Of a stretch of DNA of 64,000 bases, positions 1 to 64,000 are shown in pieces. The position numbers and the translations under genes were made by a program. Numbering within the stretch: position 1 is the stretch's first letter; each line of letters opens with the position of its first letter. The notes under the pieces were generated by a model. That model searched no databases, was not told the DNA's origin, and worked only from the letters and a program-made list of their open reading frames with translations. Source of the DNA: Actinotalea sp. Marseille-Q4924 (lineage in GTDB: Bacteria > Actinomycetota > Actinomycetes > Actinomycetales > Cellulomonadaceae); the NCBI RefSeq assembly GCF_916618755.1, contig NZ_CAKAKB010000004.1:1-64000 (forward strand), in the 5' to 3' direction.

Positions 1-19
1 GGCGGGGAGCGCCGAGGGA

Positions 20-69
20 CGACGGCGGGCCGGGTGGTGAGGGCTCCCGCCGCCACCACCCGGCCGTCG
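20..69 (-). terminator. hairpin terminator after the sugar-binding protein gene
   Basis: A perfect 12-bp inverted repeat (28-39 with 54-65) flanks a 14-base loop. Four further pairs (20-23 with 66-69) extend it across a bulge. It lies directly after the stop codon of the minus-strand gene ending at 72. There is no T-tract, as is usual in actinobacteria. Confidence 0.6.
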
Positions 70-71
70 CG

Positions 72-1364
72 TTACTCCGCGTCCTCGAGGAAGGCCTGGA
101 AGGCCTCGTGCGCCGCCTCGGCGGAGCTGTCGACGTCCTCACCGGTGATGGCGTCGACGATCGGCTGGCCCACGATCTCGCGGGCCTCCGCGACCTTCAC
201 CACGAGGGGACGGTCGTGACCGATGCCCTCCTTGGTGCTGATCGCGATCGCCTCGACGAGGTCGGCGGGGTAGTCGGCGGTGCCCTCGGGGTCCTCCCAC
301 ACGGACACGCGCGCCCCCGGGACGCCGGCCTTCTGGTTCTCCAGCGTCTGCTCCTGGCTCGTCGCCCACTCGATGAAGCGCCAGGCGTTCTCCTGGTTCT
401 CCGACGCCTCGTTCACGCCGAGGGCCCAGGACGGGATGTTGTACGGCTTGGAGCCGGCGGGGCCGGCGGGGAAGGGCGCGAAGCCGACCGTGTCGGAGAC
501 CTTCGAGCTGGCCGGGTCGGTCGCGTTCTTGTAGAGCGAGTTGGCCTCCGTGTAGAAGGCCGCCTGGCCCTGCGTGAAGATGGCCATCGCCTCGGGCCAG
601 CCCATGTCGGTGCTGACGTTCTCGGGGCCGTGCTCGCGGATGAGGCCGCCGTAGAACGCGTAGGCCTCCTTCGCCTCCGGCGAGCCGATCGCCGAGTTGC
701 CCTCGTCGTCGATGAACTCGCCGCCGAAGCTGTAGAGGAAGCTCGAGAACTGGGTGACGGCCGCCGACTTGGCGGTGCGGGCGACGAAGCCCGCGATGCC
801 GGGGTTCTCCTCCGCGATCTTCGCCGCGGCCTCCTCGAGCTCCTCGAGCGTGGCGGGCGGGGCCGAGTAGCCGGCCGCCTCGAGCAGGTCGGTCCGGTAG
901 TAGAGGACCTCCTGCTCGGTGATGATCGGCACGCCGACGACGGCGTCCTCGTAGGTGGTCGCCTCGGCGGGGCCGGCCTGGAAGTCCTCCCAGTCCCACT
1001 CGGCGTTCTCGCTGACCTCGTCCGTGAGGTCGGCGAGGTAGCCGTTGTCCGCGAAGAGCTTCCCCTCCTGGAGCGGCCGGTACATCATCACGTCGATGTC
1101 GCCGGTCCCGGCGTTGAGCTTGACGTTGTACTGGTCGGAGAGCTGGTCCTCGCCGAGCTGGGTGAGCTCGACGGTGAGGCCGGTCTCCTCCTCGAACTCC
1201 GGGATGGCTTCCTTGATGTTGTCGGTCCACACGTGGTTGGCGAGCGTCACCTTGACGGTGGACGAGCCCTCGCCGCCGCTCTCCTCGCCGTCACCTCCGC
1301 CGCACGCGGAGAGGCCGATGGCCGAGACGACCGCCAAGGAGGTCGCGATTGCTGACTGACGCAT
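72..1364 (-). CDS. ABC transporter extracellular sugar-binding lipoprotein
   Basis: This is a family 1 extracellular solute-binding protein of about 430 residues, which captures a sugar outside the membrane for an ABC importer. The N-terminus is a lipoprotein signal with a short hydrophobic stretch ending in lipobox LSAC (Cys21), followed by a Gly/Ser/Glu-rich linker. The mature part has the usual periplasmic-binding-protein flow: ITEQEVLYYRTDLLEAAGY near the hinge and a C-terminal lobe with WRFIEWATS. The ATG at 1364 was chosen because GGAG precedes it and the signal peptide starts there; a longer upstream reading has no such features. Permease genes are not in the window and would lie beyond base 1. 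The divergent GntR gene is a likely regulator. The sugar cannot be told from sequence. Confidence 0.9.
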   Translation of the reverse strand: MRQSAIATSLAVVSAIGLSACGGGDGEESGGEGSSTVKVTLANHVWTDNIKEAIPEFEEETGLTVELTQLGEDQLSDQYNVKLNAGTGDIDVMMYRPLQEGKLFADNGYLADLTDEVSENAEWDWEDFQAGPAEATTYEDAVVGVPIITEQEVLYYRTDLLEAAGYSAPPATLEELEEAAAKIAEENPGIAGFVARTAKSAAVTQFSSFLYSFGGEFIDDEGNSAIGSPEAKEAYAFYGGLIREHGPENVSTDMGWPEAMAIFTQGQAAFYTEANSLYKNATDPASSKVSDTVGFAPFPAGPAGSKPYNIPSWALGVNEASENQENAWRFIEWATSQEQTLENQKAGVPGARVSVWEDPEGTADYPADLVEAIAISTKEGIGHDRPLVVKVAEAREIVGQPIVDAITGEDVDSSAEAAHEAFQAFLEDAE

Positions 1365-1559
1365 CACGTCGGTCTCCGTTCGTCGCGGACGGCCCGTCGT
1401 TGGACCGCCTCTGGTGCGGACCACTACGTCCGCTGATTCCACGGAAGTTAACCATATTCATCTGACGTATGCAACACATGGCACCTGTCGCGTATGCTTT
1501 GATCATCACGACGGGCGACCCGACCTGCGGGAAGACGTCACCGAAGGGAGGCCGGTCGC
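1365..1559. promoter_or_regulatory. divergent control region between sugar-binding protein and GntR genes
   Basis: This 195-base gap is unusually AT-rich for the window between about 1448 and 1505. It contains an exact 7-base direct repeat, CGTATGC, at 1466-1472 and 1491-1497 (25 bp apart), and a TGATCA palindrome at 1500-1505. On the minus strand TTGCAT and TTAACT are 17 bp apart and could be a -35/-10 pair for the binding-protein gene. These are candidate operator elements for the neighbouring GntR regulator; the binding itself is inferred. Confidence 0.5.
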
Positions 1560-2282
1560 GTGGCCACCACAGCGCCGTCGGGCCTGCACGGGCGGGTGCT
1601 CGACTCTCTCGGCCTGGCCGTGTGCGGCGGCGCCCTGCCCACCGGCACCGTCGTGTCGATCGACGAGTTCGTGGAACAGCACGGGGTCAGCCGGTCGGTC
1701 GTGCGCGAGGCCGTGCGGGTGCTGTCGTCCATGGGTCTCGTCGAGTCCCGCCGCAAGGTCGGCACGCTCGTCCTGCCGAGCTCGGACTGGAACGTCTACG
1801 ACCCCCAGGTCATCCGCTGGCGGCTCGCGTCCCAGGGCAGGCTCGCCCAGCTGCGGTCGATCACCGAGCTGCGTGGCGCCGTCGAGCCGGAGGCGGCGCG
1901 CCTCGCGGCGGAGCGGGCCACCCCGGACGAGGCCAGCGACATCGTCGGCACGGCCGCGAAGATGTGGGCCGCCGGCCAGGGTGACGACGACGCCGAGTTC
2001 CTCCGCCTCGACGTCCAGTTCCACCGCCTCGTGCTCGCGGCGTCGGGCAACGAGATGTTCCTCAAGCTGCACGATCCCATCGCCGAGGTGCTCACCGGCC
2101 GTCACCAGCACGGGCTCATGCCCCACCACCCCCACGTCGAGGCGCTCCAGCTGCACGCCGACGTCGCGCACGCCATCCAGCGCCAGGACGGCGAGCACGC
2201 CCGCACCGCCATGCGGCGGATCATGGACCGGGCGATGGAGGAGATGAAGAGCATCTGGGCGCAGGACCCGGCGCCCCTCTGA
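1560..2282 (+). CDS. GntR-family (FadR subfamily) transcriptional regulator
   Basis: The protein is 240 residues, the normal FadR-type size. Residues about 10-75 form the GntR winged helix (IDEFVEQHGVSRSVVREAVR, then LVESRRKVGTLV). Residues about 95-230 are the all-helical FCD ligand domain, with candidate metal ligands in the segments LDVQFH and LHADVAHAI. It starts at GTG 1560 behind GAAGGGAGG. It is divergent from a sugar-binding protein gene and probably represses sugar uptake until a carboxylated or sugar-derived effector binds. The effector is unknown. Confidence 0.9.
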   Translation: MATTAPSGLHGRVLDSLGLAVCGGALPTGTVVSIDEFVEQHGVSRSVVREAVRVLSSMGLVESRRKVGTLVLPSSDWNVYDPQVIRWRLASQGRLAQLRSITELRGAVEPEAARLAAERATPDEASDIVGTAAKMWAAGQGDDDAEFLRLDVQFHRLVLAASGNEMFLKLHDPIAEVLTGRHQHGLMPHHPHVEALQLHADVAHAIQRQDGEHARTAMRRIMDRAMEEMKSIWAQDPAPL

Positions 2283-2294
2283 CCGACGCGTCCG

Positions 2295-2552
2295 CTACAC
2301 CGGCAGCGCGGCCGAGGACGGCACCCACGCGTTCCACGGCGCCCGGTCCGCCAGGTCCTGCTGCACGCATACCCACCCCGGGGCGGTGGCGATGACGTAG
2401 AGCTGGACGCGCACCGTCCAGCCGCCGTACGTCCGCGTCCGGACGACGGCGCGCCGGGGCCGGTCCAGCATCCTCGTGGCACCCGGCGGGTCGCCGTGGT
2501 TGACGACCCACGAGGCGTAGGGCGCCGCGCTGCTCTGCATGGCGTCCAGCAT
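2295..2552 (-). CDS. conserved small protein of unknown function
   Basis: An 85-residue reading frame with non-random composition: SWVVNHGDPPGATRMLDR, then VQLYVIATAPGWVCVQQ and a tryptophan-rich tail ending WNAWVP. I do not recognise a named family. There is no signal peptide or membrane segment, and the beta-rich pattern suggests a compact fold. The start is uncertain: ATG 2552 was used, but GTG 2570 in the same frame is possible and neither has a clear ribosome site. It is convergent with the GntR gene, with only 12 bases between stops. Confidence 0.55.
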   Translation of the reverse strand: MLDAMQSSAAPYASWVVNHGDPPGATRMLDRPRRAVVRTRTYGGWTVRVQLYVIATAPGWVCVQQDLADRAPWNAWVPSSAALPV

Positions 2553-2614
2553 GCGCCCGGGCACCGACACCCGGCACCCCCGGGCACGGCGTCCCGGCGG
2601 TCGGCCTGCCGCCG

Positions 2615-2812
2615 TCAGGGGTTGAGATAGCTGCCCGGGTCGTCCTCGGTCGGGTTCGGCTGGGCGGGCATCGACCGCATCTCGTACGGGTCCTCCGCGT
2701 CGCCGGCCACGTCGTCGTCGGCCGCGGCGCGCGCCTCGTCGACCTCGGGGTCTCCCAGCGGGTCCGGGCTGTCGTCCGGGACGTCCTCGGGGACGCCGGT
2801 CTGCTCGGTCAT
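2615..2812 (-). CDS. small acidic protein of unknown function
   Basis: A 65-residue, strongly acidic, Pro/Asp/Glu-rich and probably disordered protein ending YLNP. The start at 2812 is well supported by GAGGAGG seven bases upstream. I know of no function; similar short acidic proteins are common in actinobacteria. Its start lies 83 bases from the first SARP-type direct repeat (2895-2912), so it could be co-regulated from the same control region. Confidence 0.7.
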   Translation of the reverse strand: MTEQTGVPEDVPDDSPDPLGDPEVDEARAAADDDVAGDAEDPYEMRSMPAQPNPTEDDPGSYLNP

Positions 2813-2894
2813 CAGGTCCTCCTCGGCTCGTGGCGTCGTCGTCGGCGCCCGTGCTCCCGACCGTAGGTCGACCGCTCCGACCCTGCACCCGCAG

Positions 2895-2912
2895 GCGTTG
2901 CAGCGGCGTTGC
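2895..2912 (+). promoter_or_regulatory. direct-repeat operator, candidate SARP binding site 1
   Basis: GCGTTGC occurs twice (2895-2901 and 2906-2912), with starts exactly 11 bp apart. This is one helical turn, the layout known for SARP/AfsR regulators. The site ends 86 bases before the oxidoreductase start at 2999. A near-identical site with the same spacing sits at 7839-7856, 85 bases before the secreted-protein gene. A SARP gene lies between the two. Confidence 0.65.
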
Positions 2913-2998
2913 GACGCCGTGCGCGGCGCCCCGCGAGGTCCCTCCGGCCGGGACGCTCGACACGTCACCCGGTCCCCCTCGCACAGGAGCAGCTCGCC

Positions 2999-4429
2999 AT
3001 GACCCTCAGCCCCGCCACCCTCAGCCGCCCCCGCACCGTCGGCACCGTCGGACGCACCGACGTCGTGACGGCAGTGGCAGCCCTCCGCGGCGCGCTGCCC
3101 GGCGCCGTGCACGCCCCCGGCGACGCCGCCTACGACGCCCTCGTCACACCGTGGAACCTGGCCGTCACCCTGGCCCCGGCCGTCGTGGTCGCCCCGACCA
3201 CCGGGCAGGAGGTGGCGCTCGTCGTCCGCACGGCGGCCGCGTACGGACTGAGCGTGGGCGTGCAGTGCACCGGTCACGGTGCGGACGGTGCCGCCCGGCC
3301 CGACGTCCTCGTCTCGACCCGCCGGCTCGACGAGCTCGCGGTCGACCCGGCAGCGGCGACGGCGCGCGTCGGCGCCGGCCTCACCTGGGCGCCCGTCGTG
3401 CAGGCGGCCGCGGCGCACGGCCTCCTCCCGGTGACCGGCTCGTCGACGGGCGTCGGCGTCGTCGGCTTCCTCACCGGGGGCGGGGTCGGTCCGTTCGCCC
3501 GCACGGACGGGCTCGCGGCGGACCGGGTGCGTGCCCTCGAGGTCGTCACCGGTGACGGCGAGCTGCGTCGCGTGACGCCCACGCAGCACCCGGATCTCTT
3601 CCGGGTGCTCCGCGGGGGCAAGGGCGCGGCCGGCATCGTCACCGCGGTCGAGCTGGACCTGGTCCGCCGCTCCCACTTCTACGGTGGCGCCCTCTACCTG
3701 GACGGTGCGCACGCGGCCCAGGTCGTGCACGCGTGGCGACGGTGGGCGGCCGGGCTGCCGGAGGAGGCGACGACCTCCGTCGCCCTCCTGCAGCTGCCCG
3801 AGCTGCCGACCGTGCCACCGCCGCTGGCCGGGCGCCTGTCGGTGTCCCTGCGGTTCGCGTGGACCGGGACCCCGGCCGACGGCGAGAGGTGGCTGCGGCC
3901 GATGCGCGAGGTGGCGACCGTGCTCCTCGACGACGTCGCGCTCAAGCCGGTGACCGCTCTCGACTCGATCCACGCGGACCCGCAGGACCCGATGCCGGGG
4001 CTCGAGCGCGGGCTCCTCCTCCGTGAGCTGACCGCCGAGGCCGTGGACGCGCTCCTGGCGGTCGCCGGCCCCGGCTCCGGCTCGCCGCAGGTGGTCGTGG
4101 AGCTGCGGCACCTCGGCGGGGCGCTCGCCAGGGAGGGAGCCCACCCGTCGGCCTTCGACCACCGCCACGCGGTCTGCAGCGTCCTGACCGTCGGGATCGC
4201 GATGGACCCGGCCGTCGCCGGGCACGCCGAGACGGTCCGCGGCGCGCTCGCACCGTGGGAGGACGGCGGGGTGTGGCCGAACTTCGGGCCCGCTCACGAC
4301 GACGCCTCGGCTCGCCGCGCGTACACCCCGAGCACCCTGCGTGCTCTCGCTGCCGCCGTCGCGGACCACGACCCCGACGGGGTGCTGGCCGGCGGGCGGT
4401 ACCTGCGTGCGCTCCCCGCCGTGCCGTGA
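2999..4429 (+). CDS. FAD-binding (BBE-like, PCMH-type) oxidoreductase
   Basis: A 476-residue flavoprotein oxidase or dehydrogenase of the berberine-bridge/FAD_binding_4 class. Residues about 55-235 form the PCMH FAD domain: VVVAPTTGQEVALVVRTAA, then VQCTGHGADGA (the His is the position that often carries covalent FAD), then GSSTGVGVVGFLTGGGVG. The C-terminal berberine-bridge part contains VWPNFG. No signal peptide is seen, so it is probably cytoplasmic. The start is ATG 2999 behind CAGGAGC. It is translationally coupled to the next gene (GTGA overlap) and is followed by a SARP regulator. The substrate is unknown; relatives oxidise sugars, alcohols or specialised metabolites. Confidence 0.85.
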   Translation: MTLSPATLSRPRTVGTVGRTDVVTAVAALRGALPGAVHAPGDAAYDALVTPWNLAVTLAPAVVVAPTTGQEVALVVRTAAAYGLSVGVQCTGHGADGAARPDVLVSTRRLDELAVDPAAATARVGAGLTWAPVVQAAAAHGLLPVTGSSTGVGVVGFLTGGGVGPFARTDGLAADRVRALEVVTGDGELRRVTPTQHPDLFRVLRGGKGAAGIVTAVELDLVRRSHFYGGALYLDGAHAAQVVHAWRRWAAGLPEEATTSVALLQLPELPTVPPPLAGRLSVSLRFAWTGTPADGERWLRPMREVATVLLDDVALKPVTALDSIHADPQDPMPGLERGLLLRELTAEAVDALLAVAGPGSGSPQVVVELRHLGGALAREGAHPSAFDHRHAVCSVLTVGIAMDPAVAGHAETVRGALAPWEDGGVWPNFGPAHDDASARRAYTPSTLRALAAAVADHDPDGVLAGGRYLRALPAVP

Positions 4430-4845
4430 GCGGACCCGGCCCCCGCCTGCGCACGGCCGACGGCGCACGCGACGGCGCGACCGCCGTGGTGGCGCTCCTC
4501 GTCGAGTGCCTCGACGCGGCGCGCGCGGCTGCCCGGCAGGAGCCCCGTTCCGCCGACCGCCTCCGGGCGGCCGGCGAGCGGCTCGACGGGGCCCTCGCGG
4601 CGCTGCCCGCGCTGGCCGCCGACGCGCGCGACCGGGCCGCCGACCTCGTCGTCGGCCTGTCCGCCGCGGGGGTCGCGCCGGCGGAGCGGGACGGCATGGC
4701 CGTGGAGCTGCTGGGGGTGCTCGGGGAGGTGTCCGCGGCCCTGCGGGCCCCGGCCGTGCGCGGGCCGGCTCCGAAACCGCCGCCCGGGTCGGCGTCCGGG
4801 GCGCCGCCGGGGTCTTGGCAGCGGGGTGGGGCAGCGCCACACTGA
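4426..4845 (+). CDS. small alanine-rich helical protein, coupled to the oxidoreductase
   Basis: A 139-residue protein rich in Ala, Arg, Glu and Leu with regular amphipathic helices (VVALLVECLDAARAAAR, then LDGALAALPALAADARDRAA) and a Pro/Gly tail. The start GTG 4426 overlaps the stop of the oxidoreductase (GTGA), indicating translational coupling. I do not recognise the family. Its position in the operon suggests it works with the oxidoreductase or the downstream regulator; this is inference. Confidence 0.6.
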   Translation: MSGPGPRLRTADGARDGATAVVALLVECLDAARAAARQEPRSADRLRAAGERLDGALAALPALAADARDRAADLVVGLSAAGVAPAERDGMAVELLGVLGEVSAALRAPAVRGPAPKPPPGSASGAPPGSWQRGGAAPH

Positions 4846-4904
4846 GCCCGTCGCACCGTGTCCAGCGCGGAGGGCGCGCGGCCGGGGCCCGGGCAGGAGT
4901 GGGC

Positions 4905-7796
4905 GTGAGCAGCACCGTCAGCACCGTCGGGATCGACCTGCTGGGCCCTGTCCGCGTCGTCGTCGACGGCCGACCGGTGGAGCTCGGCGGCCCCAAGCCG
5001 CGCGCCGTCGTCGCGGCGCTCGCCCTGGCCGCCGGTCGACCCGTGAGCGGTGAGGAGCTGGAGCGCGCGGTCTGGGGGGAGGACCCGCCGCCGAGCGCCG
5101 GCGGCACCCTGCGGGCCTACCTCTCCCGCCTCCGCGCGGTGCTGCCCGACGGGACGATCCTGCGCGCCGGCCCCGGTTGGTGCCTCGCGGTGCCACGGGT
5201 CCAGGTCGACGCGGTGCGCGTCGAGGAGCTGCTGAGCCTGGCCGCGCGGTCCGACGACGGCGAACGCCGGGGGCTGCTCGAGGACGCCGCGGCCCTGGTG
5301 ACGGGCGAGCCGCTCACCGGGCTCGGCGACCTGCCGGTCGTGCACCAGCACCGCGACCGCCTCGCCGGCCTCGCGGCCGACGTGCAGGAGGCGCTCCTGG
5401 ACCTGCGGCTGACGGCGGGGGAGCACCGCGAGGTGGTCTCACCGGCGACGGCCCTGGTGGACGACCACCCCCACCGCGAGGGTCCCGTGCGGCTCCTGGC
5501 GCTCGCCCTGGCTCGGAGCGGGCGGCACGGCGAGGCGCTCGCCGCCCTCGACGCGTTCCGGGTCCGCCTGGCAGACGACCTGGGCCTGGACCCGTCTCCG
5601 GAGCTCGCGGACCTGCGGCAGGGCCTCGTCGTGCACGACCCTTCGGTGCTGCGCACGACGCGAGGGCCCGCCACCGAGGACGGCCCTCGTCGCCCCGCCG
5701 TCCCCCTGCCGCTCACCTCGTTCGTGGGGCGCGAGCAGGACGTCGCCGCCGTCCACGCCGCCCTCGGGACGTCGCGAGCCGTGACGCTGGTCGGCCCGGG
5801 CGGGTGCGGGAAGACGCGCCTCGCGCTGGAGGCGCTGCGCCGGCTCGGCCGTGAGGACCTGGACGGGCCGTGGACGGTCGAGCTGGGCCACGTCGCCGAG
5901 CCCGGGCGGGTCGTCGACACGGTCGCCCAGGTGCTGTCCGTCTCTACGGCCGAGCGCGGCGACGCGCGGGCCGTCGCGGACGCCGTCCGCGGTCGCCGGA
6001 TCCTGCTGGTGCTCGACAACTGCGAGCACGTCGTCGCCGAGGTCGCGGACCTCGTCGCCTTCCTCCTGCGGTCCTGCGCAGGGCTGCAGGTGCTCTCCAC
6101 GAGCCGGGAGGCGCTCGGCATCGACGGCGAGTGCGTGCTGCCCGTCCAGCCGCTGCGCTGCGGGCGGCCGGGGCGCCCGGACGAGGCCGAGGCCCTGTTC
6201 GCCGAGCGCGCCTCGAGCACCGAGCCGAGCTTCGTCCTCGACGGGAGCACGACGGGCACGGTGAGCCGCCTGGTGCGTGCGCTGGACGGGATCCCGCTGG
6301 CCCTCGAGCTGGCGGCCGCCCGGCTGGCGGTCATGGGGCTGGACGACCTCGTCGCGGTGCTCGACGACCGGTTCGCCGTCCTGGAGGGCGGCTCGCGCTC
6401 GGCCCTGCCCCACCAGCGCACGCTCGCCACGGCGGTGGAGTGGAGCTACGACCTGCTCGACGAGGAGGAGCGCCGCCTGTTCACGGTCGCGTCCTTCTTC
6501 GACGGTCCCTTCACCCTGCCCGCGCTGCGCGGGCTCGCCGAGGCCGAGGTGAGCCGGCCGGTCCTGGGTGTGCTCGCGTCGCTCACCGCGAAGTCGATGG
6601 TGCAGGTGGACCGGTCCACCGACGCGAGGGCCAGCAGGTCCTACCGGCTGCTGGAGACCCTCCGTGTCTTCGGCCGGCAGCGGACGGAGGCGGCACTGGC
6701 ACAGCGCCTGGCGGTGCGCCACGTCGAGCTCTTCGCGAGCGACGCGGCCGACGCGTACCACGGGCTGCGCGGGCCGGAGGCGAAGAGCTGGCTCGCACGC
6801 CTCGACCTGGTGCAGCCGGACATGCGCGCGGCGCTGCGGGCCGCGGTGGACCACGGTGACCGGTCCTCGGCCCTGCGGCTCGTCGGCGGGCTGTCGATGT
6901 ACTGGTTCCACCGCGGGCACCTCCAGGAGGGGCTGTCCTGGGCGGAGGCGGTGCGTGCGCTGCCGGGGGAGTCCGACGAGGTGACGGAGGCGCGGGCCGC
7001 GCTCGGCTCGGCGCTGCTGGCGTACGGGCGTGGCGAGGCGTCGAACGTGGACTCACGGTTCCTGTCCGACCTCGGTCGCGCCGCCGCGAGCACGGACGAC
7101 CCGAGCACGGCCGCCGTCGCCGCCGTCTACGCCGGCTACTTCCTGGCCGCGTTCGGCGACCTGGAGCAGGCGGGCGGGCACTTCCACCACGCCGGTGAGC
7201 TGCTCGCCACGGGAGCCGTGGAGCCGTGGGCCGCCACGGAGGTCCTCTTCGCGCAAGGACAGCTCCTGCGGGCGCAGGGCCGGCCGGCCGAGGCGCTCGC
7301 GGCGCTCGACGCCGCGTCGTCCGCCGGCGCAGCGTGCGGGCACGCGTGGGCGGCGGGCAGTGCCCGGTACATCGCCGCCAAGCTGCGCGTGGACCAGGCG
7401 CAGGGCGGTCATGCGCTGCTGCTCATCGCGCAGACGCTGCCCTCCACCCTCGACCTCGGGATCCACACGTCGACGCTCGCCCTGCTGCACGTGGCCGCGG
7501 CAGCGACCGCGCTGCTGGAACGGCACGTCGAGGCGGCGGCGCTGCTGGGCACGGTGGACGCCTGGGGGGAGCGGCTCGGCTACCACCCCTCGCGGATGGA
7601 CCCCGTCGACGCCGCGCGGCACCGGACCCTCGTCCAGCAGGCCCTCACGGCGGAGGAGTTCGACGAGGCGTGGCGGAGCGGGCGCAGCACGACGCTCGCC
7701 GCGGCAGCACGGGGCGTCATGGCGCTCGCTGAGGGCGCGAGCGCGTCCGGGCCGGCCAGGCGCCGGGCCGTCCGCGGGTCGGCGCCTCCCGCCTGA
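4905..7796 (+). CDS. AfsR/SARP-family regulator with BTAD and NB-ARC ATPase domains
   Basis: A 963-residue multidomain activator. Residues about 8-85 are an OmpR-like winged helix (LLGPVRVVVDGRPVELGGPK, ending in LRAYLSRLR). About 95-230 is the bacterial transcriptional activation domain. About 265-530 is an NB-ARC/STAND ATPase with Walker A GPGGCGKT (297-304) and Walker B LLVLD (Asp371). The rest is helical and TPR-like. Start GTG 4905 has AGGAG six bases upstream. It lies 59 bases after the helical-protein gene, probably in the same operon. SARPs bind direct heptamer repeats 11 bp apart next to the -35 region, and two such sites (2895, 7839) flank this gene, so it probably activates its own operon and the secreted-protein gene. 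No biosynthetic cluster for a metabolite is visible. Confidence 0.9.
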   Translation: MSSTVSTVGIDLLGPVRVVVDGRPVELGGPKPRAVVAALALAAGRPVSGEELERAVWGEDPPPSAGGTLRAYLSRLRAVLPDGTILRAGPGWCLAVPRVQVDAVRVEELLSLAARSDDGERRGLLEDAAALVTGEPLTGLGDLPVVHQHRDRLAGLAADVQEALLDLRLTAGEHREVVSPATALVDDHPHREGPVRLLALALARSGRHGEALAALDAFRVRLADDLGLDPSPELADLRQGLVVHDPSVLRTTRGPATEDGPRRPAVPLPLTSFVGREQDVAAVHAALGTSRAVTLVGPGGCGKTRLALEALRRLGREDLDGPWTVELGHVAEPGRVVDTVAQVLSVSTAERGDARAVADAVRGRRILLVLDNCEHVVAEVADLVAFLLRSCAGLQVLSTSREALGIDGECVLPVQPLRCGRPGRPDEAEALFAERASSTEPSFVLDGSTTGTVSRLVRALDGIPLALELAAARLAVMGLDDLVAVLDDRFAVLEGGSRSALPHQRTLATAVEWSYDLLDEEERRLFTVASFFDGPFTLPALRGLAEAEVSRPVLGVLASLTAKSMVQVDRSTDARASRSYRLLETLRVFGRQRTEAALAQRLAVRHVELFASDAADAYHGLRGPEAKSWLARLDLVQPDMRAALRAAVDHGDRSSALRLVGGLSMYWFHRGHLQEGLSWAEAVRALPGESDEVTEARAALGSALLAYGRGEASNVDSRFLSDLGRAAASTDDPSTAAVAAVYAGYFLAAFGDLEQAGGHFHHAGELLATGAVEPWAATEVLFAQGQLLRAQGRPAEALAALDAASSAGAACGHAWAAGSARYIAAKLRVDQAQGGHALLLIAQTLPSTLDLGIHTSTLALLHVAAAATALLERHVEAAALLGTVDAWGERLGYHPSRMDPVDAARHRTLVQQALTAEEFDEAWRSGRSTTLAAAARGVMALAEGASASGPARRRAVRGSAPPA

Positions 7797-7838
7797 CCGG
7801 TGCCCTGACCGCGGCGGCACCAGGCCCGCTGCCAGGGG

Positions 7839-7856
7839 GCGTTGCAGGGGCGTTGC
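7839..7856 (+). promoter_or_regulatory. direct-repeat operator, candidate SARP binding site 2
   Basis: GCGTTGC is repeated at 7839-7845 and 7850-7856, starts 11 bp apart, with spacer AGGG (AGCG at site 1). The site ends 85 bases before ATG 7942. The match in sequence, spacing and distance to the start codon makes chance unlikely and links the secreted-protein gene to the SARP operon. Confidence 0.65.
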
Positions 7857-7941
7857 ACCGCGTCGCGCGTCGCTCCGCGGCCCGGGTGACACGGGGATCG
7901 TCGTGCCGTACCGCAGGACCGACATCCCAGGAGAGATCACC

Positions 7942-8469
7942 ATGACCGCACGACTCGTCCCGTCCGCCGTCCTCGCCGTCGCCCTCGCCGCCACCGGCGC
8001 CGGTGCGGCGTCCGCCCACGGCCCGTCCGAGGGTGGGGCGCACACGGCCGACTTCCCCGGCCGGGTCGCCGCCCAGGCCCGCGCGGCGACCGCCGCCTTC
8101 CACGACCCGCAGGCCGCCATCGCGGCCGGCTACCTGCCCAGCTCGCACTGCCTGCCGGGCATGGGCCAGCACTGGGTGAACCCGGCGAACCTCATGGACG
8201 GCGTCAACGACATCGCCAAGCCGGACGTCCTGCTGTACGAGCCCACGCCGGACGGCCCCCGCCTCGTGGGCGTCGAGTGGCTGCAGGTGGACGCCGACCA
8301 GGACACGACGACCGACGACGACCGCCCCTCCCTCGGCGGCGTCCCGTTCGACGGTCCGATGCTCGGGCACGAGCCCGGCATGCCCGTCCACTACGACCTG
8401 CACCTGTACGTCTGGGAGCACAACCCGCTGGGTCTGGCGGCGGTGCTCAACCCCAACGTCACCTGCTGA
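7942..8469 (+). CDS. secreted protein of an uncharacterised actinobacterial family
   Basis: A 175-residue exported protein. Residues 1-25 are a Sec signal peptide with cleavage probably after ASA. The mature part begins with His-rich AHGPSEGGAH and carries the family signature GYLPSSHCLPGMGQHWVNP. Further on are VEWLQVDADQD, a DGPMLGHEPGMPVHYDLH segment, WEHNP, and a final NPNVTC. The many conserved His residues and two Cys suggest metal binding or a disulfide; I know no established function. The start has CCAGGAGAG upstream. Its promoter carries the SARP-type repeat, so it is probably co-expressed with the flavoprotein upstream, which raises the possibility of a shared redox or metal-related role (inference). 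Confidence 0.8.
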   Translation: MTARLVPSAVLAVALAATGAGAASAHGPSEGGAHTADFPGRVAAQARAATAAFHDPQAAIAAGYLPSSHCLPGMGQHWVNPANLMDGVNDIAKPDVLLYEPTPDGPRLVGVEWLQVDADQDTTTDDDRPSLGGVPFDGPMLGHEPGMPVHYDLHLYVWEHNPLGLAAVLNPNVTC

Positions 8470-8485
8470 CGCGCGAGGCGCCCCC

Positions 8486-8523
8486 GGGGCGTCCGGCCGG
8501 TGCTCCGCACCGCCGGGCGCCCC
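8486..8523. terminator. bidirectional hairpin between convergent genes
   Basis: GGGGCG, CCGGC and GGTGC pair with GCACC, GCCGG and CGCCCC across two single-base bulges and a three-base loop. It sits between the stops of the convergent genes ending at 8469 and 8589. Confidence 0.5.
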
Positions 8524-8588
8524 GACGCGTCGGTGGGGGCCGACGCGGCTGGGCGAGCCGGCCCGGCGTCCTGCGACGCTGGGCGCCC

Positions 8589-9212
8589 TCAGCCGCGGAC
8601 CGAGGTCGGCTCCCCGGGCCCCATGTCGAGGCGGAACGGCGGGTACTGGTCCGTCATGAGCGAGACGTAGACGCCCACCCGGTACAGCCAGCGGTTCAGC
8701 CCGACCAGGAGGTCGTGCAGCCCGCCGGGGTACCGCCCGCTGAAGAGCAGCACGACGCCCACGACGAGCACGAGGACGCCGATGAGTCCGGTCTGGTTCT
8801 GGTGCTGGACGACGCCCTCGGCGTCCTCCCACCGCACCTGCGGGCCGGTGAGCAGGGCGACCACGACGTAGTGGGGGATCGCCAGCAGCCACCACTTGAC
8901 CAGGGCCAGCCCACGCGAGAGCTGCTCGGGGTAGGCGACGTCGAGACGTGCGGGGTACTCGGGCACGTCCTGGAGCGTGAAGGGCGGGTACACGTCGGTG
9001 CCGAGCGCGCCGTACCCGTAGTACGCCACCCGCCACGTCCACCGCAGGACGCCCACCTGGTACTCGAAGATGCCCCGCGGGTACCGCCCCGTCACCACGA
9101 CGGTGACGAGGACGACGGGCCACAGCAGGACGTAGCCCAGCCACAGGAACGCCAGCACGACGGCGTGCGGGATGAGCAGGAACCACTTGACGAGCCACAT
9201 CCACCGCGACAC
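8589..9212 (-). CDS. DUF4389 membrane protein, N-terminus probably frameshifted
   Basis: A DUF4389 integral membrane protein with two similar halves: each has a WLVKW or LVKWWL start, a hydrophobic helix pair and a GRYPRG or GRYPGG motif followed by a WxWRV- or WLYRV-type segment. The longest open frame starts at GTG 9212, inside the usual family N-terminus. A much better start lies at ATG 9312 (GGAGGACCTC directly upstream), but that frame is one base off. Removing one G from the run at 9242-9246 joins it to PLRLEGFPPPAVSRW, which matches the family pattern just before the first helix. The intact protein would be about 240 residues. Either the gene is mutated or the base call in the homopolymer is wrong. 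Confidence 0.75.
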   Translation of the reverse strand: MSRWMWLVKWFLLIPHAVVLAFLWLGYVLLWPVVLVTVVVTGRYPRGIFEYQVGVLRWTWRVAYYGYGALGTDVYPPFTLQDVPEYPARLDVAYPEQLSRGLALVKWWLLAIPHYVVVALLTGPQVRWEDAEGVVQHQNQTGLIGVLVLVVGVVLLFSGRYPGGLHDLLVGLNRWLYRVGVYVSLMTDQYPPFRLDMGPGEPTSVRG

Positions 9213-9449
9213 CGCCGGCGGGGGGAACCCCTCGAGCCGGAGGGGGTGGGCCGGCCCGGCCGGTGGTGGCGGAGGTGGGGCCGATGGGGGTCTGGGCTGT
9301 GGCGCTGGTCATGAGGTCCTCCGCACCTCGGCCGGCGGTCCTGCGGCGCAGGGCGCTCGTCGTCGGGTCCACCGACCAGGCTGGCACCGCGCCGCGGTGG
9401 ACGGACGAGACCAACGGCCCAACCGCCCGCCGCCCCCCGCCCCGAGCGA

Positions 9450-9496
9450 CAACGGGGAAGGTCGGTGGCGCATGCCGCAACCGACCTTCCCCGTTG
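9450..9496. terminator. long perfect inverted repeat, probable terminator
   Basis: A perfect 17-bp inverted repeat (9450-9466 with 9480-9496; left arm CAACGGGGAAGGTCGGT) has a 13-base loop that can pair GGC with GCC inside. It lies 58 bases beyond the stop of the minus-strand MarR gene and upstream of the DUF4389 gene. Termination for the MarR gene is the simplest role. It is longer and more perfect than other terminators here. Confidence 0.55.
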
Positions 9497-9554
9497 ACTC
9501 GCGTGGGGAGGGCGAGGGCGGGGACGCCGGCGCGCGCCCTGGCTGCGTGCCGGG

Positions 9555-10079
9555 TCAGGAGTCTGCGGCGTGCCCGTCCGTTGCGGGCGGCGCGTCGTGG
9601 CGGCGGTAGACGTCGCTCATCCGGCCGGTGGGGTCCAGGCGCTGGAGCACCGCGTCCGTGATCGCCGTCAGCTGCTGGATCTGCTCGGGTGTCAGCGCGT
9701 CCACGACGTGCTCGCGCACCGTGGCCACGTGGCCCGGTGCCGACGCCTGCACCGTGCGCCACCCCTCCGCGGTGAGGCGCGCGTTGGTGGCGCGCGCGTC
9801 CTCCGGGCAGGGGAACCGCTCCACCAGCCCGCGCTCCTCGAGCCGGCGCACCACGTGGGACAGGCGCGGCAGGGTCGCGTTGGTCTGCGCGGCCAGCGCG
9901 GTCATGCGCAGCGTGTGCTCGGGGGCCTCGGACAGCATGGCGAGCACGTAGTACTCGAAGTTCGTCAGCTGTGCGTCGCGGCGCAGCTGCTGGTCCAGCC
10001 GGCCCGGGAGCAGCTCGAGCACCGCCGCCAGCCGCACCCATGCCGCGAGCTCCTCGCGCGTCAGCCACCTCGTCTCCAT
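9555..10079 (-). CDS. MarR-family transcriptional regulator
   Basis: A 174-residue MarR protein. After helix 1, the winged-helix core reads LTNFEYYVLAMLSEAPEHTL, then LAAQTNATLPRLSHVVRRLE and the wing LVERFPCPEDARATNARLT, with C-terminal dimer helices. The start ATG 10079 has no ribosome site but has CACACT six bases upstream, fitting a leaderless transcript. It is divergent from an NADP-binding reductase gene, and two palindromes in the gap are probable operators. The ligand is unknown; such MarR/reductase pairs often respond to electrophiles or oxidants. Confidence 0.88.
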   Translation of the reverse strand: METRWLTREELAAWVRLAAVLELLPGRLDQQLRRDAQLTNFEYYVLAMLSEAPEHTLRMTALAAQTNATLPRLSHVVRRLEERGLVERFPCPEDARATNARLTAEGWRTVQASAPGHVATVREHVVDALTPEQIQQLTAITDAVLQRLDPTGRMSDVYRRHDAPPATDGHAADS

Positions 10080-10097
10080 GGCCCCAGTGTGCCCCAA

Positions 10098-10146
10098 GGT
10101 TGTCGGAACAACCAACACGGTGGTACGGTTCAGTTGTAGCAACAAC
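10098..10146. promoter_or_regulatory. two palindromic operators between MarR and reductase genes
   Basis: Palindrome 1 (10098-10113) is GGTTGT-N4-ACAACC and palindrome 2 (10133-10146) is GTTGT-N4-ACAAC; they share the core GTTGTNNNNACAAC. The likely plus-strand promoter has -35 TTGTCG (10100-10105) inside palindrome 1 and -10 TACGGT (10124-10129) just before palindrome 2. A MarR dimer on either site would block it. Confidence 0.7.
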
Positions 10147-10185
10147 CAATTCGGCGCAGCAGCGCCCGACAGAAGGAGAACCGCC

Positions 10186-10761
10186 ATGACGAACGTGAGC
10201 ATCCTCGGGACCGGCAACATGGGCTCGGCCATCGCGGGCATCGCCGAGAAGGGCGGGCACACCGTCCAGCTCCTCGGCAGCGCCGACGCCGCCACCCCCG
10301 TCACCGGCGACGTCGTCGTCCTCGCGGTCCCCTACCCCGCCGTGGAGCACGTCCTGGCGCAGCGCGCGGCCCAGCTCGCCGGCAAGGTCGTCGTCGACAT
10401 CACCAACCCGCTCAACTTCGAGACCTTCGACTCCCTCACCGTCCCCGCCGACTCGTCCGCCGCGGCGGAGATCGCCGCCGCCCTGCCGACCGCCCGCGTG
10501 GTCAAGGGCTTCAACACGAACTTCGCCGCCACCCTGGCCAGCGGTGTCGCGGGCGACACGCCCACCACCGTCTCGCTCGCGGGCGACGACGCCGAGGCCA
10601 AGTCCCTCGTCGCCGAGATCGTGACCTCCGGTGGCCTGCGTGCGGTCGACGCCGGATCCCTCCGCCGTGCGCGTGAGCTGGAGGCCCTCGGCTTCCTGCA
10701 GATCACGCTCGCCGCGGCCGAGAAGACGTCGTGGACCGGCGGGTTCGCCCTGCAGTCCTGA
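10186..10761 (+). CDS. F420H2:NADP oxidoreductase-like dinucleotide-binding protein
   Basis: A 191-residue Rossmann protein of the NADPH-dependent F420 reductase-like family. The N-terminus ILGTGNMGSAIAGIAEKGGH is the GxGxxG dinucleotide site. VVVLAVPYPAVEHVL and VVDITNPLNF are the middle family motifs, then VVKGFNTNFA. Many relatives have lost F420 chemistry and reduce quinones or other carbonyls with NADPH, so the true substrate is open. Start ATG 10186 follows AGAAGGAGAA. It is controlled by the divergent MarR gene through the paired palindromes. Confidence 0.85.
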   Translation: MTNVSILGTGNMGSAIAGIAEKGGHTVQLLGSADAATPVTGDVVVLAVPYPAVEHVLAQRAAQLAGKVVVDITNPLNFETFDSLTVPADSSAAAEIAAALPTARVVKGFNTNFAATLASGVAGDTPTTVSLAGDDAEAKSLVAEIVTSGGLRAVDAGSLRRARELEALGFLQITLAAAEKTSWTGGFALQS

Positions 10762-10811
10762 GCCTCCCGGCTCGACGCACGACACGCCCCGCCCTCACCC
10801 CGGAGGATCCT

Positions 10812-11480
10812 GTGACCGCCTTCCCCCAGCCCACGGTCGCGTGGGCCCACGCCGACGAGCCGGACCGGCCGCTGGTCGTGCTGCTCCACGGTCGGGGTGC
10901 CGACGAGGCGGGGATCGTCGGGCTGGCGGGACACCTGCCGCCGACGGCGTCCTACGCGGCGGTCCGGGCACCGATCGGTGAGGGCGGGGCCTACGCGTGG
11001 TTCGCCAACCGGGGGATCGGCCGGCCCGTCCCGGAGTCGCTGGCCGCGACCATGGCGTGGTTCCGCGGATGGCTCGACGAGGTGGCGCCGGCCGGCCGGC
11101 CGGTGCTCCTCGTCGGGTTCAGCGGCGGCGCCGCCTTCGCCGGAGGGCTGCTGCTCGACGAGCCGTCACGGTTCGCCGGGGCCGCCGTCCTGCACGGCAC
11201 GCTCCCCTTCGACGCGGGAGTGCCCGCGACGCCGGGCCGGCTGGAGGGCGTCCCCGTCTTCCTGGCCCGCGGCGACGCCGATCGTGTCATTCCCGCGGAG
11301 CTGCTGGACCGCACGTGGGCGTACGTCACCGGGGACTCCGGGGCGGCCGCGCGCACCCACCGGGACCCCGGCGGCCACGGCCTCACCGCGCCCGCCGTCA
11401 ACGCGCTCGCCGCCTGGGTCGAGGAGCGCCTGGCCCGGCAGGTCCTCCGGGAGGAACGGACGGCGCACCAGCGCAGGTGA
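10812..11480 (+). CDS. alpha/beta-hydrolase, phospholipase/carboxylesterase family
   Basis: A 222-residue serine esterase of the carboxylesterase/phospholipase (YpfH-like) family. It has VVLLHGRGADE (oxyanion region), nucleophile GFSGGA (Ser104), acid in RGDADRVIP (Asp157) and catalytic His in GGHGL (His189). There is no signal peptide, so it acts in the cytoplasm on small esters. Start GTG 10812 follows CGGAGGATCC. It is 50 bases behind the reductase and probably in the same MarR-controlled transcript; esterase plus reductase pairs often serve detoxification. Confidence 0.88.
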   Translation: MTAFPQPTVAWAHADEPDRPLVVLLHGRGADEAGIVGLAGHLPPTASYAAVRAPIGEGGAYAWFANRGIGRPVPESLAATMAWFRGWLDEVAPAGRPVLLVGFSGGAAFAGGLLLDEPSRFAGAAVLHGTLPFDAGVPATPGRLEGVPVFLARGDADRVIPAELLDRTWAYVTGDSGAAARTHRDPGGHGLTAPAVNALAAWVEERLARQVLREERTAHQRR

Positions 11481-11680
11481 GCCTCCAGGCGGTCCGCCGC
11501 GGCGCGGGTGCCGCCCAGGGAGCGCAGCTCGGCGGCGAGCCGCGCTGCAGCACCCCGGTACGACCGGGTCCGAGGCGGCCGCCCGGTGGGCCCGCGCGAC
11601 CGCGTCCGGCCGCGGCGTACCGGTGCGCAGGTCGACACCGGCACCGTGCCAGCCGATGCGCGCCGCGTCGCGGCTCCTGA
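11470..11680 (-). pseudogene. glycosyltransferase (GT1/MGT type) C-terminal remnant
   Basis: Read on the minus strand, two frames carry the end of a GT1-type glycosyltransferase: AARIGWHGAGVDLRTGTPRP, then, after a one-base shift near 11566, RSYRGAAARLAAELRSLGG. Joining them by dropping one C gives the normal family C-terminus. The N-terminal three quarters are missing and no stop follows before the convergent esterase end. It is a decayed fragment in a patch that also holds other broken genes. Confidence 0.55.
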
Positions 11681-11707
11681 GCCGTACCCCGTGGCTAGCC
11701 TGCGACC

Positions 11708-12061
11708 ATGCCCGCCAGCCGCAGCCGCCAGGTCCGCTACGCCCGGCGGCGCCGTCGGCGGATGGCGGCCGTCGAGCACGACCTGCACCCGGAGCAGTGG
11801 GCTGCGCTGGTCGTGGCGTGGGGCGGCTGCGCGTACTGCGGCGCGACAGGCGTGCCGCTCCAGCGCGATTGCGTGCTGCCGATCTCCCGCGGCGGGCGGT
11901 ACACCCTGGAGAACATCGCGCCCGCCTGCGCGTCGTGCAATGCCAGCAAGTGCAACGACGAGGTCACCGGGTGGCTACGGCGAAAGCGCCTTGACGAGCG
12001 CGCGTTCCTCGAACGGCACGGACGGATCCAGGCGGAGCTGCGGACGCGGTCGTCCGGCTGA
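11708..12061 (+). CDS. HNH endonuclease domain protein
   Basis: A 117-residue HNH nuclease. CAYCGATG and CASCNASK supply the four zinc cysteines, and DCVLPISRGGRYTLENIAPAC is the beta-beta-alpha core (with Asp in place of the first His). The N-terminus is Arg-rich. Start ATG 11708 lacks a ribosome site but has TAGCCT six bases upstream, fitting leaderless transcription. Stand-alone small HNH proteins of this kind are usually accessory; the target is unknown. Neighbouring gene fragments suggest an unstable region. Confidence 0.8.
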   Translation: MPASRSRQVRYARRRRRRMAAVEHDLHPEQWAALVVAWGGCAYCGATGVPLQRDCVLPISRGGRYTLENIAPACASCNASKCNDEVTGWLRRKRLDERAFLERHGRIQAELRTRSSG

Positions 12062-12069
12062 GACCCGGC

Positions 12070-12426
12070 GTGGGCGGTGCCAGCGAGCCGTCGACGCCGA
12101 CCCGCCGGGGCCATCGGCACCGAGGCGGGCCCAGCGTCCCCTTCGACGACGGCACGGGGAGCAAGGACCGTCCTGTGCTCGTGCTGTCCGTCGGCGCTCG
12201 GAGGTGCACCGTGGCGCGCTGCACGTCGACGGACCGCGGGGCGCGGCGCGACCACGTCCGGATGCCCGACGGCATGCCGGGCCTGTCCCGGGCGACCTGG
12301 GTCAGCCTGCGTCCGCTGCGGCTCCGCCGGTCCGCCCTGCGGCGGCGTGCCGGACGGCCCGGCCACGGCCTCGTGACCTGGTACGAGGAGGTGTCGGCCG
12401 GCGCTGCCGGCGGTCCGGGCCGATGA
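12070..12426 (+). CDS. PemK/MazF-like domain protein
   Basis: A 118-residue frame from GTG 12070 with VPFDDGTGSKDRPVLVLS, then ARCTSTDRGARRDHVRMP and ATWVSLRPLRL. These match the strand order of PemK/MazF-fold proteins (growth-inhibiting RNases or binding relatives). The usual N-terminal VWW-type strand is not visible, so the start may be wrong or the gene truncated. No antitoxin-like gene is adjacent, and the downstream DUF4287 remnant is broken. A toxin role is therefore unproven. Confidence 0.55.
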   Translation: MGGASEPSTPTRRGHRHRGGPSVPFDDGTGSKDRPVLVLSVGARRCTVARCTSTDRGARRDHVRMPDGMPGLSRATWVSLRPLRLRRSALRRRAGRPGHGLVTWYEEVSAGAAGGPGR

Positions 12427-12649
12427 CTTCGAGCCGCGACCCCGGTCTGTCCCACCATGGAAGGCGGGCGACGTCGTCGCGTGGCTGGCCGAGGACTACG
12501 GCCTCGGCCGTGGTCACGCGATGGCGATATGGCACGTCATCACCAAGGGCCCGGGGATCGGCACCAAGCACGTCGGCACGGACGGGGCCCATCGCGACGC
12601 CACCGACACCCTGTGGCTCGACGGCAAGGCGTCGCGGCCCGCGACCTGA
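12422..12649 (+). pseudogene. DUF4287 gene fragment lacking its start
   Basis: The frame ending at TGA 12647-12649 reads WKAGDVVAWLAEDYGLGRGH, then AMAIWHVITKGPGIGTKHVG, with a tail close to the standard DUF4287 C-terminus. No ATG, GTG or TTG exists between the upstream in-frame stop (12374) and this conserved part, and the first about 30 family residues are absent. It is best read as a 5'-truncated gene. Confidence 0.6.
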
Positions 12650-12718
12650 CCGTCCGCGGCTGCGGAGCGGGGCCGGCACAGGACGCGCACCCCCGTCCCC
12701 GCGCGTACCGTCCGGGAC

Positions 12719-14056
12719 ATGAGCTCCGACGAGCAGCGCAGCGGCCACATCGTCGACGTCCTCTCCGACGCCTTCCGTGACCTCATCGACGCGGACCCGC
12801 GGGCGTTCCGGCGCAAGTTCCGCGCCATGGCCGCCGACCCGTTCGCCTTCTTCCGGGGGACCGCGTGCCTGTTCTACGCCGACGTCGCCGGCGAGGAGGA
12901 CCGCTGGGCCGATGAGCGCACCGGCCGCGTCTGGATCCAGGGTGACCTGCATGCGGAGAACTTCGGCACCTCCATGGACGGTCACGGGGTCCTGATCTTC
13001 GACGTGAACGACTACGACGAGGCGTACCTCGGCCCCTTCACGTGGGACCTGCGGCGCATGGCGGCGAGCCTGGCGGTCCTGGGCTGGACCAAGGCGCTGC
13101 CGGACGCCGTGATCCGCCGGCTGATCGAGGTCTACCTGCGGGCCTACCTGGACCAGGTCCACCACTTCGTCGACAGCGACCGGGACCACGAGTGGTCCCT
13201 GCGGCTCGGCACCGCCCGGGGGGCCGTCCACGAGGCGCTGCTCGACGCGCAGCTGCGGACACGGGTGGGGCTGCTCGACTCGATCACCGTCGTCGAGGAC
13301 TACCGCCGCCGGTTCCGCGAGTCGCCGCACCTGCGCGTCCTCGAGGACGAGGAGAAGGACGCCGTCGTGCGCGCGTACGAGGCGTACGTCGAGACGCTGC
13401 CCGGCTCCAAGCGCCTGGGCAGCATCACCTACGAGCTCAAGGACGTCGTCGGCGCCTCCGGCTTCGGGATCGGCAGCGCCGGGCTGCAGGCCTACAACCT
13501 CCTCGTCGAGGGTCACACGCAGGCGCTCGAGAACGACGTCGTCCTGAGCATGAAGCAGGGCGCCGTCCCCGCTGCCGGGCGGGTGGCCCCGGACGAGGAG
13601 GCGGAGCGGTACTTCGAGCACCAGGGCCACCGCACGGCCGTGTCCCAGCGGACGCTCCAGGCGCACCCCGACCCGTGGCTCGGCTGGACGCGCATGGCGG
13701 GCGGCCCGCTCGACGGCGCCGGGTTCGTGGTGAAGGAGCTCTCCCCGTACGAGGCGGATCTCGACTGGGAGGCCCTGTCCGAGCCCGACGAGCTCGCGGA
13801 GGTGCTGGAGCAGCTGGGTCGCGCGACAGCCAAGGTGCACTGCGTCTCCGACGTCGACAGCCCCGACGTGCCGCTCGTCGACTTCCAGACCGAGGACGCC
13901 ATCGCCGAGGTCGTGTCCGGCGCCGAGGACGAGCTCGTCGAGGACGTCGTCGAGTTCGGCCTCGCCTACGGCGAGCGGGCCCGCGCGGACCACGCGCTCT
14001 TCGTCGACGCGTTCCGCAACGGCCGGTTCGAGCACGTGGACCCGCAGGCGGGCTGA
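12719..14056 (+). CDS. DUF2252 family protein
   Basis: A 445-residue DUF2252 protein. The family keeps a kinase-like (aminoglycoside phosphotransferase-related) core: IQGDLHAENFG resembles a catalytic loop and VLIFDVNDYDEA resembles a metal-binding DFD segment. FRGTACLFYAD is the family start motif and GFGIGSAGLQAYNLLVEG a central one. The function is not established. ATG 12719 is preceded by TACCGT with a seven-base gap and no ribosome site, so it is probably leaderless. Its leftward neighbours are broken genes, while this one is intact. Confidence 0.88.
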   Translation: MSSDEQRSGHIVDVLSDAFRDLIDADPRAFRRKFRAMAADPFAFFRGTACLFYADVAGEEDRWADERTGRVWIQGDLHAENFGTSMDGHGVLIFDVNDYDEAYLGPFTWDLRRMAASLAVLGWTKALPDAVIRRLIEVYLRAYLDQVHHFVDSDRDHEWSLRLGTARGAVHEALLDAQLRTRVGLLDSITVVEDYRRRFRESPHLRVLEDEEKDAVVRAYEAYVETLPGSKRLGSITYELKDVVGASGFGIGSAGLQAYNLLVEGHTQALENDVVLSMKQGAVPAAGRVAPDEEAERYFEHQGHRTAVSQRTLQAHPDPWLGWTRMAGGPLDGAGFVVKELSPYEADLDWEALSEPDELAEVLEQLGRATAKVHCVSDVDSPDVPLVDFQTEDAIAEVVSGAEDELVEDVVEFGLAYGERARADHALFVDAFRNGRFEHVDPQAG

Positions 14057-14172
14057 CGCCGGTCGCGCGTCGCAGCCCGTCCTCGCCCACCTCGCACGTC
14101 GGGGCGCCAGCCCGCATGCTGGACGGAAGGGGGCTGCACGCCGGCCCCGGCACCCGACGAGAGGAGTGGACC

Positions 14173-14973
14173 GTGACGACCCAGGTCGAGAAGTCCGTGA
14201 TCGTGAACGTGCCCGTGTCCGTGGCGTACAACCAGTGGACGCAGTTCGAGGAGTTCCCCCACTTCATGAGCGGGGTCCAGAGCGTCGAGCAGCTCAGCGA
14301 CACCCGCCTGCGGTGGGTCGCCGAGATCGGCGGCGTCAAGCGCGAGTGGGAGGCGGACATCCTCGAGCAGGTCCCCGACCAGAAGGTCGCCTGGGCTGCC
14401 AGCGAGGGCGCGACGAACGCGGGTGCGGTCCGGTTCGAGGACATCGGTGGCGGGCAGACACGGGTCCACCTGTCGCTCGAGTTCGAGCCCGAGGGCCTGG
14501 TCGAGAAGGCCGGTGACGCGCTCGGCGTCGTGGAGCGCACCGCGCAGAACGACCTCGACCGCTTCAAGGCGTTCATCGAGGACGAGGGCTACGCGAGCGG
14601 CGCGTGGCGGGGCACCGTCGTGACGCCCGGCCAGGTGGGCGGGACGCCCGACGTCGACGACGCCGCGGCCTCCCGGGGCGACTCGGGCAAGGCGGGCATC
14701 TCGAAGAAGGCCGCCGCCGCCGGTCTGGGTCTTGCCGCCGCCGGGATCGCCGCCGTCGCCTCGGCGACCGGCTCGTCCGACAAGGGCAGCGGCACGACCA
14801 CCGGGACGACGGCCGGACCGGACGACGACCTGCCCTACGACCCCGCGACGCCGATCGGGGTCGCGGCCGGTGACCTGCACCCCGGTGACCCGAGCACCCC
14901 GGTGGCGCCCGAGGACCGCCCGGGTGTCGTGGACCCGGACGAGGGTCAGGACTCCACCGAGTCGCGCCTCTGA
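14173..14973 (+). CDS. SRPBCC (polyketide cyclase/START-like) protein with charged tail
   Basis: A 266-residue protein. Residues 1-150 are an SRPBCC ligand-binding domain of the cyclase/dehydrase type (VAYNQWTQFEEFPHFMSGV, WVAEIGGVKREWEADI, FKAFIEDEG). A low-complexity Ala-rich hydrophobic helix follows (AAAAGLGLAAAGIAAVASAT), then an acidic Asp/Pro tail. The helix could anchor it to the membrane. Start GTG 14173 follows GAGAGGAGTGG. Such proteins are common in actinobacterial stress loci; the ligand is unknown. Confidence 0.85.
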   Translation: MTTQVEKSVIVNVPVSVAYNQWTQFEEFPHFMSGVQSVEQLSDTRLRWVAEIGGVKREWEADILEQVPDQKVAWAASEGATNAGAVRFEDIGGGQTRVHLSLEFEPEGLVEKAGDALGVVERTAQNDLDRFKAFIEDEGYASGAWRGTVVTPGQVGGTPDVDDAAASRGDSGKAGISKKAAAAGLGLAAAGIAAVASATGSSDKGSGTTTGTTAGPDDDLPYDPATPIGVAAGDLHPGDPSTPVAPEDRPGVVDPDEGQDSTESRL

Positions 14974-14998
14974 GGCGACCTCCGGGCAGCGGTGAGCG

Positions 14999-15029
14999 AC
15001 GAGGGCCGGGGCGACGCCCCGGCCCTCGT
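14999..15029. terminator. strong bidirectional hairpin terminator
   Basis: A perfect 14-bp stem (14999-15012 with 15016-15029, left arm ACGAGGGCCGGGGC) closes on the loop GAC. It lies between convergent genes ending at 14973 and 15059. Confidence 0.75.
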
Positions 15030-15058
15030 GGCGTCCGGCCTCGGTCGTCGGTGCGCCG

Positions 15059-15499
15059 TCAGTCGACCGTGGCGAGCTGAACGACGCCCATGTTCAGCCG
15101 GTCGAGACGGCTGAGGTAGGCGACGAACTCCTCGGTCGCCGAGAGGGGCGGAGGCGAGTCCAGGCCCACCGTGAGCACGGCCCAGCCGCGATCCTCCGCG
15201 GCGTCGCACCAGTCCCGCTCGCACCCGGTCGTCGCGACGGGGATGCCCCAGAGGGTCAGGTGTGCGACGTCGCCGTCGACGACGATGCCCGCCCGCACGA
15301 CGTCGACCGGCTCGAGTCGTGGCGCGGTGGCAGGCGGGAGCCGGAGCGCAGCGGCGAGCTGGTGGGCCTGCCCCCGGTGCTCGGGATGATCGGGATGGAC
15401 CGCCAAGCAGGCGACCGGCGCGCCGTCGCTCGGGAGGGTGCCCACCCACGTCACGGACGCGAGCCCTTCCGCACCACGCAAGCCCGCTCGGGAGGCCAT
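15059..15499 (-). CDS. conserved hypothetical protein
   Basis: A 146-residue soluble protein with ordered strands and turns: VACLAVHPDHPEHRGQAHQL, GIVVDGDVAHLTLWGIPVAT and EEFVAYLSRLDRLNMGVVQL. I do not recognise the family. The ATG at 15499 has TATCCT six bases upstream (gap CAGGAG), so it is probably a leaderless start rather than one using the overlapping AGGAG. It stands alone, convergent with the SRPBCC gene. Confidence 0.65.
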   Translation of the reverse strand: MASRAGLRGAEGLASVTWVGTLPSDGAPVACLAVHPDHPEHRGQAHQLAAALRLPPATAPRLEPVDVVRAGIVVDGDVAHLTLWGIPVATTGCERDWCDAAEDRGWAVLTVGLDSPPPLSATEEFVAYLSRLDRLNMGVVQLATVD

Positions 15500-15610
15500 C
15501 TCCTGAGGATAGGTCCGCGGAGCCCGATATGCCCGGGTTCCCCCCGTCCAGCGGATGCGTCCGATCTGGCGAGACGGCACGCTGCGGAGACACCCGACTC
15601 GAGGAGCACC

Positions 15611-16870
15611 GTGCCCGCGCCGCGCTACCACGCCCCCCGCCTGAGCCTCTGGCATCGGCTGTGGCGGCCGTTCTGGGTCCTTCCGGTCACCCTCACGGTG
15701 GCGTCCGGCGTGCTCGGGGTCGCGCTGCCGGCGCTCGACCGGACGCTGAGCGAGTCGGTGCCCTGGCTGTTCCAGGGCGGGCCCGACGGGGCGCGCTCGC
15801 TGCTGAGCACGATCGCCACCGCCATGATCTCGGTGACGGGCCTCGTCTTCTCGATCACCATGGTCGTCCTGCAGCTCGCGAGCAGTCAGTTCACGCCCCG
15901 CGTCCTCGGGTCGTTCCTCGAGAGCCGTGTCACCCAGTCGACCCTCGGCGTCTTCGCGGGGACCTTCGTCTACGCCCTGACCGTGCTGCGGTCCGTCCGG
16001 GGGGAGAGCGACGAGCTCGCCGCGTTCGTCCCGCAGACGTCGATCACCGTGGCGTTCCTCTTCGTCCTCGCCAGCGTCGGGTGGTTCCTCGCCTTCATCC
16101 AGCACATCACGGCCTCCATCCGTGTCTCCGAGGTGGTGCTCGGAACGGCCGACGAGACCCGGCACGTCGTGGACCGGCTCTACCCTGCGGAGCCCCCGGG
16201 GGCAGCCGCCGACGACGGGCCGTCGCGCGCTGCGTCCCGCACCGTCACCTGCGGGGACCGCTCCGGCCACGTGCGCGAGATGGACCTGGCCGGGCTCGTG
16301 CGACTGGCCGCGGACCACGACGTCCTCGTCGAGGTGACCGTCCAGCTCGGCGAGTTCCTGCCCGAGGGCGGCCGCATCGCCGTCGTGCGCGCGGCCACGG
16401 GCGAGGCCCTCACGGACGACCTCCTGGAAGACGTCGGACGCACCGTGAGCATCGCGAAGGAGCGGGGCGTCGACCAGGACCCCGCGTTCGGGCTCCGCAA
16501 GCTGGTCGACATCGCCGAGCGGGCGCTGTCGCCGGCGGTCAACGACCCGACGACGGCGAGCCAGGTGGTCGACGGTGAGCACCGCGCGCTGCGACTCGCC
16601 GTGCAGCGCCACGACCCGCCGGCGCGCCTCACGGACGACCAGGGCCACCTGCGCGTCGTCCACCGGCCGCAGACGGTGGCCGTCCTGCTGAGCCTCGCCG
16701 TGCGCGAGATCGCCCACTGGGGCCGGGACTCGCTCCAGATCCCCGTCCGGCTGAGGTCGATGCTCGACGACCTCGAGGGCGTGGCGCTGCCGCAGCACCG
16801 GGCGGCGATCGCCGACGTGCGTCGAGAGATCCCGCCGGACCCGCCGGGGCAGACGGCATCCACCGACTGA
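15611..16870 (+). CDS. DUF2254 membrane protein
   Basis: A 419-residue DUF2254 protein with four predicted membrane helices in the first half (near residues 18-40, 63-88, 112-130 and 145-165), including the family signature AMISVTGLVFSITMVVLQLA, then SSQFTPRVLGSFLES. The C-terminal half is soluble and holds LVDIAERALSPAVNDPTTA, another family motif. The function is unknown. Start GTG 15611 follows GAGGAGCACC. Confidence 0.88.
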   Translation: MPAPRYHAPRLSLWHRLWRPFWVLPVTLTVASGVLGVALPALDRTLSESVPWLFQGGPDGARSLLSTIATAMISVTGLVFSITMVVLQLASSQFTPRVLGSFLESRVTQSTLGVFAGTFVYALTVLRSVRGESDELAAFVPQTSITVAFLFVLASVGWFLAFIQHITASIRVSEVVLGTADETRHVVDRLYPAEPPGAAADDGPSRAASRTVTCGDRSGHVREMDLAGLVRLAADHDVLVEVTVQLGEFLPEGGRIAVVRAATGEALTDDLLEDVGRTVSIAKERGVDQDPAFGLRKLVDIAERALSPAVNDPTTASQVVDGEHRALRLAVQRHDPPARLTDDQGHLRVVHRPQTVAVLLSLAVREIAHWGRDSLQIPVRLRSMLDDLEGVALPQHRAAIADVRREIPPDPPGQTASTD

Positions 16871-16872
16871 CC

Positions 16873-16891
16873 GGCGTGCGTGACGCACGCC
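16873..16891 (+). terminator. hairpin after the DUF2254 gene
   Basis: GGCGTGC (16873-16879) pairs with GCACGCC (16885-16891) around GTGAC, three bases after the stop codon at 16870. Confidence 0.55.
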
Positions 16892-17045
16892 ACATTGCGC
16901 CGGATGACCCCGTGACAAAGGTCTCAGGCGGACAGCACACCGGGTCCCTAGCGTGAAGTCAGGAAACGCGACGCAGGAAGCGCGATTCCGGGGACGAGGA
17001 CGTGCGGTGCAGCGGAGCTCCGTACGCGACGCACAGGAGGCGATG

Positions 17046-17597
17046 ATGTCCACCACGACCGCCCGCCCCGCGGGCACCATGAGCACCACGGTCTTCCAGG
17101 AGGAGATCGTCACCCGGCCCGGCGCGCGCTACGCGCTCGCCTTCGGCCGCATCGTCATCGGCTGGATCTTCCTCTGGGCCTTCGTCGACAAGCTCTTCGG
17201 CCTGGGCTACGCGACGCCGGCCGAGCGGGCCTGGCTCAACGGGGGCACCCCGGCCCAGGGCTACATCGGCGGTGCCGAAGGTCCCTTCGCCGGCTTCTTC
17301 CAGTCGGTGTTCCAGAACTCGTTCGGCGACATCCTCTTCATGGTCGGCCTGCTCGGCATCGGCCTTGCCATGATCCTCGGCATCGGGCTCAAGGTCGCTG
17401 CCGTCTCCGGCACGCTCCTGATGATCTTCATGTGGATGACGCAGATCCCCTGGGTGATCGGCGGCAACAACCCGGTCACGACCTCGCACTGGGTCGAGGC
17501 GGCTCTGCTGATCATCGCCGCCACGACGCTCGCCGGTGACACGGCAGGCCTCGGCAAGAGGTGGGGCGGCATCGTCGGCAACAGCTGGCTGCGCTGA
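17046..17597 (+). CDS. DoxX-like integral membrane protein
   Basis: A 183-residue protein with about four membrane helices. FGRIVIGWIFLWAFVDKLFG and the later GLKVAAVSGTLLMIFMWMTQ, with HWVEAALLII, resemble the DoxX/thiosulfate:quinone oxidoreductase large-subunit fold. No partner subunit is adjacent, so a respiratory role is uncertain. ATG 17046 was chosen over 17043 because AGGAGG (ending 17040) then has normal spacing. Confidence 0.78.
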   Translation: MSTTTARPAGTMSTTVFQEEIVTRPGARYALAFGRIVIGWIFLWAFVDKLFGLGYATPAERAWLNGGTPAQGYIGGAEGPFAGFFQSVFQNSFGDILFMVGLLGIGLAMILGIGLKVAAVSGTLLMIFMWMTQIPWVIGGNNPVTTSHWVEAALLIIAATTLAGDTAGLGKRWGGIVGNSWLR

Positions 17598-17620
17598 CCC
17601 CGCACGCACCACCCCGCACC

Positions 17621-17661
17621 ACGACGGCGGGGCTCGGGACGGTCCCGGGCCCCGCCGTCGT
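17621..17661 (+). terminator. very long hairpin terminator
   Basis: A 20-bp inverted repeat with one mismatch (17621-17640 with 17642-17661). The left arm begins ACGACGGCGGGGC. It lies 24 bases after the DoxX-like gene and abuts the TetR remnant. Confidence 0.75.
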
Positions 17662-17663
17662 CC

Positions 17664-18130
17664 GTGCTGTTCGCGGCCCACGGCGTCCACGCGACGCCGA
17701 TCGAGGGATCGCCGATGCGGCGGGTTTCACGTGCGGGGGCGTTCTCCTCCAGCTTCGAGAGCAAGACGGAGCTGTCTTCGCACTGGCCGAGCGGGAGTGG
17801 CGGCTCCGGCTGGACCACCCCCGTGCGACGTTCGACCGCCTGCTGTCGGCCGACGCCATCGACGGCGACCGCCTGGAACCCGATGTCGTGTGGCTGATGC
17901 CGGAGATCTTCGAGAACCCGCCCGACGACCGGCTCTGGCACCTCGTCCACGCGGAGTTCGCGCTGCTCGCGATGCGCGACCCCGAGGTCGCGCCGCGCTT
18001 CCTCGCGAGCACCGAGACGGCCCAGCGTGAGCTCGCGGCGCTCCTGGACACCACCGTCCGCTCCCTCGGCCTGCGCTTCGTCCTGGACCCGGCGGACCTC
18101 ACGCGCCTCACGGAGCCCCTGGAGGGCTGA
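17664..18130 (+). pseudogene. TetR-family regulator with three frameshifts
   Basis: The DNA reads as a TetR regulator only if three single-base changes are undone. VLFAAHGVHATPIEG leads to a missing G near 17705, then IADAAGFTCG to an extra G in the run 17735-17739, then FSSSFESKTEL to a missing T near 17775, then FALAEREWRLRL. The rest is open to 18130, with a typical effector domain (DDRLWHLVHAEFALLAM). The first helix before VLFAA is also missing and the terminator hairpin abuts this point. The gene is decayed and probably no longer controls the P450 gene that follows. Confidence 0.75.
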
Positions 18131-18195
18131 GTGCCGCCGTCTGCCACGGTCGGGCGAGGAGGCGCCGACCCCGCGCCGCAGCCGAGGATGGGTCG

Positions 18196-19344
18196 GTGAC
18201 CGACCCCGACTGGAACCCTCGTGGCCCGCGCGTCCGCCGGGACGCCCGCTCCGCCTACGACGAGCTGCGGGCGCGGTGCCCCGTCGCGCACGGCGCGGAC
18301 GGCTCCTGGACGTTCCTGTCCCACGCCGACGTCGCGCGCGCAGCGCTCGACCACGAGACGTTCAGCAACGCCGTGTCACGCCACCTCCAGGTGCCGAACG
18401 GCCTCGACGGGCCGACGCACACCGCGTACCGGGCCGTCGTCGAGCGCTACTTCACGCCGCAGCGCATGGCGGCCCTCGAGCCGCGGCTCCACGAGGTCGC
18501 CGTCGCGCTCGTCGAGGAGGTGGACGTGCCCGGACGTGTCGACGTCGTCCGGCTCGGCTCCCTCTTCGCCGTCCGCGCGCAGAGCGCCTGGCTGGGGTGG
18601 CCGGCCGCGCTCGAGCCGGTCCTGCTCGCGTGGATGGCCGATCACCGCGCGGCGGCCCGGTCGGGCGACCGCGCGCGCACGGGGGAGGTGGCCGGGAGGT
18701 TCACCGCGATCATCCGCGGCCTCACCGACGCCCGACGTGCCGCCGGCGACGACGCCCCCGACGACGTGACGACCGAGCTCGTCCGCGACCGCGTCGACGG
18801 CCGTCCGCTGACCGACGACGAGATCGTCTCGGTCCTGCGGAACTGGACGGGGGGCGACCTCGGGTCGATGGCCCTCGCGGCGGGCGTCGTGGTGACCTAC
18901 CTCGCCGACCACCCGGACCTGCAGGGCCGGGTGCGTGAGGGCGTGTCGGACCGTGAGCTCGACGCGGTGCTCGACGAGGTCCTGCGCATCGACGACCCGT
19001 TCGTCAGCAACCGGCGCGTCACGACCCGGCCCGTCACGGTCGGTGGGCGCGAGATCGGGCCCGGTGCCCGGGTGGTCCTGCACTGGACCGCCGCGAACCG
19101 TGACCCGCGCGCGTTCGGCGACCCCGACGCGTTCGCCCCGGAGGCCAACGCGCCGTACAACCTCGTGTGGGGCATCGGGAAGCACGTCTGCCCCGGCCGG
19201 CCGCTCGCGACGCTCGAGCTGCGCGTGCTCGTCAGGGCCCTCCTCGTGGCGACCAGGGCCATCGAGCCCGACCCCGATCGACCCCGCTTGCGTGAGCTGC
19301 CGCCCGTCGGCGGGTTCTCCGCGGCTCCGGTCGTCCTCCGGTGA
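18196..19344 (+). CDS. cytochrome P450
   Basis: A 382-residue soluble bacterial P450 (monooxygenase). The heme-ligand loop is WGIGKHVCPGRPLA (Cys332), the ExxR motif lies in LDEVLRIDDPF, and WTGGDLGSMALAAGVVV is the I-helix region. The I-helix lacks the usual acid-alcohol pair (AGxET replaced by GGDLGS), as seen in some peroxygenase-like or unusual P450s. No ferredoxin or reductase gene is adjacent. Start GTG 18196. The neighbouring upstream TetR gene is broken. The substrate cannot be told. Confidence 0.9.
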   Translation: MTDPDWNPRGPRVRRDARSAYDELRARCPVAHGADGSWTFLSHADVARAALDHETFSNAVSRHLQVPNGLDGPTHTAYRAVVERYFTPQRMAALEPRLHEVAVALVEEVDVPGRVDVVRLGSLFAVRAQSAWLGWPAALEPVLLAWMADHRAAARSGDRARTGEVAGRFTAIIRGLTDARRAAGDDAPDDVTTELVRDRVDGRPLTDDEIVSVLRNWTGGDLGSMALAAGVVVTYLADHPDLQGRVREGVSDRELDAVLDEVLRIDDPFVSNRRVTTRPVTVGGREIGPGARVVLHWTAANRDPRAFGDPDAFAPEANAPYNLVWGIGKHVCPGRPLATLELRVLVRALLVATRAIEPDPDRPRLRELPPVGGFSAAPVVLR

Positions 19345-19388
19345 CGCGCCCGGTCGGGCGACCCACCGCGCCGGGGTGAGGTCGACCG

Positions 19389-20147
19389 TCAACCCTGGGT
19401 GGGTGCCGGCGACGCGCCGTCGTCCTCCGTCCGGCCGGCGGCGAGCGTCTCGGGGTGCTCGTCCCTCGCCTCCTGGGCGTGCAGGTACCGCCACGCGAGC
19501 AGCGCGCACACCCCACCGTTGAGGGCGCCGACCACCACGTCCGACAGGTGGTGCATGCCGCGGTACAGCCGTGCGTACGCCACGAGGACCGGGACGAGGA
19601 GGAACAGCGCCATGAGTGCCGTGCGCAGCGCGGCCGACCGGATGCGCGAGGCGAGGAGCGCCAGCGTCAGGTAGAAGGCGGTCGAGGCACCCACGTGCCC
19701 GCTGGGGAACCCCGACGTCGGCGGTGCCTCGTCGAGGAGCTCGACGTCGGGCCGCTCGCGTCCGACGACCGCGGCCGCGGTGACGAAGACCGTGGCCTGC
19801 ACCGAGATGGCGATCGCCGGCACGAAGGCGCGACGCCACTGGCGCGTGCGCCACCACAGGGCAGCGACCACCACGACGCACCCTCCGACGATGAAGGCCG
19901 TGGCGCCGATGTTCGACCACACCGACGTGACGCCGTCCATCACCGGGGTCCGCTGGTCCACCAGCGCCTCGTTCAGCGCCACCTCCGCGGGGAGCGAGTC
20001 GAGCGGGCCGACGACGAGCAGGCCAACGGCCACGACGCCGAGCCACAGCACCAGCACCGGGACGGCGGCGCGCCGCACCATGTCCCGCCGGGTCCGCGCG
20101 CTCAGCGGACGGGTCCGCCCCTCCTCGGGGGTCGTCGGGTAGGACAC
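19389..20147 (-). CDS. PAP2-family membrane phosphatase (first of two)
   Basis: A 252-residue integral membrane phosphatase with six predicted helices and the three PAP2 motifs: VGRERPD, FPSGH with PSGHVGAS, and RLYRGMHHLSDVVVG (catalytic His). It probably removes phosphate from lipid phosphates such as undecaprenyl pyrophosphate or phosphatidate. Start GTG 20147 follows GAGGAGGC. It is downstream of a second PAP2 gene with a nine-base gap, so the two form an operon. Confidence 0.88.
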   Translation of the reverse strand: MSYPTTPEEGRTRPLSARTRRDMVRRAAVPVLVLWLGVVAVGLLVVGPLDSLPAEVALNEALVDQRTPVMDGVTSVWSNIGATAFIVGGCVVVVAALWWRTRQWRRAFVPAIAISVQATVFVTAAAVVGRERPDVELLDEAPPTSGFPSGHVGASTAFYLTLALLASRIRSAALRTALMALFLLVPVLVAYARLYRGMHHLSDVVVGALNGGVCALLAWRYLHAQEARDEHPETLAAGRTEDDGASPAPTQG

Positions 20148-20156
20148 CGTGCCTCC

Positions 20157-20882
20157 TCAGCCGGGAGCACGGGGGGCGGTGGTCGCCTCCGCCCCGGTCG
20201 CCGGGTCGGCGGGCACCTCCCGGGGCAGCGCACGGTCTCCCCAGCCGCGGTACCCGAGGTAGGAGGCCCCGGCCATCGCACCGCCGAGCGCGATCCCGGC
20301 CACCACGTCCGAGGGGTAGTGCGCGCCCAGCAGGACGCGGTCGGCGGCGGTCGCCACGACGGCGACGGTGGCCAGGCCGACGGCGGCCGCCCGCCCTCGG
20401 CGCCCCAGCAGGGGCCACAGGAGCAGGACGACGACGACGCCCGTCGCCGCGGTGTTCATCGCGTGGCCGGACGGGAAGCTGTACCCGGGGGCGCGCGTGA
20501 GCGCGTCCTCGAGAGCGGGGCGTGAGCGCGCGACCAGCACCTTGAGGGCGTTGCCGAGCCCCCACGTGAGGAGCACCGTGGCGAGCGCCCACAGCACCCG
20601 ACCGCGCAGCCCCCGGCGCGTCCACACCCAGACGCACAGGGCCGCCGCCGCGAGGTTGACCCATCGGGCCTGGAAGGCGTCCTGCCACAGGAGCAGGCCG
20701 CGGTGGAGCTCGGGGTCCGCGCCCGTGAGGCGGGTGGCCGCTCTGACGACGGCGACGTCCGCCCGGTGCACGCCCGACGCCTCGGAGCGCACGACGACGG
20801 CGAGCACGGCGACCGGCAGCGCGGCGGCGGCCGCGAGCGCAGCGGCCCCCGCGAGGCGCCCTCGGCGCAGCCACCGGCCCAT
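20157..20882 (-). CDS. PAP2-family membrane phosphatase (second of two)
   Basis: A 241-residue PAP2 protein. Motifs are KVLVARSRPALED, YSFPSGHAMNTA and LLGAHYPSDVVAG, with about five or six membrane helices. It differs markedly in sequence from the adjacent PAP2 gene, so this is not a recent duplication. The start ATG 20882 has TACGCT six bases upstream and no ribosome site, which fits a leaderless transcript covering both genes. Confidence 0.88.
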   Translation of the reverse strand: MGRWLRRGRLAGAAALAAAAALPVAVLAVVVRSEASGVHRADVAVVRAATRLTGADPELHRGLLLWQDAFQARWVNLAAAALCVWVWTRRGLRGRVLWALATVLLTWGLGNALKVLVARSRPALEDALTRAPGYSFPSGHAMNTAATGVVVVLLLWPLLGRRGRAAAVGLATVAVVATAADRVLLGAHYPSDVVAGIALGGAMAGASYLGYRGWGDRALPREVPADPATGAEATTAPRAPG

Positions 20883-21002
20883 GAGCGGAGCGTAGGACTG
20901 CCGGCACCCGGCCGCCCCGTGGGGGTCGGGGCCGGGCGCCGCTGCTCGCCGTCGTGGCGGACGGGTGCGGTCCGGCTCCTGCCCTGGTGGTAGGCAGGAC
21001 CC

Positions 21003-21713
21003 GTGGACGTCGACCTCGACACGGGCTGGCTGCTCAGCGAGCTCATCCCCGGGTCCCTGCGCGCCCTGGACCTGGTCGGCGTCTTCCTCAACGGCGTCCT
21101 CGGCGGCACCATCGCACGGCAGCGGCGGTTCGACCTCGTCGGCTTCGCCATCCTCGCGATCGTCTCGGCGCTCGGCGGCGGCATCCTGCGCGACACGTTG
21201 CTCCAGCAGGGCCCGCCGGTGGCGCTGACCGACCCCTGGTACCTCACGACGGCCCTCGTCGGTGCGCTCGTCGCGTTCGTCGTGCGGCTGGAGGGCCGCT
21301 GGTGGAACCGGTCCTTCCTGGTGGGCGACTCCCTCGTGCTCGGCTGCTGGGCCGCGGTGGGCGCCGGCCGCGCCCTCGAGGCCGAGCTGGGCGTGCTCCC
21401 GGCGGTGCTCCTCGGCGTCACGACGGCCGTCGGGGGCGGGATGATCCGCGACGTCGTCGTCGGGCAGGTCCCGGCCGTCTTCGGCGGGAACACGCTCTAC
21501 GCGACCTCGGCCGTGTTCGCGTGCCTCGTCCTCATCCCGCTGCACGAGGCAGGGCTCGAGACGGCCGGCGTCTACGCGGCGATCCTGGTCGGCTCGGGTC
21601 TCAGCCTCGTCGCCCGGTGGCGCCGGTGGATGCTGCCCGACGCGGACACGCTGCGGCTGCGCCCTCCGTCGCGGCTGCTGCCGCGGCACCGGCGCAAGGG
21701 CGACCCGCAGTAG
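21003..21713 (+). CDS. TRIC-family (UPF0126) membrane channel protein
   Basis: A 236-residue protein with two repeats of the TRIC/UPF0126 fold. Each half ends in a Gly-rich kink plus Arg-Asp: SALGGGILRDTLLQQGPP and TAVGGGMIRDVVVGQVP. There are about seven membrane helices. Bacterial TRIC proteins conduct monovalent cations; this was shown for homologs, not here. Start GTG 21003 with TAGGCA six bases upstream suggests a leaderless message. Confidence 0.88.
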   Translation: MDVDLDTGWLLSELIPGSLRALDLVGVFLNGVLGGTIARQRRFDLVGFAILAIVSALGGGILRDTLLQQGPPVALTDPWYLTTALVGALVAFVVRLEGRWWNRSFLVGDSLVLGCWAAVGAGRALEAELGVLPAVLLGVTTAVGGGMIRDVVVGQVPAVFGGNTLYATSAVFACLVLIPLHEAGLETAGVYAAILVGSGLSLVARWRRWMLPDADTLRLRPPSRLLPRHRRKGDPQ

Positions 21714-21728
21714 CGCGGGCCGGCCTCG

Positions 21729-22466
21729 TCAGCCGGCGACCGCGACCGTGCGGGCGACGGAGAGAGCGGCGTCCAGGCCCTCGGGCGTGGGGGGCGTCTG
21801 CAGGACGATGCGCGTGACCTGGTCCCCGACGCCGACGAGGACGTGCGCGGTCGTGACCGGCGCCTGCCAGACACGGCGGCCCTCGCGGTCCCTGCTGCTG
21901 TGCCCCTCGGTGTCCGTGACGACGTGGACGACGGCCGCGTCGGCGCCCGGGACGTCCAGGGTGTAGACGGTGGAGGTCACGCCGTCCAGGGCGGGTGAGA
22001 GCGACTCGCTGAGTCGCTGGGCCCAGGCCGCGTCGGTGACCGGCGGGTAGACCTGTGCGCCGGAGGTCGCGGACCGGGTGCCCCGGATGACGGGGCCCGC
22101 GAAGAGCTGGACGCCGTCGAAGGCGCCGGCGGACCGGTACTGGGCGGGGACCGTCAGCGAGACCGTCCCCGACGTCACGACGGTTCCGGCGGCAGGGGCG
22201 ATGTCAGGGAGGGGCTCCGCGGGGAGCGCGGCGACGACGTCGGCCACCTGCTGCGGGGCGTCCGGAGCGATCTCCTCGGTGGGGGTCTCGGCCTCGGCCT
22301 CGCCCGCGACCGTCCCGGCGCCGCCCTCCGCGTCCTCGCCCGTCGGGGCGGTGACCTCCGGGCTGCTCGTCGGTGCGGCGGTCGGCTCCCGGTCCTGCCC
22401 CACGGCGCAGCCGGCCAGCAGGCCGACCGTCATCGTGACCACGACCAGGCGCGTGGCGGTGCTCAT
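21729..22466 (-). CDS. predicted lipoprotein of unknown function
   Basis: A 245-residue exported lipoprotein: signal with lipobox LLAGC (Cys20), then a Thr/Ala/Glu/Pro-rich linker to about residue 80, then a beta-rich domain with SGTVSLTVPAQYRSAGAF, VYTLDVPGADAAVVHVVTD and TRIVLQTPP. I do not recognise the family. Start ATG 22466 follows CAAGGAGAGCG. It is convergent with the TRIC gene, with a 15-base gap. Confidence 0.8.
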   Translation of the reverse strand: MSTATRLVVVTMTVGLLAGCAVGQDREPTAAPTSSPEVTAPTGEDAEGGAGTVAGEAEAETPTEEIAPDAPQQVADVVAALPAEPLPDIAPAAGTVVTSGTVSLTVPAQYRSAGAFDGVQLFAGPVIRGTRSATSGAQVYPPVTDAAWAQRLSESLSPALDGVTSTVYTLDVPGADAAVVHVVTDTEGHSSRDREGRRVWQAPVTTAHVLVGVGDQVTRIVLQTPPTPEGLDAALSVARTVAVAG

Positions 22467-22517
22467 GACGCTCTCCTTGCGGTGCCCGGTGGAGGCACTG
22501 TGCGCGCCCCCACCGGG

Positions 22518-22546
22518 ACTATCGGCACCCGTACGGGGCCTCACAA
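22518..22546 (-). promoter_or_regulatory. promoter of the lipoprotein gene with a palindrome in its spacer
   Basis: On the minus strand TTGTGA (22546-22541) and GATAGT (22523-22518) are separated by exactly 17 bp, a good housekeeping-sigma promoter. The spacer contains the perfect palindrome CCCGTACGGG (22528-22537), a possible repressor site. Confidence 0.55.
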
Positions 22547-22684
22547 GGTGTAGGGCGACTCGGATGCTGTGGCGCTGGGCACTTCGGGTGACGGGCGGGC
22601 TTAGTTCAGCGTCTATACAAACCACCGTCGGCCGCCTACCGTGTCGACCGTCCGCCCAGCCCCGAGCCGGCACAGGAGCACGAC

Positions 22685-24016
22685 GTGATCACCCCGCGAC
22701 CCGCCGCACCCCCCTCGTCCTCCACCTCGTCCGTCGTCTCGGTCGCCGACCCCGGCGCGGACCTCCGGCACCGCGTCACCGGGACGACGATCACCGTCAC
22801 CGGCGCGGACGGCGCGCCGCTGCGGGAGGCGGAGGTGACCGTCGAGCAGCTCCGCCCAGCGCTCGCCATCGGCAACATCGGCTTCGACCTCATCCCGCTC
22901 GCCAACGGTGAGACGGAGCTCGACCCGGCGGAGGTCGAGACCTTCGGCGGCGCGTCCGTGGAGCAGCTCGAGCACCTCGGTGCCCTCTTCGTCCAGGTCT
23001 TCGACACCGCGACGCTGCCCTTCTACTGGGGCCGGTTCGAGCCGGTGCGCGGCGCGCCGGACACCGACCGCCTGCGCCGGACCGCGCAGTGGTTCGCGGA
23101 CCGCGGTGTGCGGCTCAAGGGCCACCCGCTCGTGTGGCACACCGTCACGGCGCCGTGGCTGCGCGACCTGCCCGTGGACGAGGTGGAGCGCGTGCAGCGC
23201 GAGCGGATCCGGCGCGACGTCGGCGACTTCGCCGGGCTGATCGACACCTGGGACGCCATCAACGAGGTCGTGATCATGCCGGTCTTCGACAAGGAGGAGA
23301 ACGGCATCACGCGCCTGTGCCGCGAGCGCGGCCGCAGCGCGACGGTCCGGATGGCGTTCGAGGAGGCCCGTGCGGCCAACCCCGACGCGACCCTCCTGCT
23401 CAACGACTTCGACATGTCCACCGCGTACGAGTGCCTCCTCGAGGGCGTGCTCGCCGCCGGCATCCAGGTCGACGTCCTCGGGCTGCAGAGCCACATGCAC
23501 CAGGGCTACTGGGGCGAGGAGAAGACGCACGCGATCCTGGAGCGGTTCTCCCGCTACGGGCTGCCGATCCACATGACGGAGTCCACGCTGCTGTCGGGTG
23601 ACCTCATGCCGCCGCACATCGAGGACCTCAACGACTGGCAGGTCGACCACTGGCCCTCCACGCCGGAGGGGGAGGAGCGGCAGGCCGACGAGGCCGTGCG
23701 CCACTACCGGACCCTGGCGTCGCACCCGGCCGTCCAGGCGATCACCTACTGGGGCATCACCGACGACGGCGCGTGGCTCGGCGCACCGGCCGGCCTGGTC
23801 CGCTCGGACGGCACGCCCAAGCCCGCGTTCGAGGCGCTGCGGGACCTCGTCCGCCGCGACTGGTGGCTGCCGCAGACGACGACGCGCACCGACGCCGACG
23901 GTCGGCTCACCGTGCGGGCGTGGGCGGGGGACTACCGGGTCAGCGCCGTGGGCTCTGCCGCTGAGGCCACCCTCGGTGCGACCGACGGCGTGACGGTGCG
24001 GCTCGCCGGCGACTGA
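22685..24016 (+). CDS. intracellular GH10 endo-1,4-beta-xylanase
   Basis: A 443-residue GH10 enzyme that hydrolyses beta-1,4-xylan chains. Family motifs are present: KGHPLVWHT, WDAINEV (acid/base Glu194), LNDFDMS, GLQSHMHQGYW and IHMTEST (nucleophile Glu299). The N-terminal about 80 residues form a small beta domain (VTGTTITVTGADG) and the C-terminus has a beta tail (LTVRAWAGDYRVSA). No signal peptide or carbohydrate-binding module is present, so it probably acts in the cytoplasm on imported xylo-oligosaccharides. Start GTG 22685 follows CACAGGAGC. Its last 85 bases overlap the convergent gene ending at 23932. Confidence 0.93.
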   Translation: MITPRPAAPPSSSTSSVVSVADPGADLRHRVTGTTITVTGADGAPLREAEVTVEQLRPALAIGNIGFDLIPLANGETELDPAEVETFGGASVEQLEHLGALFVQVFDTATLPFYWGRFEPVRGAPDTDRLRRTAQWFADRGVRLKGHPLVWHTVTAPWLRDLPVDEVERVQRERIRRDVGDFAGLIDTWDAINEVVIMPVFDKEENGITRLCRERGRSATVRMAFEEARAANPDATLLLNDFDMSTAYECLLEGVLAAGIQVDVLGLQSHMHQGYWGEEKTHAILERFSRYGLPIHMTESTLLSGDLMPPHIEDLNDWQVDHWPSTPEGEERQADEAVRHYRTLASHPAVQAITYWGITDDGAWLGAPAGLVRSDGTPKPAFEALRDLVRRDWWLPQTTTRTDADGRLTVRAWAGDYRVSAVGSAAEATLGATDGVTVRLAGD

Positions 24017-24702
24017 CCGCCGACGGCGGCGATGGCGTCCCGGAGCATCCGGGCGAGCAGGGCGTCGGCGTCGTCACGGCCGAGCCGGACGACGACGACG
24101 ACGGCGTGCTCGGTGAGCGCGGCCGCGGGGTCGTGGACGGCGTGCAGGCTCACGAGCCCGGCGGTGAAGTCGAGCGCCCACGCGGTGGCCTCCGGCGTCG
24201 TCCGCAGCGCAGCGAGCGTCGTCGCCCTCACCTCGGCCGTCGCCGTCGGCTCGGTACCCGACGGGGGCCGCGGGATCGTGGTCGAGCGCAGCGCCGTGGT
24301 CGAGCGCAGGGCGCGGAGGCGCTCGCACGTCAGCACGCCCGCCGCGAGCGCGCGCTGGTCGTCCTCGCCGGCGACCGGCAGGGCGACGAGCGCGGCGGCG
24401 ATCGCCACGTCGTAGGTCCAGCGGGGGTCCTCGCTAAAAAGGCCGACGACCGACGGCACGAGCGGGGCCAGCGCGCCGCGGCCGGCGTCCGTCGTCGCGT
24501 CGTTGACCATGCGGGCCAGGTGCGCGAGCAGCGGGTGGGTGCAGGACGGGTGGTCGCTGAACCGCTCGCCCGCGAGCAGGCTGGCCCACTCCATGAAGCA
24601 CGCGCCGGAGCGCGGGGTGCGGTGCCGGCCCGCCGAGAGGACAGGCAGGGCGTCGGGGACCGGCTGCGGGGCCTGGGGCCGCGTCGTCGAGAACCAGGGC
24701 AT
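23932..24702 (-). CDS. conserved actinobacterial protein of unknown function
   Basis: A 256-residue soluble, helix-rich protein. MEWASLLAGERFSDHPSCTH, then LLAHLARMVNDATTDAGRGA and WTYDVAIAAALVALPVAG look conserved in type, but I can assign no activity. ATG 24702 is preferred over GTG 24711 because GAGGTG lies six bases before it. The last 85 bases overlap the 3' end of the xylanase gene on the other strand; the overlapped C-terminus is low-complexity and may be dispensable. Confidence 0.72.
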   Translation of the reverse strand: MPWFSTTRPQAPQPVPDALPVLSAGRHRTPRSGACFMEWASLLAGERFSDHPSCTHPLLAHLARMVNDATTDAGRGALAPLVPSVVGLFSEDPRWTYDVAIAAALVALPVAGEDDQRALAAGVLTCERLRALRSTTALRSTTIPRPPSGTEPTATAEVRATTLAALRTTPEATAWALDFTAGLVSLHAVHDPAAALTEHAVVVVVRLGRDDADALLARMLRDAIAAVGGQSPASRTVTPSVAPRVASAAEPTALTR

Positions 24703-24897
24703 GGGGCTCACCTCATCGGGTGGTGGACCGGTCGTCGTCCGGTTCGTCCCAGTCTCCGTCCGTGCGCAGGATCGGGCAACGCGGGGGGCCGGTCGGGCCC
24801 TTCGGGGCTCAGCGGGCTGTCAGCGTGCGCGCCGACGCCGTGGCCAGGCCTGTGCGGGTGCCGACGCCGGCGCGGTGCCCGCGCGCCCTCTCGCGCT

Positions 24898-25314
24898 TCA
24901 CCGGGCGGCGCGCGTGCGCCGGTCGTTCTCCTTCTGGATCGCGTCGACGAGCTCGTCCTTGCTCATCGAGGACCGGCCGCGGACGTCGAGCCGCCTGGCG
25001 AGGTCGTACAGGTGCTTCTTGGAGGCGTTGGCGTCGACCCCGCCCGCGGTCTCGGCGCGCGTGCCGCGCCCGCCCTCGGCCTTGCGGTCCGACGGGCCCT
25101 TCTCGTCCTTCGCCTCCCAGTGGTCGCCGACCTTCTCGTAGGAGTGCTTGAGCGCGGCGTACGCCACACGGTTGGCGCGCTCGGCGTCGTGGTACTGCTC
25201 CTCGGCGGCGTCGTGGGCCTTGGCGAACGTGCGCTGGGCCTTCTCGTCCGAGCGGCGCAACGTGCTCGGCAGCTCGCTCTGGCGGGCCTTCCCGGCCTTC
25301 GTCGTCTTGGGCAT
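24898..25314 (-). CDS. ChaB-like protein with Rho-N/SAP-type C-terminus
   Basis: A 138-residue basic protein. The first about 65 residues match ChaB (LPSTLRRSDEKAQRTFAKAH, then AAYAALKHSYEK-type helix). The last 40 (SKKHLYDLARRLDVRGRSSM, then SKDELVDAIQ) form a Rho N-terminal/SAP-like helix-extension-helix that usually binds nucleic acid. The combination is common in actinobacteria. The start ATG 25314 follows GGAGGTCACC. The role is unknown; regulation of cation transport is only known for enteric ChaB. Confidence 0.85.
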   Translation of the reverse strand: MPKTTKAGKARQSELPSTLRRSDEKAQRTFAKAHDAAEEQYHDAERANRVAYAALKHSYEKVGDHWEAKDEKGPSDRKAEGGRGTRAETAGGVDANASKKHLYDLARRLDVRGRSSMSKDELVDAIQKENDRRTRAAR

Positions 25315-25493
25315 GGTGACCTCCTGCCGGTCCGTCCCGACGGGTCACGCCCCGCCGGGCCTGCCCTGCCATGGTCGGACGACGGCACGCGCGCCGCACG
25401 CCGACGGCACCGCGCCCGGGTGCGGGGCCTGCCGGCGTCGGGCGCAGCGCGGACCCGCACCGGCGGTCGCCCCGGACGGGGCAGGATGAGCCC

Positions 25494-26861
25494 GTGCGCG
25501 ACGCGTGGCTCACCTTCCCCGACGTCGTCGCGGCGCGCCGTCGGACGTTGCAGGTGCTGGTCACCGCTCAGGTGGTGGGCGCCCTGGGCTACGGGGCGGG
25601 GCCGTCCGTGGGGGTGCTGCTGGCCGAGGAGGTCACGCGGTCGGAGGCGCTCGCCGGGATCGCGCGGGCCTCCACCACGATCGGGGCCGCGGTCATCGCG
25701 CTGCCCCTGGGGATGCTCGCCGCGCGCGCGGGACGTCGTCGGGCGCTGACGCTCGCCTGGGCCGTGGCGGCTGCCGGCTCGGCCGTCCTCGTGGCGTCCG
25801 CAGCGCTGTCCTCGACGCTGCTGCTCGTCCTCGGCATGGTCGCGATGGGTGCCGGGACGGCCGCCGGCCTCCAGGCCCGGTTCGCCGCGACGGACCTCGC
25901 CGAGCCGGCTCACCGCGGCCGGAGCCTGTCGCTCGTCGTGTGGGTCGGCACGGTCGGCGCGGTCCTGGGCCCGAACCTCGGGATCCCGGGGGAGGCCCTG
26001 GAGGCGCGCACCGGCCTCCCGCCCCTGTCGGGGGCGTTCGCCCTCGCGGCGGTGCTGCTCGGGCTGACGGCGGTCGTGGTCGGGCTGTTCATGCGTCCGG
26101 AGCCGCTCGACGTCGTGCGCCGTCACACCACGGCGGCGCCGACGCCGGCCGGGCTCCCCGTGGGCACGGTGGACGCCGTCGAGCTGTCGTCCACCGAGGC
26201 AGCGGCCGGCGCAGGACCCGACCCCGGGACCGGAGCCGTGCGCCCGACGTCGCCGCCGCCGCTGCGCCTGCGGCCCGCGCTGCGGGAGGTGCGGTCGAGC
26301 CCCGCCGCCTCGTTCGCCCTCCTCGCGCTCGTCCTCAGCCACCTCGCGATGGTGTCCGTGATGACGATGACGCCGGTGCACCTGGCCCACCAGGGCCACG
26401 GCATCACGGTCGTCGGCCTCACCATCAGCCTGCACGTGCTCGGGATGTTCGCGTTCGCGCCGGTCATGGGCGCCCTGGCGGACCGGCTCGGCGCCGTCCC
26501 GACGATCCTGCTGGGACAGGTCGTGCTCCTGGCGTCGGCCGTCGTCGGCGCGGTGGAGGCGGACCGCACCGGGGGCGTCGTCGCGGCCCTGTTCCTCCTG
26601 GGCGTCGGGTGGTCGATGGTGACCGTCCCGGCCGCCACGCTGCTGTCCGGGGCCGTCGCGACGTCCGCGCGGCCGCTCGTGCAGGGGGCGAGCGACTCGG
26701 CGATGAACGCGGCGGCGGCGGTGGGTGCGATCGCGTCGGGTCCCCTGCTCGCCGTCGTGGGCTTCGCCGGGCTCGCCGCCGGCTCGGCGCTGTGCGTGGT
26801 GCCCGTGGTCGTCGCGGTGCTCCGGCGCCGGGACCTCGTGCGGGCCTCACCGACGCGCTGA
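25494..26861 (+). CDS. MFS transporter
   Basis: A 455-residue major facilitator with 12 predicted helices split by a long central loop (about residues 205-255) rich in Ala/Thr/Pro. Landmarks are MLAARAGRRRALTLAW (the loop 2-3 motif A) and ALADRLGAVPTILLGQ (the equivalent in the second half). It resembles drug or metabolite exporters, but the substrate cannot be assigned. Start GTG 25494 with GGATGAG upstream. No regulator is adjacent. A 132-base gap to the ChaB-like gene start holds nothing recognisable beyond its promoter area. Confidence 0.85.
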   Translation: MRDAWLTFPDVVAARRRTLQVLVTAQVVGALGYGAGPSVGVLLAEEVTRSEALAGIARASTTIGAAVIALPLGMLAARAGRRRALTLAWAVAAAGSAVLVASAALSSTLLLVLGMVAMGAGTAAGLQARFAATDLAEPAHRGRSLSLVVWVGTVGAVLGPNLGIPGEALEARTGLPPLSGAFALAAVLLGLTAVVVGLFMRPEPLDVVRRHTTAAPTPAGLPVGTVDAVELSSTEAAAGAGPDPGTGAVRPTSPPPLRLRPALREVRSSPAASFALLALVLSHLAMVSVMTMTPVHLAHQGHGITVVGLTISLHVLGMFAFAPVMGALADRLGAVPTILLGQVVLLASAVVGAVEADRTGGVVAALFLLGVGWSMVTVPAATLLSGAVATSARPLVQGASDSAMNAAAAVGAIASGPLLAVVGFAGLAAGSALCVVPVVVAVLRRRDLVRASPTR

Positions 26862-26976
26862 CCTGCGGCGACGCAACCCGTCGTGGCGGCGGTCCCGCTC
26901 CCGGCCCGGTCGGCGGGGCCGCCCCGAAGATCGTCCTCGACGTGCGGACGCGGCGCAGCCGTCGCATCCTGCCCTT

Positions 26977-26996
26977 CCCGGTGCGTGTGCACCGGG
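26977..26996 (+). promoter_or_regulatory. hairpin in the region before the lipase gene
   Basis: A perfect 8-bp stem (CCCGGTGC, loop GTGT, GCACCGGG) ends 34 bases before the lipase start. It could end transcription from the MFS gene (115 bases upstream) or act in the lipase leader. Confidence 0.4.
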
Positions 26997-27030
26997 CCTG
27001 CCGTGCAGGTGTCCGAGAAGAGGTCTCACC

Positions 27031-27942
27031 GTGGGATCCCCCCGACTCACGCGCCGTGCCCGCACCTCCGTGGCCGTCGCCGCCTCCGCCGCCCTCGTGG
27101 GCGGCTCACTGCTCGTCGCGTCGCCCGCGCTGGCCGGCGCGCCCACGCCCGCAGCGGTCCCGGCAGCCGAGCTCCCGCTCGTGGACGTCTCCCCGCCCGG
27201 GGCCAACGACTGGTCGTGCCGGCCCACAGCCGAGCACCCCGAGCCCGTCGTCCTCGTGCACGGCACGTTCGAGGACATGCTCAAGAACTGGTCGACGCTC
27301 GCCCCCTACCTCGACGCGCAGGGCCTGTGCGTCTTCGCGCTCAACTACGGGGACAACGCCACCGGGCCGATCCGTGACTCCGCGCGCGAGCTCGCGTCGT
27401 TCGTCGACGCCGTGCTGGGTGCGACCGGTGCCCGGAAGGTCGACGTCGTCGGCCACAGCCAGGGCGGCATGATGCCGCGCTACTGGATGCACCACCTGGG
27501 CGGCGCCAAGAAGGTCGACGACCTCGTCGGCATCGCACCGTCGAACCACGGGACGCAGGGCGTCCTCGTCGCCTACCCGGACGGGACCATGGCCACCGTC
27601 GCCGGCGAGGAGAACCCGCTGTGCCCCGCCTGCAGCGACCAGGTCGCCGGCTCGGCGTTCATGCAGGAGCTCAACGCCCCGGGCGACACCGTCCGTGGAC
27701 CGTCCTACACGGTGATCTCGACCGTCTACGACGAGGTCGTGACCCCCTACACGAGCCAGTTCCTCGAGGGACCGGCCCGTCAGGTCACGAACATCACCAT
27801 CCAGGACCTCTGCCCGGCCGACCCCATCGAGCACGACCAGACGCCGAACGACCCGGTCGTGCACCAGCTCGTCGCGCACGCCCTGGTCGAGCCGGGTCCG
27901 GCCGACCCGGCGTACCGACCGGCCTGCCTGCCGCTGCCCTGA
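27031..27942 (+). CDS. secreted class 2 lipase/esterase
   Basis: A 303-residue exported lipase (Lipase_2, alpha/beta hydrolase) that hydrolyses acyl esters outside the cell. Signal peptide residues 1-35 begin with twin Arg groups and end PALAGA. Catalytic parts: VVLVHGTFEDMLKNW (oxyanion), VVGHSQGGMMPRYW (Ser143), TVYDEVVTPY (Asp) and VVHQL (His). Six Cys residues in the mature part suggest disulfides. Start GTG 27031 follows AGAGGTCTCACC. It is monocistronic and convergent with the GH65 gene. Confidence 0.9.
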   Translation: MGSPRLTRRARTSVAVAASAALVGGSLLVASPALAGAPTPAAVPAAELPLVDVSPPGANDWSCRPTAEHPEPVVLVHGTFEDMLKNWSTLAPYLDAQGLCVFALNYGDNATGPIRDSARELASFVDAVLGATGARKVDVVGHSQGGMMPRYWMHHLGGAKKVDDLVGIAPSNHGTQGVLVAYPDGTMATVAGEENPLCPACSDQVAGSAFMQELNAPGDTVRGPSYTVISTVYDEVVTPYTSQFLEGPARQVTNITIQDLCPADPIEHDQTPNDPVVHQLVAHALVEPGPADPAYRPACLPLP

Positions 27943-27981
27943 GCCGACGCGCCCCGGCGCCCCGGTCCGTGACGCGGGTCG

Positions 27982-30417
27982 TCACGCCGACCGGGGTGCC
28001 GGCCGCCGCAGCTCGCGGCCCGGCGGGGGCGACGGCGGAGCGCCGACGTCGCCCCGGGGCGGCACGCCGCGCACGGCCGTCGTCTCCTCGGCGCTGAGCA
28101 GGACGCGGTCCCCGTGGTGCACGAGCTCGAGCACCGCGCCGTCCGGCAGGGGGTCGAGGAGCTGGTACGTCGCCTTCTCGGGCTCGATCGCGACGCGGAG
28201 GCGCACACCGCGGTGGCGCACCCCGAAGCGCAGCCCCGTCAGGCCCGGGGGCAGGTGCGGCGCCAGGTGCAGCGCCGCACGATCGGCACCGTCGGCGTCG
28301 CCCGGCCGGGCGGTCCGCAGACCGCCGAACCCCATGACGAGCCCGTCCCACACCCCCGCGAGGGCGGCGACGTGCAACCCGTCGACGACGTCCCGCTCGA
28401 GGTCGTGCAGGTCCAGCAGCGCGGACTCCCGCACGTGGTCGTGCGCGAGCTCCGGCCACCCCACACGCGCCGCCACGACGGCGTGCGGGGTCGACGACAG
28501 GGAGCTGTCCCGGACGGTGAGCGGCTCGTAGTACGCGAGGTCGCGTCGCTGCTGGTCGAGGGGTACCGCCTCGCCGGCGAGCCAGTGCGCGGCCACGACG
28601 TCCGCCTGCTTGAGCACCTGCCGGCGGTAGATCTCCGCGTACGTGTGGTGGTCCTGGAGCGGGTAGGCGTGCGACGACGTCCGGGCGAAGTCCCACGCGC
28701 GCCGCGAGAGGAAACCGGCGGACTGCTCGGTGACGCGGGTCCGCGGGTCGACGAGGACGGTCATCCGGTCGGCGGCGCGCTGCCAGGCGTCGCGCTCGGC
28801 GTCGGTGACGCCGAGCCGTGCGGCGACGTCCGCGTGCCGACCGGCCAGCACGACGGCGGCGCGCAGGTTCCGCGCCGCCATGCGGTTGGTGAACGCGTTG
28901 TCGTCGACGATCCCGGTGTACTCGTCCGGCCCGGTGACCCCGTCGACGTGGAAGTCCCCGTCGGGCGTGTGGTGGCCGAGGGACACCCAGGTGCGCGCCG
29001 TCTCCACGACCAGCTCGACCGCGACGTCGCGCTCGAACGCCGCGTCACCGGTGGTGGCGACGTACCGGCACGCCGCGTCGGCGACGTCGGCGTCGACGTG
29101 GCGCGCGGCGACGCTCGCGGGCCAGTAGCCGGAGCTCTCCGGCCCCGACACGGTCCGCCACGCGAAGGCCGCGCCGGCCTGGTCCAGCACCCGCGCGTGG
29201 TCGCGCGCCCACGGCAGGGTGCCGTGGCGCCACCGCAGGTGCGCCCGCGCGGCGTGGGGCAGCAGGTGCTCGAGCACGGGCAGGACGTAGCTGTCCGCGT
29301 CCCAGAACGTGTGGCCGTGGTACCCGAGGCCGGTGAGGCCCTTCGCCCGGATGCCCGTGCCCTCGGCGAGCGCGGCCGCCCCGAGCACGTGGAGCACGGC
29401 GAACCGGACCGCCTGCTGCAGCTGCGGGTCGCCGTCCACCTCGACGTCGGCCCAGTCGAGCGTCTCGGCGAGGGCGTCCCGATGCTCGGCGAGGAGGGCG
29501 TCACGACCGGCGGCTCGCGCGTCGTCGAGGACCTGGTGGGCCTGCGCCAGCAGTGCCGCACCGCCGTCGGACGCCTCCTCCGCACGCCTCTTCTCGGCGG
29601 TGAAGGCGACGAGGAGGTCCAGCGTGACCTCGTCCCCGGCCCGCAGGTCCGCCGCGACGGTCGTGGCGTGCTCACCCGTGGCGACGTGCGCCGGCCCGTG
29701 GACGACGGTGTCGGCCGCGACGGCAAGGTGGACGTCGCTGCTGGGCACGTGCTGGACGGTCCAGGCCCGACCGGTCGAGGCGGCGGCGGTGTGGGCGCAC
29801 CACGTCACCGTCCGGGAACCGGAGCCGTCGTCCGGGACGTACGCGGGGCGCACGTGCGGGTCGTCGTCGGCGTGCGCGCGCAGCGGCGAGCGGTCGCAGC
29901 ACGGGAAGAGGCGCAGGGCCACGTGCGCGTCGGTCTCCGCGCGCACCGTGTACCGGACGACGACGAGCTCGCGCCGCCGCATCGAGGCCAGGCGGCTCGT
30001 GGTCACCGCGACGGTGGCGCCGTCGGGCGCGCTCCAGCGGACGACCCGGTCGACGACACCGGTGCGCAGGTCCAGCGTCCGGGTGTGGTGGTGGGTGGTC
30101 CCCGTCGTCACGTCCAGGGCGGACCCGTCGACCTCGAGGCGCACGGCCCATCCGTCCGGGGCGGCGAGCACCTGCTCCTGGCGCCCCGGGAACCCGTAGG
30201 CGCGCTCGGCGTACGAGAGGGGGACCTCCTCGTAGAGCGGGGCGAGGAGCGTCCCGGCGTGCACCGTCGGCACGAGCTCCTCGAGCGCGCCGCGGACCCC
30301 GACCCAGCCGTTCGCGACGGTGAAGAGCGCCGCAGTGGAGTCCAGCAGGGCGGGGTCGACGTCGGGGTCGTGCAGACGCCACGGCTCGACAGGCAGCTCC
30401 ATGGTCGACAGCGTCAC
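27982..30417 (-). CDS. GH65 glycoside hydrolase/phosphorylase
   Basis: An 811-residue GH65 enzyme, the family that phosphorolyses maltose, trehalose, kojibiose or related alpha-glucosides. The N-terminal beta-sandwich (about 1-270) includes FTVANGWVGVRGALEE. The (alpha/alpha)6 barrel contains TFWDADSYVLPVL and the catalytic acid in VTGPDEYTGIVDDNAFTN (Glu499). LTVRDSSLSSTPHAVVAAR occupies the phosphate-binding region, though the usual His-Ser order there is altered. A C-terminal beta domain follows. Without a beta-phosphoglucomutase neighbour the acceptor cannot be told. Start GTG 30417 or ATG 30402. Confidence 0.9.
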   Translation of the reverse strand: MTLSTMELPVEPWRLHDPDVDPALLDSTAALFTVANGWVGVRGALEELVPTVHAGTLLAPLYEEVPLSYAERAYGFPGRQEQVLAAPDGWAVRLEVDGSALDVTTGTTHHHTRTLDLRTGVVDRVVRWSAPDGATVAVTTSRLASMRRRELVVVRYTVRAETDAHVALRLFPCCDRSPLRAHADDDPHVRPAYVPDDGSGSRTVTWCAHTAAASTGRAWTVQHVPSSDVHLAVAADTVVHGPAHVATGEHATTVAADLRAGDEVTLDLLVAFTAEKRRAEEASDGGAALLAQAHQVLDDARAAGRDALLAEHRDALAETLDWADVEVDGDPQLQQAVRFAVLHVLGAAALAEGTGIRAKGLTGLGYHGHTFWDADSYVLPVLEHLLPHAARAHLRWRHGTLPWARDHARVLDQAGAAFAWRTVSGPESSGYWPASVAARHVDADVADAACRYVATTGDAAFERDVAVELVVETARTWVSLGHHTPDGDFHVDGVTGPDEYTGIVDDNAFTNRMAARNLRAAVVLAGRHADVAARLGVTDAERDAWQRAADRMTVLVDPRTRVTEQSAGFLSRRAWDFARTSSHAYPLQDHHTYAEIYRRQVLKQADVVAAHWLAGEAVPLDQQRRDLAYYEPLTVRDSSLSSTPHAVVAARVGWPELAHDHVRESALLDLHDLERDVVDGLHVAALAGVWDGLVMGFGGLRTARPGDADGADRAALHLAPHLPPGLTGLRFGVRHRGVRLRVAIEPEKATYQLLDPLPDGAVLELVHHGDRVLLSAEETTAVRGVPPRGDVGAPPSPPPGRELRRPAPRSA

Positions 30418-30432
30418 CGACGGAGCCCGTGC

Positions 30433-30472
30433 CCGCCACGGGAGACCGGCCTCGACCGGTCCTCCGTGGCGG
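30433..30472 (-). terminator. hairpin between the small-protein and GH65 genes
   Basis: CCGCCACGG (30433-30441) pairs with CCGTGGCGG (30464-30472), and ACCGG with CCGGT inside. It lies downstream of the minus-strand gene ending at 30511. Confidence 0.5.
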
Positions 30473-30480
30473 ACGTCACT

Positions 30481-30522
30481 GCGCGGTCGATCGCGCGGTC
30501 GACCGCGCGGTCAGCGGCGCGG
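30481..30522. repeat. 12-bp tandem repeat, about 3.5 copies
   Basis: GCGCGGTCGATC, GCGCGGTCGACC and GCGCGGTCAGCG follow one another, then a partial GCGCGG. The last copies run into the 3' end of the small gene at 30511-30696. Confidence 0.7.
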
Positions 30523-30696
30523 ACCCTGGTGCGGACCGCGCCGCGGGTCGGTCACGGCCGAGCGTCGGCGCTGCGCCACCTTGGCGAGCATCTCCTTGGC
30601 CCTGCGCTGGTTCTCGGGCTTGCTCATCTCGCGCTGGATGAGACGGGCCGCCTTGAGGGCGAGGCCGCTGCGGATGGCGGAGCGGATGAAGCTCAT
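30511..30696 (-). CDS. small basic protein
   Basis: A 61-residue basic protein with one amphipathic or membrane-touching helix (SAIRSGLALKAARLIQREMS) and an Arg-rich tail. The start ATG 30696 has a strong ribosome site (CAGGAGGAACC). Short proteins of this type are widespread in actinobacteria without known function. Its 3' end is built from a 12-bp tandem repeat, so the tail length may vary between strains. Confidence 0.7.
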   Translation of the reverse strand: MSFIRSAIRSGLALKAARLIQREMSKPENQRRAKEMLAKVAQRRRSAVTDPRRGPHQGPRR

Positions 30697-30908
30697 GGTT
30701 CCTCCTGGTGTCGCACCGGATCGTGCGGACCGACCGGGTCGGGGCCGGGCGGGATCGTCACGTCGCGGTGCACGGGGAACGCCCGACGGTCGCCCGGGGT
30801 TCCGGTGCGCCGTCCTGCCGGTGTGCGGCGGCGGTCGGCGTGCCGCCTCCGACGCTAGGCGCCCCCCGACCGCGCCGCGACCGCACACGACGTCGGCCCC
30901 AGCCGCCG

Positions 30909-31361
30909 TCAGGCACCACCCCCACCCGCCCACGACGGCGGCGTGGCGGCGGCGCGGTCGGTGGCGTGGGCGTGCTCTGGGTGGAGGGCTCTGGCCGGCG
31001 GGCGGGGAGGCCGGGGCGGTGGCACGGGACCGGACCCCTGCGGCGGCGTGTGCCCCGGGCCCGGCGGGGGCGGGACGGAGCCGGCGCCGGGCGCAGGGGG
31101 CGCGGCCGTCGTCCGCAGCGTCAGCGAGCGGAGCGCGCCCTGCTGCTCCATGCGTTCCAGGGCGGCGATCACGCGCCGCCGCTCGCCGTCGTCGGCGGGC
31201 CGGCTTGTCGCCTCCAGGTACGTCAGCACCCCGAGGTCCCGCAGGTGGGCGTCGGCGTCGCCCCCGGTGCCCGGGCCGCCCAGCCCCGCGCCGGAGAGCG
31301 CCGTGTCGGCCTTCGTGGCGAGCTCGTTCGCCGCTGCCTTGGCCTTGTCGAGGAAGCCCAT
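30909..31361 (-). CDS. conserved protein with proline-rich tail
   Basis: A 150-residue protein: N-terminal helix MGFLDKAKAAANELATKADT, a middle domain (LRDLGVLTYLEATSRPADD, then ALERMEQQG) and a Pro-rich disordered C-terminus. The start resembles phage-shock/antitoxin-like small helical proteins seen in actinobacteria, but I assign no function. ATG 31361 follows CAAGGAGCGCG. It is divergent from the AIM24 gene with a 197-base gap that holds its promoter area. Confidence 0.7.
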   Translation of the reverse strand: MGFLDKAKAAANELATKADTALSGAGLGGPGTGGDADAHLRDLGVLTYLEATSRPADDGERRRVIAALERMEQQGALRSLTLRTTAAPPAPGAGSVPPPPGPGHTPPQGSGPVPPPRPPRPPARALHPEHAHATDRAAATPPSWAGGGGA

Positions 31362-31558
31362 GCGCGCTCCTTGCGGTGGTGCCGACCGACCCGCGCCGCA
31401 GGCTCGCTGCTCCCTGCGCCGGACGGGCGAACGGCCAGGTGGACGGGCTCCGGTGCCCGCCGACATCACCCACCGGAGAGCCTACGCAGGTGACCCCGGT
31501 CTCAGTAGACTCCGAACGGCCCGGTCCGGGGCCTCCGCTCGCGCCCCAGGGGGTCGGC

Positions 31559-32287
31559 ATGCCCATCCACGGTTCGCTCTTCCAGGACTTCCGCGAGAAC
31601 GCCTCGCAGGACCCGTTCTCGCTGCAGAACAAGAAGCTGCTCAAGATCCAGATGGGCTACGGCCCGGTCTGGGCGAAGACCGGCTCGATGGTCGCCTACC
31701 AGGGCGACGTGAAGTTCGAGAACAGGGGCTCCGGCGGCCTGAGCCGCATGCTCAAGTCGGCGGTGACCGGCGAGGGCGTCGACATGATGCAGTGCACCGG
31801 TCAGGGCGAGCTCTTCGTCGCCGACGAGGCAGCCGACATCCAGGTCATGTACCTCGAGAACGACCTCGTGTCGGTGAACGGCGCGAACGTCCTGGCCTTC
31901 TCGTCCTCGATCGAGTGGGACATCCACCGGATCCAGGCGCGCGGCGGGATGATGACGGGCGGCCTGTACAACGTGTCCCTGCGGGGGACCGGGTACGTCG
32001 CGGTGACGACGAAGGGCGAGCCGGTCGCGCTCGACGTCAGCGGTGCGCCGACCTTCGCCGACGCCCAGGCGGTCGTCCTGTGGACGTCCGGCGTCTCGAT
32101 GGACGTGCGGGTCGACACCGGCGGGATCAAGTCGATGATCCGCGGCGGGACGGGCGAGCTGCTCCAGATGGCCTTCGGGGGACAGGGCTACGTGCTGGTC
32201 CAGCCGAGCGAGTCCGTCGTCGCCGGTGGGCACCAGGAGACCCAGGGCAGCCGCGGCGGCGGGCTGGGCGGGCTGCTCGGCGGCTGA
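31559..32287 (+). CDS. AIM24 (TIGR00266-like) family protein
   Basis: A 242-residue beta-rich AIM24 protein: LKIQMGYGPVWAKTGSMVAY, GLSRMLKSAVTGEG, AFSSSIEWDIHRIQARGGMM and GGTGELLQMAFGGQGYVLVQ are family landmarks. The C-terminus is Gly-rich (GGGLGGLLGG). Yeast AIM24 is mitochondrial; bacterial members are uncharacterised. Start ATG 31559. A TAGACT hexamer at 31506-31511 is a plausible -10 about 50 bases before the start. Confidence 0.85.
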   Translation: MPIHGSLFQDFRENASQDPFSLQNKKLLKIQMGYGPVWAKTGSMVAYQGDVKFENRGSGGLSRMLKSAVTGEGVDMMQCTGQGELFVADEAADIQVMYLENDLVSVNGANVLAFSSSIEWDIHRIQARGGMMTGGLYNVSLRGTGYVAVTTKGEPVALDVSGAPTFADAQAVVLWTSGVSMDVRVDTGGIKSMIRGGTGELLQMAFGGQGYVLVQPSESVVAGGHQETQGSRGGGLGGLLGG

Positions 32288-32332
32288 CCCCGCCGCCTCA
32301 GCGCCCCCGTTGTCCCAGCGCGGGCGAGGCGG

Positions 32333-32515
32333 TCAGGCGGAGATGGCCAGCTCCCCGCGTTCGCGCACCGAGGCACGCGAGGCCTCCACCACGACGAGCA
32401 CCTCGACGCCGTCGTCGTCCAAGACCACGACGGCGCGTTCGCCGCACATGCAGACGAGCTCGCCGTGCCCCGGCGTCGAACCGTCCTCGAACCAGACGCA
32501 GATGTGTGTCGCCAT
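32333..32515 (-). CDS. small conserved protein with paired Cys
   Basis: A 60-residue protein: THICVWFEDGSTPGHGELVC, then MCGERAVVVLDDDGVEVLVV. A CMC pair plus an upstream Cys and His could bind metal. ATG 32515 has TACCGT seven bases upstream and no ribosome site, so it is probably leaderless; the longer reading from 32581 is less likely. Function unknown. Confidence 0.65.
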   Translation of the reverse strand: MATHICVWFEDGSTPGHGELVCMCGERAVVVLDDDGVEVLVVVEASRASVRERGELAISA

Positions 32516-32780
32516 GCCTGCGACGGTAGGCGCGACCTCCGACACGACGGCGACGCCACGCCCAGGAACGGTCACGCGCACCTCGGCGCCACGTCCGCCC
32601 GGGACCGCCCGAGGCGCTGGTGCCGGTCGTCCCGCGGCGGTCCGCTCCGGCGGGTGGGTCAGCCCGTCGGCCGGGTCACGTGCGCGGGCGCGCTGGGAGT
32701 CCTACGGTGGTGGCAGGACGTCCGGCAGAGGTCGTCCGTCTCGACGGCAGATGGGGCTGCCGTCGTGGGAGGTGCCGACG

Positions 32781-33344
32781 ATGGCAGGTGCGCACCAGGA
32801 GAAGGTCGTCGCGGGGCTGCGCCGGTACTGGTCGACGCAGCAGCTCACGCCGGACCTGCTCGCACAGCTCCCGCCCCTGCGGCGCGCGGTGGTCCGTGCC
32901 GCCGCCCCCGAGTCCTTCGCCGCCGCCACGGTCAGCGCCGCCATGGTGCTGCACGCCGAGCGGTGCGGCACGGACCGCTTCGGCTGGATCGGCGACTCCC
33001 GCAGCCTGGTCCTCGCGCACTCGGCCGCCGCCATGGCTGCCGACCTCCACGTGGTCCCGACGCGGGCGCACCGGGACGAGCTGAACCTGGTCGCGGGGTG
33101 CGACCACCTCGTCATCGACACCTTCCGCGGGGCGCTCGGGACGGACCGGTGGGTGCAGCAGCGGATCCTCGACCTCGTCCGCCGGGCGCGGTGCGTGTAC
33201 GTCCTCGCGCAGGCGGGCCAGGCCCTCGCCGACGCGCCGGCGCTGCGGGCGGAGTTCGGGTCGTACCCGGTCCTCGACTGCCGCATCCCGACGCCGACGA
33301 CGACGGGCCGCGCGCCGCGGGTGGAGCTCCACGGCGCGGGCTGA
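32781..33344 (+). CDS. conserved hypothetical protein
   Basis: A 187-residue, mostly alpha/beta protein: LRRYWSTQQLTPDLLAQLPP, FAAATVSAAMVLHAERCGTD, then LHVVPTRAHRDELNLVAGCD and RARCVYVLAQAGQALAD. The second half resembles a Rossmann-like sugar or nucleotide-binding segment, but I do not recognise the family. Start ATG 32781 follows GGGAGGTG. The 265 bases to the divergent gene start at 32515 contain no further gene. Confidence 0.65.
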   Translation: MAGAHQEKVVAGLRRYWSTQQLTPDLLAQLPPLRRAVVRAAAPESFAAATVSAAMVLHAERCGTDRFGWIGDSRSLVLAHSAAAMAADLHVVPTRAHRDELNLVAGCDHLVIDTFRGALGTDRWVQQRILDLVRRARCVYVLAQAGQALADAPALRAEFGSYPVLDCRIPTPTTTGRAPRVELHGAG

Positions 33345-33359
33345 CCGTGTCCCACAGCG

Positions 33360-33390
33360 GAGGCCCCCCGTCCGACGGACGGGGGGCCTC
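33360..33390. terminator. strong bidirectional hairpin terminator
   Basis: A perfect 14-bp stem (GAGGCCCCCCGTCC, 33360-33373, with 33377-33390) has loop GAC. It lies between convergent genes ending at 33344 and 33417. Confidence 0.8.
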
Positions 33391-33416
33391 GGGCACTGCT
33401 GGGCGCGACGGCCGGG

Positions 33417-33500
33417 TCAGAGCCGCACGCGGCGTGGGTTGCTCACCGACGTCGGGACGACCTCGTCCTCGTCGGTGCGCTGGGTGCTGTCCTTCGACAT
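33417..33500 (-). CDS. 27-residue polar peptide
   Basis: A 27-residue polar peptide (MSKDSTQRTDEDEVVPTSVS and a basic NPRRVRL end). The ribosome site GAGGAGG lies nine bases before ATG 33500, and the gene is followed by a perfect terminator, so a real transcription unit is plausible despite its size. There is no signal or membrane segment. The 244 bases between it and the ftsH start hold no other gene. Confidence 0.5.
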   Translation of the reverse strand: MSKDSTQRTDEDEVVPTSVSNPRRVRL

Positions 33501-33744
33501 GTCCCGGACCTCCTCATCCGTGGGATGACTGGTGACGTGCTGAGTGTGCGTCCTCGACGCGGCGCGATGCACGTGCAGGACCAAGGTCCCGCCTGTGATG
33601 TGCGACACCCCGTCCGGTCGTCCGGGCGGGCCTGCGCGGCGCCCCGGCATCCGGGGGGCGTCTTCACGAGATCCTCACAGCACCCAGAAGATGCTCACGG
33701 TCCGAGCACTCAGGAGCCGCCGCGGACGCGCCGATACTGCGGGT

Positions 33745-35766
33745 GTGACGCCTCACGAGCTCCCGGGGCACGCCGCCGTGCCCCCCGCCGTGCCCTCCGC
33801 CGTGCCCGCGAACGCCTCGGCGCCGTCCGCGACCCCGTCCCTGCGGTCGGAGGTGACGTCGGCGCCGCCGTTGCCCCCGGCGCCGTCCGGCACGCACGGC
33901 TCCGGGGACTCCCCGCACCCGCCGGCACCCCGTGACGAGTCCGGCCGCCCGGCGGCCGGGACCCCCGGCGCGGCGACGCGGTCCCGGCGCTTCGGTCCCC
34001 GTCCCACGCGTCGACAGCTGGTCGTCGCCGCCCTCGTGACCGCCGTCGGCGTGGCCGGTGCCGTGACGACGGGCGTCCTCATCGACCGGGAGCCGGTCGC
34101 CGTCGTCGACCTCACGGAGGCCCTCGGGGCGATCGCCGCGGGCGACGTCGTCGGCGCCACCGTGCGGGACCGTGCGGCGACCGTCACGCTCGAGCTCGCG
34201 GACGGGGAGCAGGTGCAGACCCGCTACCCCGCCGCCTACGCGGACGAGCTCACCGACGCCCTCGTCGCGGCCGACGTCCCGCTGGAGACGCAGTCGGGCG
34301 CCCCAGGGTTCGCCGGCGAGATCACCCGCACGCTCATCCCGCTGCTGGTGCTGCTCGCCGTCGTCGTGTGGGTGCTGCGCAAGGCCGGCCCCGGCGGCAT
34401 GGTCGGGGGCACGCGGAAGAAGGCCCTGGAGACCGGTGAGGTCCCCGACGTGACGTTCTCGGACGTCGCCGGAGCGGACGAGGCCGTCGACCAGCTGCGC
34501 GAGATGGTGCAGTTCCTGCGCGAGCCGGAGCGGTTCGAGGCGGTGGGTGCGCGACGCCCGCGCGGTGCGCTGCTCGTCGGCCCTCCCGGGACCGGCAAGA
34601 CGCTCCTCGCCCGGGCCGTCGCCGGCGAGGCCGAGGTGCCGTTCTTCGCGCTCGCTGGCTCCGACTTCGTCGAGACCTTCGTGGGCGTGGGGGCGCGACG
34701 GGTGCGGGACCTCTTCGCCGAGGCGCGGAAGGTGGAGCGCGCGATCGTCTTCATCGACGAGATCGACGCGGTCGGCCGGGCGCGCGGTGGCGCCGGGTCC
34801 AACGCCTCGGACGGCGAGCGCGAGAACACCCTCATCTCGCTGCTCAACGAGATGGACGGCTTCGCCGGCTCGGGCGTCGTCGTGCTCGCTGCGACGAACC
34901 GACCCGACGTCCTCGACGACGCGCTCACGCGCCCGGGCCGCCTGGACCGGCAGGTCCAGGTGCCCAACCCCGACCGTCGCGGCCGCACCCTCATCCTCGA
35001 GGTGCACACGCGGCACCGTCCCGTCTCGCCCGACGTCGACCTCGTCGGCCTCGCCCGGCAGACTCCGGGCATGTCCGGCGCCGACCTGGCGCAGGTCGTC
35101 AACGAGGCCTGCATGGAGGCCGCGCGCCGCGGCGTCGCCGTCGTCGGTGAGGACTGCTTCCAGGCGGCCGTCGCGACGGTCGCCATGGGGCGCGCCCGGA
35201 CGTCCGCCCTCGTGACCGACTTCGACCGCCGCGTGACGGCCTGGCACGAGGCCGGTCACACGCTGGCCGCGGCCCTCCTGCCCGACGCCGACGACCCCGT
35301 CTCCGTGACGATCGTGCCGCGCGGCCCCGCCGGTGGCGTCACCTGGATGAGCGGCAACGACGACGTCTTCCTGCCCCGCCGCAAGGCCCTCGCGCAGCTG
35401 GTCGTGGCGATGGCCGGACGGGCGGCGGAGGAGCGGCTCATGGACGGCGAGTACACGCAGGGCGCCATGGGCGACCTGCAGCACGCGACGAGCCTGGCCA
35501 CGTCCATGGTGACCAAGTACGGCATGACCGGGTTCGGCTACGCGCAGCTCGACGACGAGACGCTGCGGGTCGGTGGCGCGGTCGCGGCCCGCGCGCACAG
35601 CGAGGTGGACCGCCTGCTGCGCGCGGCGCACGAGGAGGCGACGCTGCTGGTCGCCCGGCACGCCGCGACCCTCGACGCGCTCGCCGAGGCGCTGCTCGTC
35701 GAGGAGACGCTCAGCGGTGGACGGGTGCGGCAGATCGTCGCGAGCCACGGGAGCGCGGCGGCCTGA
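33745..35766 (+). CDS. ftsH: FtsH-family membrane AAA+ zinc protease
   Basis: A 673-residue FtsH that unfolds and degrades membrane and soluble proteins as a hexamer. The N-terminal about 85 residues are Pro/Ala-rich. Helix 1 is near residue 92, an extracytoplasmic domain follows, and helix 2 is near 195. The AAA module has Walker A GPPGTGKT (279-286), pore-loop region FVGVGARRVRDLF, Walker B IVFIDEID and SRH RPDVLDDALTRPGRLDRQV. The protease has HEAGH (501-505) and third zinc ligand Asp577. Start GTG 33745 has GATACT just upstream (leaderless); ATG 33691 is an alternative. Actinobacteria usually keep one ftsH near hpt/folE. This isolated copy, with a Pro-rich start, may be an extra paralogue. 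Confidence 0.9.
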   Translation: MTPHELPGHAAVPPAVPSAVPANASAPSATPSLRSEVTSAPPLPPAPSGTHGSGDSPHPPAPRDESGRPAAGTPGAATRSRRFGPRPTRRQLVVAALVTAVGVAGAVTTGVLIDREPVAVVDLTEALGAIAAGDVVGATVRDRAATVTLELADGEQVQTRYPAAYADELTDALVAADVPLETQSGAPGFAGEITRTLIPLLVLLAVVVWVLRKAGPGGMVGGTRKKALETGEVPDVTFSDVAGADEAVDQLREMVQFLREPERFEAVGARRPRGALLVGPPGTGKTLLARAVAGEAEVPFFALAGSDFVETFVGVGARRVRDLFAEARKVERAIVFIDEIDAVGRARGGAGSNASDGERENTLISLLNEMDGFAGSGVVVLAATNRPDVLDDALTRPGRLDRQVQVPNPDRRGRTLILEVHTRHRPVSPDVDLVGLARQTPGMSGADLAQVVNEACMEAARRGVAVVGEDCFQAAVATVAMGRARTSALVTDFDRRVTAWHEAGHTLAAALLPDADDPVSVTIVPRGPAGGVTWMSGNDDVFLPRRKALAQLVVAMAGRAAEERLMDGEYTQGAMGDLQHATSLATSMVTKYGMTGFGYAQLDDETLRVGGAVAARAHSEVDRLLRAAHEEATLLVARHAATLDALAEALLVEETLSGGRVRQIVASHGSAAA

Positions 35767-35794
35767 CGGGCGAACCGCCCGCAGGCACGTGCCG

Positions 35795-36580
35795 TCAGCC
35801 GACGGCGACGTCGACGACGAGCGCGCGGTGGTCGGACAGGCCCAGGTCCAGGCTGCGCGCCGGCCCGGTCGCGCGGACCGGCCCGCGGCCGATGACGTGG
35901 TCGAGCTGCTCCGTCGGGGCCTCGGCGGGGAACGTCCGGCCGGAGGCGAGCGACGTCCACCGCGTCAGGCGCTCGGGGTGCGGCGGGTGCATGTTGAGGT
36001 CGCCCATGAGGACGGCGGGGCGCGGTGCACCCTGGTCCGCCGGCAGGCCGACGACGACGTCGCGCGCCAGCCGCACGAGCTGCCGGTCGTTCCACGACGG
36101 GATGAAGGTCAGGTGCGTGCCGACCACGGTGAGGACGCCGCCCGGTGACTCGACGTCGGCGACGAGGGCGACGCGTGGCTCGTCCGTGACCATGACCGGG
36201 TTGGTGTGCCCAGGGAACCGCACGGGGACGGGCCGGTCGAGCTGCGGCAGGCGCACCGCCCGCCACGCCAGGACGGGGAACCGGCTCAGGAGCGCGATGC
36301 CGTAGCGCCCGGTGTCCGGCTCCTCCTCGCCCGTCGCCGCCGTCCACACATCCGGGGTGCCGACGAGGGTGGCCGCGAACCGGTGGTCGACGGCGCCCAT
36401 GGCCGCGGCCGCGACGGCGGTGAGGTCGGCGTGGTGCGAGCGGGCCTGGTCGTCGTCGACCTCCTGCAGCGCGAGCACGTCGGCGTCGAGGCGACGGACG
36501 GCGGCGGCGTACCGGTCGAGGTCGACGACGCCGTCGCCGGGCGACCGCCCGTGGAGGATGTTGAAGGTCGCGAGGCGCAT
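35795..36580 (-). CDS. endonuclease/exonuclease/phosphatase family protein
   Basis: A 261-residue EEP-fold hydrolase (metal-dependent phosphodiesterase). Motifs: MRLATFNILHGRSP (Asn), LALQEVDDDQ (metal Glu), VVGTHLTFIP, VLMGDLNMHP (Asp/Asn) and LGLSDHRALVVDV (catalytic His). No signal peptide. Substrates of this fold range from DNA to sphingomyelin and inositol phosphates, so the role is open. ATG 36580 has GAGACT seven bases upstream, a possible leaderless start. It is divergent from the nucleotidyltransferase-like gene. Confidence 0.85.
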   Translation of the reverse strand: MRLATFNILHGRSPGDGVVDLDRYAAAVRRLDADVLALQEVDDDQARSHHADLTAVAAAAMGAVDHRFAATLVGTPDVWTAATGEEEPDTGRYGIALLSRFPVLAWRAVRLPQLDRPVPVRFPGHTNPVMVTDEPRVALVADVESPGGVLTVVGTHLTFIPSWNDRQLVRLARDVVVGLPADQGAPRPAVLMGDLNMHPPHPERLTRWTSLASGRTFPAEAPTEQLDHVIGRGPVRATGPARSLDLGLSDHRALVVDVAVG

Positions 36581-36637
36581 CGCGTCGAGTCTCCCGCTCG
36601 ACCTGCGGACCCGCACGTCGTCGTGTAGACCGAGGGG

Positions 36638-37219
36638 ATGTCGACGATGTCCGTCTTCCACCAGGGTCGCCAGGAGCTCCACGACGGACTCCGCATGGCC
36701 GCTGTCGCGCTCGGCGACGCCGGGATCCCGTACGCCCTCTGCGGCGGCTACGCGGCGTGGGCGCGCGGTGCGCCGGAGCCCCAGCACGACGCGGACTTCG
36801 TGATCCTGGAGAAGGACGCCGACGCGGCACGGGAGGCCATCGCCGGGGCCGGCCTCGACGTGCGCGACCCCCCGGAGAACTGGCTCTTCAAGGCGTACCA
36901 CCACGAGGCGCTCATCGACGTGCTGTTCCGGATGTGCGGGGAGCCGGTCGACCCGGCCATCTTCGAGCGCGCGGACACCATCGAGGTGCTGGCGGTCCGC
37001 ATGCCGGTGCTGAGCGCGACGGACGTCATCGCCGGCCAGCTCCGCGTCCTCGGCGAGCACTACTGCGACTTCGCGCGGCTCCTGCCGAACGCCCGTGCGC
37101 TGCGCGAGCAGATCGACTGGCGCGAGGTGGAGCGCGCCGTCGGGGACAACCCCTACGCGCGGGCGTTCCTGTTCCTCGCCGAGGAGCTGGGCGTCATCGA
37201 GTCGCGACCCGCCGCCTGA
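36638..37219 (+). CDS. nucleotidyltransferase-fold protein
   Basis: A 193-residue protein of the NTase superfamily (AbiEii/MNT-like): CGGYAAWARGAPEPQHDADF gives the GG and DxD-type active-site pattern, followed by ENWLFKAYHHEALIDVLF. It could transfer a nucleotide to a protein or small molecule. No toxin-antitoxin partner is adjacent. ATG 36638 has TAGACC six bases upstream; ATG 36647 would give the GAGGGG normal ribosome-site spacing. Confidence 0.7.
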   Translation: MSTMSVFHQGRQELHDGLRMAAVALGDAGIPYALCGGYAAWARGAPEPQHDADFVILEKDADAAREAIAGAGLDVRDPPENWLFKAYHHEALIDVLFRMCGEPVDPAIFERADTIEVLAVRMPVLSATDVIAGQLRVLGEHYCDFARLLPNARALREQIDWREVERAVGDNPYARAFLFLAEELGVIESRPAA

Positions 37220-37268
37220 CGCAGCGACGCGCCGGTCGGCCGCGTGGCGGGACGGGGCTGAGCGGCCG

Positions 37269-37871
37269 TCAGTCGTCGAGCAGCGGGAAGCTGTCGATGT
37301 AGACGCGTACGGACGGCCTCTCGCGCCAGGCCGGGTCGTCGCGGCGTGCCCGGCTCCGTTGGACGTAGGGGTCGAGCGTCGCCTGGAGCGCGGCGTTGAG
37401 CTCTGCCATCTCGGCGCCGTCGATGCGCAGGGTGCTCTCGGCCGACATGATGGCCCGCCACTCCTCGGGGAGGTCCGCGCGCGTGACGAGGCGGCGCAGG
37501 GTCGCGGCCCGGTCCTCGACCATCCGGTCGAGGAGGAAGCGCATGGCGGGCTCGGTCGCGGGGTCGTCCAGCATCTCCGGGCCGACCTCGATCGAGCGGG
37601 ACCGCCACCACCGCTCCCGCCCCGTGCCGCGGGCCGTGTCCTCCTCCGCGAGACCGTGCCGGGCGAGCTGACGCAGGTGGTAGCTCGTCTGGCCCGTGCT
37701 CTCGCCCAGCGCGGCGGCGAGCGTGGTCGCCGTCGCCGGGCCGTGGTCGTTGAGGTGCCTGATGATCTGCACGCGCAACGGGTGCGCGTACGCCTTGAGC
37801 GCCGCCGGACCGATCCCCGTGCGCGCGGCGGCGTCGGACGGCGCGTCGCGGCTCTTGTCATCCGTGCCCAT
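37269..37871 (-). CDS. ArsR-like winged-helix regulator
   Basis: A 200-residue regulator. The winged helix spans residues about 20-90: ALKAYAHPLRVQIIRHLNDH, TLAAALGESTGQTSYHLRQL, then LAEEDTARGTGRERWWR. The C-terminal half is helical and ends with VRVYIDSFPLLDD. It is divergent from an MFS exporter. The gap between them holds three tandem 14-bp repeats, the first touching this start codon, so it very probably represses both itself and the exporter. The inducer is unknown. Confidence 0.85.
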   Translation of the reverse strand: MGTDDKSRDAPSDAAARTGIGPAALKAYAHPLRVQIIRHLNDHGPATATTLAAALGESTGQTSYHLRQLARHGLAEEDTARGTGRERWWRSRSIEVGPEMLDDPATEPAMRFLLDRMVEDRAATLRRLVTRADLPEEWRAIMSAESTLRIDGAEMAELNAALQATLDPYVQRSRARRDDPAWRERPSVRVYIDSFPLLDD

Positions 37872-37912
37872 GCAGAGATACCTTTGCAGAGTTGTCTTTG
37901 CAAACAGTTCTT
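37871..37912. promoter_or_regulatory. three tandem 14-bp operator repeats
   Basis: TGCAGAGATACCTT (37871-37884), TGCAGAGTTGTCTT (37885-37898) and TGCAAACAGTTCTT (37899-37912) lie head to tail without gaps. The repeats fill most of the 65-base gap between the ArsR-like gene and the MFS gene, and are AT-rich for this genome. Confidence 0.75.
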
Positions 37913-37936
37913 GGTCCGAGCGTAGCGGAGCGCACC

Positions 37937-39238
37937 ATGACGACGACGCAGATCCCCGGCGCGACCGGCACGGCCATGACCGGCGCGGGCCTCGGCCCGC
38001 GCTTCGCGCACCTCCTCGGCGCTACCGGCCTGTCCAACCTCTCCGACGGCATCCTCCAGGTCGGCATCCCCCTCTTGGCCCTCACCCTGACCAGCTCACC
38101 GCTGGACCTCTCGCTCGTCGCGGCGGCCGCGGGCCTCCCGTGGCTGCTGCTGAGCCTCCACGTCGGCGTCCTCGTGGACCGCCACGACCGCAGCCGGCTG
38201 CTCGCCCTCGCGACCTCGGCCCGCGTCCTCGTGCTCCTCACCGCGACGGTCGGCGCCGCGACGGGGGCGCTGAGCCTGCCGCTGCTCGTCGCGCTGGTCC
38301 TGGCCTTCGGCGTCGCCGAGGTCGTCGCCGACTCGTCCGCCACCGCCATGATCCCGTCCGTGGTCGCCGCCGACCGGCTCAACGCGGCGAACTCCCGCCT
38401 CATGGGGGTCCAGCAGGTCGCGAACGCCTTCCTCGGCGGGCCGGCCGCGGGGCTCCTCGTGGCCCTCGGCGCCGGCTGGCTGTTCGGGGTCCCCGCCGCG
38501 CTGTGCGCGGCGACCCTGCTGCTCGTCCTCCGCGGGCTGCACGGACGGGTGGACCACCCGGTCCGGCCCGCCGCCGGCGACGACGTGCCTCCCGCACGAC
38601 CCTCGGCGCGTGCGGAGATCGGCGAGGGCCTGCGGTTCCTGCTCGGTCACCGTGTCGTGCGCCCGCTCCTGCTCGGTGCGACCGTCCTGAACTTCGCGAG
38701 CGCCGGCTACTTCGCCGTCTTCCCGCTCTGGGTCGTCGGGCCGGGCTCGGCGGTCGGGCTCCCGGCGGCGATGTACGGGCTGCTCACCGCCGCGCTCGCG
38801 GTCGGCGCCGTCGCGGGCGCCGTCCTCAGCGGGCGCCTGGGCCGGCGCCTCGCGGAGATGCCGGTGGTCCGGGTCTGCTGGACCGCCCAGGCGGCGCTCC
38901 TCGTGGTCCCCGTCCTGGTCCCGCACGTCGCGGTCCTCGTGGCGACCGCCGTGCTCATCGGCTTCACCAACATGGTCGGCAACGTGGTCACGCGGTCGAT
39001 GCGGCAGCGGATGATCCCGCGGCACCTGCTCGGCCGCGTCGGGGGTGCGGGAACCCTCCTCGGGTACGGCTCGATCCCCCTGGGCGCCTTGCTGGGCGGG
39101 GTCGTCGGCGAGACGCTCGGCCTGCCGGTCGTGCTCCTGGGCGCCGCGGCGATCTCCCTGGCGGCCGTGGCGCGGGTCGCCGTCGCCGTCCCGCAGCGCC
39201 TCGTGACCGAGGCCGACGAGGCTGCCGCGGTCGCCTGA
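37937..39238 (+). CDS. MFS exporter, MFS_3 (MefA/EntS-like) type
   Basis: A 433-residue, 12-helix transporter resembling the macrolide/enterobactin efflux branch: LLGATGLSNLSDGILQVGIP at the start, VGVLVDRHDRSRLLAL as motif A, LNAANSRLMGVQQVANAFLG and MRQRMIPRHLLGRVGG in the second half. It probably exports a drug or metabolite when the divergent ArsR-like repressor is released. ATG 37937 has GCGGAGCG upstream. Substrate unknown. Confidence 0.87.
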   Translation: MTTTQIPGATGTAMTGAGLGPRFAHLLGATGLSNLSDGILQVGIPLLALTLTSSPLDLSLVAAAAGLPWLLLSLHVGVLVDRHDRSRLLALATSARVLVLLTATVGAATGALSLPLLVALVLAFGVAEVVADSSATAMIPSVVAADRLNAANSRLMGVQQVANAFLGGPAAGLLVALGAGWLFGVPAALCAATLLLVLRGLHGRVDHPVRPAAGDDVPPARPSARAEIGEGLRFLLGHRVVRPLLLGATVLNFASAGYFAVFPLWVVGPGSAVGLPAAMYGLLTAALAVGAVAGAVLSGRLGRRLAEMPVVRVCWTAQAALLVVPVLVPHVAVLVATAVLIGFTNMVGNVVTRSMRQRMIPRHLLGRVGGAGTLLGYGSIPLGALLGGVVGETLGLPVVLLGAAAISLAAVARVAVAVPQRLVTEADEAAAVA

Positions 39239-39241
39239 CCG

Positions 39242-39290
39242 ACCGTGCCCCGTTCCGGCACGGTGCGGGGCACCCCCGCGCACTGCGGGG
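39242..39290. terminator. two consecutive hairpins between convergent genes
   Basis: ACCGTGCC (39242-39249) pairs with GGCACGGT (39257-39264); then CCCCGC (39274-39279) pairs with GCGGGG (39285-39290). They separate the convergent MFS and GT2 genes. Confidence 0.65.
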
Positions 39291-39294
39291 CGCG

Positions 39295-40200
39295 TCAGCT
39301 CACGTACTGGCGCGCCTCGCTCGTGGTCTGCACCTCGGCGAGGGCCCGGAAACGCTGCTCCACGCGGTCGGGGAGGGGCCGCCGCTCCCTCAGGACCCAC
39401 GGTGCGCCGCGCACCGCGGCGAGCACGCCTGCGAGGGAGACCCGGTCCCGCGGGAGCGTGCGCAGGACGTCCACCGTGCGCTGCACGGCTGCCGGCAGCG
39501 GACGCCGGAGCCATGTGAACCACAGGGTGTTGCGGATGCCGTCCCGCCGCCGGCGGTGCGGGTCGCGGGCCTGCGACGGCTGGTGGTGCACGGAGAGGTC
39601 CGCCAGGTAGCAGAGCTCCCAGCCGGCGGTCGCGAGGTCGGCGGCGAGCAGCTCCTCCTCGCCGCCCAGCCACAGGCGGGGGTGGAAGCCGCCGACCTGC
39701 TCGAACGCGGTGCGTCGCACGACGGAGGCCCCGGCGAGGAAGGAGCCCAGCGCCGGCCCGGGCAGTCCGGCCCGTCCTTGCACGGGCGAGTCCCGCAGCT
39801 CGGCCACGATCGGGTCCTCGCGCGCGCCCGGCTCGACGAGGATCCGGGCGGTGAGCACGGCGACGTCGGGGTGGGCGTCGAGCACGTCGGCCGCGTGGCG
39901 CAGGGAGCCGGGCTCCCACCAGGTGTCGTCGTCGCAGAAGGCGACGTACGGCGTGCTCAGCCGCGCGACGGCGACGTTCCGACCGACCGCGCCGAGGTTC
40001 TCGCGGCTCGCGACGAGCTCGGCCCACGGGTGCGCGGCCCGGATGGCGTCCGCGGTGCCGTCGCTCGAACCGTTGTCGACGACGACGACGTGCGGCCGCT
40101 CCGGGAGGTCCCTCAGCCGCGCGAGAGCCTCGAGGACCTCCGACCGGCGGTCGTGCGTGATGACGACGACCGAGATGCGCCCGTCGGAGGTGTGCTTCAC
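39295..40200 (-). CDS. family 2 glycosyltransferase
   Basis: A 301-residue GT-A glycosyltransferase: ISVVVITHDRRSEVLEALAR, VVVVDNGSSDGTADAIR (nucleotide-sugar site), VAFCDDDTWWEPG (DxD metal site) and LGGEEELLAADLATAGWELC (acceptor-side ED motif). It probably adds a sugar to a cell-surface or small-molecule acceptor. Six bases behind the anti-sigma-like ATPase gene, so probably co-transcribed with it. No other cell-wall glycan gene is nearby. Confidence 0.88.
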   Translation of the reverse strand: MKHTSDGRISVVVITHDRRSEVLEALARLRDLPERPHVVVVDNGSSDGTADAIRAAHPWAELVASRENLGAVGRNVAVARLSTPYVAFCDDDTWWEPGSLRHAADVLDAHPDVAVLTARILVEPGAREDPIVAELRDSPVQGRAGLPGPALGSFLAGASVVRRTAFEQVGGFHPRLWLGGEEELLAADLATAGWELCYLADLSVHHQPSQARDPHRRRRDGIRNTLWFTWLRRPLPAAVQRTVDVLRTLPRDRVSLAGVLAAVRGAPWVLRERRPLPDRVEQRFRALAEVQTTSEARQYVS

Positions 40201-40206
40201 GACCCC

Positions 40207-40566
40207 TCAGACCAGGGCGACGAGGCGCGCCGTGGTCCCGTGCCGGCCGGTGTGCAGGACGAACCGGTCCGCGAGCCGCCGGGCCATCCACAGCCCGCGG
40301 CCCCGCTCGGAGTCGGCGGTGGGCGGGCGGCTGCCCACCTCGTGGTCCGCGATGTGCCCGCTGTCGGAGACCTCGACGACGACCGACCCCTCGTCGTGCC
40401 ACGTGCGCAGGGAGCCCCGGCCACCACCGTGGTCGACCGAGTTCGCCGCGAGCTCGCTGGCTGCCAGCACCAGGTCGTCGGTGCGGCCGGCGTCGAGGCC
40501 GGCGCTCACCGCGCACCGGCGCACCGTGCGCCGCACAGCGGCGAGGTCCCCTCGTTCGAACGTCAT
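40207..40566 (-). CDS. RsbW-like anti-sigma/serine kinase ATPase
   Basis: A 119-residue GHKL ATPase of the anti-sigma-factor type: LVLAASELAANSVDHGGGRG (N box), VEVSDSGHIADHEVG (G1) and RGRGLWMARRLADRFVLH (G2). Such proteins bind a sigma factor or phosphorylate an antagonist, or are stand-alone modules in stress signalling. No sigma or antagonist gene is beside it. ATG 40566 follows AGGGGACACC. Confidence 0.85.
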   Translation of the reverse strand: MTFERGDLAAVRRTVRRCAVSAGLDAGRTDDLVLAASELAANSVDHGGGRGSLRTWHDEGSVVVEVSDSGHIADHEVGSRPPTADSERGRGLWMARRLADRFVLHTGRHGTTARLVALV

Positions 40567-40795
40567 GGTGTCCCCTGGTCGGTAGCCGGTCGGGCGACCG
40601 TGCGGACGACTGCGACGCCCGGCGTCACTGTCGCTGACGTCCATGGTGGCGCAGGTCGTCCCATGGCGCGCGGCGAGGCAGGGGTCACCCGTCCCGTTCG
40701 GCGGTTACGGGACCACGGACCCCTCCCGCGCAGGCGGATGCAGGAGCACGATGGAGGAGGTCCCACCGGAACGACCGAGGCGGAGGAGGACGGCG

Positions 40796-41278
40796 ATGAA
40801 GGCGTCAGTGGGTGACCGGCTGGTCCAGGCATCGAGCGTCGTGGACGGCACGGTCCGTGACGGCAGGGTGGTCGAGCTGCGGCACGCCGACGGGTCACCG
40901 CCGTACGTGGTCCGGTGGTCCGACACGGGCGAGCAGTCGCTCGTCTTCCCCGGGCCCGACGTGCACGTCGAGCACCACGGCGAGGGCGAGGGTGCGGCTC
41001 CGTCGGTCAGGCCCGACGTCGCGACGACGTGGCGGGTCCAGGTCACCGTGACGCACGAGGGCCGCGAGACCCTCGCACAGGCGACCCTCGTGTCCGACGC
41101 CGAGCACGTGGACGCCGTCGGGCGCTCGCGTCGGGACCCGGGTGACCAGCCCGTGGCGGTGATCGGCGAGGAGGTCGCCGTCGCGCGGGCGCTGCGGCAC
41201 CTGGCCGACCGGCTCACGGACATCGCCGAGGACGAGATCGAGGCGCGCACGGGCACACCGGCACGCGTGCACGGCTGA
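40796..41278 (+). CDS. DUF1918-DUF1876 fusion protein
   Basis: A 160-residue protein joining two small actinobacterial domains. Residues 1-62 are DUF1918 (VGDRLVQASSVVDGTVRDGR, PPYVVRWSDTGEQSLVFPGP), an SH3-like fold. Residues about 75-150 are DUF1876 (WRVQVTVTHEGRETLAQATL, RRDPGDQPVAVIGEEVAVAR). Both domains are uncharacterised, and having them in one chain suggests they work together. ATG 40796 follows CGGAGGAGGACGG. The gene is single, with 229 bases of promoter region shared with the divergent ATPase gene. Confidence 0.85.
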   Translation: MKASVGDRLVQASSVVDGTVRDGRVVELRHADGSPPYVVRWSDTGEQSLVFPGPDVHVEHHGEGEGAAPSVRPDVATTWRVQVTVTHEGRETLAQATLVSDAEHVDAVGRSRRDPGDQPVAVIGEEVAVARALRHLADRLTDIAEDEIEARTGTPARVHG

Positions 41279-41307
41279 GTCGTCGCCCGTGCGATCGGGC
41301 GGGTGGG

Positions 41308-41961
41308 TCAGCCGGTCAGCTCGTCGCCGGTGCGGTCCGCGCCGCTGACCGGCAGGGAGTCGGCGAACGCCTCGTCGCGCGCGGCGACGTTGCGCGCCAG
41401 TGACAGGTGCGCACCGAGGAAGCCGCTGAACCCCGCGGCCGCGCCGCCGAGCAGCCCCAGGGCGACGCCGCGGGCCTGGTGCCCGCGCCCGCGCGCCAGC
41501 CACGACGCGCCGAAGAGGAGCAGCCCCAGGCTGTTCCCGGCGGCGTGCACGACGCCGACGCGCTGGTCGCGGCGGCCGACGTGCTGCCAGTCCGCGAGCC
41601 CGGCGACCGCCGTCGGTACGGCCGCGAGGATCCCGATGCCGATGAGGCGGCGGGCCGCGGGCCGCGACTGCCGGCCGCCGACCATGTCCAGCGCGAGCGC
41701 GGAGACCCACGCACCGATCGGCACGTCGGTGAAGACGGGGTGCAGCGAGTGGCCCATGACCTTGCCGAGCAGGACGTCCCGGCGCGCGGGGTCGGCGACG
41801 AGGGCGTCCGCAGCCGGCTGCAGGGCGTCGACCGCCGCGTCGAGCCTGCCGTCCTCCTCCAGGCGCAGGGCGAGCCCCACGAGGGCCGGCTCGCCGGCGC
41901 GGTAGCGGCCGCGGGCCGCCTCGAACGCGTCGTCGGAGGGGGTCTGCGGGGCGGTGGTCAT
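41308..41961 (-). CDS. DUF2231 membrane protein
   Basis: A 217-residue protein: a soluble N-terminal helical part, then DUF2231 with four membrane helices, including GHSLHPVFTDVPIGAWVSAL and LADWQHVGRRDQRVGVVHAA. The conserved His and Asp in the membrane are typical of the family and suggest heme or metal binding, unproven. ATG 41961 follows GGAGGCACC. It is convergent with the DUF1918 gene. Confidence 0.85.
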   Translation of the reverse strand: MTTAPQTPSDDAFEAARGRYRAGEPALVGLALRLEEDGRLDAAVDALQPAADALVADPARRDVLLGKVMGHSLHPVFTDVPIGAWVSALALDMVGGRQSRPAARRLIGIGILAAVPTAVAGLADWQHVGRRDQRVGVVHAAGNSLGLLLFGASWLARGRGHQARGVALGLLGGAAAGFSGFLGAHLSLARNVAARDEAFADSLPVSGADRTGDELTG

Positions 41962-42209
41962 GGTGCCTCCGTGCTCGTTGCGTGCTCCTTGCCTGCGCGC
42001 GCGTGCTCGTGCGTGAGGAGCGGGCGGGCGGGACCTCATCGAGTCTCCTGCGCAGGCGCGTCTCCCGCCCGTCGAAGGCGGTGCAGGCCTGCTCTGCTCG
42101 TCACGTCGTCCGCACGCGCGCCGGCGGGCCCGGGCCTCGCCCGCAGTCGTGTCGGCCGGCGCCGGCCCCGCCCGTCGACCGTGTCGGCGGCCTCCCGTAC
42201 GTTTCCCCC

Positions 42210-43175
42210 ATGACCACGCCGGTGCCGTCGTCGCACGCCCCTTCGCCGCGCCCGCTGCTCCTGCTCGACACGGCGTCGCTGTACTTCCGCGCGTTCTTCG
42301 GCGTCCCGGACTCGGTGAAGGCGCCTGACGGCACGCCGGTGAACGCCGTCCGCGGTCTTCTCGACATGGTGGCGCGCCTGGTCACCGCACGACGTCCGGC
42401 GGGACTGGTCGCGTGCTGGGACGACGACTGGCGACCGGAGTTCCGGGTGCGGGCGATCCCGACCTACAAGGAGCACCGCCTCGCCGCCGACGGCGCCGAG
42501 GAGGTGCCCGACGCGCTCACGGCGCAGATCCCCGTCATCGTCGAGGTGCTCGAGGCGTTCGGCATCGCCCGGGTGGGGGCGCCGGGGTTCGAGGCGGACG
42601 ACGTCATCGGCACCCTCACGGCACGGGAGACGGCACGACCGGACGCCGAGCGACGGGCCGTCGAGGTCGTCACGGGTGACCGCGACCTCTTCCAGCTCGT
42701 CGACGACGCCGCGCCCGTCCGCATCCTCTACACCGCCCGCGGGATCGGCGACCTCGACGTCGTCGACCAGCCCCGGCTCGCCGAGAAGTACGGCGTGCGC
42801 GACGGCGCGGCGTACGCGGACCTCGCGACCCTGCGGGGGGACAGCAGCGACGGCCTGCCAGGGGTGGCCGGGATCGGCGAGAAGACGGCGGCCGCGCTCC
42901 TGCACCGCTACGGCACGCTGGACGGCGTCCTCCGAGCGCTCGAGCACGGTGACCCCGGACTGACGACGGCGCAGCGACGTCGCCTCACCGAGGGCCTGGA
43001 GTACCTCGCGGTCGCGCCGGCCGTCGTCCGCGTCGCCCGGGACGCCCCCGTCGCCGACGCGGACGACGCCGTCCCACGGACGCCTGCCGACCACGAGCGG
43101 CTCGTGGCCCTGGCGCAGCGGTGGGGCCTCACGTCGAGCGTGACCCGCCTGGTGGACGCACTCGCCGCTGGGTGA
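42210..43175 (+). CDS. 5'-3' exonuclease (Pol I N-terminal type)
   Basis: A 321-residue FEN-family nuclease like the 5' domain of DNA polymerase I, here as a separate protein. LLLLDTASLYFRAFFGVPDS, ACWDDDWRPEFRVRAIPTYK, GFEADDVIGTLTA, VTGDRDLFQLVDD and LRGDSSDGLPGVAGIGEKTA (helix-hairpin-helix) carry the acidic metal ligands. It probably removes RNA primers or flaps. ATG 42210 has TACGTT six bases upstream and no ribosome site, so it is probably leaderless. Confidence 0.92.
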   Translation: MTTPVPSSHAPSPRPLLLLDTASLYFRAFFGVPDSVKAPDGTPVNAVRGLLDMVARLVTARRPAGLVACWDDDWRPEFRVRAIPTYKEHRLAADGAEEVPDALTAQIPVIVEVLEAFGIARVGAPGFEADDVIGTLTARETARPDAERRAVEVVTGDRDLFQLVDDAAPVRILYTARGIGDLDVVDQPRLAEKYGVRDGAAYADLATLRGDSSDGLPGVAGIGEKTAAALLHRYGTLDGVLRALEHGDPGLTTAQRRRLTEGLEYLAVAPAVVRVARDAPVADADDAVPRTPADHERLVALAQRWGLTSSVTRLVDALAAG

Positions 43176-43191
43176 GGGACGCCGTCGCGCC

Positions 43192-43716
43192 TCAGCGGCT
43201 GAGCGCCCCGAGGTCTCGGCCCCACGCCCGCGCTGCGTCGAGCTCGCCGTCGAGCAGCCCGTCCGCCTTGCCGTGGACCTTGAACGAGTGCGGCGGAAGG
43301 ACCTCGTGCGCCCCGATCGCCCGCAGCCGCTTGGCTGCCGCGCGTGCCGCCGATCCGGGCAGCGCAGGCTTGGCGACCTTGGTGTCGAAGGTCGCCACGG
43401 GCAGCCGGCCAGGGATGCGGAGGTGGTCGATCCACTCCCGCACCCCGGTGCGGTCGGAGATGACGTGGCCGCCCGGCGCCTCCTTCGCGGCGTCCGCGCG
43501 GGTGGTGTCGCGGCTCATCGAGAAGGCGTGCGTCGGTCCGCCGACGACGAGCAGCGTCACGTCCTCGGGCAGGCCGCCGCCCGCCTGCTCCGCGGCGAGG
43601 TCACCCACCTCGACGACCCGCGTGGGGACGTCGGCGTCGACCAGGCCCGCGCCGACCGCCTCGGCGACCGCTCGCGTGCTGCCGAACATGGACTCGTAGA
43701 CGACCAGCGCAGTCAT
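43192..43716 (-). CDS. flavodoxin-like protein
   Basis: A 174-residue flavodoxin fold: LVVYESMFGSTRAVAEAVGA is the FMN phosphate loop and VVGGPTHAFSMS the ring-contacting loop. It could shuttle electrons or regulate by redox; no partner reductase is adjacent. ATG 43716 has CAGCCT six bases upstream, a weak leaderless signal. It is convergent with the exonuclease gene, with a 16-base gap. Confidence 0.85.
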   Translation of the reverse strand: MTALVVYESMFGSTRAVAEAVGAGLVDADVPTRVVEVGDLAAEQAGGGLPEDVTLLVVGGPTHAFSMSRDTTRADAAKEAPGGHVISDRTGVREWIDHLRIPGRLPVATFDTKVAKPALPGSAARAAAKRLRAIGAHEVLPPHSFKVHGKADGLLDGELDAARAWGRDLGALSR

Positions 43717-43796
43717 GCGGCCAGGCTGCTCCGGCCGCGGACCGGCGGGAAGGGCCGGAGGTCCCGCCCGTCGCCGCCGCGGGTCGGAGGCCGCCC

Positions 43797-43853
43797 GCTC
43801 ACCGCATGCCTCCCACCGCATGCCCCCCACCGTGCGACCCGCTCACCGCATGC
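43797..43853 (+). repeat. short tandem-like repeats before the acyltransferase gene
   Basis: ACCGCATGC occurs at 43801, 43815 and 43845, with a degenerate copy at 43829, at steps of 14, 14 and 16 bp. GCTCACCGCATGC is identical at 43797 and 43841. The array sits 29 to 85 bases before the gene start at 43882 and could bind a regulator. Confidence 0.55.
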
Positions 43854-43881
43854 TCGCTCGCTGATCGGTGGACAATGGCGC

Positions 43882-44523
43882 GTGACCTCGACGCCGAGCC
43901 CCGACTCCCCACCTGCCCGCCGCATCCCCGTCCGCGCCGCGATCGCCCGGACGCTGCTCCGCTGGGCGCGCTGGACGAAGGTCGGGTCCGCGCCCCGGAC
44001 GGGCATCTTCATCGGTGCGCCGCACACGTCCAACTGGGACTGGGTGCTCACGCTCCTGGTGCTCTGGGCGGATCACGTGAGCCCGCGCATCCTCATCAAG
44101 CGCGAGCTCTTCTGGTGGCCCATGAGCGCGGTCCTGCGCGCGCTGGGTGGCATCCCGACCGACCGCGGGACCCGCGGCGGACTCGTCGACCGACTCGTGG
44201 AGCAGGCGCGGTCCGCCGACGACTTCGTCCTCGTCATCGCCGTCGACGGCACGCGCGCGAAGACGGACCACTGGAAGTCCGGGTTCTACCGCCTCGCCCA
44301 GTCCACGGGGCTGCCGATCACGCTCGGCTTCGTCGACGGACCGACCCGCACCGCCGGACTCGGCCCCACCATGCATCTCACCGGCGACGTCAGGGCGGAC
44401 ATGGACGTCATCCGCGCCTTCTACGCCGACAAGCACGGCGTCCACCCCGGTCGCGGGAGCAACCCCCGGCTCCGCGAGGAGGACCGGGCGGACGACGCGG
44501 CGGCCGACGAGACCCGCAGCTGA
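43882..44523 (+). CDS. PlsC-like 1-acylglycerol-3-phosphate acyltransferase family protein
   Basis: A 213-residue acyltransferase of the lysophosphatidate type. The catalytic HX4D block is PHTSNWDWVLTL, followed by KRELFWWPMSAVLRALGGIP and an EGTRAK-type motif present as DGTRAKTDHWKSGFYRLA. It probably acylates a lysophospholipid at the membrane; a polar lipid or glycolipid acceptor is possible. GTG 43882 has GACAAT five bases upstream, consistent with leaderless transcription. Confidence 0.85.
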   Translation: MTSTPSPDSPPARRIPVRAAIARTLLRWARWTKVGSAPRTGIFIGAPHTSNWDWVLTLLVLWADHVSPRILIKRELFWWPMSAVLRALGGIPTDRGTRGGLVDRLVEQARSADDFVLVIAVDGTRAKTDHWKSGFYRLAQSTGLPITLGFVDGPTRTAGLGPTMHLTGDVRADMDVIRAFYADKHGVHPGRGSNPRLREEDRADDAAADETRS

Positions 44524-44544
44524 GGCGCGAGCGCGGCGGCTGCG

Positions 44545-45456
44545 TCAGCCGGGGATGAGGACGACCAGCGGCGTCGTCGTCGGCTGCTCGCTCCCGCCCG
44601 CCGGCTCGACGGACAGCGCGACGCCGTCGCCGGCCCGGTAGTCCTCCAGCACCTCGCTGGCGCTCGCGCCGTCCGTGTCGAGGAAGCCCGCAGGCACGGG
44701 GGTGCCGTCGCGCATGGCCCAGACCTGGTAGACGCGGTCGTCCGCGAGGTCGGGCAGGTCCTCGACGACGACGGCGCCACGCGCCTCGGTCAGGATCGCG
44801 ACGGCGTCCCCACCTCCGGTGACGGAGCCGCTGAGCACCCTCGCGCCGGGTTCGGCCAGGAGGTCGGTGAGGAGGTCGGCCCGCGCCTCGGCACGGACCG
44901 CACGGTCGTGCTGCTGCCAGGCGACGACGCCGGGCACGGTCACCGCGACGACGGCCGCTGCGGCAGCGGCGAGCCCCCAGCCGACGACCCGCGGCGGTCG
45001 GCGTCGCAGCGGGACGACGTTGCTGTCGCCGCCATCTCCACGACCAGTGGCCCCCCGTGCCGCGTCCTCAGCGCGAGGATCGCCCCGACCCGCATCCGCG
45101 ATGCGCTGCGGAGGGGCCGTGAACCCGGAACGGTCAGGCCGCGGACCCGCTGCGTGCGGTCCAGCCGACGTCGGTGCTGAGGGTGCCGACCGGGGACCGC
45201 CCTCGAGCAGGCTCCCCGACGGCGCCGTGAGCTGCGGGATGCGCGCGATCTGGTCCAGGACCGTCGCACGGAGGGCAGGGGGCGGGGCGACCGCGTCGGC
45301 ATCGGCGATCGCCGCGGCGACAGCGCGCAGCTCGTCGAGCTCCGCTGCGGCGTCGGCGTCACGGGCGACGAGGTCCTCGACAGCGCGCCGCTCGTCGTCG
45401 TCGACGGCGTCGAGCGCGTAGGCGGCGAGGAGGGAGCGCACGTCGTCGTCGGTCAT
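44545..45456 (-). CDS. rskA: anti-sigma-K factor RskA
   Basis: A 303-residue membrane anti-sigma factor. The N-terminal anti-sigma domain (LLAAYALDAVDDDERRAVED) is followed by a Pro/Gly/Arg-rich linker, one membrane helix (VVGWGLAAAAAAVVAVTVPG) and an outer domain with VYQVWAMRDGTPVPAGFL, the RskA family motif. It holds SigK inactive until cleaved by regulated proteolysis. The start ATG 45456 overlaps the sigK stop by four bases (ATGA), so the two are coupled. The linker is longer than in mycobacterial RskA. Confidence 0.9.
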   Translation of the reverse strand: MTDDDVRSLLAAYALDAVDDDERRAVEDLVARDADAAAELDELRAVAAAIADADAVAPPPALRATVLDQIARIPQLTAPSGSLLEGGPRSAPSAPTSAGPHAAGPRPDRSGFTAPPQRIADAGRGDPRAEDAARGATGRGDGGDSNVVPLRRRPPRVVGWGLAAAAAAVVAVTVPGVVAWQQHDRAVRAEARADLLTDLLAEPGARVLSGSVTGGGDAVAILTEARGAVVVEDLPDLADDRVYQVWAMRDGTPVPAGFLDTDGASASEVLEDYRAGDGVALSVEPAGGSEQPTTTPLVVLIPG

Positions 45457-46115
45457 GACGCCACCCCCAGGCAGTCGCGGAGACGGATGAGACCGTCACG
45501 GATGCGGGTCTTGACGGTGGGGAGGGCGGCGCCGAGCTCCTCGGCGACCTCGCGGTAGGTGCGCCCGCCGTAGTAGGCGAGCACGACGGCGTCGCGCTGC
45601 GTCTCGGTGAGGCTGCCGAGGCAGCCCCGCACGCGGGTGCGTTCCATGGTGTCCTCGACCTCCTCTGCGACTGAGTCGAACGGGATGTGGTTGTCGGCGT
45701 CCGCGACACGCTGGTCGCGGTCGCGCTGCGCCTGGACGGCGCGGACCCTGTCGACCGCGCGGCGGTGGGCGAGCGTCAGGACGAACGTGCGGGCGGAGCC
45801 GCGGCCGGGGTCGAACCGTGGCGCCGTCCGCCAGACCTCGAGCATGACCTCCTGCATGACCTCCGCCGCGAGGTGCGGGTCCCGCAGCACCGCTCGTGCG
45901 GTGCCGTGGACGGCGGGGGAGAGCAGGTCGTACAGGGCGGCGAAGGCGTGCTGGTCACCCGCCGCCGCGGAGGTGAGGAGGGCGTTCGCATCGCGAGCCG
46001 GCTGCGGTGACCGGCCCTCCTGGGTGTCCGCGCGTCGGGCGTCCCCCCCGGCGGGCGGCGCGGCGTCGTCGTCGCGGGTGGCCCAGGTCACCCGCTCAGT
46101 CTGCACCACGGTCAT
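45453..46115 (-). CDS. sigK: ECF RNA polymerase sigma factor SigK
   Basis: A 220-residue ECF sigma factor. Region 2 spans about residues 60-130 (FAALYDLLSPAVHGTARAVL, EVMQEVMLEVWR, FVLTLAHRRAVDRVRA). Region 4 spans about 160-215 (LTETQRDAVVLAYYGGRTYR, then ALPTVKTRIRDGLIRLRD). The order sigK-rskA is the conserved actinobacterial one, and SigK responds to envelope redox or copper stress in mycobacteria. Its targets here are unknown; the lipoprotein gene upstream on the same strand is a candidate. Confidence 0.92.
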   Translation of the reverse strand: MTVVQTERVTWATRDDDAAPPAGGDARRADTQEGRSPQPARDANALLTSAAAGDQHAFAALYDLLSPAVHGTARAVLRDPHLAAEVMQEVMLEVWRTAPRFDPGRGSARTFVLTLAHRRAVDRVRAVQAQRDRDQRVADADNHIPFDSVAEEVEDTMERTRVRGCLGSLTETQRDAVVLAYYGGRTYREVAEELGAALPTVKTRIRDGLIRLRDCLGVAS

Positions 46116-46279
46116 CGGTTGTCCCTCCACCGTCCCGGGCCGCCGTCCTTCCCGTGCGCGTCCCGGGCGGCCGGTGGGACCAGCGCCGACCCGTCCGACG
46201 ACCCTCCGTCGCCGGACGGGCCGTGCTGACCCTCGCCCCAGCACGTCCCACCGGACGAGGACCGGGACAGCGGAGCCGT

Positions 46280-46296
46280 GCCCGACCAGGTCGGGC
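46280..46296 (-). terminator. hairpin between the lipoprotein and sigK genes
   Basis: GCCCGAC (46280-46286) pairs with GTCGGGC (46290-46296) around CAG, 53 bases after the stop of the lipoprotein gene. Confidence 0.55.
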
Positions 46297-46348
46297 AGCG
46301 GCCCCGCGTCCGCTCGCTTCGGCGCCCGCGGACGGGCGCCGCGGCGTC

Positions 46349-47671
46349 CTACTCCGTCGCGCTCTCGACGAGCGCGGCGTCGAGGGAGTCGATCGCCCCG
46401 CCGAGCGTCTCGACGTGCATCGCGAGACCGTCGGCGACGGCGTCGGCCGGCAGCTCACCACCGCTGACCTCCTCGAAGAACGCGCCGGCGGATGCCCGGT
46501 ACGCGTCGAGGTTGCTCAGGGCCTCCTGCTTGCCCTGCTCGTCATCGCCGGCCGCGGCGACCGCGTAGTCGACGAAGTCGGAGATGTGGGCCCGCCACAG
46601 CTCGAGGAACTCCGCGCCCTTCTCCTCGCCCGCGAGCGAGGTGACGGCCTCGGACAGGGCCACGCTGTTCTCGTCCAGCACTCCGGCCGCGGCGGTGAAC
46701 GCCTCGGACTCGGGGCCGCCCTCGGCCGTGTAGGCGGTGAAGACGGCGATGCTCGCGAGGTAGACGTGCTCCTGGAGGAGGTTCGTCAGGGTCGTGCGGA
46801 GGGTCGACGCGGCGTCGGCCGGGTCGCCCTCGAGCTCGAGGGCCGTGTCGAAGCCGCCCGCGATCGTCGTGGCGGACTCGCTCACGTGGGCGGCCGCCTC
46901 CTGGAGCTCGGCGTACGCGGACGGGTCGCCGGCGGCGAGCGCGTCGATGGCCTCGGTCAGGGTCGTGACGTGCATGGAGAGCGAGCCGGCGATGGCGTCG
47001 GCCGGGAGCGCGCCGTTGCTGATCTGCTCGAAGAACCCGCCTGCGGTCTGCGTGTAGGCCTCGAGGTCGGACAGCGCCTGGTCGACGCCGGCCTGGTCGT
47101 CACCGGCACGGGCCACGGCGTAGTCGACGAAGTCGCCGATGTGGGCGCGCCACACCTCGAGGAACGTCGCTGCGTTCTCCTCGCCCGCCAGGGAGCCGAT
47201 CGCCTCGGAGAGGTCCACCGAGTTGGTGTCGAGCGCAGCCGCAGCCGCCTCGAACTCGCCCGAGTCCGGGCCGGTCGTGTAGGCCGTCGCGACGGCGATG
47301 CCGGCAAGGTAGACGTGCTCCTGCAGGAGTGCGGTGAGGCCGGCGCGCAGGTCGGCGGCCGGTGAGTCGACCTCACCGGCGGCACCCGTGGCGGCGGCGA
47401 GGCCGGTCGCGAGGGTCAGGGCCGTGTCCGGCATGTGCGCCGCGGCGGTGCGCGCGTCGACGAACGGGTCGCCCGTACCCATCGGCATGAGGGAGGAGAG
47501 CATCTCTTCCGTCTCCTCGGCGGTCGGCGTCTCCTGCTCCTCCATGGCCCCCTCGGCGGCGGCGGGCGCCTCCTCGGTGGTGCTCGCGGAGCACGAGGTG
47601 AGCGCGAGAGCGGCGGTGACGGCGGCGGCCGCGGCGGCCGAACGGGTCCGGGTCGTGCGAGTGGTACGCAT
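46349..47671 (-). CDS. lipoprotein with two tandem copies of a helical His-containing domain
   Basis: A 440-residue lipoprotein (lipobox LTSC, Cys27) with an acidic linker to about residue 65. Two similar halves follow, each about 170 residues. Matching pieces are LLQEHVYLAGIAVATAYT with LLQEHVYLASIAVFTAYT, FLEVWRAHIGDFVDYAVA with FLELWRAHISDFVDYAVA, and LSMHVTTLTEAID with LAMHVETLGGAID. The fold looks like duplicated four-helix bundles, and the conserved His (EHVYLA, AHI-DFVDY, MHV) suggest metal binding. I know no function. ATG 47671 follows GAGGAGC. It is just upstream of sigK on the same strand, so an envelope stress role is possible. Confidence 0.82.
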   Translation of the reverse strand: MRTTRTTRTRSAAAAAAVTAALALTSCSASTTEEAPAAAEGAMEEQETPTAEETEEMLSSLMPMGTGDPFVDARTAAAHMPDTALTLATGLAAATGAAGEVDSPAADLRAGLTALLQEHVYLAGIAVATAYTTGPDSGEFEAAAAALDTNSVDLSEAIGSLAGEENAATFLEVWRAHIGDFVDYAVARAGDDQAGVDQALSDLEAYTQTAGGFFEQISNGALPADAIAGSLSMHVTTLTEAIDALAAGDPSAYAELQEAAAHVSESATTIAGGFDTALELEGDPADAASTLRTTLTNLLQEHVYLASIAVFTAYTAEGGPESEAFTAAAGVLDENSVALSEAVTSLAGEEKGAEFLELWRAHISDFVDYAVAAAGDDEQGKQEALSNLDAYRASAGAFFEEVSGGELPADAVADGLAMHVETLGGAIDSLDAALVESATE

Positions 47672-47898
47672 GAGAGCTCCTCGGTCTAGCGGATGGTTCG
47701 GGGGTGGTTCGGAGCCCCGGCCGGAGTGGATGGGTGGCATGGGACGACTTCTCGACGAGCGCGCCGCTGGGGGGCGGGGTGCGCCGGGCGTAGGGACAGC
47801 GGGGGTCCCGTCCGTCCTTCCTGAGGGTGCCGTCGGGGCCAGCCGCTGCGCCGGCGGCCGACCACGACGTACCGTCGTCGTGACGACAGGAGGTCGAC

Positions 47899-48309
47899 GT
47901 GGCGTACGAGGTGACCAAGCGCGACGAGGAGTGGCGGCGCGAGCTGTCCCCGGAGGAGTACCAGGTGCTCCGGCTGGCGGGCACGGAGCGGCCGTGGACC
48001 GGCGAGCTGCTCGAGGAGAAGCGTCAGGGGACGTACTCGTGCCGCGCGTGCGGGCAGACGCTCTTCACGGCGGAGACGAAGTTCGACTCGCACTGCGGGT
48101 GGCCGAGCTTCTACCAGCCGGGGGAGGGTGACGCCGTCGAGCTCATCGAGGACCGGAGCCTGGGCATGGTGCGGACCGAGGTGCGGTGCGCCCGGTGCGG
48201 GTCTCACCTGGGGCACGTGTTCGACGACGCCCCGCAGACGCCGACCGGCGACCGGTACTGCATGAACTCGGTCTCGCTCACCTTCGAGCCCGAGGCCGGC
48301 ACGTCCTGA
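47899..48309 (+). CDS. msrB: peptide-methionine (R)-S-oxide reductase MsrB
   Basis: A 136-residue MsrB that repairs methionine-R-sulfoxide in proteins. [11 protein letters not shown] and [14 protein letters not shown] give the zinc CxxC pairs, GWPSFYQP is the substrate site, and [10 protein letters not shown] holds catalytic Cys121. Start GTG 47899 follows ACAGGAGGTCGAC. It is 16 bases before the next gene and probably co-transcribed with it. No msrA is adjacent. Confidence 0.95.
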
Positions 48310-48325
48310 TGGTGGTGCGGCGCTG

Positions 48326-48961
48326 ATGTCCGACGGTCCCCGCAGGCCGCGACGTCCGGCGATGCTCGACCCCCGGCAGGCGGACGAGATCCCCGGCGAC
48401 GTGGACCCGGCGCTGCGCCAGGAGGTCGCGCACACGACGGCGAACGTCATCGTGCAGCAGGGGCGCGCGGCGGAGGACCCCGATCTCGTCGACCGGCTCG
48501 TCCGGCTCGTGGAGACCGAGGGCCTGGACACGGTCGCCGCCATGTGGTCGGACAGCGCGCCGAACACGCTGCCGGGCGCCCTGTGGCGGTTGTACGTCCT
48601 GCGGAGCTGGGTGCTGCGGGACCCGCGGACGGTCGCGGAGCGGTACCGCATGGGCGTGAGGCATGCCGAGGTGCACGACGTCGTCGCCGGGGTCGTCAGC
48701 CCGCCGGGGCCGCAGGACGTGTCGCGGCTCGTCGACGCCGTGCTGTCCGGCGTGTTCGTCGGCGACCTGGCCGTCGCCCTGGAGCGGGCGGCAGCCTTCT
48801 GCAGGGTGCTGGCGACCGGTGCTGCCTTCGACGCCGACCACGTCGAGGAGCACGACACCGAGCTGGCCCGGACCATGACCCACGGAGCGTCCGGGCTGGT
48901 ACGCACCGCGGAGGAGCTCGAGCACGCGGCCAGCTTGTGGAGGTCGGGGCACCTCGACTGA
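48326..48961 (+). CDS. conserved hypothetical protein downstream of msrB
   Basis: A 211-residue, mostly helical protein: EIPGDVDPALRQEVAHTTAN, LVETEGLDTVAAMWSDSAPN, GALWRLYVLRSWVLRDPRTV, and GVFVGDLAVALERAAAFCRV near the end. It resembles actinobacterial proteins of unknown function; I cannot assign an activity. ATG 48326 lies 16 bases after msrB with no strong ribosome site. Co-expression with msrB is likely. Confidence 0.75.
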   Translation: MSDGPRRPRRPAMLDPRQADEIPGDVDPALRQEVAHTTANVIVQQGRAAEDPDLVDRLVRLVETEGLDTVAAMWSDSAPNTLPGALWRLYVLRSWVLRDPRTVAERYRMGVRHAEVHDVVAGVVSPPGPQDVSRLVDAVLSGVFVGDLAVALERAAAFCRVLATGAAFDADHVEEHDTELARTMTHGASGLVRTAEELEHAASLWRSGHLD

Positions 48962-49030
48962 CGACAGGGGTGGTGCCTCAGGTCGCTGAGCGGTGAGCAT
49001 GACCCCTGAGGTCCGTGCGAACCCTTGGAC

Positions 49031-49053
49031 TGACGGGCTCGGTCGGCCCGTCA
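49031..49053 (-). terminator. hairpin overlapping the stop of the DUF222-HNH gene
   Basis: TGACGGGC (49031-49038) pairs with GCCCGTCA (49046-49053) around a seven-base loop; the right arm includes the stop codon. Confidence 0.5.
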
Positions 49054-50604
49054 GAACGGCGGCTCGGGGCTGAGGGTCCTCTCGGTGGGTGCGGTCGACG
49101 GTGGGCCCGGCTCGAAGGGCACGGCGACGGGGTCGCGGGTGTAGACCTGACCGGTCCTCGAGCGCCAGGTCGTCACGCCCGTCGCAGGGTCCCGCTCCGC
49201 CGACCACCGGCCGTGCGTCTTCATGACGTGGTGATGTCGGCAGAGAGGGTGAAGACCGCTCGTCCGGGTCTGCACCTCGTCCCGTCGGGCGTGGTCGTAC
49301 GGGGTGATGTGGTCGATGTCGCACCAGGACGCCGCGACGCCGCACCCGGGGAACGTGCACGTCGGCGCCCTGTCGACGACGGCGGACACGACCGTCGGCG
49401 AGGGCCGGTAGCCCTTCGACGCCCGCTCGAGCACCTCACCCGTCCGCGGGTCGACCAGCGTGAACCGCCACGTCCCCTGCGCGGCGACTTCACGCGCCAT
49501 CTGCGCGCCGATCGGCCCATAGCCGGCGAGGACCGCCGGGTCGTCCCTCAGCCCGAGCAGGGTGGACACGTTCAAGGTGACGTTGAGGTGCGGCCGGCGG
49601 CGCTGCGAGACCGGGAGGTCCACGCCGTCCGGCCCCACGCCGCGGTCGAGCACCCGCGCGAGCACGTCCACCATCGCATCCGCGCGGCGCGCGTCCACAC
49701 CCCTCCCGTCGTCCTGGGCGGCGGCCGCGGCGACCGCGTCGACGGCCGTCATCACGCGCATGGCGTCGGTCGCCGGAAGGTAGGCGTGGACGTAGGCCAT
49801 GCAGTCGTCCGCGGGCTCCATCCAGACGCCCCGCGTCCGGCGGGCGGCCTCGTGGCGGCCCGCAGCGGCCTCCGGGGCGATCTCGAGCTCCACGCGGCGC
49901 GCCGTAGCGCGGATCTGCGGAGCGGTGAGCCTCGAGCCATGAGCGAGGACCGCCCGCCTGACCACGGCCGCCTGGCCCACCGGGAGGTGCGCCGTGACGC
50001 GGCACAGCGTGTCGGCCTTGCGGGTGGTCAGGGTGCCGTCGGCGAGGTTGTCGTGTACGTCCGGGGCGCGCACGAGTGCAGCGGCGCGGTCGACCAGCAC
50101 GCGTCCGGCGCGAGGCGTGACCCCGGTGGCCGCCGCGATCTCGTCCGCGAGGAACCCCTCCTCGCGCGGACCGCAGGTGCGCCTCAGCATCTCGGCGACG
50201 GTGCGGGACTGGGCCGCTGTCGCCCAGGAGAGGACGCGCTCCCAGGCAGCGGTCATCTCGACGAGCCCGGCGTCGTCGACATCCGCGGGGACCAGGTCGA
50301 CGAGCGTCTGCACCAGGGCCAGGGACGGTGCGGCGTCGACGAGGAGAGCGGCGACGGGATGGCGCTCGGCCCACTCCATCGGTGGACGCAGGACCTCCCG
50401 CTGGGCGCGGAGCCGCCCGACCTCCCGCGCCCTCTCGAGCACCTCCGCGACCGTCGGCACGGCGCCGAGCGGGACCGCCGGATGCTCGTCGCCGCACGAG
50501 CATGCGCATGTCGGCACGTGTGCTACGTCGCCGAGCGAGCCGCCCGGCGCGTGGGCTGTCGACTCGTCCGCCGACGGCTCCGATGCCTGCTCATGCTCGA
50601 ACAT
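49051..50604 (-). CDS. DUF222 HNH endonuclease (13E12-repeat type)
   Basis: A 517-residue protein of the DUF222-plus-HNH family that is often multi-copy in actinobacteria. Residues about 70-380 are DUF222 (LSWATAAQSRTVAEMLRR, GRVLVDRAAALV, MAYVHAYLPATDAMRVMTAV). Near residue 430 is the HNH: TCTFPGCGVAASWCDIDHIT and LCRHHHVMKTHGRW. The start ATG 50604 was chosen because TAGTCT lies seven bases before it, a clear leaderless promoter; GTG 50634 is the longer reading. Function unproven; members may be mobile or repeated. Confidence 0.9.
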   Translation of the reverse strand: MFEHEQASEPSADESTAHAPGGSLGDVAHVPTCACSCGDEHPAVPLGAVPTVAEVLERAREVGRLRAQREVLRPPMEWAERHPVAALLVDAAPSLALVQTLVDLVPADVDDAGLVEMTAAWERVLSWATAAQSRTVAEMLRRTCGPREEGFLADEIAAATGVTPRAGRVLVDRAAALVRAPDVHDNLADGTLTTRKADTLCRVTAHLPVGQAAVVRRAVLAHGSRLTAPQIRATARRVELEIAPEAAAGRHEAARRTRGVWMEPADDCMAYVHAYLPATDAMRVMTAVDAVAAAAAQDDGRGVDARRADAMVDVLARVLDRGVGPDGVDLPVSQRRRPHLNVTLNVSTLLGLRDDPAVLAGYGPIGAQMAREVAAQGTWRFTLVDPRTGEVLERASKGYRPSPTVVSAVVDRAPTCTFPGCGVAASWCDIDHITPYDHARRDEVQTRTSGLHPLCRHHHVMKTHGRWSAERDPATGVTTWRSRTGQVYTRDPVAVPFEPGPPSTAPTERTLSPEPPF

Positions 50605-50778
50605 GTGTTCGAGACTAGACCCGGGATCCGACACGGCCCCGGTGGGACCCGCGACCTGTGGATCACTGGGCCGGCCGTCCCCGGTGAGCCGGGAGCATCG
50701 CGCCGTCGTGCATTCCCGCGGAGCCGATGAGAATCCTCACCGTGCCTCGGGCTGTGCTGATGGAGGCCGCCGCGTAGA

Positions 50779-50875
50779 GTGAGCGAGGCGTCGGGCCGCG
50801 GTAGCCCCGGGCTCCACACAATGCCGCTACGAGCGGCCTTCGCGCCGACAGGCGCTCCCGGCCCGACGCCCTCAC
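50779..50875 (+). ncRNA. candidate structured leader RNA before the DUF47-PiT genes
   Basis: GGCGTCGGGCCG (50787-50798) pairs perfectly with 50859-50870, and GTGAG (50779-50783) with CTCAC (50871-50875) beyond a bulge. Inside the long stem are three hairpins: a short AGCC-CCG-GGCT (50803-50813), GCCGCT-ACG-AGCGGC (50823-50837) and GCGCC-GACA-GGCGC (50842-50855). This forms a four-way junction. A good -10, TAGAGT (50775-50780), would start the RNA at about 50787, exactly at the first base of the 12-bp stem. The outer five pairs could then form only in DNA or in a longer RNA. The leader runs 194 bases on to the DUF47 gene. I recognise no known riboswitch class. The 464-base gap (50605-51068) contains no gene. 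Confidence 0.5.
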
Positions 50876-51068
50876 ACCTGGCTGCGCCCACGCCGCCGGC
50901 CGACCCATGACCCGTAGCAGCATCCCGGCCTCGGCGAGACGTGCGCGACACGGAGCCCCTCGGCGCCTCGTGCACGGCCCTTCGCCCCAGCGATCGAGGT
51001 CCGCGCGGCCCTACGCTGTGGCGCCGCCCACGACCGTGGGCGCACCGCCTCGGCCCACGGAGCTCCTC

Positions 51069-51689
51069 GTGCGTCTGCGACTCACCCCCCGCAACGAGTC
51101 CTTCTTCGACCTGCTCGCCGCCACGGCGGACCAGCTCGTCACCGGAGCAGACCTCCTGGGCAGGCTGGTGACGGCCCCGGCCGTCGAGCGCCCTCAGCTC
51201 GCCGGCGCCCTGCGCGCCGCCGAGCACGCGGCCGACGAGTCCACCCACGCGATCATGCGCCGCCTGGACACGACGTTCGTCACCCCGTTCGACCGGGACG
51301 ACATCTACGGCCTCGCCTCCGGCCTGGACGACTGCATGGACCACATGGAGGAGGCGGGCGACCTCATCGTCCTCTACCGCGTGGACCGCCTCCCCGAGCT
51401 CGTCGCGGCCCAGGCCGACATCCTCCAGCGATGCGCGCTCCTGACCGCCGACGCGATGCCGCGGCTCCGCTCGCTCAAGGGCCTCACCGAGTACTGGGTC
51501 GAGACCAACCGGCTCGAGAACGAGGCGGACCGGATCTACCGCCGGCTCATCGCGGACCTCTTCCACGGCGGCGCGGAGGCCATCGAGGTCATGAAGCTCA
51601 AGGACGTCATCATGGCGCTCGAGGACGCGGCCGACGCCTTCGAGAAGGTGGCGAACCTCGTCGAGACGATCTCGCTGAAGGAGTCCTGA
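51069..51689 (+). CDS. DUF47 (PhoU-like) phosphate transport regulator
   Basis: A 206-residue, all-helical DUF47 protein (PhoU-like) that modulates an adjacent PiT transporter. Landmarks: LTPRNESFFDLLAATADQLV at the N-terminus, ADESTHAIMRRLDTTFVTPF, DRDDIYGLASGLDDCMDHME (acidic metal-binding helix) and NEADRIYRRLIADLF. Start GTG 51069 with GGAG upstream; a longer ATG 50907 reading would add non-family sequence. It is four bases before the PiT gene, so they form one operon, apparently under the structured leader. Confidence 0.9.
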   Translation: MRLRLTPRNESFFDLLAATADQLVTGADLLGRLVTAPAVERPQLAGALRAAEHAADESTHAIMRRLDTTFVTPFDRDDIYGLASGLDDCMDHMEEAGDLIVLYRVDRLPELVAAQADILQRCALLTADAMPRLRSLKGLTEYWVETNRLENEADRIYRRLIADLFHGGAEAIEVMKLKDVIMALEDAADAFEKVANLVETISLKES

Positions 51690-51693
51690 CTCC

Positions 51694-52695
51694 GTGGAGA
51701 TCGCGCTCGTCGTCGTGGTCGTGGCCTTCGCCCTCGGCTTCGACTACACCAACGGCTTCCACGACGCGGCCAACGCGATCGCGACGTCGGTCTCCACCCG
51801 GGCGCTGACCCCGCGACGCGCGCTGCTCATGGCGGCCTTCTTCAACCTGCTCGGGGCGCTCCTCGGCACCGGTGTCGCGGAGACGATCGGCTCGGGGATC
51901 ATCGACGTCAGCGACCGGCCCGCGCAGACCGGCCTGGTGATGGTGCTGGCCGCCGTCATCGGCGCGATCGTGTGGAACCTGACGACCTGGTGGTTCGGCA
52001 TGCCGTCGTCGTCGTCGCACGCCCTCATCGGCGGGCTGACCGGCGTGGGCCTCGCCGCGGGCATCACCGTGCACTGGGACGTCATCGTCACCAAGGTCCT
52101 CATCCCGATGGTCCTCTCGCCGCTGGTGGGCTTCGGCCTCGCGTTCGCCCTCATGGTCGGGGTGCTCTGGGCCTTCCGGAACGCCAACCCGCACCGCGTG
52201 ACCCGCCGGTTCCGTCACGCCCAGACCGTCTCGGCAGCGGCGATGGCGCTCGGCCACGGCCTGCAGGACGCGCAGAAGACGATGGGCGTCATCGTCCTCG
52301 CCCTGGTGGCGGGCGGCGTCCAGGAGGACTTCACCATCCCGCTGTGGGTCAAGCTCTCCGCGGCGCTGGCCATCTCGGCGGGCACGTACTCGGGCGGGTG
52401 GCGCATCATGCGAACCCTCGGTCGGCGCGTCATCGAGCTCGACCCCGCCCGCGGCTTCGTGGCGGAGACCGTCGCCGCGAGCGTGCTCTACACGGCCGCG
52501 TTCGCCTTCCAGGCCCCGATCTCCACGACCCAGACGATCACGTCGGCGATCATGGGGGTGGGTGCCACGAAGCGACTCTCCGCCGTCCGCTGGGGCGTCG
52601 CGGGCAACATCGCCGTCGCGTGGGTGCTGACCATCCCCGCCGCAGCGGGCGTCGGCGCCCTGATGTTCGTGATCCTGCACGCCGTGCTCGTCTGA
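51694..52695 (+). CDS. pitA: PiT-family inorganic phosphate transporter
   Basis: A 333-residue phosphate:cation symporter with about ten helices. The two PiT signatures are GFDYTNGFHDAANAIATSVS near the N-terminus and GHGLQDAQKTMGVIVLAL in the second half. SSSHALIGGLTGVG is another family motif. It is shorter than enteric PitA but normal for actinobacteria. Start GTG 51694. Co-transcribed with DUF47. It sits next to ppk and mutT1 on the opposite strand, giving a phosphate-linked neighbourhood. Confidence 0.93.
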   Translation: MEIALVVVVVAFALGFDYTNGFHDAANAIATSVSTRALTPRRALLMAAFFNLLGALLGTGVAETIGSGIIDVSDRPAQTGLVMVLAAVIGAIVWNLTTWWFGMPSSSSHALIGGLTGVGLAAGITVHWDVIVTKVLIPMVLSPLVGFGLAFALMVGVLWAFRNANPHRVTRRFRHAQTVSAAAMALGHGLQDAQKTMGVIVLALVAGGVQEDFTIPLWVKLSAALAISAGTYSGGWRIMRTLGRRVIELDPARGFVAETVAASVLYTAAFAFQAPISTTQTITSAIMGVGATKRLSAVRWGVAGNIAVAWVLTIPAAAGVGALMFVILHAVLV

Positions 52696-52743
52696 GCACT
52701 GCGGGCCCGACGGCCCGTCCTGCCGGCGGGAGGTCCGGGCGGG

Positions 52744-53730
52744 TCAGTCGCCGTTCGCCGCGCCCCGGTGCCGCTCGACGGCCACGACGCGCGCCGCCGC
52801 CCCGGACCCCGTGACGTGGGCGACGAGTGCCTCACCCGTGCGCAGCCACGGGTCCCGCTCCGGCAGCGCACCGATCGTCCAGCGCCGCGTGCACTCGCCG
52901 ACGGCGTCCATCACGGCCCGCAGCACCGGGCGGTGCGTCGACAGCACGACGTTGCGAGGCTCGTGCAGCAGCTCGTCGACCACGTGTGCCGACTTGCCGG
53001 GGTCCTCCTTGAAGGCCGCCTCCGTGAGCGCGTCGACGGTCCGCACGGGCAGGCCGGTCCGCTCCGCGTAGGGCACGACGGTCCGCAGGCACCGCTCCCA
53101 CGGGCTCGTGACGATCTCCGCGACGCCGTACGCGGCCAGCACCGGCACGAGCGCCTTCGCCTGGGCGCGGCCCTGCCCCGTGAGCGGCCGGGTCTCCTCG
53201 CCGCCCTTCCACGCCGACCGGCGCTGCGCCCGTCCGTGCCGCGCGACGACGACGGCGCTCGTGGCCAGCCGCCCGCGCTCCCACAGGGTCAGCAGCGCCT
53301 CCAGCGGCGCCCGGTCCGCCCGTCGCGTCAGGAGGTCGGCTGCGGTCGCGGCGCTGACCCAGACGACGTCGTCGATCTCCTCCATCGGCGCCTGGGCGAC
53401 CGGCGGGCGCACGGCGACCGCGGCGCCGTCGTCGTCGGTCGCGCAGCGGGCGGCCCAGTAGTGCACGCGCTTGGTCCGCCCGTCCGAGGTCGTGTACCGC
53501 AGCGACGGCAGCGGGACGCCGAGCACGACCTGCTCCCCGATCTCCTCGGCGACCTCGCGCACGGCGGCGGTCGGCAGGAGCTCGCCGGGGTCGAGCTTGC
53601 CCTTGGGCCAGGACCAGTCCTTGTACCGGGGGCGGTGCACGACCGGCAGCTCCAGGCGCCCGTCCCGCTCCCGCCACACGAGGGCGCCCGCGGCCTCCAC
53701 CACGCCGCGCCCGTTCGTCTCCTGGCTCAC
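52744..53730 (-). CDS. mutT1: MutT1: Nudix hydrolase fused to a histidine phosphatase
   Basis: A 328-residue two-domain protein. Residues about 10-150 form a Nudix domain with box GELLPTAAVREVAEEIGEQV. Residues about 158-320 form a histidine phosphatase (SixA-like) beginning VVVARHGRAQ. This is the mycobacterial MutT1 layout, which clears oxidised guanine nucleotides and can act on dinucleoside polyphosphates. The phosphatase motif is RHGRA, intact. Start GTG 53730. It follows ppk by 49 bases on the same strand, the arrangement seen across actinobacteria. Confidence 0.92.
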   Translation of the reverse strand: MSQETNGRGVVEAAGALVWRERDGRLELPVVHRPRYKDWSWPKGKLDPGELLPTAAVREVAEEIGEQVVLGVPLPSLRYTTSDGRTKRVHYWAARCATDDDGAAVAVRPPVAQAPMEEIDDVVWVSAATAADLLTRRADRAPLEALLTLWERGRLATSAVVVARHGRAQRRSAWKGGEETRPLTGQGRAQAKALVPVLAAYGVAEIVTSPWERCLRTVVPYAERTGLPVRTVDALTEAAFKEDPGKSAHVVDELLHEPRNVVLSTHRPVLRAVMDAVGECTRRWTIGALPERDPWLRTGEALVAHVTGSGAAARVVAVERHRGAANGD

Positions 53731-53779
53731 CGGGGGACCGCCTGCCGCTCGCCGCCGATGGCCCGGGCCGTCGTGCGGG

Positions 53780-56008
53780 TCACCGGGACCCGGCCGGCCG
53801 ACGACGACGACGCGCCACCAGCAGCTCCTGCAGGTCGCGCAGCGGCTCGCCGTCCTCGCCCCGGCTGTGCCGGGTCCACTGGTCGTCCGGCCCGAGGTGC
53901 CACGTCGCCGTGGCGTCGTCCATCGACAGGTCGAGCAGCTCGAGCAGCTCCTCGACGTGTCCCGGGTCCCCGAGCCGCACGAGGGCCTCGACCCGGCGGT
54001 CGAGGTTGCGGTGCATGAGGTCCGCCGAGCCGATGAACACCTCCGGCTCGCCGCCGTTGGCGAAGGCGAAGATGCGCCCGTGCTCGAGGAACCGGCCCAG
54101 GATCGACCGCACCCGGATGGTCTCCGACAGCCCCGGGACGCCCGGGCGGACGGCGCAGATGCCCCGGACCACCAGGTCGACCGGCACCCCGACCTGCGAC
54201 GCCCGGTAGAGCGCGTCGATCGTCTCCTCGTCCACGACGGCGTTGACCTTGAAGCGGATCCATGCCGGCAGTCCGGCGAGGTGGTTCTCCCGCTCGCGTT
54301 CGATCCGCTCGACGAGTCCGGACCGCGCCGTGCGCGGGGCCACGAGCAGGCGGTGGAACCGTGACTTCGGCGCGTAGCCGGAGAGCTGGTTGAACAGCCG
54401 TGTCAGGTCCTGGCCGACCTCCGGGTCGCACGTCAGCAGGCCCAGGTCCTCGTACAGGCGCGCCGTCTTGGGGTTGTAGTTGCCGGTCCCGACGTGGCAG
54501 TACCGCCGCAGCCCGTCCGCCTCCTGACGCACCACGAGCGAGAGCTTGCAGTGCGTCTTCAGCCCGACGATGCCGTAGACGACGTGGACGCCCGCCTGCT
54601 CGAGCTTGCGGGCCCACGAGATGTTGTTCTGCTCGTCGAAGCGGGCCTTGATCTCGACGAGGGCCAGCACCTGCTTGCCCGCCTCGGCGGCGTCGATGAG
54701 CGAGTCGACGATGGGGGAGTCGCCCGACGTGCGGTACAGCGTCTGCTTGATGGCCAGCACCGACGGGTCGGCCGCCGCCTGCGCGAGGAACGTCTGCACC
54801 GACGTGGCGAACGAGTCGTACGGGTGGTGCAGCAGGACGTCCCGCCGGCGGATCGCGGCGAAGACGTCGGTCGGCTTGGCGGACTCCACCTCGGCCAGGT
54901 GCCGGTGCGTGCCGCCTACGAACCGGCGGAACCGCAGGTCCGGCCGGTCCAGGTCGGCGATGAGGTTGAGGCCCGTGAGGTCCAGCGGCGCGGGCAGCGC
55001 GTAGACCTCGGACTCCTCGACGCCCAGCTCGCGGACCAGCAGCTCACGGACGCGCGGGGCGATGTCCTCGGCGACCTCGAGCCGCACGGGCGGGCCGAAG
55101 CGGCGGCGCAGGAGCTCCTTCTCCATCGCCTGGAGGATGTTCTCCGCGTCGTCCTCCTCGACCTCCACGTCCTCGTTGCGCGTGACGCGGAAGGTGTGGT
55201 GCTCGCGCACCTCCATGCCGGGGAAGAGCGCGCCGAGGTGCACGGCGATGACGTCCTCGAGCGGCACGAACGACGTCGGGCCGCGCTCGGGGTCCGCGGC
55301 CTGGGTGCCCGGAGCGCTCGGCCGGCCGAGCGCGTCGACGGCGATGAACCGGGGCAGCAGCGGCGGCACCTTGACCCGGGCGAAGTGCTCCTTGCCCGTC
55401 GCGGGGTTGCCGACGACCACGGCGAGGTTGAGCGACAGCCCGGAGATGTACGGGAACGGGTGCGCCGGGTCCACGGCGAGCGGCGTGAGCACCGGGAAGA
55501 TCTGCCGGCGGAAGAACTTGTGCAGCCGGTCCTGCTCGTCCTGCCCGAGCTCGTCCCAGTGGACGATCGTGATGCCCTCGGACGCCAGGGCGGGCCGCAC
55601 GTCCTCGATGAACACCGTGGCGTGCCGCGCCATGAGCTCCTGGGACCGGCCGGCGATGCCCTCCAGCACCTGGCGCGGGCTCAGCCCCGACGCGGCCGTC
55701 ACGGCCATCCCCGTGGCGATGCGCCGCTTGAGGCCCGCGACACGGACCATGAAGAACTCGTCGAGGTTGGAGGCGAAGATCGCCAGGTACCGGGCGCGCT
55801 CCAGGAGCGGCAGGGACGCGTCCTCCGCGAGCTCGAGGACGCGCTCGTTGAAGGCGAGCCAGGACAGCTCGCGGTCGGCGAAGCGGTCCTCGGGCAGGTC
55901 GGCGGCGTCGTGCCCCGCGGCGCCCTGGTCGGGGAGGTCCGGTGCCGGTGCCGGGGTCGCGACGATCTCCGCGGCCGAGGCCTCGGGGTGAGCGGTCATG
56001 TCGACCAT
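53780..56008 (-). CDS. ppk1: polyphosphate kinase 1
   Basis: A 742-residue PPK1 that makes inorganic polyphosphate from ATP (and the reverse). Domains: N-terminal helical ([20 protein letters not shown]), head domain (about 135-345), then two phospholipase-D-like catalytic domains. [20 protein letters not shown] and [13 protein letters not shown] (phospho-His) and [15 protein letters not shown] in the second are the active-site blocks. An alternative start is ATG 55999. It lies 34 bases after mshD on the same strand. Confidence 0.95.
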
Positions 56009-56042
56009 CGTGGCATCCCGGTCCGCTGTGCGGGAGGTGCGG

Positions 56043-57080
56043 TCACGAGCCGGAAGACGCGTGCGCGGCAGCGCCGGGGGCCGACCCGTGGGGGTCGGCG
56101 CCGTACTGCACGTCCAGGCGGGACTGCGTGAAGCCGGCGCGGGCGTACGTGCGCACCGCCGGCTCGTTGTCGCCCTCGACGTACAGCTCCGCACGCGCGA
56201 GACCCTGGGCCGCCAGGTGGCGCACGACGAGGCCGGTGAGGAACCGGCCGAGGCCGGTGCCCTGCTCGTCCGGGTCGACGCCGAGCGCGTAGAGCTCGCC
56301 GGCGGACGCACCGGGCTCGACCTTCATCCACACCGACGCCACGAGCCGTCCGTCGCGCTCGGCGAGCAGGAGGTCGGCCGCGTCGAACCAGGGCTCCCGC
56401 TCGCGGGCCTCGAGGTCGGCCCGGGTGAGGCGGCCCTGCTCGGGGTGGCTCGCGAACGCCCTGGCGTTGACGGCGACCCACGCGTCCTCGTCCCGGCCGA
56501 CGACGAAGGGCCGGATGGTCACGCCCTCCGGGGGCGTCGGCGGGTCCCCCTCGGCGTCGGCCACCGTGAGCGGGCGGGCCATCTGCCAGAGCTCGCGCGT
56601 GATCCCGAGCCCCGCGGACCGCGCGAGCCCGCGGGCACCGGGCAGGTCGCCGTGGGCCCACACGACCACGTCGCGGCCGCCCGCGTCGCGCGCCACCGCT
56701 GTGGCGGCGTCCAGGAGCGCCCGGCCGACCCCGCGGCGGCGCTGCTCCGGGGCGACGACCAGCTCCGCCGAGGCGGGCGTCGTCGTCGGCCCGCCGAGGT
56801 CGACCTGGGCGTACCCGACGACGGCGTCCGCCGCCTCGACCTGACCAGGGGGAGGCGCGCCCCACGCGACGACGTGCGTGACCGGGGCGTGGGGGTCGGT
56901 CAGCCACAGGAGCGTCTGCTCGCCCAGCGCCTCGATCCCGTCGTGCTCGCGCGCGCCCCCGGCCATGGCCCGGACGGCCGTGACGACGTCGTCGGGCAGG
57001 GACGAGGCGGTCTCCAGGCGCGGCATCCCGCCATCCCACCACAGCGACCGCTCCGCGGCCGGGGGTGCCCCGACGGCCAC
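56043..57080 (-). CDS. mshD: mycothiol synthase
   Basis: A 345-residue protein with two GNAT domains that acetylates the cysteine amine of Cys-GlcN-Ins, the last step of mycothiol synthesis. The first domain includes [20 protein letters not shown] and the second [20 protein letters not shown] with [19 protein letters not shown], the MshD signature. Mycothiol is found only in actinobacteria. Start GTG 57080 was used; ATG 57026 gives a length closer to the family. No other mycothiol gene is in the window. Confidence 0.93.
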
Positions 57081-57112
57081 CCCCGGCCCGCGTCGGTCGG
57101 CAGGGTGCCGCC

Positions 57113-59143
57113 TCAGGGCTCCGTCGGCTTGTCCAGGCCCGACGCGATGAGGTCCATGACCGTGGAGTCGGCGAGCGTCGTGACGTCACCGACCGGTCTG
57201 TGCTCGGCCACGTCACGCAGCAGCCGCCGCATGATCTTGCCCGACCGGGTCTTGGGCAGCTCCGTGACGACGAGGATCGACCGCGGCTTGGCGATGGGGC
57301 CGATCTCCCGTGTGACGTGCGCCCGCAGCGTGGTCGCGACGTCGGCGCCCTCGCCGGGCCCGTCGACGCGGTCCGTGTACTCCGCGCGCAGGATGACGAA
57401 CGCCACCACGGCCTGACCCGTCGTCTCGTCGCTCGCACCGACGACGGCGGCCTCGGCCACCATGGGGTGCGACACGAGCGCCGACTCGATCTCGGTGGTC
57501 GACAGGCGGTGACCCGAGACGTTCATGACGTCGTCGACGCGCCCGAGCAGCCAGATGTCGCCGTCGGCGTCCCTCTTGGCCCCGTCGCCGGCGAAGTACA
57601 GGCCGGGGAAGCGCGACCAGTAGGTGTCCTTGAAGCGCTGCTCGTCGCCCCAGATCCCGCGGAGCATGGACGGCCACGGCTGGGTCACCACGAGGTAGCC
57701 GCCGGAGCCGTTCGGGACCGACTTCGCCTCCTCGTCGACCACGTCGATGCTGATGCCCGGCATGGGGGTCTGGGCCGAGCCGGGCTTCGTCGCGGTGACG
57801 CCGGGCAGCGGCGAGATCATGGTGGCGCCGGTCTCCGTCTGCCACCACGTGTCCACCACGGGCGTCCGGTCGCCGCCGATCACCCGGCGGTACCACATCC
57901 ACGCCTCGGGGTTGATGGGCTCACCGACCGATCCGAGGACCCGCAGGCTCGACAGGTCGAACTGCCCGGGGATCTCCTCGCCCCACTTCATGCAGGTGCG
58001 GATCGCCGTCGGCGCCGTGTAGAGGATCGTCACGCCGTACTTCTCGACGATCTCCCACCACCGGCCCTTGTGCGGCGTGTCCGGCGTCCCCTCGTAGATC
58101 ACCTGCGTGGCCCCGTTGACGAGCGGCCCGTAGACCACGTACGTGTGGCCGGTCACCCAGCCGACGTCGGCCGTGCACCAGTAGACGTCCGTCTCCGGCT
58201 TGAGGTCGAAGACGTTGAGGTGCGTGAACGCCGACTGCGTGAGGTAGCCGCCGGTGGTGTGGAAGATGCCCTTCGGCTTCCCCGTCGTGCCGGAGGTGTA
58301 GAGGATGAACAGCGGGTGCTCCGCCTCGACCCACACCGGCTCGTGCTGCTCCGAGGCCGCCTCGAGCGCCTCGTGCCACCACACGTCCCGGCCCTCGACC
58401 CACGCGACGTCCTGGCCGGTGCGGCGCACGACGAGGACGTTGCGGACCGACGTCGGCCCGGCCTCCTCGTCCAGGTGGCCGTGGGGGTGGTGGTGCGGGT
58501 CCAGGGCTTCGTCGACCGCCGGCTTGAGCGCGCTCGCGGCGCCCCGCCGGTAGCCGCCGTCGGCCGTGATGACGAGGACCGCCTCGGCGTCCTCCACGCG
58601 TGACCGCAGGGCCTCGGCCGAGAAGCCGCCGAAGACGACGGAGTGCACCGCGCCGATGCGCGCGCAGGCCAGCATCGCGACGACCGCCTCCGGGATCATC
58701 GGCAGGTAGATCGCCACCCGGTCGCCCGTCCGCACGCCCAGTGCGACGAGGGCGTTCGCCGCCCGGGACACCTGCTGCTGCAGCTCGGCATAGGTGAGGG
58801 TGCTCGTGTCGCCCGGCTCGCCCTCGAAGGACAGCGCCACGCGGTCGCCGTGACCCGCCTCGACGTGCCGGTCGACGGCGTTGTGGCACGCGTTGAGCCG
58901 GCCGTCCGCGAACCAGCGGGCGTGGGGTGCGCCGGACCAGTCGAGCACCTCCGTGAACGGCGTCTGCCAGGTCAGCAGCTCGCGGGCCTGGTCCGCCCAG
59001 AACGACTCCGGGTCCGCCGCCGCCCACGCGCCGAGGTCGCCGTGGGCGTTGGCCTGGGCGGCGAACTCGGGGCTCGGCGGGAAGTGGCGGTCCTCGGTGA
59101 GCAGGTTCTCCAGCGGCGTGGAGCTCGGCGCGTCGTGGGTCAC
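57113..59143 (-). CDS. acsA: acetyl-CoA synthetase (acetate--CoA ligase)
   Basis: A 676-residue ANL-family ligase: acetate + ATP + CoA to acetyl-CoA + AMP + PPi. Motifs: LFILYTSGTTGKPKGIFHTT (P-loop A3), DVGWVTGHTYVVYGPLVNGA, WWQTETGATMISPLPG (acetate pocket Trp) and KTRSGKIMRRLLRD with the acetylatable Lys636. Start GTG 59143 follows GGAGGACCC, and TAGCAT at 59187-59182 is a good -10. It is divergent from an organic-acid MFS carrier, sharing a 254-base control region. Confidence 0.95.
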   Translation of the reverse strand: MTHDAPSSTPLENLLTEDRHFPPSPEFAAQANAHGDLGAWAAADPESFWADQARELLTWQTPFTEVLDWSGAPHARWFADGRLNACHNAVDRHVEAGHGDRVALSFEGEPGDTSTLTYAELQQQVSRAANALVALGVRTGDRVAIYLPMIPEAVVAMLACARIGAVHSVVFGGFSAEALRSRVEDAEAVLVITADGGYRRGAASALKPAVDEALDPHHHPHGHLDEEAGPTSVRNVLVVRRTGQDVAWVEGRDVWWHEALEAASEQHEPVWVEAEHPLFILYTSGTTGKPKGIFHTTGGYLTQSAFTHLNVFDLKPETDVYWCTADVGWVTGHTYVVYGPLVNGATQVIYEGTPDTPHKGRWWEIVEKYGVTILYTAPTAIRTCMKWGEEIPGQFDLSSLRVLGSVGEPINPEAWMWYRRVIGGDRTPVVDTWWQTETGATMISPLPGVTATKPGSAQTPMPGISIDVVDEEAKSVPNGSGGYLVVTQPWPSMLRGIWGDEQRFKDTYWSRFPGLYFAGDGAKRDADGDIWLLGRVDDVMNVSGHRLSTTEIESALVSHPMVAEAAVVGASDETTGQAVVAFVILRAEYTDRVDGPGEGADVATTLRAHVTREIGPIAKPRSILVVTELPKTRSGKIMRRLLRDVAEHRPVGDVTTLADSTVMDLIASGLDKPTEP

Positions 59144-59397
59144 GGGTCCTCCGGTCGCAGCAGCGGTGGTGCGTCGGGCCGATGCTATTCCCCTGTCATC
59201 CCACCGGTCGCGCCGGGTCCGGCCCCAGCCGTGCTCCGCACGGCCCCGTCCGCGACCAAGGTCCCGCAGCCGGCCGCCATCGGCCGGGAACCATGGGACG
59301 ACCGCAAGCGCGACCTCGCGGCCGAGGCCCTCCTCGTCGAGCGCGCACCTGCGGCGCCGCAGGCACCGCCATCCGGGCCCGACCGGGAAGGACCCCC

Positions 59398-60810
59398 ATG
59401 AACCTGCTCGACCGCCGCCGCACCGTGGCGCCCCCCGGCTACAACCGGTGGCTCGTCCCGCCCGCCGCGCTCGCCGTGCACCTGTCCATCGGCCAGATCT
59501 ACGCGTTCAGCGTGCTCAAGGAGGCGCTGATCGACCGGTTCGACGCGAGCCACACCCAGGTCGCGATCATCTTCTCGATCGCGATCGTCATGCTCGGGCT
59601 CTCCGCGGCCTTCGGCGGGAAGTGGATGGAGCGCAACGGGCCGCGCAAGGCCATGGCGCTCTCGGCGACCTTCTGGGTGTCGGGCTTCCTCATCGGGTCG
59701 CTGGGCATCGAGCTGGGCTCGCTGTGGATCGTCTACCTCGGGTACGGGTTCATCGGCGGCATCGGCCTCGGCATCGGCTACATCTCGCCGGTCAGCACGC
59801 TCATCAAGTGGTTCCCGGACCGGCCGGGCCTCGCGACCGGCCTGGCGATCATGGGCTTCGGCGGCGGCGCGATGGTCGCCGGACCGCTCACCAACGCGCT
59901 CCTCGGCAGCTACGCGGACACCCCGGCCGACGCGCTCGTGCCGACGCTCCTGACGCTCGCGGCGATCTACGCGGTGCTCATGACGGCCGGTGCCGCCGTC
60001 ATCCGCGTGCCCGCGCCGGGCTGGCGTCCGGAAGGCTGGACGCCCTCGCCCAGGAAGAACGCCATGCAGACGCACGCGGACGTGCGGGTCTCCCGGGCCG
60101 TCCGCACGCCGCAGTTCTACCTCCTGTGGGTCGTGCTGTTCACGAACGTCACCGCGGGCATCGGCATCCTCGAGCAGGCCTCGCCGATGATCCAGGACTT
60201 CTTCTCCAGCGTGACCCCGGCCACCGCGGCCGGGTTCGTCGGGCTGCTGTCGCTGGCGAACATGGCCGGGCGCTTCGTGTGGTCGTCGACGTCGGACGTC
60301 GTCGGCCGCAAGCGCATCTACGTCATGTACCTCGGCGTGGGTGCGGTCCTCTACGGGACGCTCGCCTCCGTGGCGGGCAACGCCGTCGGGCTGTTCGTGG
60401 TCGTCGCGTTCCTCATCGTCAGCTTCTACGGGGGCGGCTTCGCGACCGTCCCGGCCTACCTCAAGGACCTCTTCGGCTCCCTCGAGGTCGGCGCCATCCA
60501 CGGCCGCCTGCTCACCGCGTGGTCCGCCGCCGGCATCGCCGGACCGCTCATCGTCAACGGCTTCGCGGACGCCCGCGCGGCACGGGGGATCGAGGGCGCC
60601 GCGCTGTACACCCCGTCGCTCATCACCATGACGGCGGTGCTCGTCGTCGGCTTCGCCGCCAACCTCCTCATCCGCCCCGTCCACGAGCGGCACCACGAGC
60701 CGGTGCTCACCGCCGCTGCGCAGGCCCTGTCGCCCGAGCCGGTGACGCTGCCCGCTCCCGTCCCGTCCACCGACGAGCGTCCGCTCGCCCCTGCCACCAA
60801 GGAGTCCTGA
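59398..60810 (+). CDS. OFA-family MFS transporter (organic acid carrier)
   Basis: A 470-residue MFS protein of the oxalate/formate antiporter (OFA) family with 12 helices: LAVHLSIGQIYAFSVLKEAL, AFGGKWMERNGPRKAMALSA (motif A), FIGGIGLGIGYISPVSTLIK and MSLANMAGRF-like SLANMAGRFVWSSTSDVVGR. It probably moves a small carboxylate such as formate, oxalate, pyruvate or lactate. ATG 59398 follows GGAAGGACC. It is one base before its small partner gene and divergent from acsA. Confidence 0.9.
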   Translation: MNLLDRRRTVAPPGYNRWLVPPAALAVHLSIGQIYAFSVLKEALIDRFDASHTQVAIIFSIAIVMLGLSAAFGGKWMERNGPRKAMALSATFWVSGFLIGSLGIELGSLWIVYLGYGFIGGIGLGIGYISPVSTLIKWFPDRPGLATGLAIMGFGGGAMVAGPLTNALLGSYADTPADALVPTLLTLAAIYAVLMTAGAAVIRVPAPGWRPEGWTPSPRKNAMQTHADVRVSRAVRTPQFYLLWVVLFTNVTAGIGILEQASPMIQDFFSSVTPATAAGFVGLLSLANMAGRFVWSSTSDVVGRKRIYVMYLGVGAVLYGTLASVAGNAVGLFVVVAFLIVSFYGGGFATVPAYLKDLFGSLEVGAIHGRLLTAWSAAGIAGPLIVNGFADARAARGIEGAALYTPSLITMTAVLVVGFAANLLIRPVHERHHEPVLTAAAQALSPEPVTLPAPVPSTDERPLAPATKES

Positions 60811-60811
60811 C

Positions 60812-60997
60812 ATGGCCGTGCTCGAGACCTCCACCGACGACGTCGCCCTCGCCACCGAGGTCCGCCCGGCCGACCCGCCGGCCGATCCGGGCGCCACGAT
60901 CCGCGTCGCCGCCATCGCGCTGTGGGGCGTCGTCGGGAGCCTGCTCGGCTACGGGGTGCTCCAGACGGTCCTCAAGGCCTCCGCGCTGTTCGCCTGA
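60812..60997 (+). CDS. MFS transporter small subunit
   Basis: A 61-residue protein: a polar N-terminal half, then one membrane helix (RVAAIALWGVVGSLLGYGVL). It begins one base after the OFA carrier stop (AAGGAGTCCTGACATG), so it is translationally linked. It matches the short single-helix partner often found directly after OFA-type carriers, whose job is not established. Confidence 0.8.
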   Translation: MAVLETSTDDVALATEVRPADPPADPGATIRVAAIALWGVVGSLLGYGVLQTVLKASALFA

Positions 60998-61097
60998 CGC
61001 CGTGCGACGCCTGCCCGTCGGCGTCGTGCCGGGGCGCCGGCACACCCGGTCCGGCCACGAGGAATGGTGGCCGGACCGGCGCTGTTGGTCGCCTGAC

Positions 61098-62222
61098 GTG
61101 ACACCGCACCTCTTCCAGCCGCTGACGCTGCGCGGCACCACCGCCCGCAACCGCGCCTGGCTCGCGCCCATGTGCCAGTACTCCTCGACCGACGGGTTCG
61201 TCGACGACTGGCACCTCGTCCACCTCGCCTCGCGGGCCGTCGGGGGGTTCGGGCTCGTCATGTCCGAGGCGACGGCGGTCGTGCCCGAGGGCCGCATCAC
61301 GCCGCACGACGCCGGCCTGTGGACCGACGAGCACGTCGAGCCGTGGGCCCGGGTCGTCCGGGCGGTGCAGGGCGCCGGGGCGCTCGCCGGCGTCCAGCTG
61401 GCGCACGCCGGCCGGAAGGCGTCGACGCACCGCCCGTGGTCGCCGGCTCGTGGCTCGGTCGACCCCGCCGACGGCGGCTGGGCGACCGTCGCGCCGTCTT
61501 CCGTCCCCTTCGACGGGCTGGCCGTCCCGCACGAGCTCTCGGCGTCCGACGTCAGCGCCATGGTGGACGCCTTCGCCGCGGCGGCGGTCCGGGCCGACCG
61601 GGCCGGCTTCGACGTGGCCGAGATCCACGCGGCGCACGGGTACCTGCTGCACCAGTTCCTCTCGCCCCTGTCCAACCACCGGACCGACGCCTACGGCGGG
61701 ACCGCCGGGAACCGGGCGCGATTCCTGCGCGAGGTCGTCACGGCCGTCCGTGACGCGTGGCCGGACCACAAGCCGCTGCTCGTGCGGCTCTCCGCGACGG
61801 ACTGGGTCGAGGGCGGGCTCACGGTCGAGGACACCGCCGCGGTCGCGGCCGACCTCGCACTGCTCGGCGCGGACCTCGTCGACGTCTCCAGCGGGGGGAA
61901 CGTGCTCGCCGACATCCCCGTGGGGCCCGGCTACCAGGTGCCGCTCGCCCACCGGGTGCGCGAGGTGAGCGGGCTGCCCGTCTCCGCCGTCGGGATGGTC
62001 CTCGACGGTCCCCAGGCCGAGCAGGTGCTGCGCGACGGCGGCGTCGACGCCGTCATGGTGGGACGCGCCGCGCTGCGCGACCCGTACTGGGTGCTGCGTG
62101 CGGCGCACGAGCTCGGCCTGCCGGCTCCCGTCGGGGTGCCTGCGCCCGTCGGGGTGCACGGCGACGCCGACGGGGGAGGGCCGTTGTGGCCCGCGCAGTA
62201 CCTGCGCGGGACGTGGGGCTGA
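61098..62222 (+). CDS. Old Yellow Enzyme (YqjM-like NADH:flavin oxidoreductase)
   Basis: A 374-residue FMN ene-reductase with a TIM barrel. LAPMCQYSSTDGFVDDWHLV (Cys and Thr-to-Met variants near FMN), QLAHAGRKAS, EIHAAHGYLLHQFLSPLSNH (His-His substrate pair) and SAVGMVLDG with VMVGRAALRDPYW (FMN phosphate site) mark the YqjM class. It reduces activated C=C bonds with NAD(P)H. Start GTG 61098; a TAG/TGA-rich 100-base gap separates it from the carrier genes. Substrate unknown. Confidence 0.92.
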   Translation: MTPHLFQPLTLRGTTARNRAWLAPMCQYSSTDGFVDDWHLVHLASRAVGGFGLVMSEATAVVPEGRITPHDAGLWTDEHVEPWARVVRAVQGAGALAGVQLAHAGRKASTHRPWSPARGSVDPADGGWATVAPSSVPFDGLAVPHELSASDVSAMVDAFAAAAVRADRAGFDVAEIHAAHGYLLHQFLSPLSNHRTDAYGGTAGNRARFLREVVTAVRDAWPDHKPLLVRLSATDWVEGGLTVEDTAAVAADLALLGADLVDVSSGGNVLADIPVGPGYQVPLAHRVREVSGLPVSAVGMVLDGPQAEQVLRDGGVDAVMVGRAALRDPYWVLRAAHELGLPAPVGVPAPVGVHGDADGGGPLWPAQYLRGTWG

Positions 62223-62262
62223 CGGGTCCTGACCGCCTGACGGGTCGTGACCGCCTGAGGGG

Positions 62263-63702
<1,440 letters not shown>

Positions 63703-63760
63703 GCGCGCCATTGTGCTACGGGCCCGGAGGTGGCCGGCGCCGCCCACCTAGGCTGGCACG

Positions 63761-64000
63761 GTGCCCGCCCCACACCCGCTGACCGGCCTCGCCATGCTCC
63801 CCGTCGGCGACGAGGTGGAGGCCGCCCGTCGCGCGTGCGAGGAGCTGCGGTGGCACCGGGCGCTGCGCCGGCAGTGGGCGGTCGCGCGCGCCGAGGCAGG
63901 GGTCCGCGCCGCCCACGCCGGCGCGGTCCTGGAGGGTGTCCGGGTGCCGCTCGAGCACGTGCGCGACCTCGCGCGCGGTGCGGGCACGGCACCCGACGGC
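63761..64000 (+). CDS. partial gene, N-terminus of an unrecognised actinobacterial protein
   Basis: The first 80 residues of a gene cut by the window end: MPAPHPLTGLAMLPVGDEVE, then AARRACEELRWHRALRRQWA and GVRAAHAGAVLEGVRVPLEH. This helical pattern with a conserved RA-x-ALEG segment resembles Fic-like/oxidoreductase-annotated actinobacterial proteins, but no catalytic motif is reached. GTG 63761 has TAGGCT six bases upstream, a clear leaderless start. It is divergent from the malic enzyme gene. Confidence 0.6.
   Translation, partial: MPAPHPLTGLAMLPVGDEVEAARRACEELRWHRALRRQWAVARAEAGVRAAHAGAVLEGVRVPLEHVRDLARGAGTAPDG

Follow-up and report, generated by a model that had tools for sequence, protein, structure and literature searches.

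Does a large SARP regulator act on its own neighbours through two identical repeats that flank its gene? The locus raises this question in a window of 64,000 nucleotides, the whole stretch of DNA that was analysed. The motif GCGTTGC-N4-GCGTTGC lies there upstream of an FAD-linked oxidase gene and again upstream of a gene for a predicted secreted protein, named SEC below, with the SARP gene in between (Table 1). The initial annotation proposed that the SARP controls both genes through these 11-bp-spaced heptamers.

Table 1. Features of the SARP locus, numbered from the first base of the window
Feature	Coordinates	Strand	Description
Acidic ORF, 65 aa	2615..2812	-	Divergent from site 1; possible extra SARP target, by position alone
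Site 1	2895..2912	+	GCGTTGC-AGCG-GCGTTGC; putative SARP box; minus strand reads GCAACGC twice
GACGCT	2952..2957	+	Sole NANNNT from site 1 to the FAD start (+39); weak candidate -10
FAD-linked oxidase, 476 aa	2999..4429	+	PF01565 (FAD_binding_4), 86.9 bits
139-aa ORF	4426..4845	+	GTG overlaps the FAD stop codon; status uncertain
Large SARP regulator, 963 aa	4905..7796	+	Trans_reg_C winged helix, BTAD, NB-ARC/STAND ATPase
Site 2	7839..7856	+	GCGTTGC-AGGG-GCGTTGC; putative SARP box
GATCGT	7896..7901	+	Sole NANNNT from site 2 to the SEC start (+39); weak candidate -10
SEC, 175 aa	7942..8469	+	N-terminus resembling a signal peptide (by eye); without a Pfam family

Two heptamer pairs and their promoters

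Both 18-mers claimed in the initial annotation are present on the plus strand, and the gaps of 86 and 85 bases that it gave between the sites and the ATG codons of the FAD oxidase (2999) and SEC (7942) are exact. The exact pattern GCGTTGC-N4-GCGTTGC has only two copies in the whole genome (3.64 Mb, six contigs), both at the SARP locus, and its reversed control has none; a dinucleotide model of the window predicts 0.054 exact heptamer pairs in 3.64 Mb. Tolerance of up to two mismatches yields 56 genome sites, the two exact ones and 54 with two mismatches, no copy with a single mismatch being among them. Since the reversed control gives more (75), the mismatched copies are background. Period-11 exact 7-mers are by themselves common in the GC-rich window, with 14 clusters per 64 kb. 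The unusual part is the occurrence of an identical heptamer pair two times, at matching positions, with one SARP gene between. The repeat observation is thus confirmed and its origin by chance is unlikely.

The likeness of the two promoters extends beyond the box: just downstream, 16 of 23 bases are identical, a level matched by a fraction of 0.00045 of 20,000 random pairs of window 23-mers. The two exact sites have the arrangement expected of SARP targets, whose promoters lie close to direct repeats with a spacing of 11 or 22 bp. The promoter geometry is less typical. According to PMC10936776, the 3' repeat of SARP sites lies 8 bp from the -10 element and the upstream repeat of afsS overlaps the -35. 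This 8-bp spacing is found at neither window site: no canonical -10 was detected, the coding strand has no NANNNT nearer than +39 at either site, and a sigma-70/terminator scan of 2500-8700 returned nothing. This lowers the claim of a typical SARP promoter geometry, not the membership of the regulator in its protein family, and the two hexamers of Table 1 are candidate -10 elements only. The box also departs from the PimR-type operator, which has CGGCAAG heptamers on the coding strand; in the window the heptamer is GCGTTGC, CAAG is absent from the coding strand and a CAAC core is found on the minus strand only. The PimR studies describe binding to CGGCAAG repeats with 4-bp spacers (PMC3367932, PMC5930380) and an operator without -35 overlap (PMC3367932), the latter a precedent for operators set apart from the -35.

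The regulator, the oxidase and SEC

The gene between the sites had been described as a SARP with BTAD and STAND ATPase domains, and Pfam indeed finds Trans_reg_C, BTAD and NB-ARC. The N-terminal scores, 28.5 bits for PF00486 (cut-off 26.2) and 85.3 bits for PF03704 (cut-off 22.1), place it in the SARP family. Its best PDB matches are 8k60, 8jke and 8hvr, and it resembles the AfsR and EmbR structures; against the AfsR equivalog NF053617 it scores 178 bits for a cut-off of 1430. Its presumed recognition helix, TLRAYLSRLRAVL, carries an arginine where most aligned relatives have a glutamine (e.g. SLQVAVSRLRR). This segment would be the helix that reads the DNA, and the arginine may shift DNA specificity. 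At 1e-60, matches to this SARP occur in 28 of 200 family genomes, its own included. The closest foreign match, in L083, shares 39% identity across residues 10-941; the SARPs of the gene sets described below are 33-37% identical and are not clear orthologues. Among foreign SARP-match loci taken with 1.5-kb flanks, an FAD homologue adjoins in 1 of 29 (L016, which is also L070). To note, in L083 (10810-13460, minus strand) a CAAG-type box precedes the gene of a large signal-peptide-like protein, with this closest foreign match near by; by eye, the box and a NANNNT end 65 bases before the ATG of that gene and ~3 kb from the SARP gene, a sighting kept outside every count.

The nearest PDB chain of the FAD oxidase is 9r43 (2e-93), named mitomycin radical oxidase; residues 40-462 align to its residues 11-434, nearly full length. 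EncM structures match at ~1e-42, and the nearest NCBIfam model, BagK/FevA1 (NF041226), gives 373.5 bits, short of its 800-bit cut-off. With FAD_binding_4 and near full-length homology, the oxidase belongs to the superfamily of McrA, EncM and BBE. McrA oxidises hydroquinone back to quinone (PMC9570651); 9r43 bears the mitomycin radical oxidase name, and the sources used do not state that it is McrA itself. The 139-aa ORF that follows has no Pfam or NCBIfam match and was left unpicked by the analysis's own gene caller. A second FAD oxidase of the same genome (contig C6, 217654-218973) is 52% identical to that of the window; its 14-kb surroundings contain neither a SARP match nor an exact period-11 repeat.

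An alignment of 68 SEC sequences shows invariant His77, Glu112 and His154 and nearly invariant Cys70 and Cys175. The SEC profile finds no match among PDB sequences up to E 10, and in the Foldseek fold search no match reaches E 0.001. A distant fold lead is TTHB210 of Thermus thermophilus (3vg8), with a Z that may reflect only a common arrangement. Elsewhere in the window, a cytochrome P450 gene is located at 18196-19344, and Pfam, run on 18 proteins of the window, found no biosynthetic core enzyme; this is a subset of the genes and not a full cluster search, and the absence of an antibiotic-type cluster stated in the initial annotation is covered to that extent.

Recurrence of the gene set and of the repeats

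At 1e-10, an SEC-like gene is present in 2 of the 200 genomes of the family; at 1e-15, the phylum gives 21 of 396, and at 1e-20, the genus of N. pinisoli gives 20 of 196. A GTDB contig scan that depends on two short peptide patterns yields 77 loci. Several SEC-like genes are linked to SARP and FAD genes in varying order. Cellulomonas carbonis (G002; L100 is the same contig) presents SARP-FAD-SEC, all in one direction; N. pinisoli and N. pini, SEC-SARP-FAD; G644, SEC-FAD-SARP. The three genes are linked at two loci in N. pocheonensis, and G723 holds two linked sets, SARP-FAD-SEC and SARP-MMPL-SEC. N. pinisoli, N. pini and G723 also have SARP-FAD-FAD runs, and transporters stand inside two relatives' sets (MMPL in L237, MFS in L147). 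In Micromonospora echinofusca a FAD-SEC pair lies on a contig of 4.3 kb, where a SARP is not visible. The relatives' SARPs that were scanned contain BTAD and AAA_16. FAD homologues as such are widespread (123 of 200 family genomes at 1e-40), and at 15 of 17 FAD loci from the family (L066-L082) a SARP match is absent from the fetched stretch. No description of the SARP-FAD-SEC set was found in titles and abstracts of the open-licence papers searched.

SEC also has a second context. At five scanned loci (L118, L137, L144, L151, L194) it stands beside a regulator and a gene of 83-100 aa resembling SCO4226 (PF14026), a protein that binds nickel. The regulator there is of LuxR-type LAL, NB-ARC or SARP kind, or an alpha/beta-hydrolase-GerE protein; ten further loci (L238-L241, L244-L249) have similar layouts as judged by gene size. 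Separately, a tiny ORF with a CYWDHRRAGWVCP stretch was seen by eye between SEC and SARP in L087 (~9558-9693) and likewise in L088; it is conserved in N. pinisoli and N. pini.

The expectation that the repeat would be found upstream of orthologues in related genomes holds for the arrangement, which recurs, and fails for the letters: the literal GCGTTGC pair is absent from 17 of the 18 other same-genus genomes, C. carbonis included. Literal conservation was rejected as a candidate, the exact pattern occurring, among 19 same-genus genomes with the source included, only there and in G009. Among the ORFs inspected by eye in the 3-kb locus of the G009 repeat, none resembles SARP, FAD or SEC, and that genome has its FAD match ~340 kb away. 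In C. carbonis the box is GCTCCAG twice plus GCACCAG, 11 bp apart and without a CAAG core; in the other sets described above, the box is a CAAG-type array with between two and four units.

For the count of repeats, 20 target regions were hand-chosen: those of FAD or SEC genes standing first in a SARP-linked unit, of the L237 MMPL gene and of the Micromonospora FAD gene. Period-11 exact heptamers are present in 12 of these 20, which are not independent as they include the window pair (itself found through its repeat) and the sister species N. pinisoli and N. pini, versus 20 of 430 control regions, among which are regions next to SARP genes, some of them bearing what look like real arrays. Without the window pair the count is 10 of 18. 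Outside the 20 fell the SEC genes of L092, L118 and L125 with the L125 FAD gene, none having an exact heptamer, and five second genes, of which one, the L235 FAD gene, has one. When second genes and box-less loci are included, 13 of 29 SARP-linked FAD/SEC genes carry an exact period-11 heptamer, that of the L235 FAD gene not being CAAG-like. Periods from 7 to 22 other than 11 give exact 7-mers in at most 3 of 20 targets (period 7: 3 of 20); period 12 is somewhat raised, with 11 of 20 at a match of at least 6/7 (control 38%).

Forward NYAAS arrays are found at 16 of 20 targets, and a NANNNT lies exactly 10 bp past the array in 14 of these 16, versus 8 of 270 single NYAAS words in controls. Automated calls, which leave the window out, find an array at 12 of 25 SARP-linked FAD/SEC genes and at 2 of 119 unlinked ones, one of these two being L086, on a contig too short to show whether a SARP is linked. 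Gene starts came here from the analysis's own simple caller, with approximate amino-acid frequency tables; L100 was removed because it duplicates L066, and regions shorter than 120 bases were dropped. The 13 misses include some second genes and some wrongly called starts: the L088 SEC was miscalled and the L070 FAD split, both scored as misses, and the array of the L202 SEC is on the other strand. L092, L118 and L125 are plain misses; their SEC genes, with a SARP-like gene adjoining, lack both the array and any exact period-11 heptamer. No array precedes the SARP-less SEC genes of the Nocardioides group (L233, L234, L236).

A composite pattern of box plus -10 yields 24 sites, versus 4 for its reversed control, in five genomes selected for holding SARP-linked sets. 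A SARP gene lies within ~5 kb of 18 of the 24 and at 10 and 16 kb from two more; the stretch fetched contains none for the other four. Of the 14 sites new to the known sets, 8 are near a SARP gene, and no SARP match occurs at 17 control loci. At five loci of the Nocardioides group (L294, L295, L297, L298, L299), a SARP gene and a CAAG box plus -10 are found near genes that the profiles assign to neither FAD nor SEC; these are possible further local SARP regulons.

A putative local regulon and its relation to known systems

Taken together, the repeats are probably operators of the adjacent SARP, which would activate the FAD unit and SEC as a small local unit. The control proposed in the initial annotation is supported by the comparison, in which SARP-linked FAD/SEC genes often have the repeats and unlinked ones almost never, but not by the canonical geometry. 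Confidence was slightly lowered because three box-less SARP-linked loci had fallen outside the hand-picked set. We infer that the winged-helix/BTAD part of the SARP would bind each heptamer pair side by side and activate the FAD-oxidase gene, probably together with the 139-aa ORF and the downstream SARP gene itself, a positive feedback, and would activate SEC from site 2. The STAND ATPase part may gate activation on some intracellular signal. The oxidase, McrA-like by homology alone, might oxidise a reduced quinone- or phenol-like compound, and SEC is predicted to be a secreted, probably disulphide-bearing protein.

Other origins and uses of the sites have to be weighed. The SARP may bind in the inverted sense (GCAACGC, minus strand), site 1 then driving the divergent acidic ORF and site 2 acting as a repressor site or roadblock facing the SARP gene. 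Read on the minus strand, both sites do match the NYAAS array and come near the CAA[G/C] core of relatives, and at site 1 this strand has CAGGGT 9 bases past the box (11 past CAAC, against 10 in most relatives). At site 2, however, the 80 minus-strand bases examined hold no NANNNT, and no gene runs leftward from there for the site to drive; the matching distances of 85 and 86 bases and the common +39 NANNNT point to the rightward genes, and inverted binding seems unlikely. Equally improbable is that the sites serve another regulator, or are a duplicated promoter segment to which no SARP binds: the likeness beyond the box is what a duplicated promoter would show, and the canonical SARP geometry is missing, but a period of 11 is the SARP spacing, a SARP gene lies between the sites, and many SARP-linked relatives have period-11 boxes. 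A mere accident of GC-rich DNA, for which the 14 period-11 clusters of the window might plead, is very hard to reconcile with two pairs at matching positions beside a SARP where 0.054 are expected, and with the comparative enrichment.

A further account keeps the regulation of the main reading and differs from it only in the role of the targets, so that the odds of the two overlap: the FAD enzyme, of BagK/FevA1 or EncM kind, would serve in biosynthesis, and the locus would belong to a natural-product pathway, or be what is left of one, rather than form a detoxification unit. We regard this as a genuine possibility, short of likely. The best NCBIfam match, the EncM match and the P450 gene of the window speak for it; the name of the closest PDB chain and the lack of a core enzyme among the 18 proteins scanned speak against it, as do the MFS or MMPL transporters in two relatives' sets, although biosynthetic clusters hold exporters too. 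Because of the 9r43 match, the hydroquinone oxidation by McrA and these same transporters, we favour a small redox or detoxification regulon, less firmly than the operator reading itself.

The locus may, tentatively, exemplify widespread one-locus SARP regulons for redox or chemical defence in actinobacteria, each with a large SARP acting on one or two neighbouring units of McrA-like oxidase, SEC and sometimes an MFS/MMPL exporter, and with a heptamer that drifts with its SARP and so keeps neighbouring regulons insulated. The window would then be the case in which heptamer and promoter distance have moved furthest. SARPs are mostly studied as activators of antibiotic clusters and used in hunting such clusters, an approach that would need qualifying if a SARP regulon recurs where antibiotic clusters are absent. 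Such a regulon would also offer a minimal two-promoter system for the study of SARP specificity, and an entry point to the SEC family, found beside large signal-sensing regulators in several phyla.

A SARP without an antibiotic cluster, which looked new in the initial annotation, already has a precedent in EmbR, a regulator of SARP type that does not belong to such a cluster. AfsR is a SARP with STAND and TPR domains. The window resembles the AfsR/afsS system by the combination of a SARP domain with an NB-ARC-type ATPase and by two 11-bp direct repeats, and differs from it in that the nearest NANNNT is 39 bp away and that the AfsR equivalog score is far below cut-off. With the SARP-LAL regulators PimR, SanG and PolR it shares heptamers with 4-bp spacers, and the CAAG core of these systems is common to most relatives' boxes; its own box is GCGTTGC, its SARP is of the NB-ARC type, and its targets are not known antibiotic pathway genes. 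As to the McrA/EncM/BBE-like oxidases, the window enzyme has their FAD_binding_4 domain and a near full-length match to 9r43, but it is a homologue by sequence, and a mitomycin-type cluster is absent among the genes scanned.
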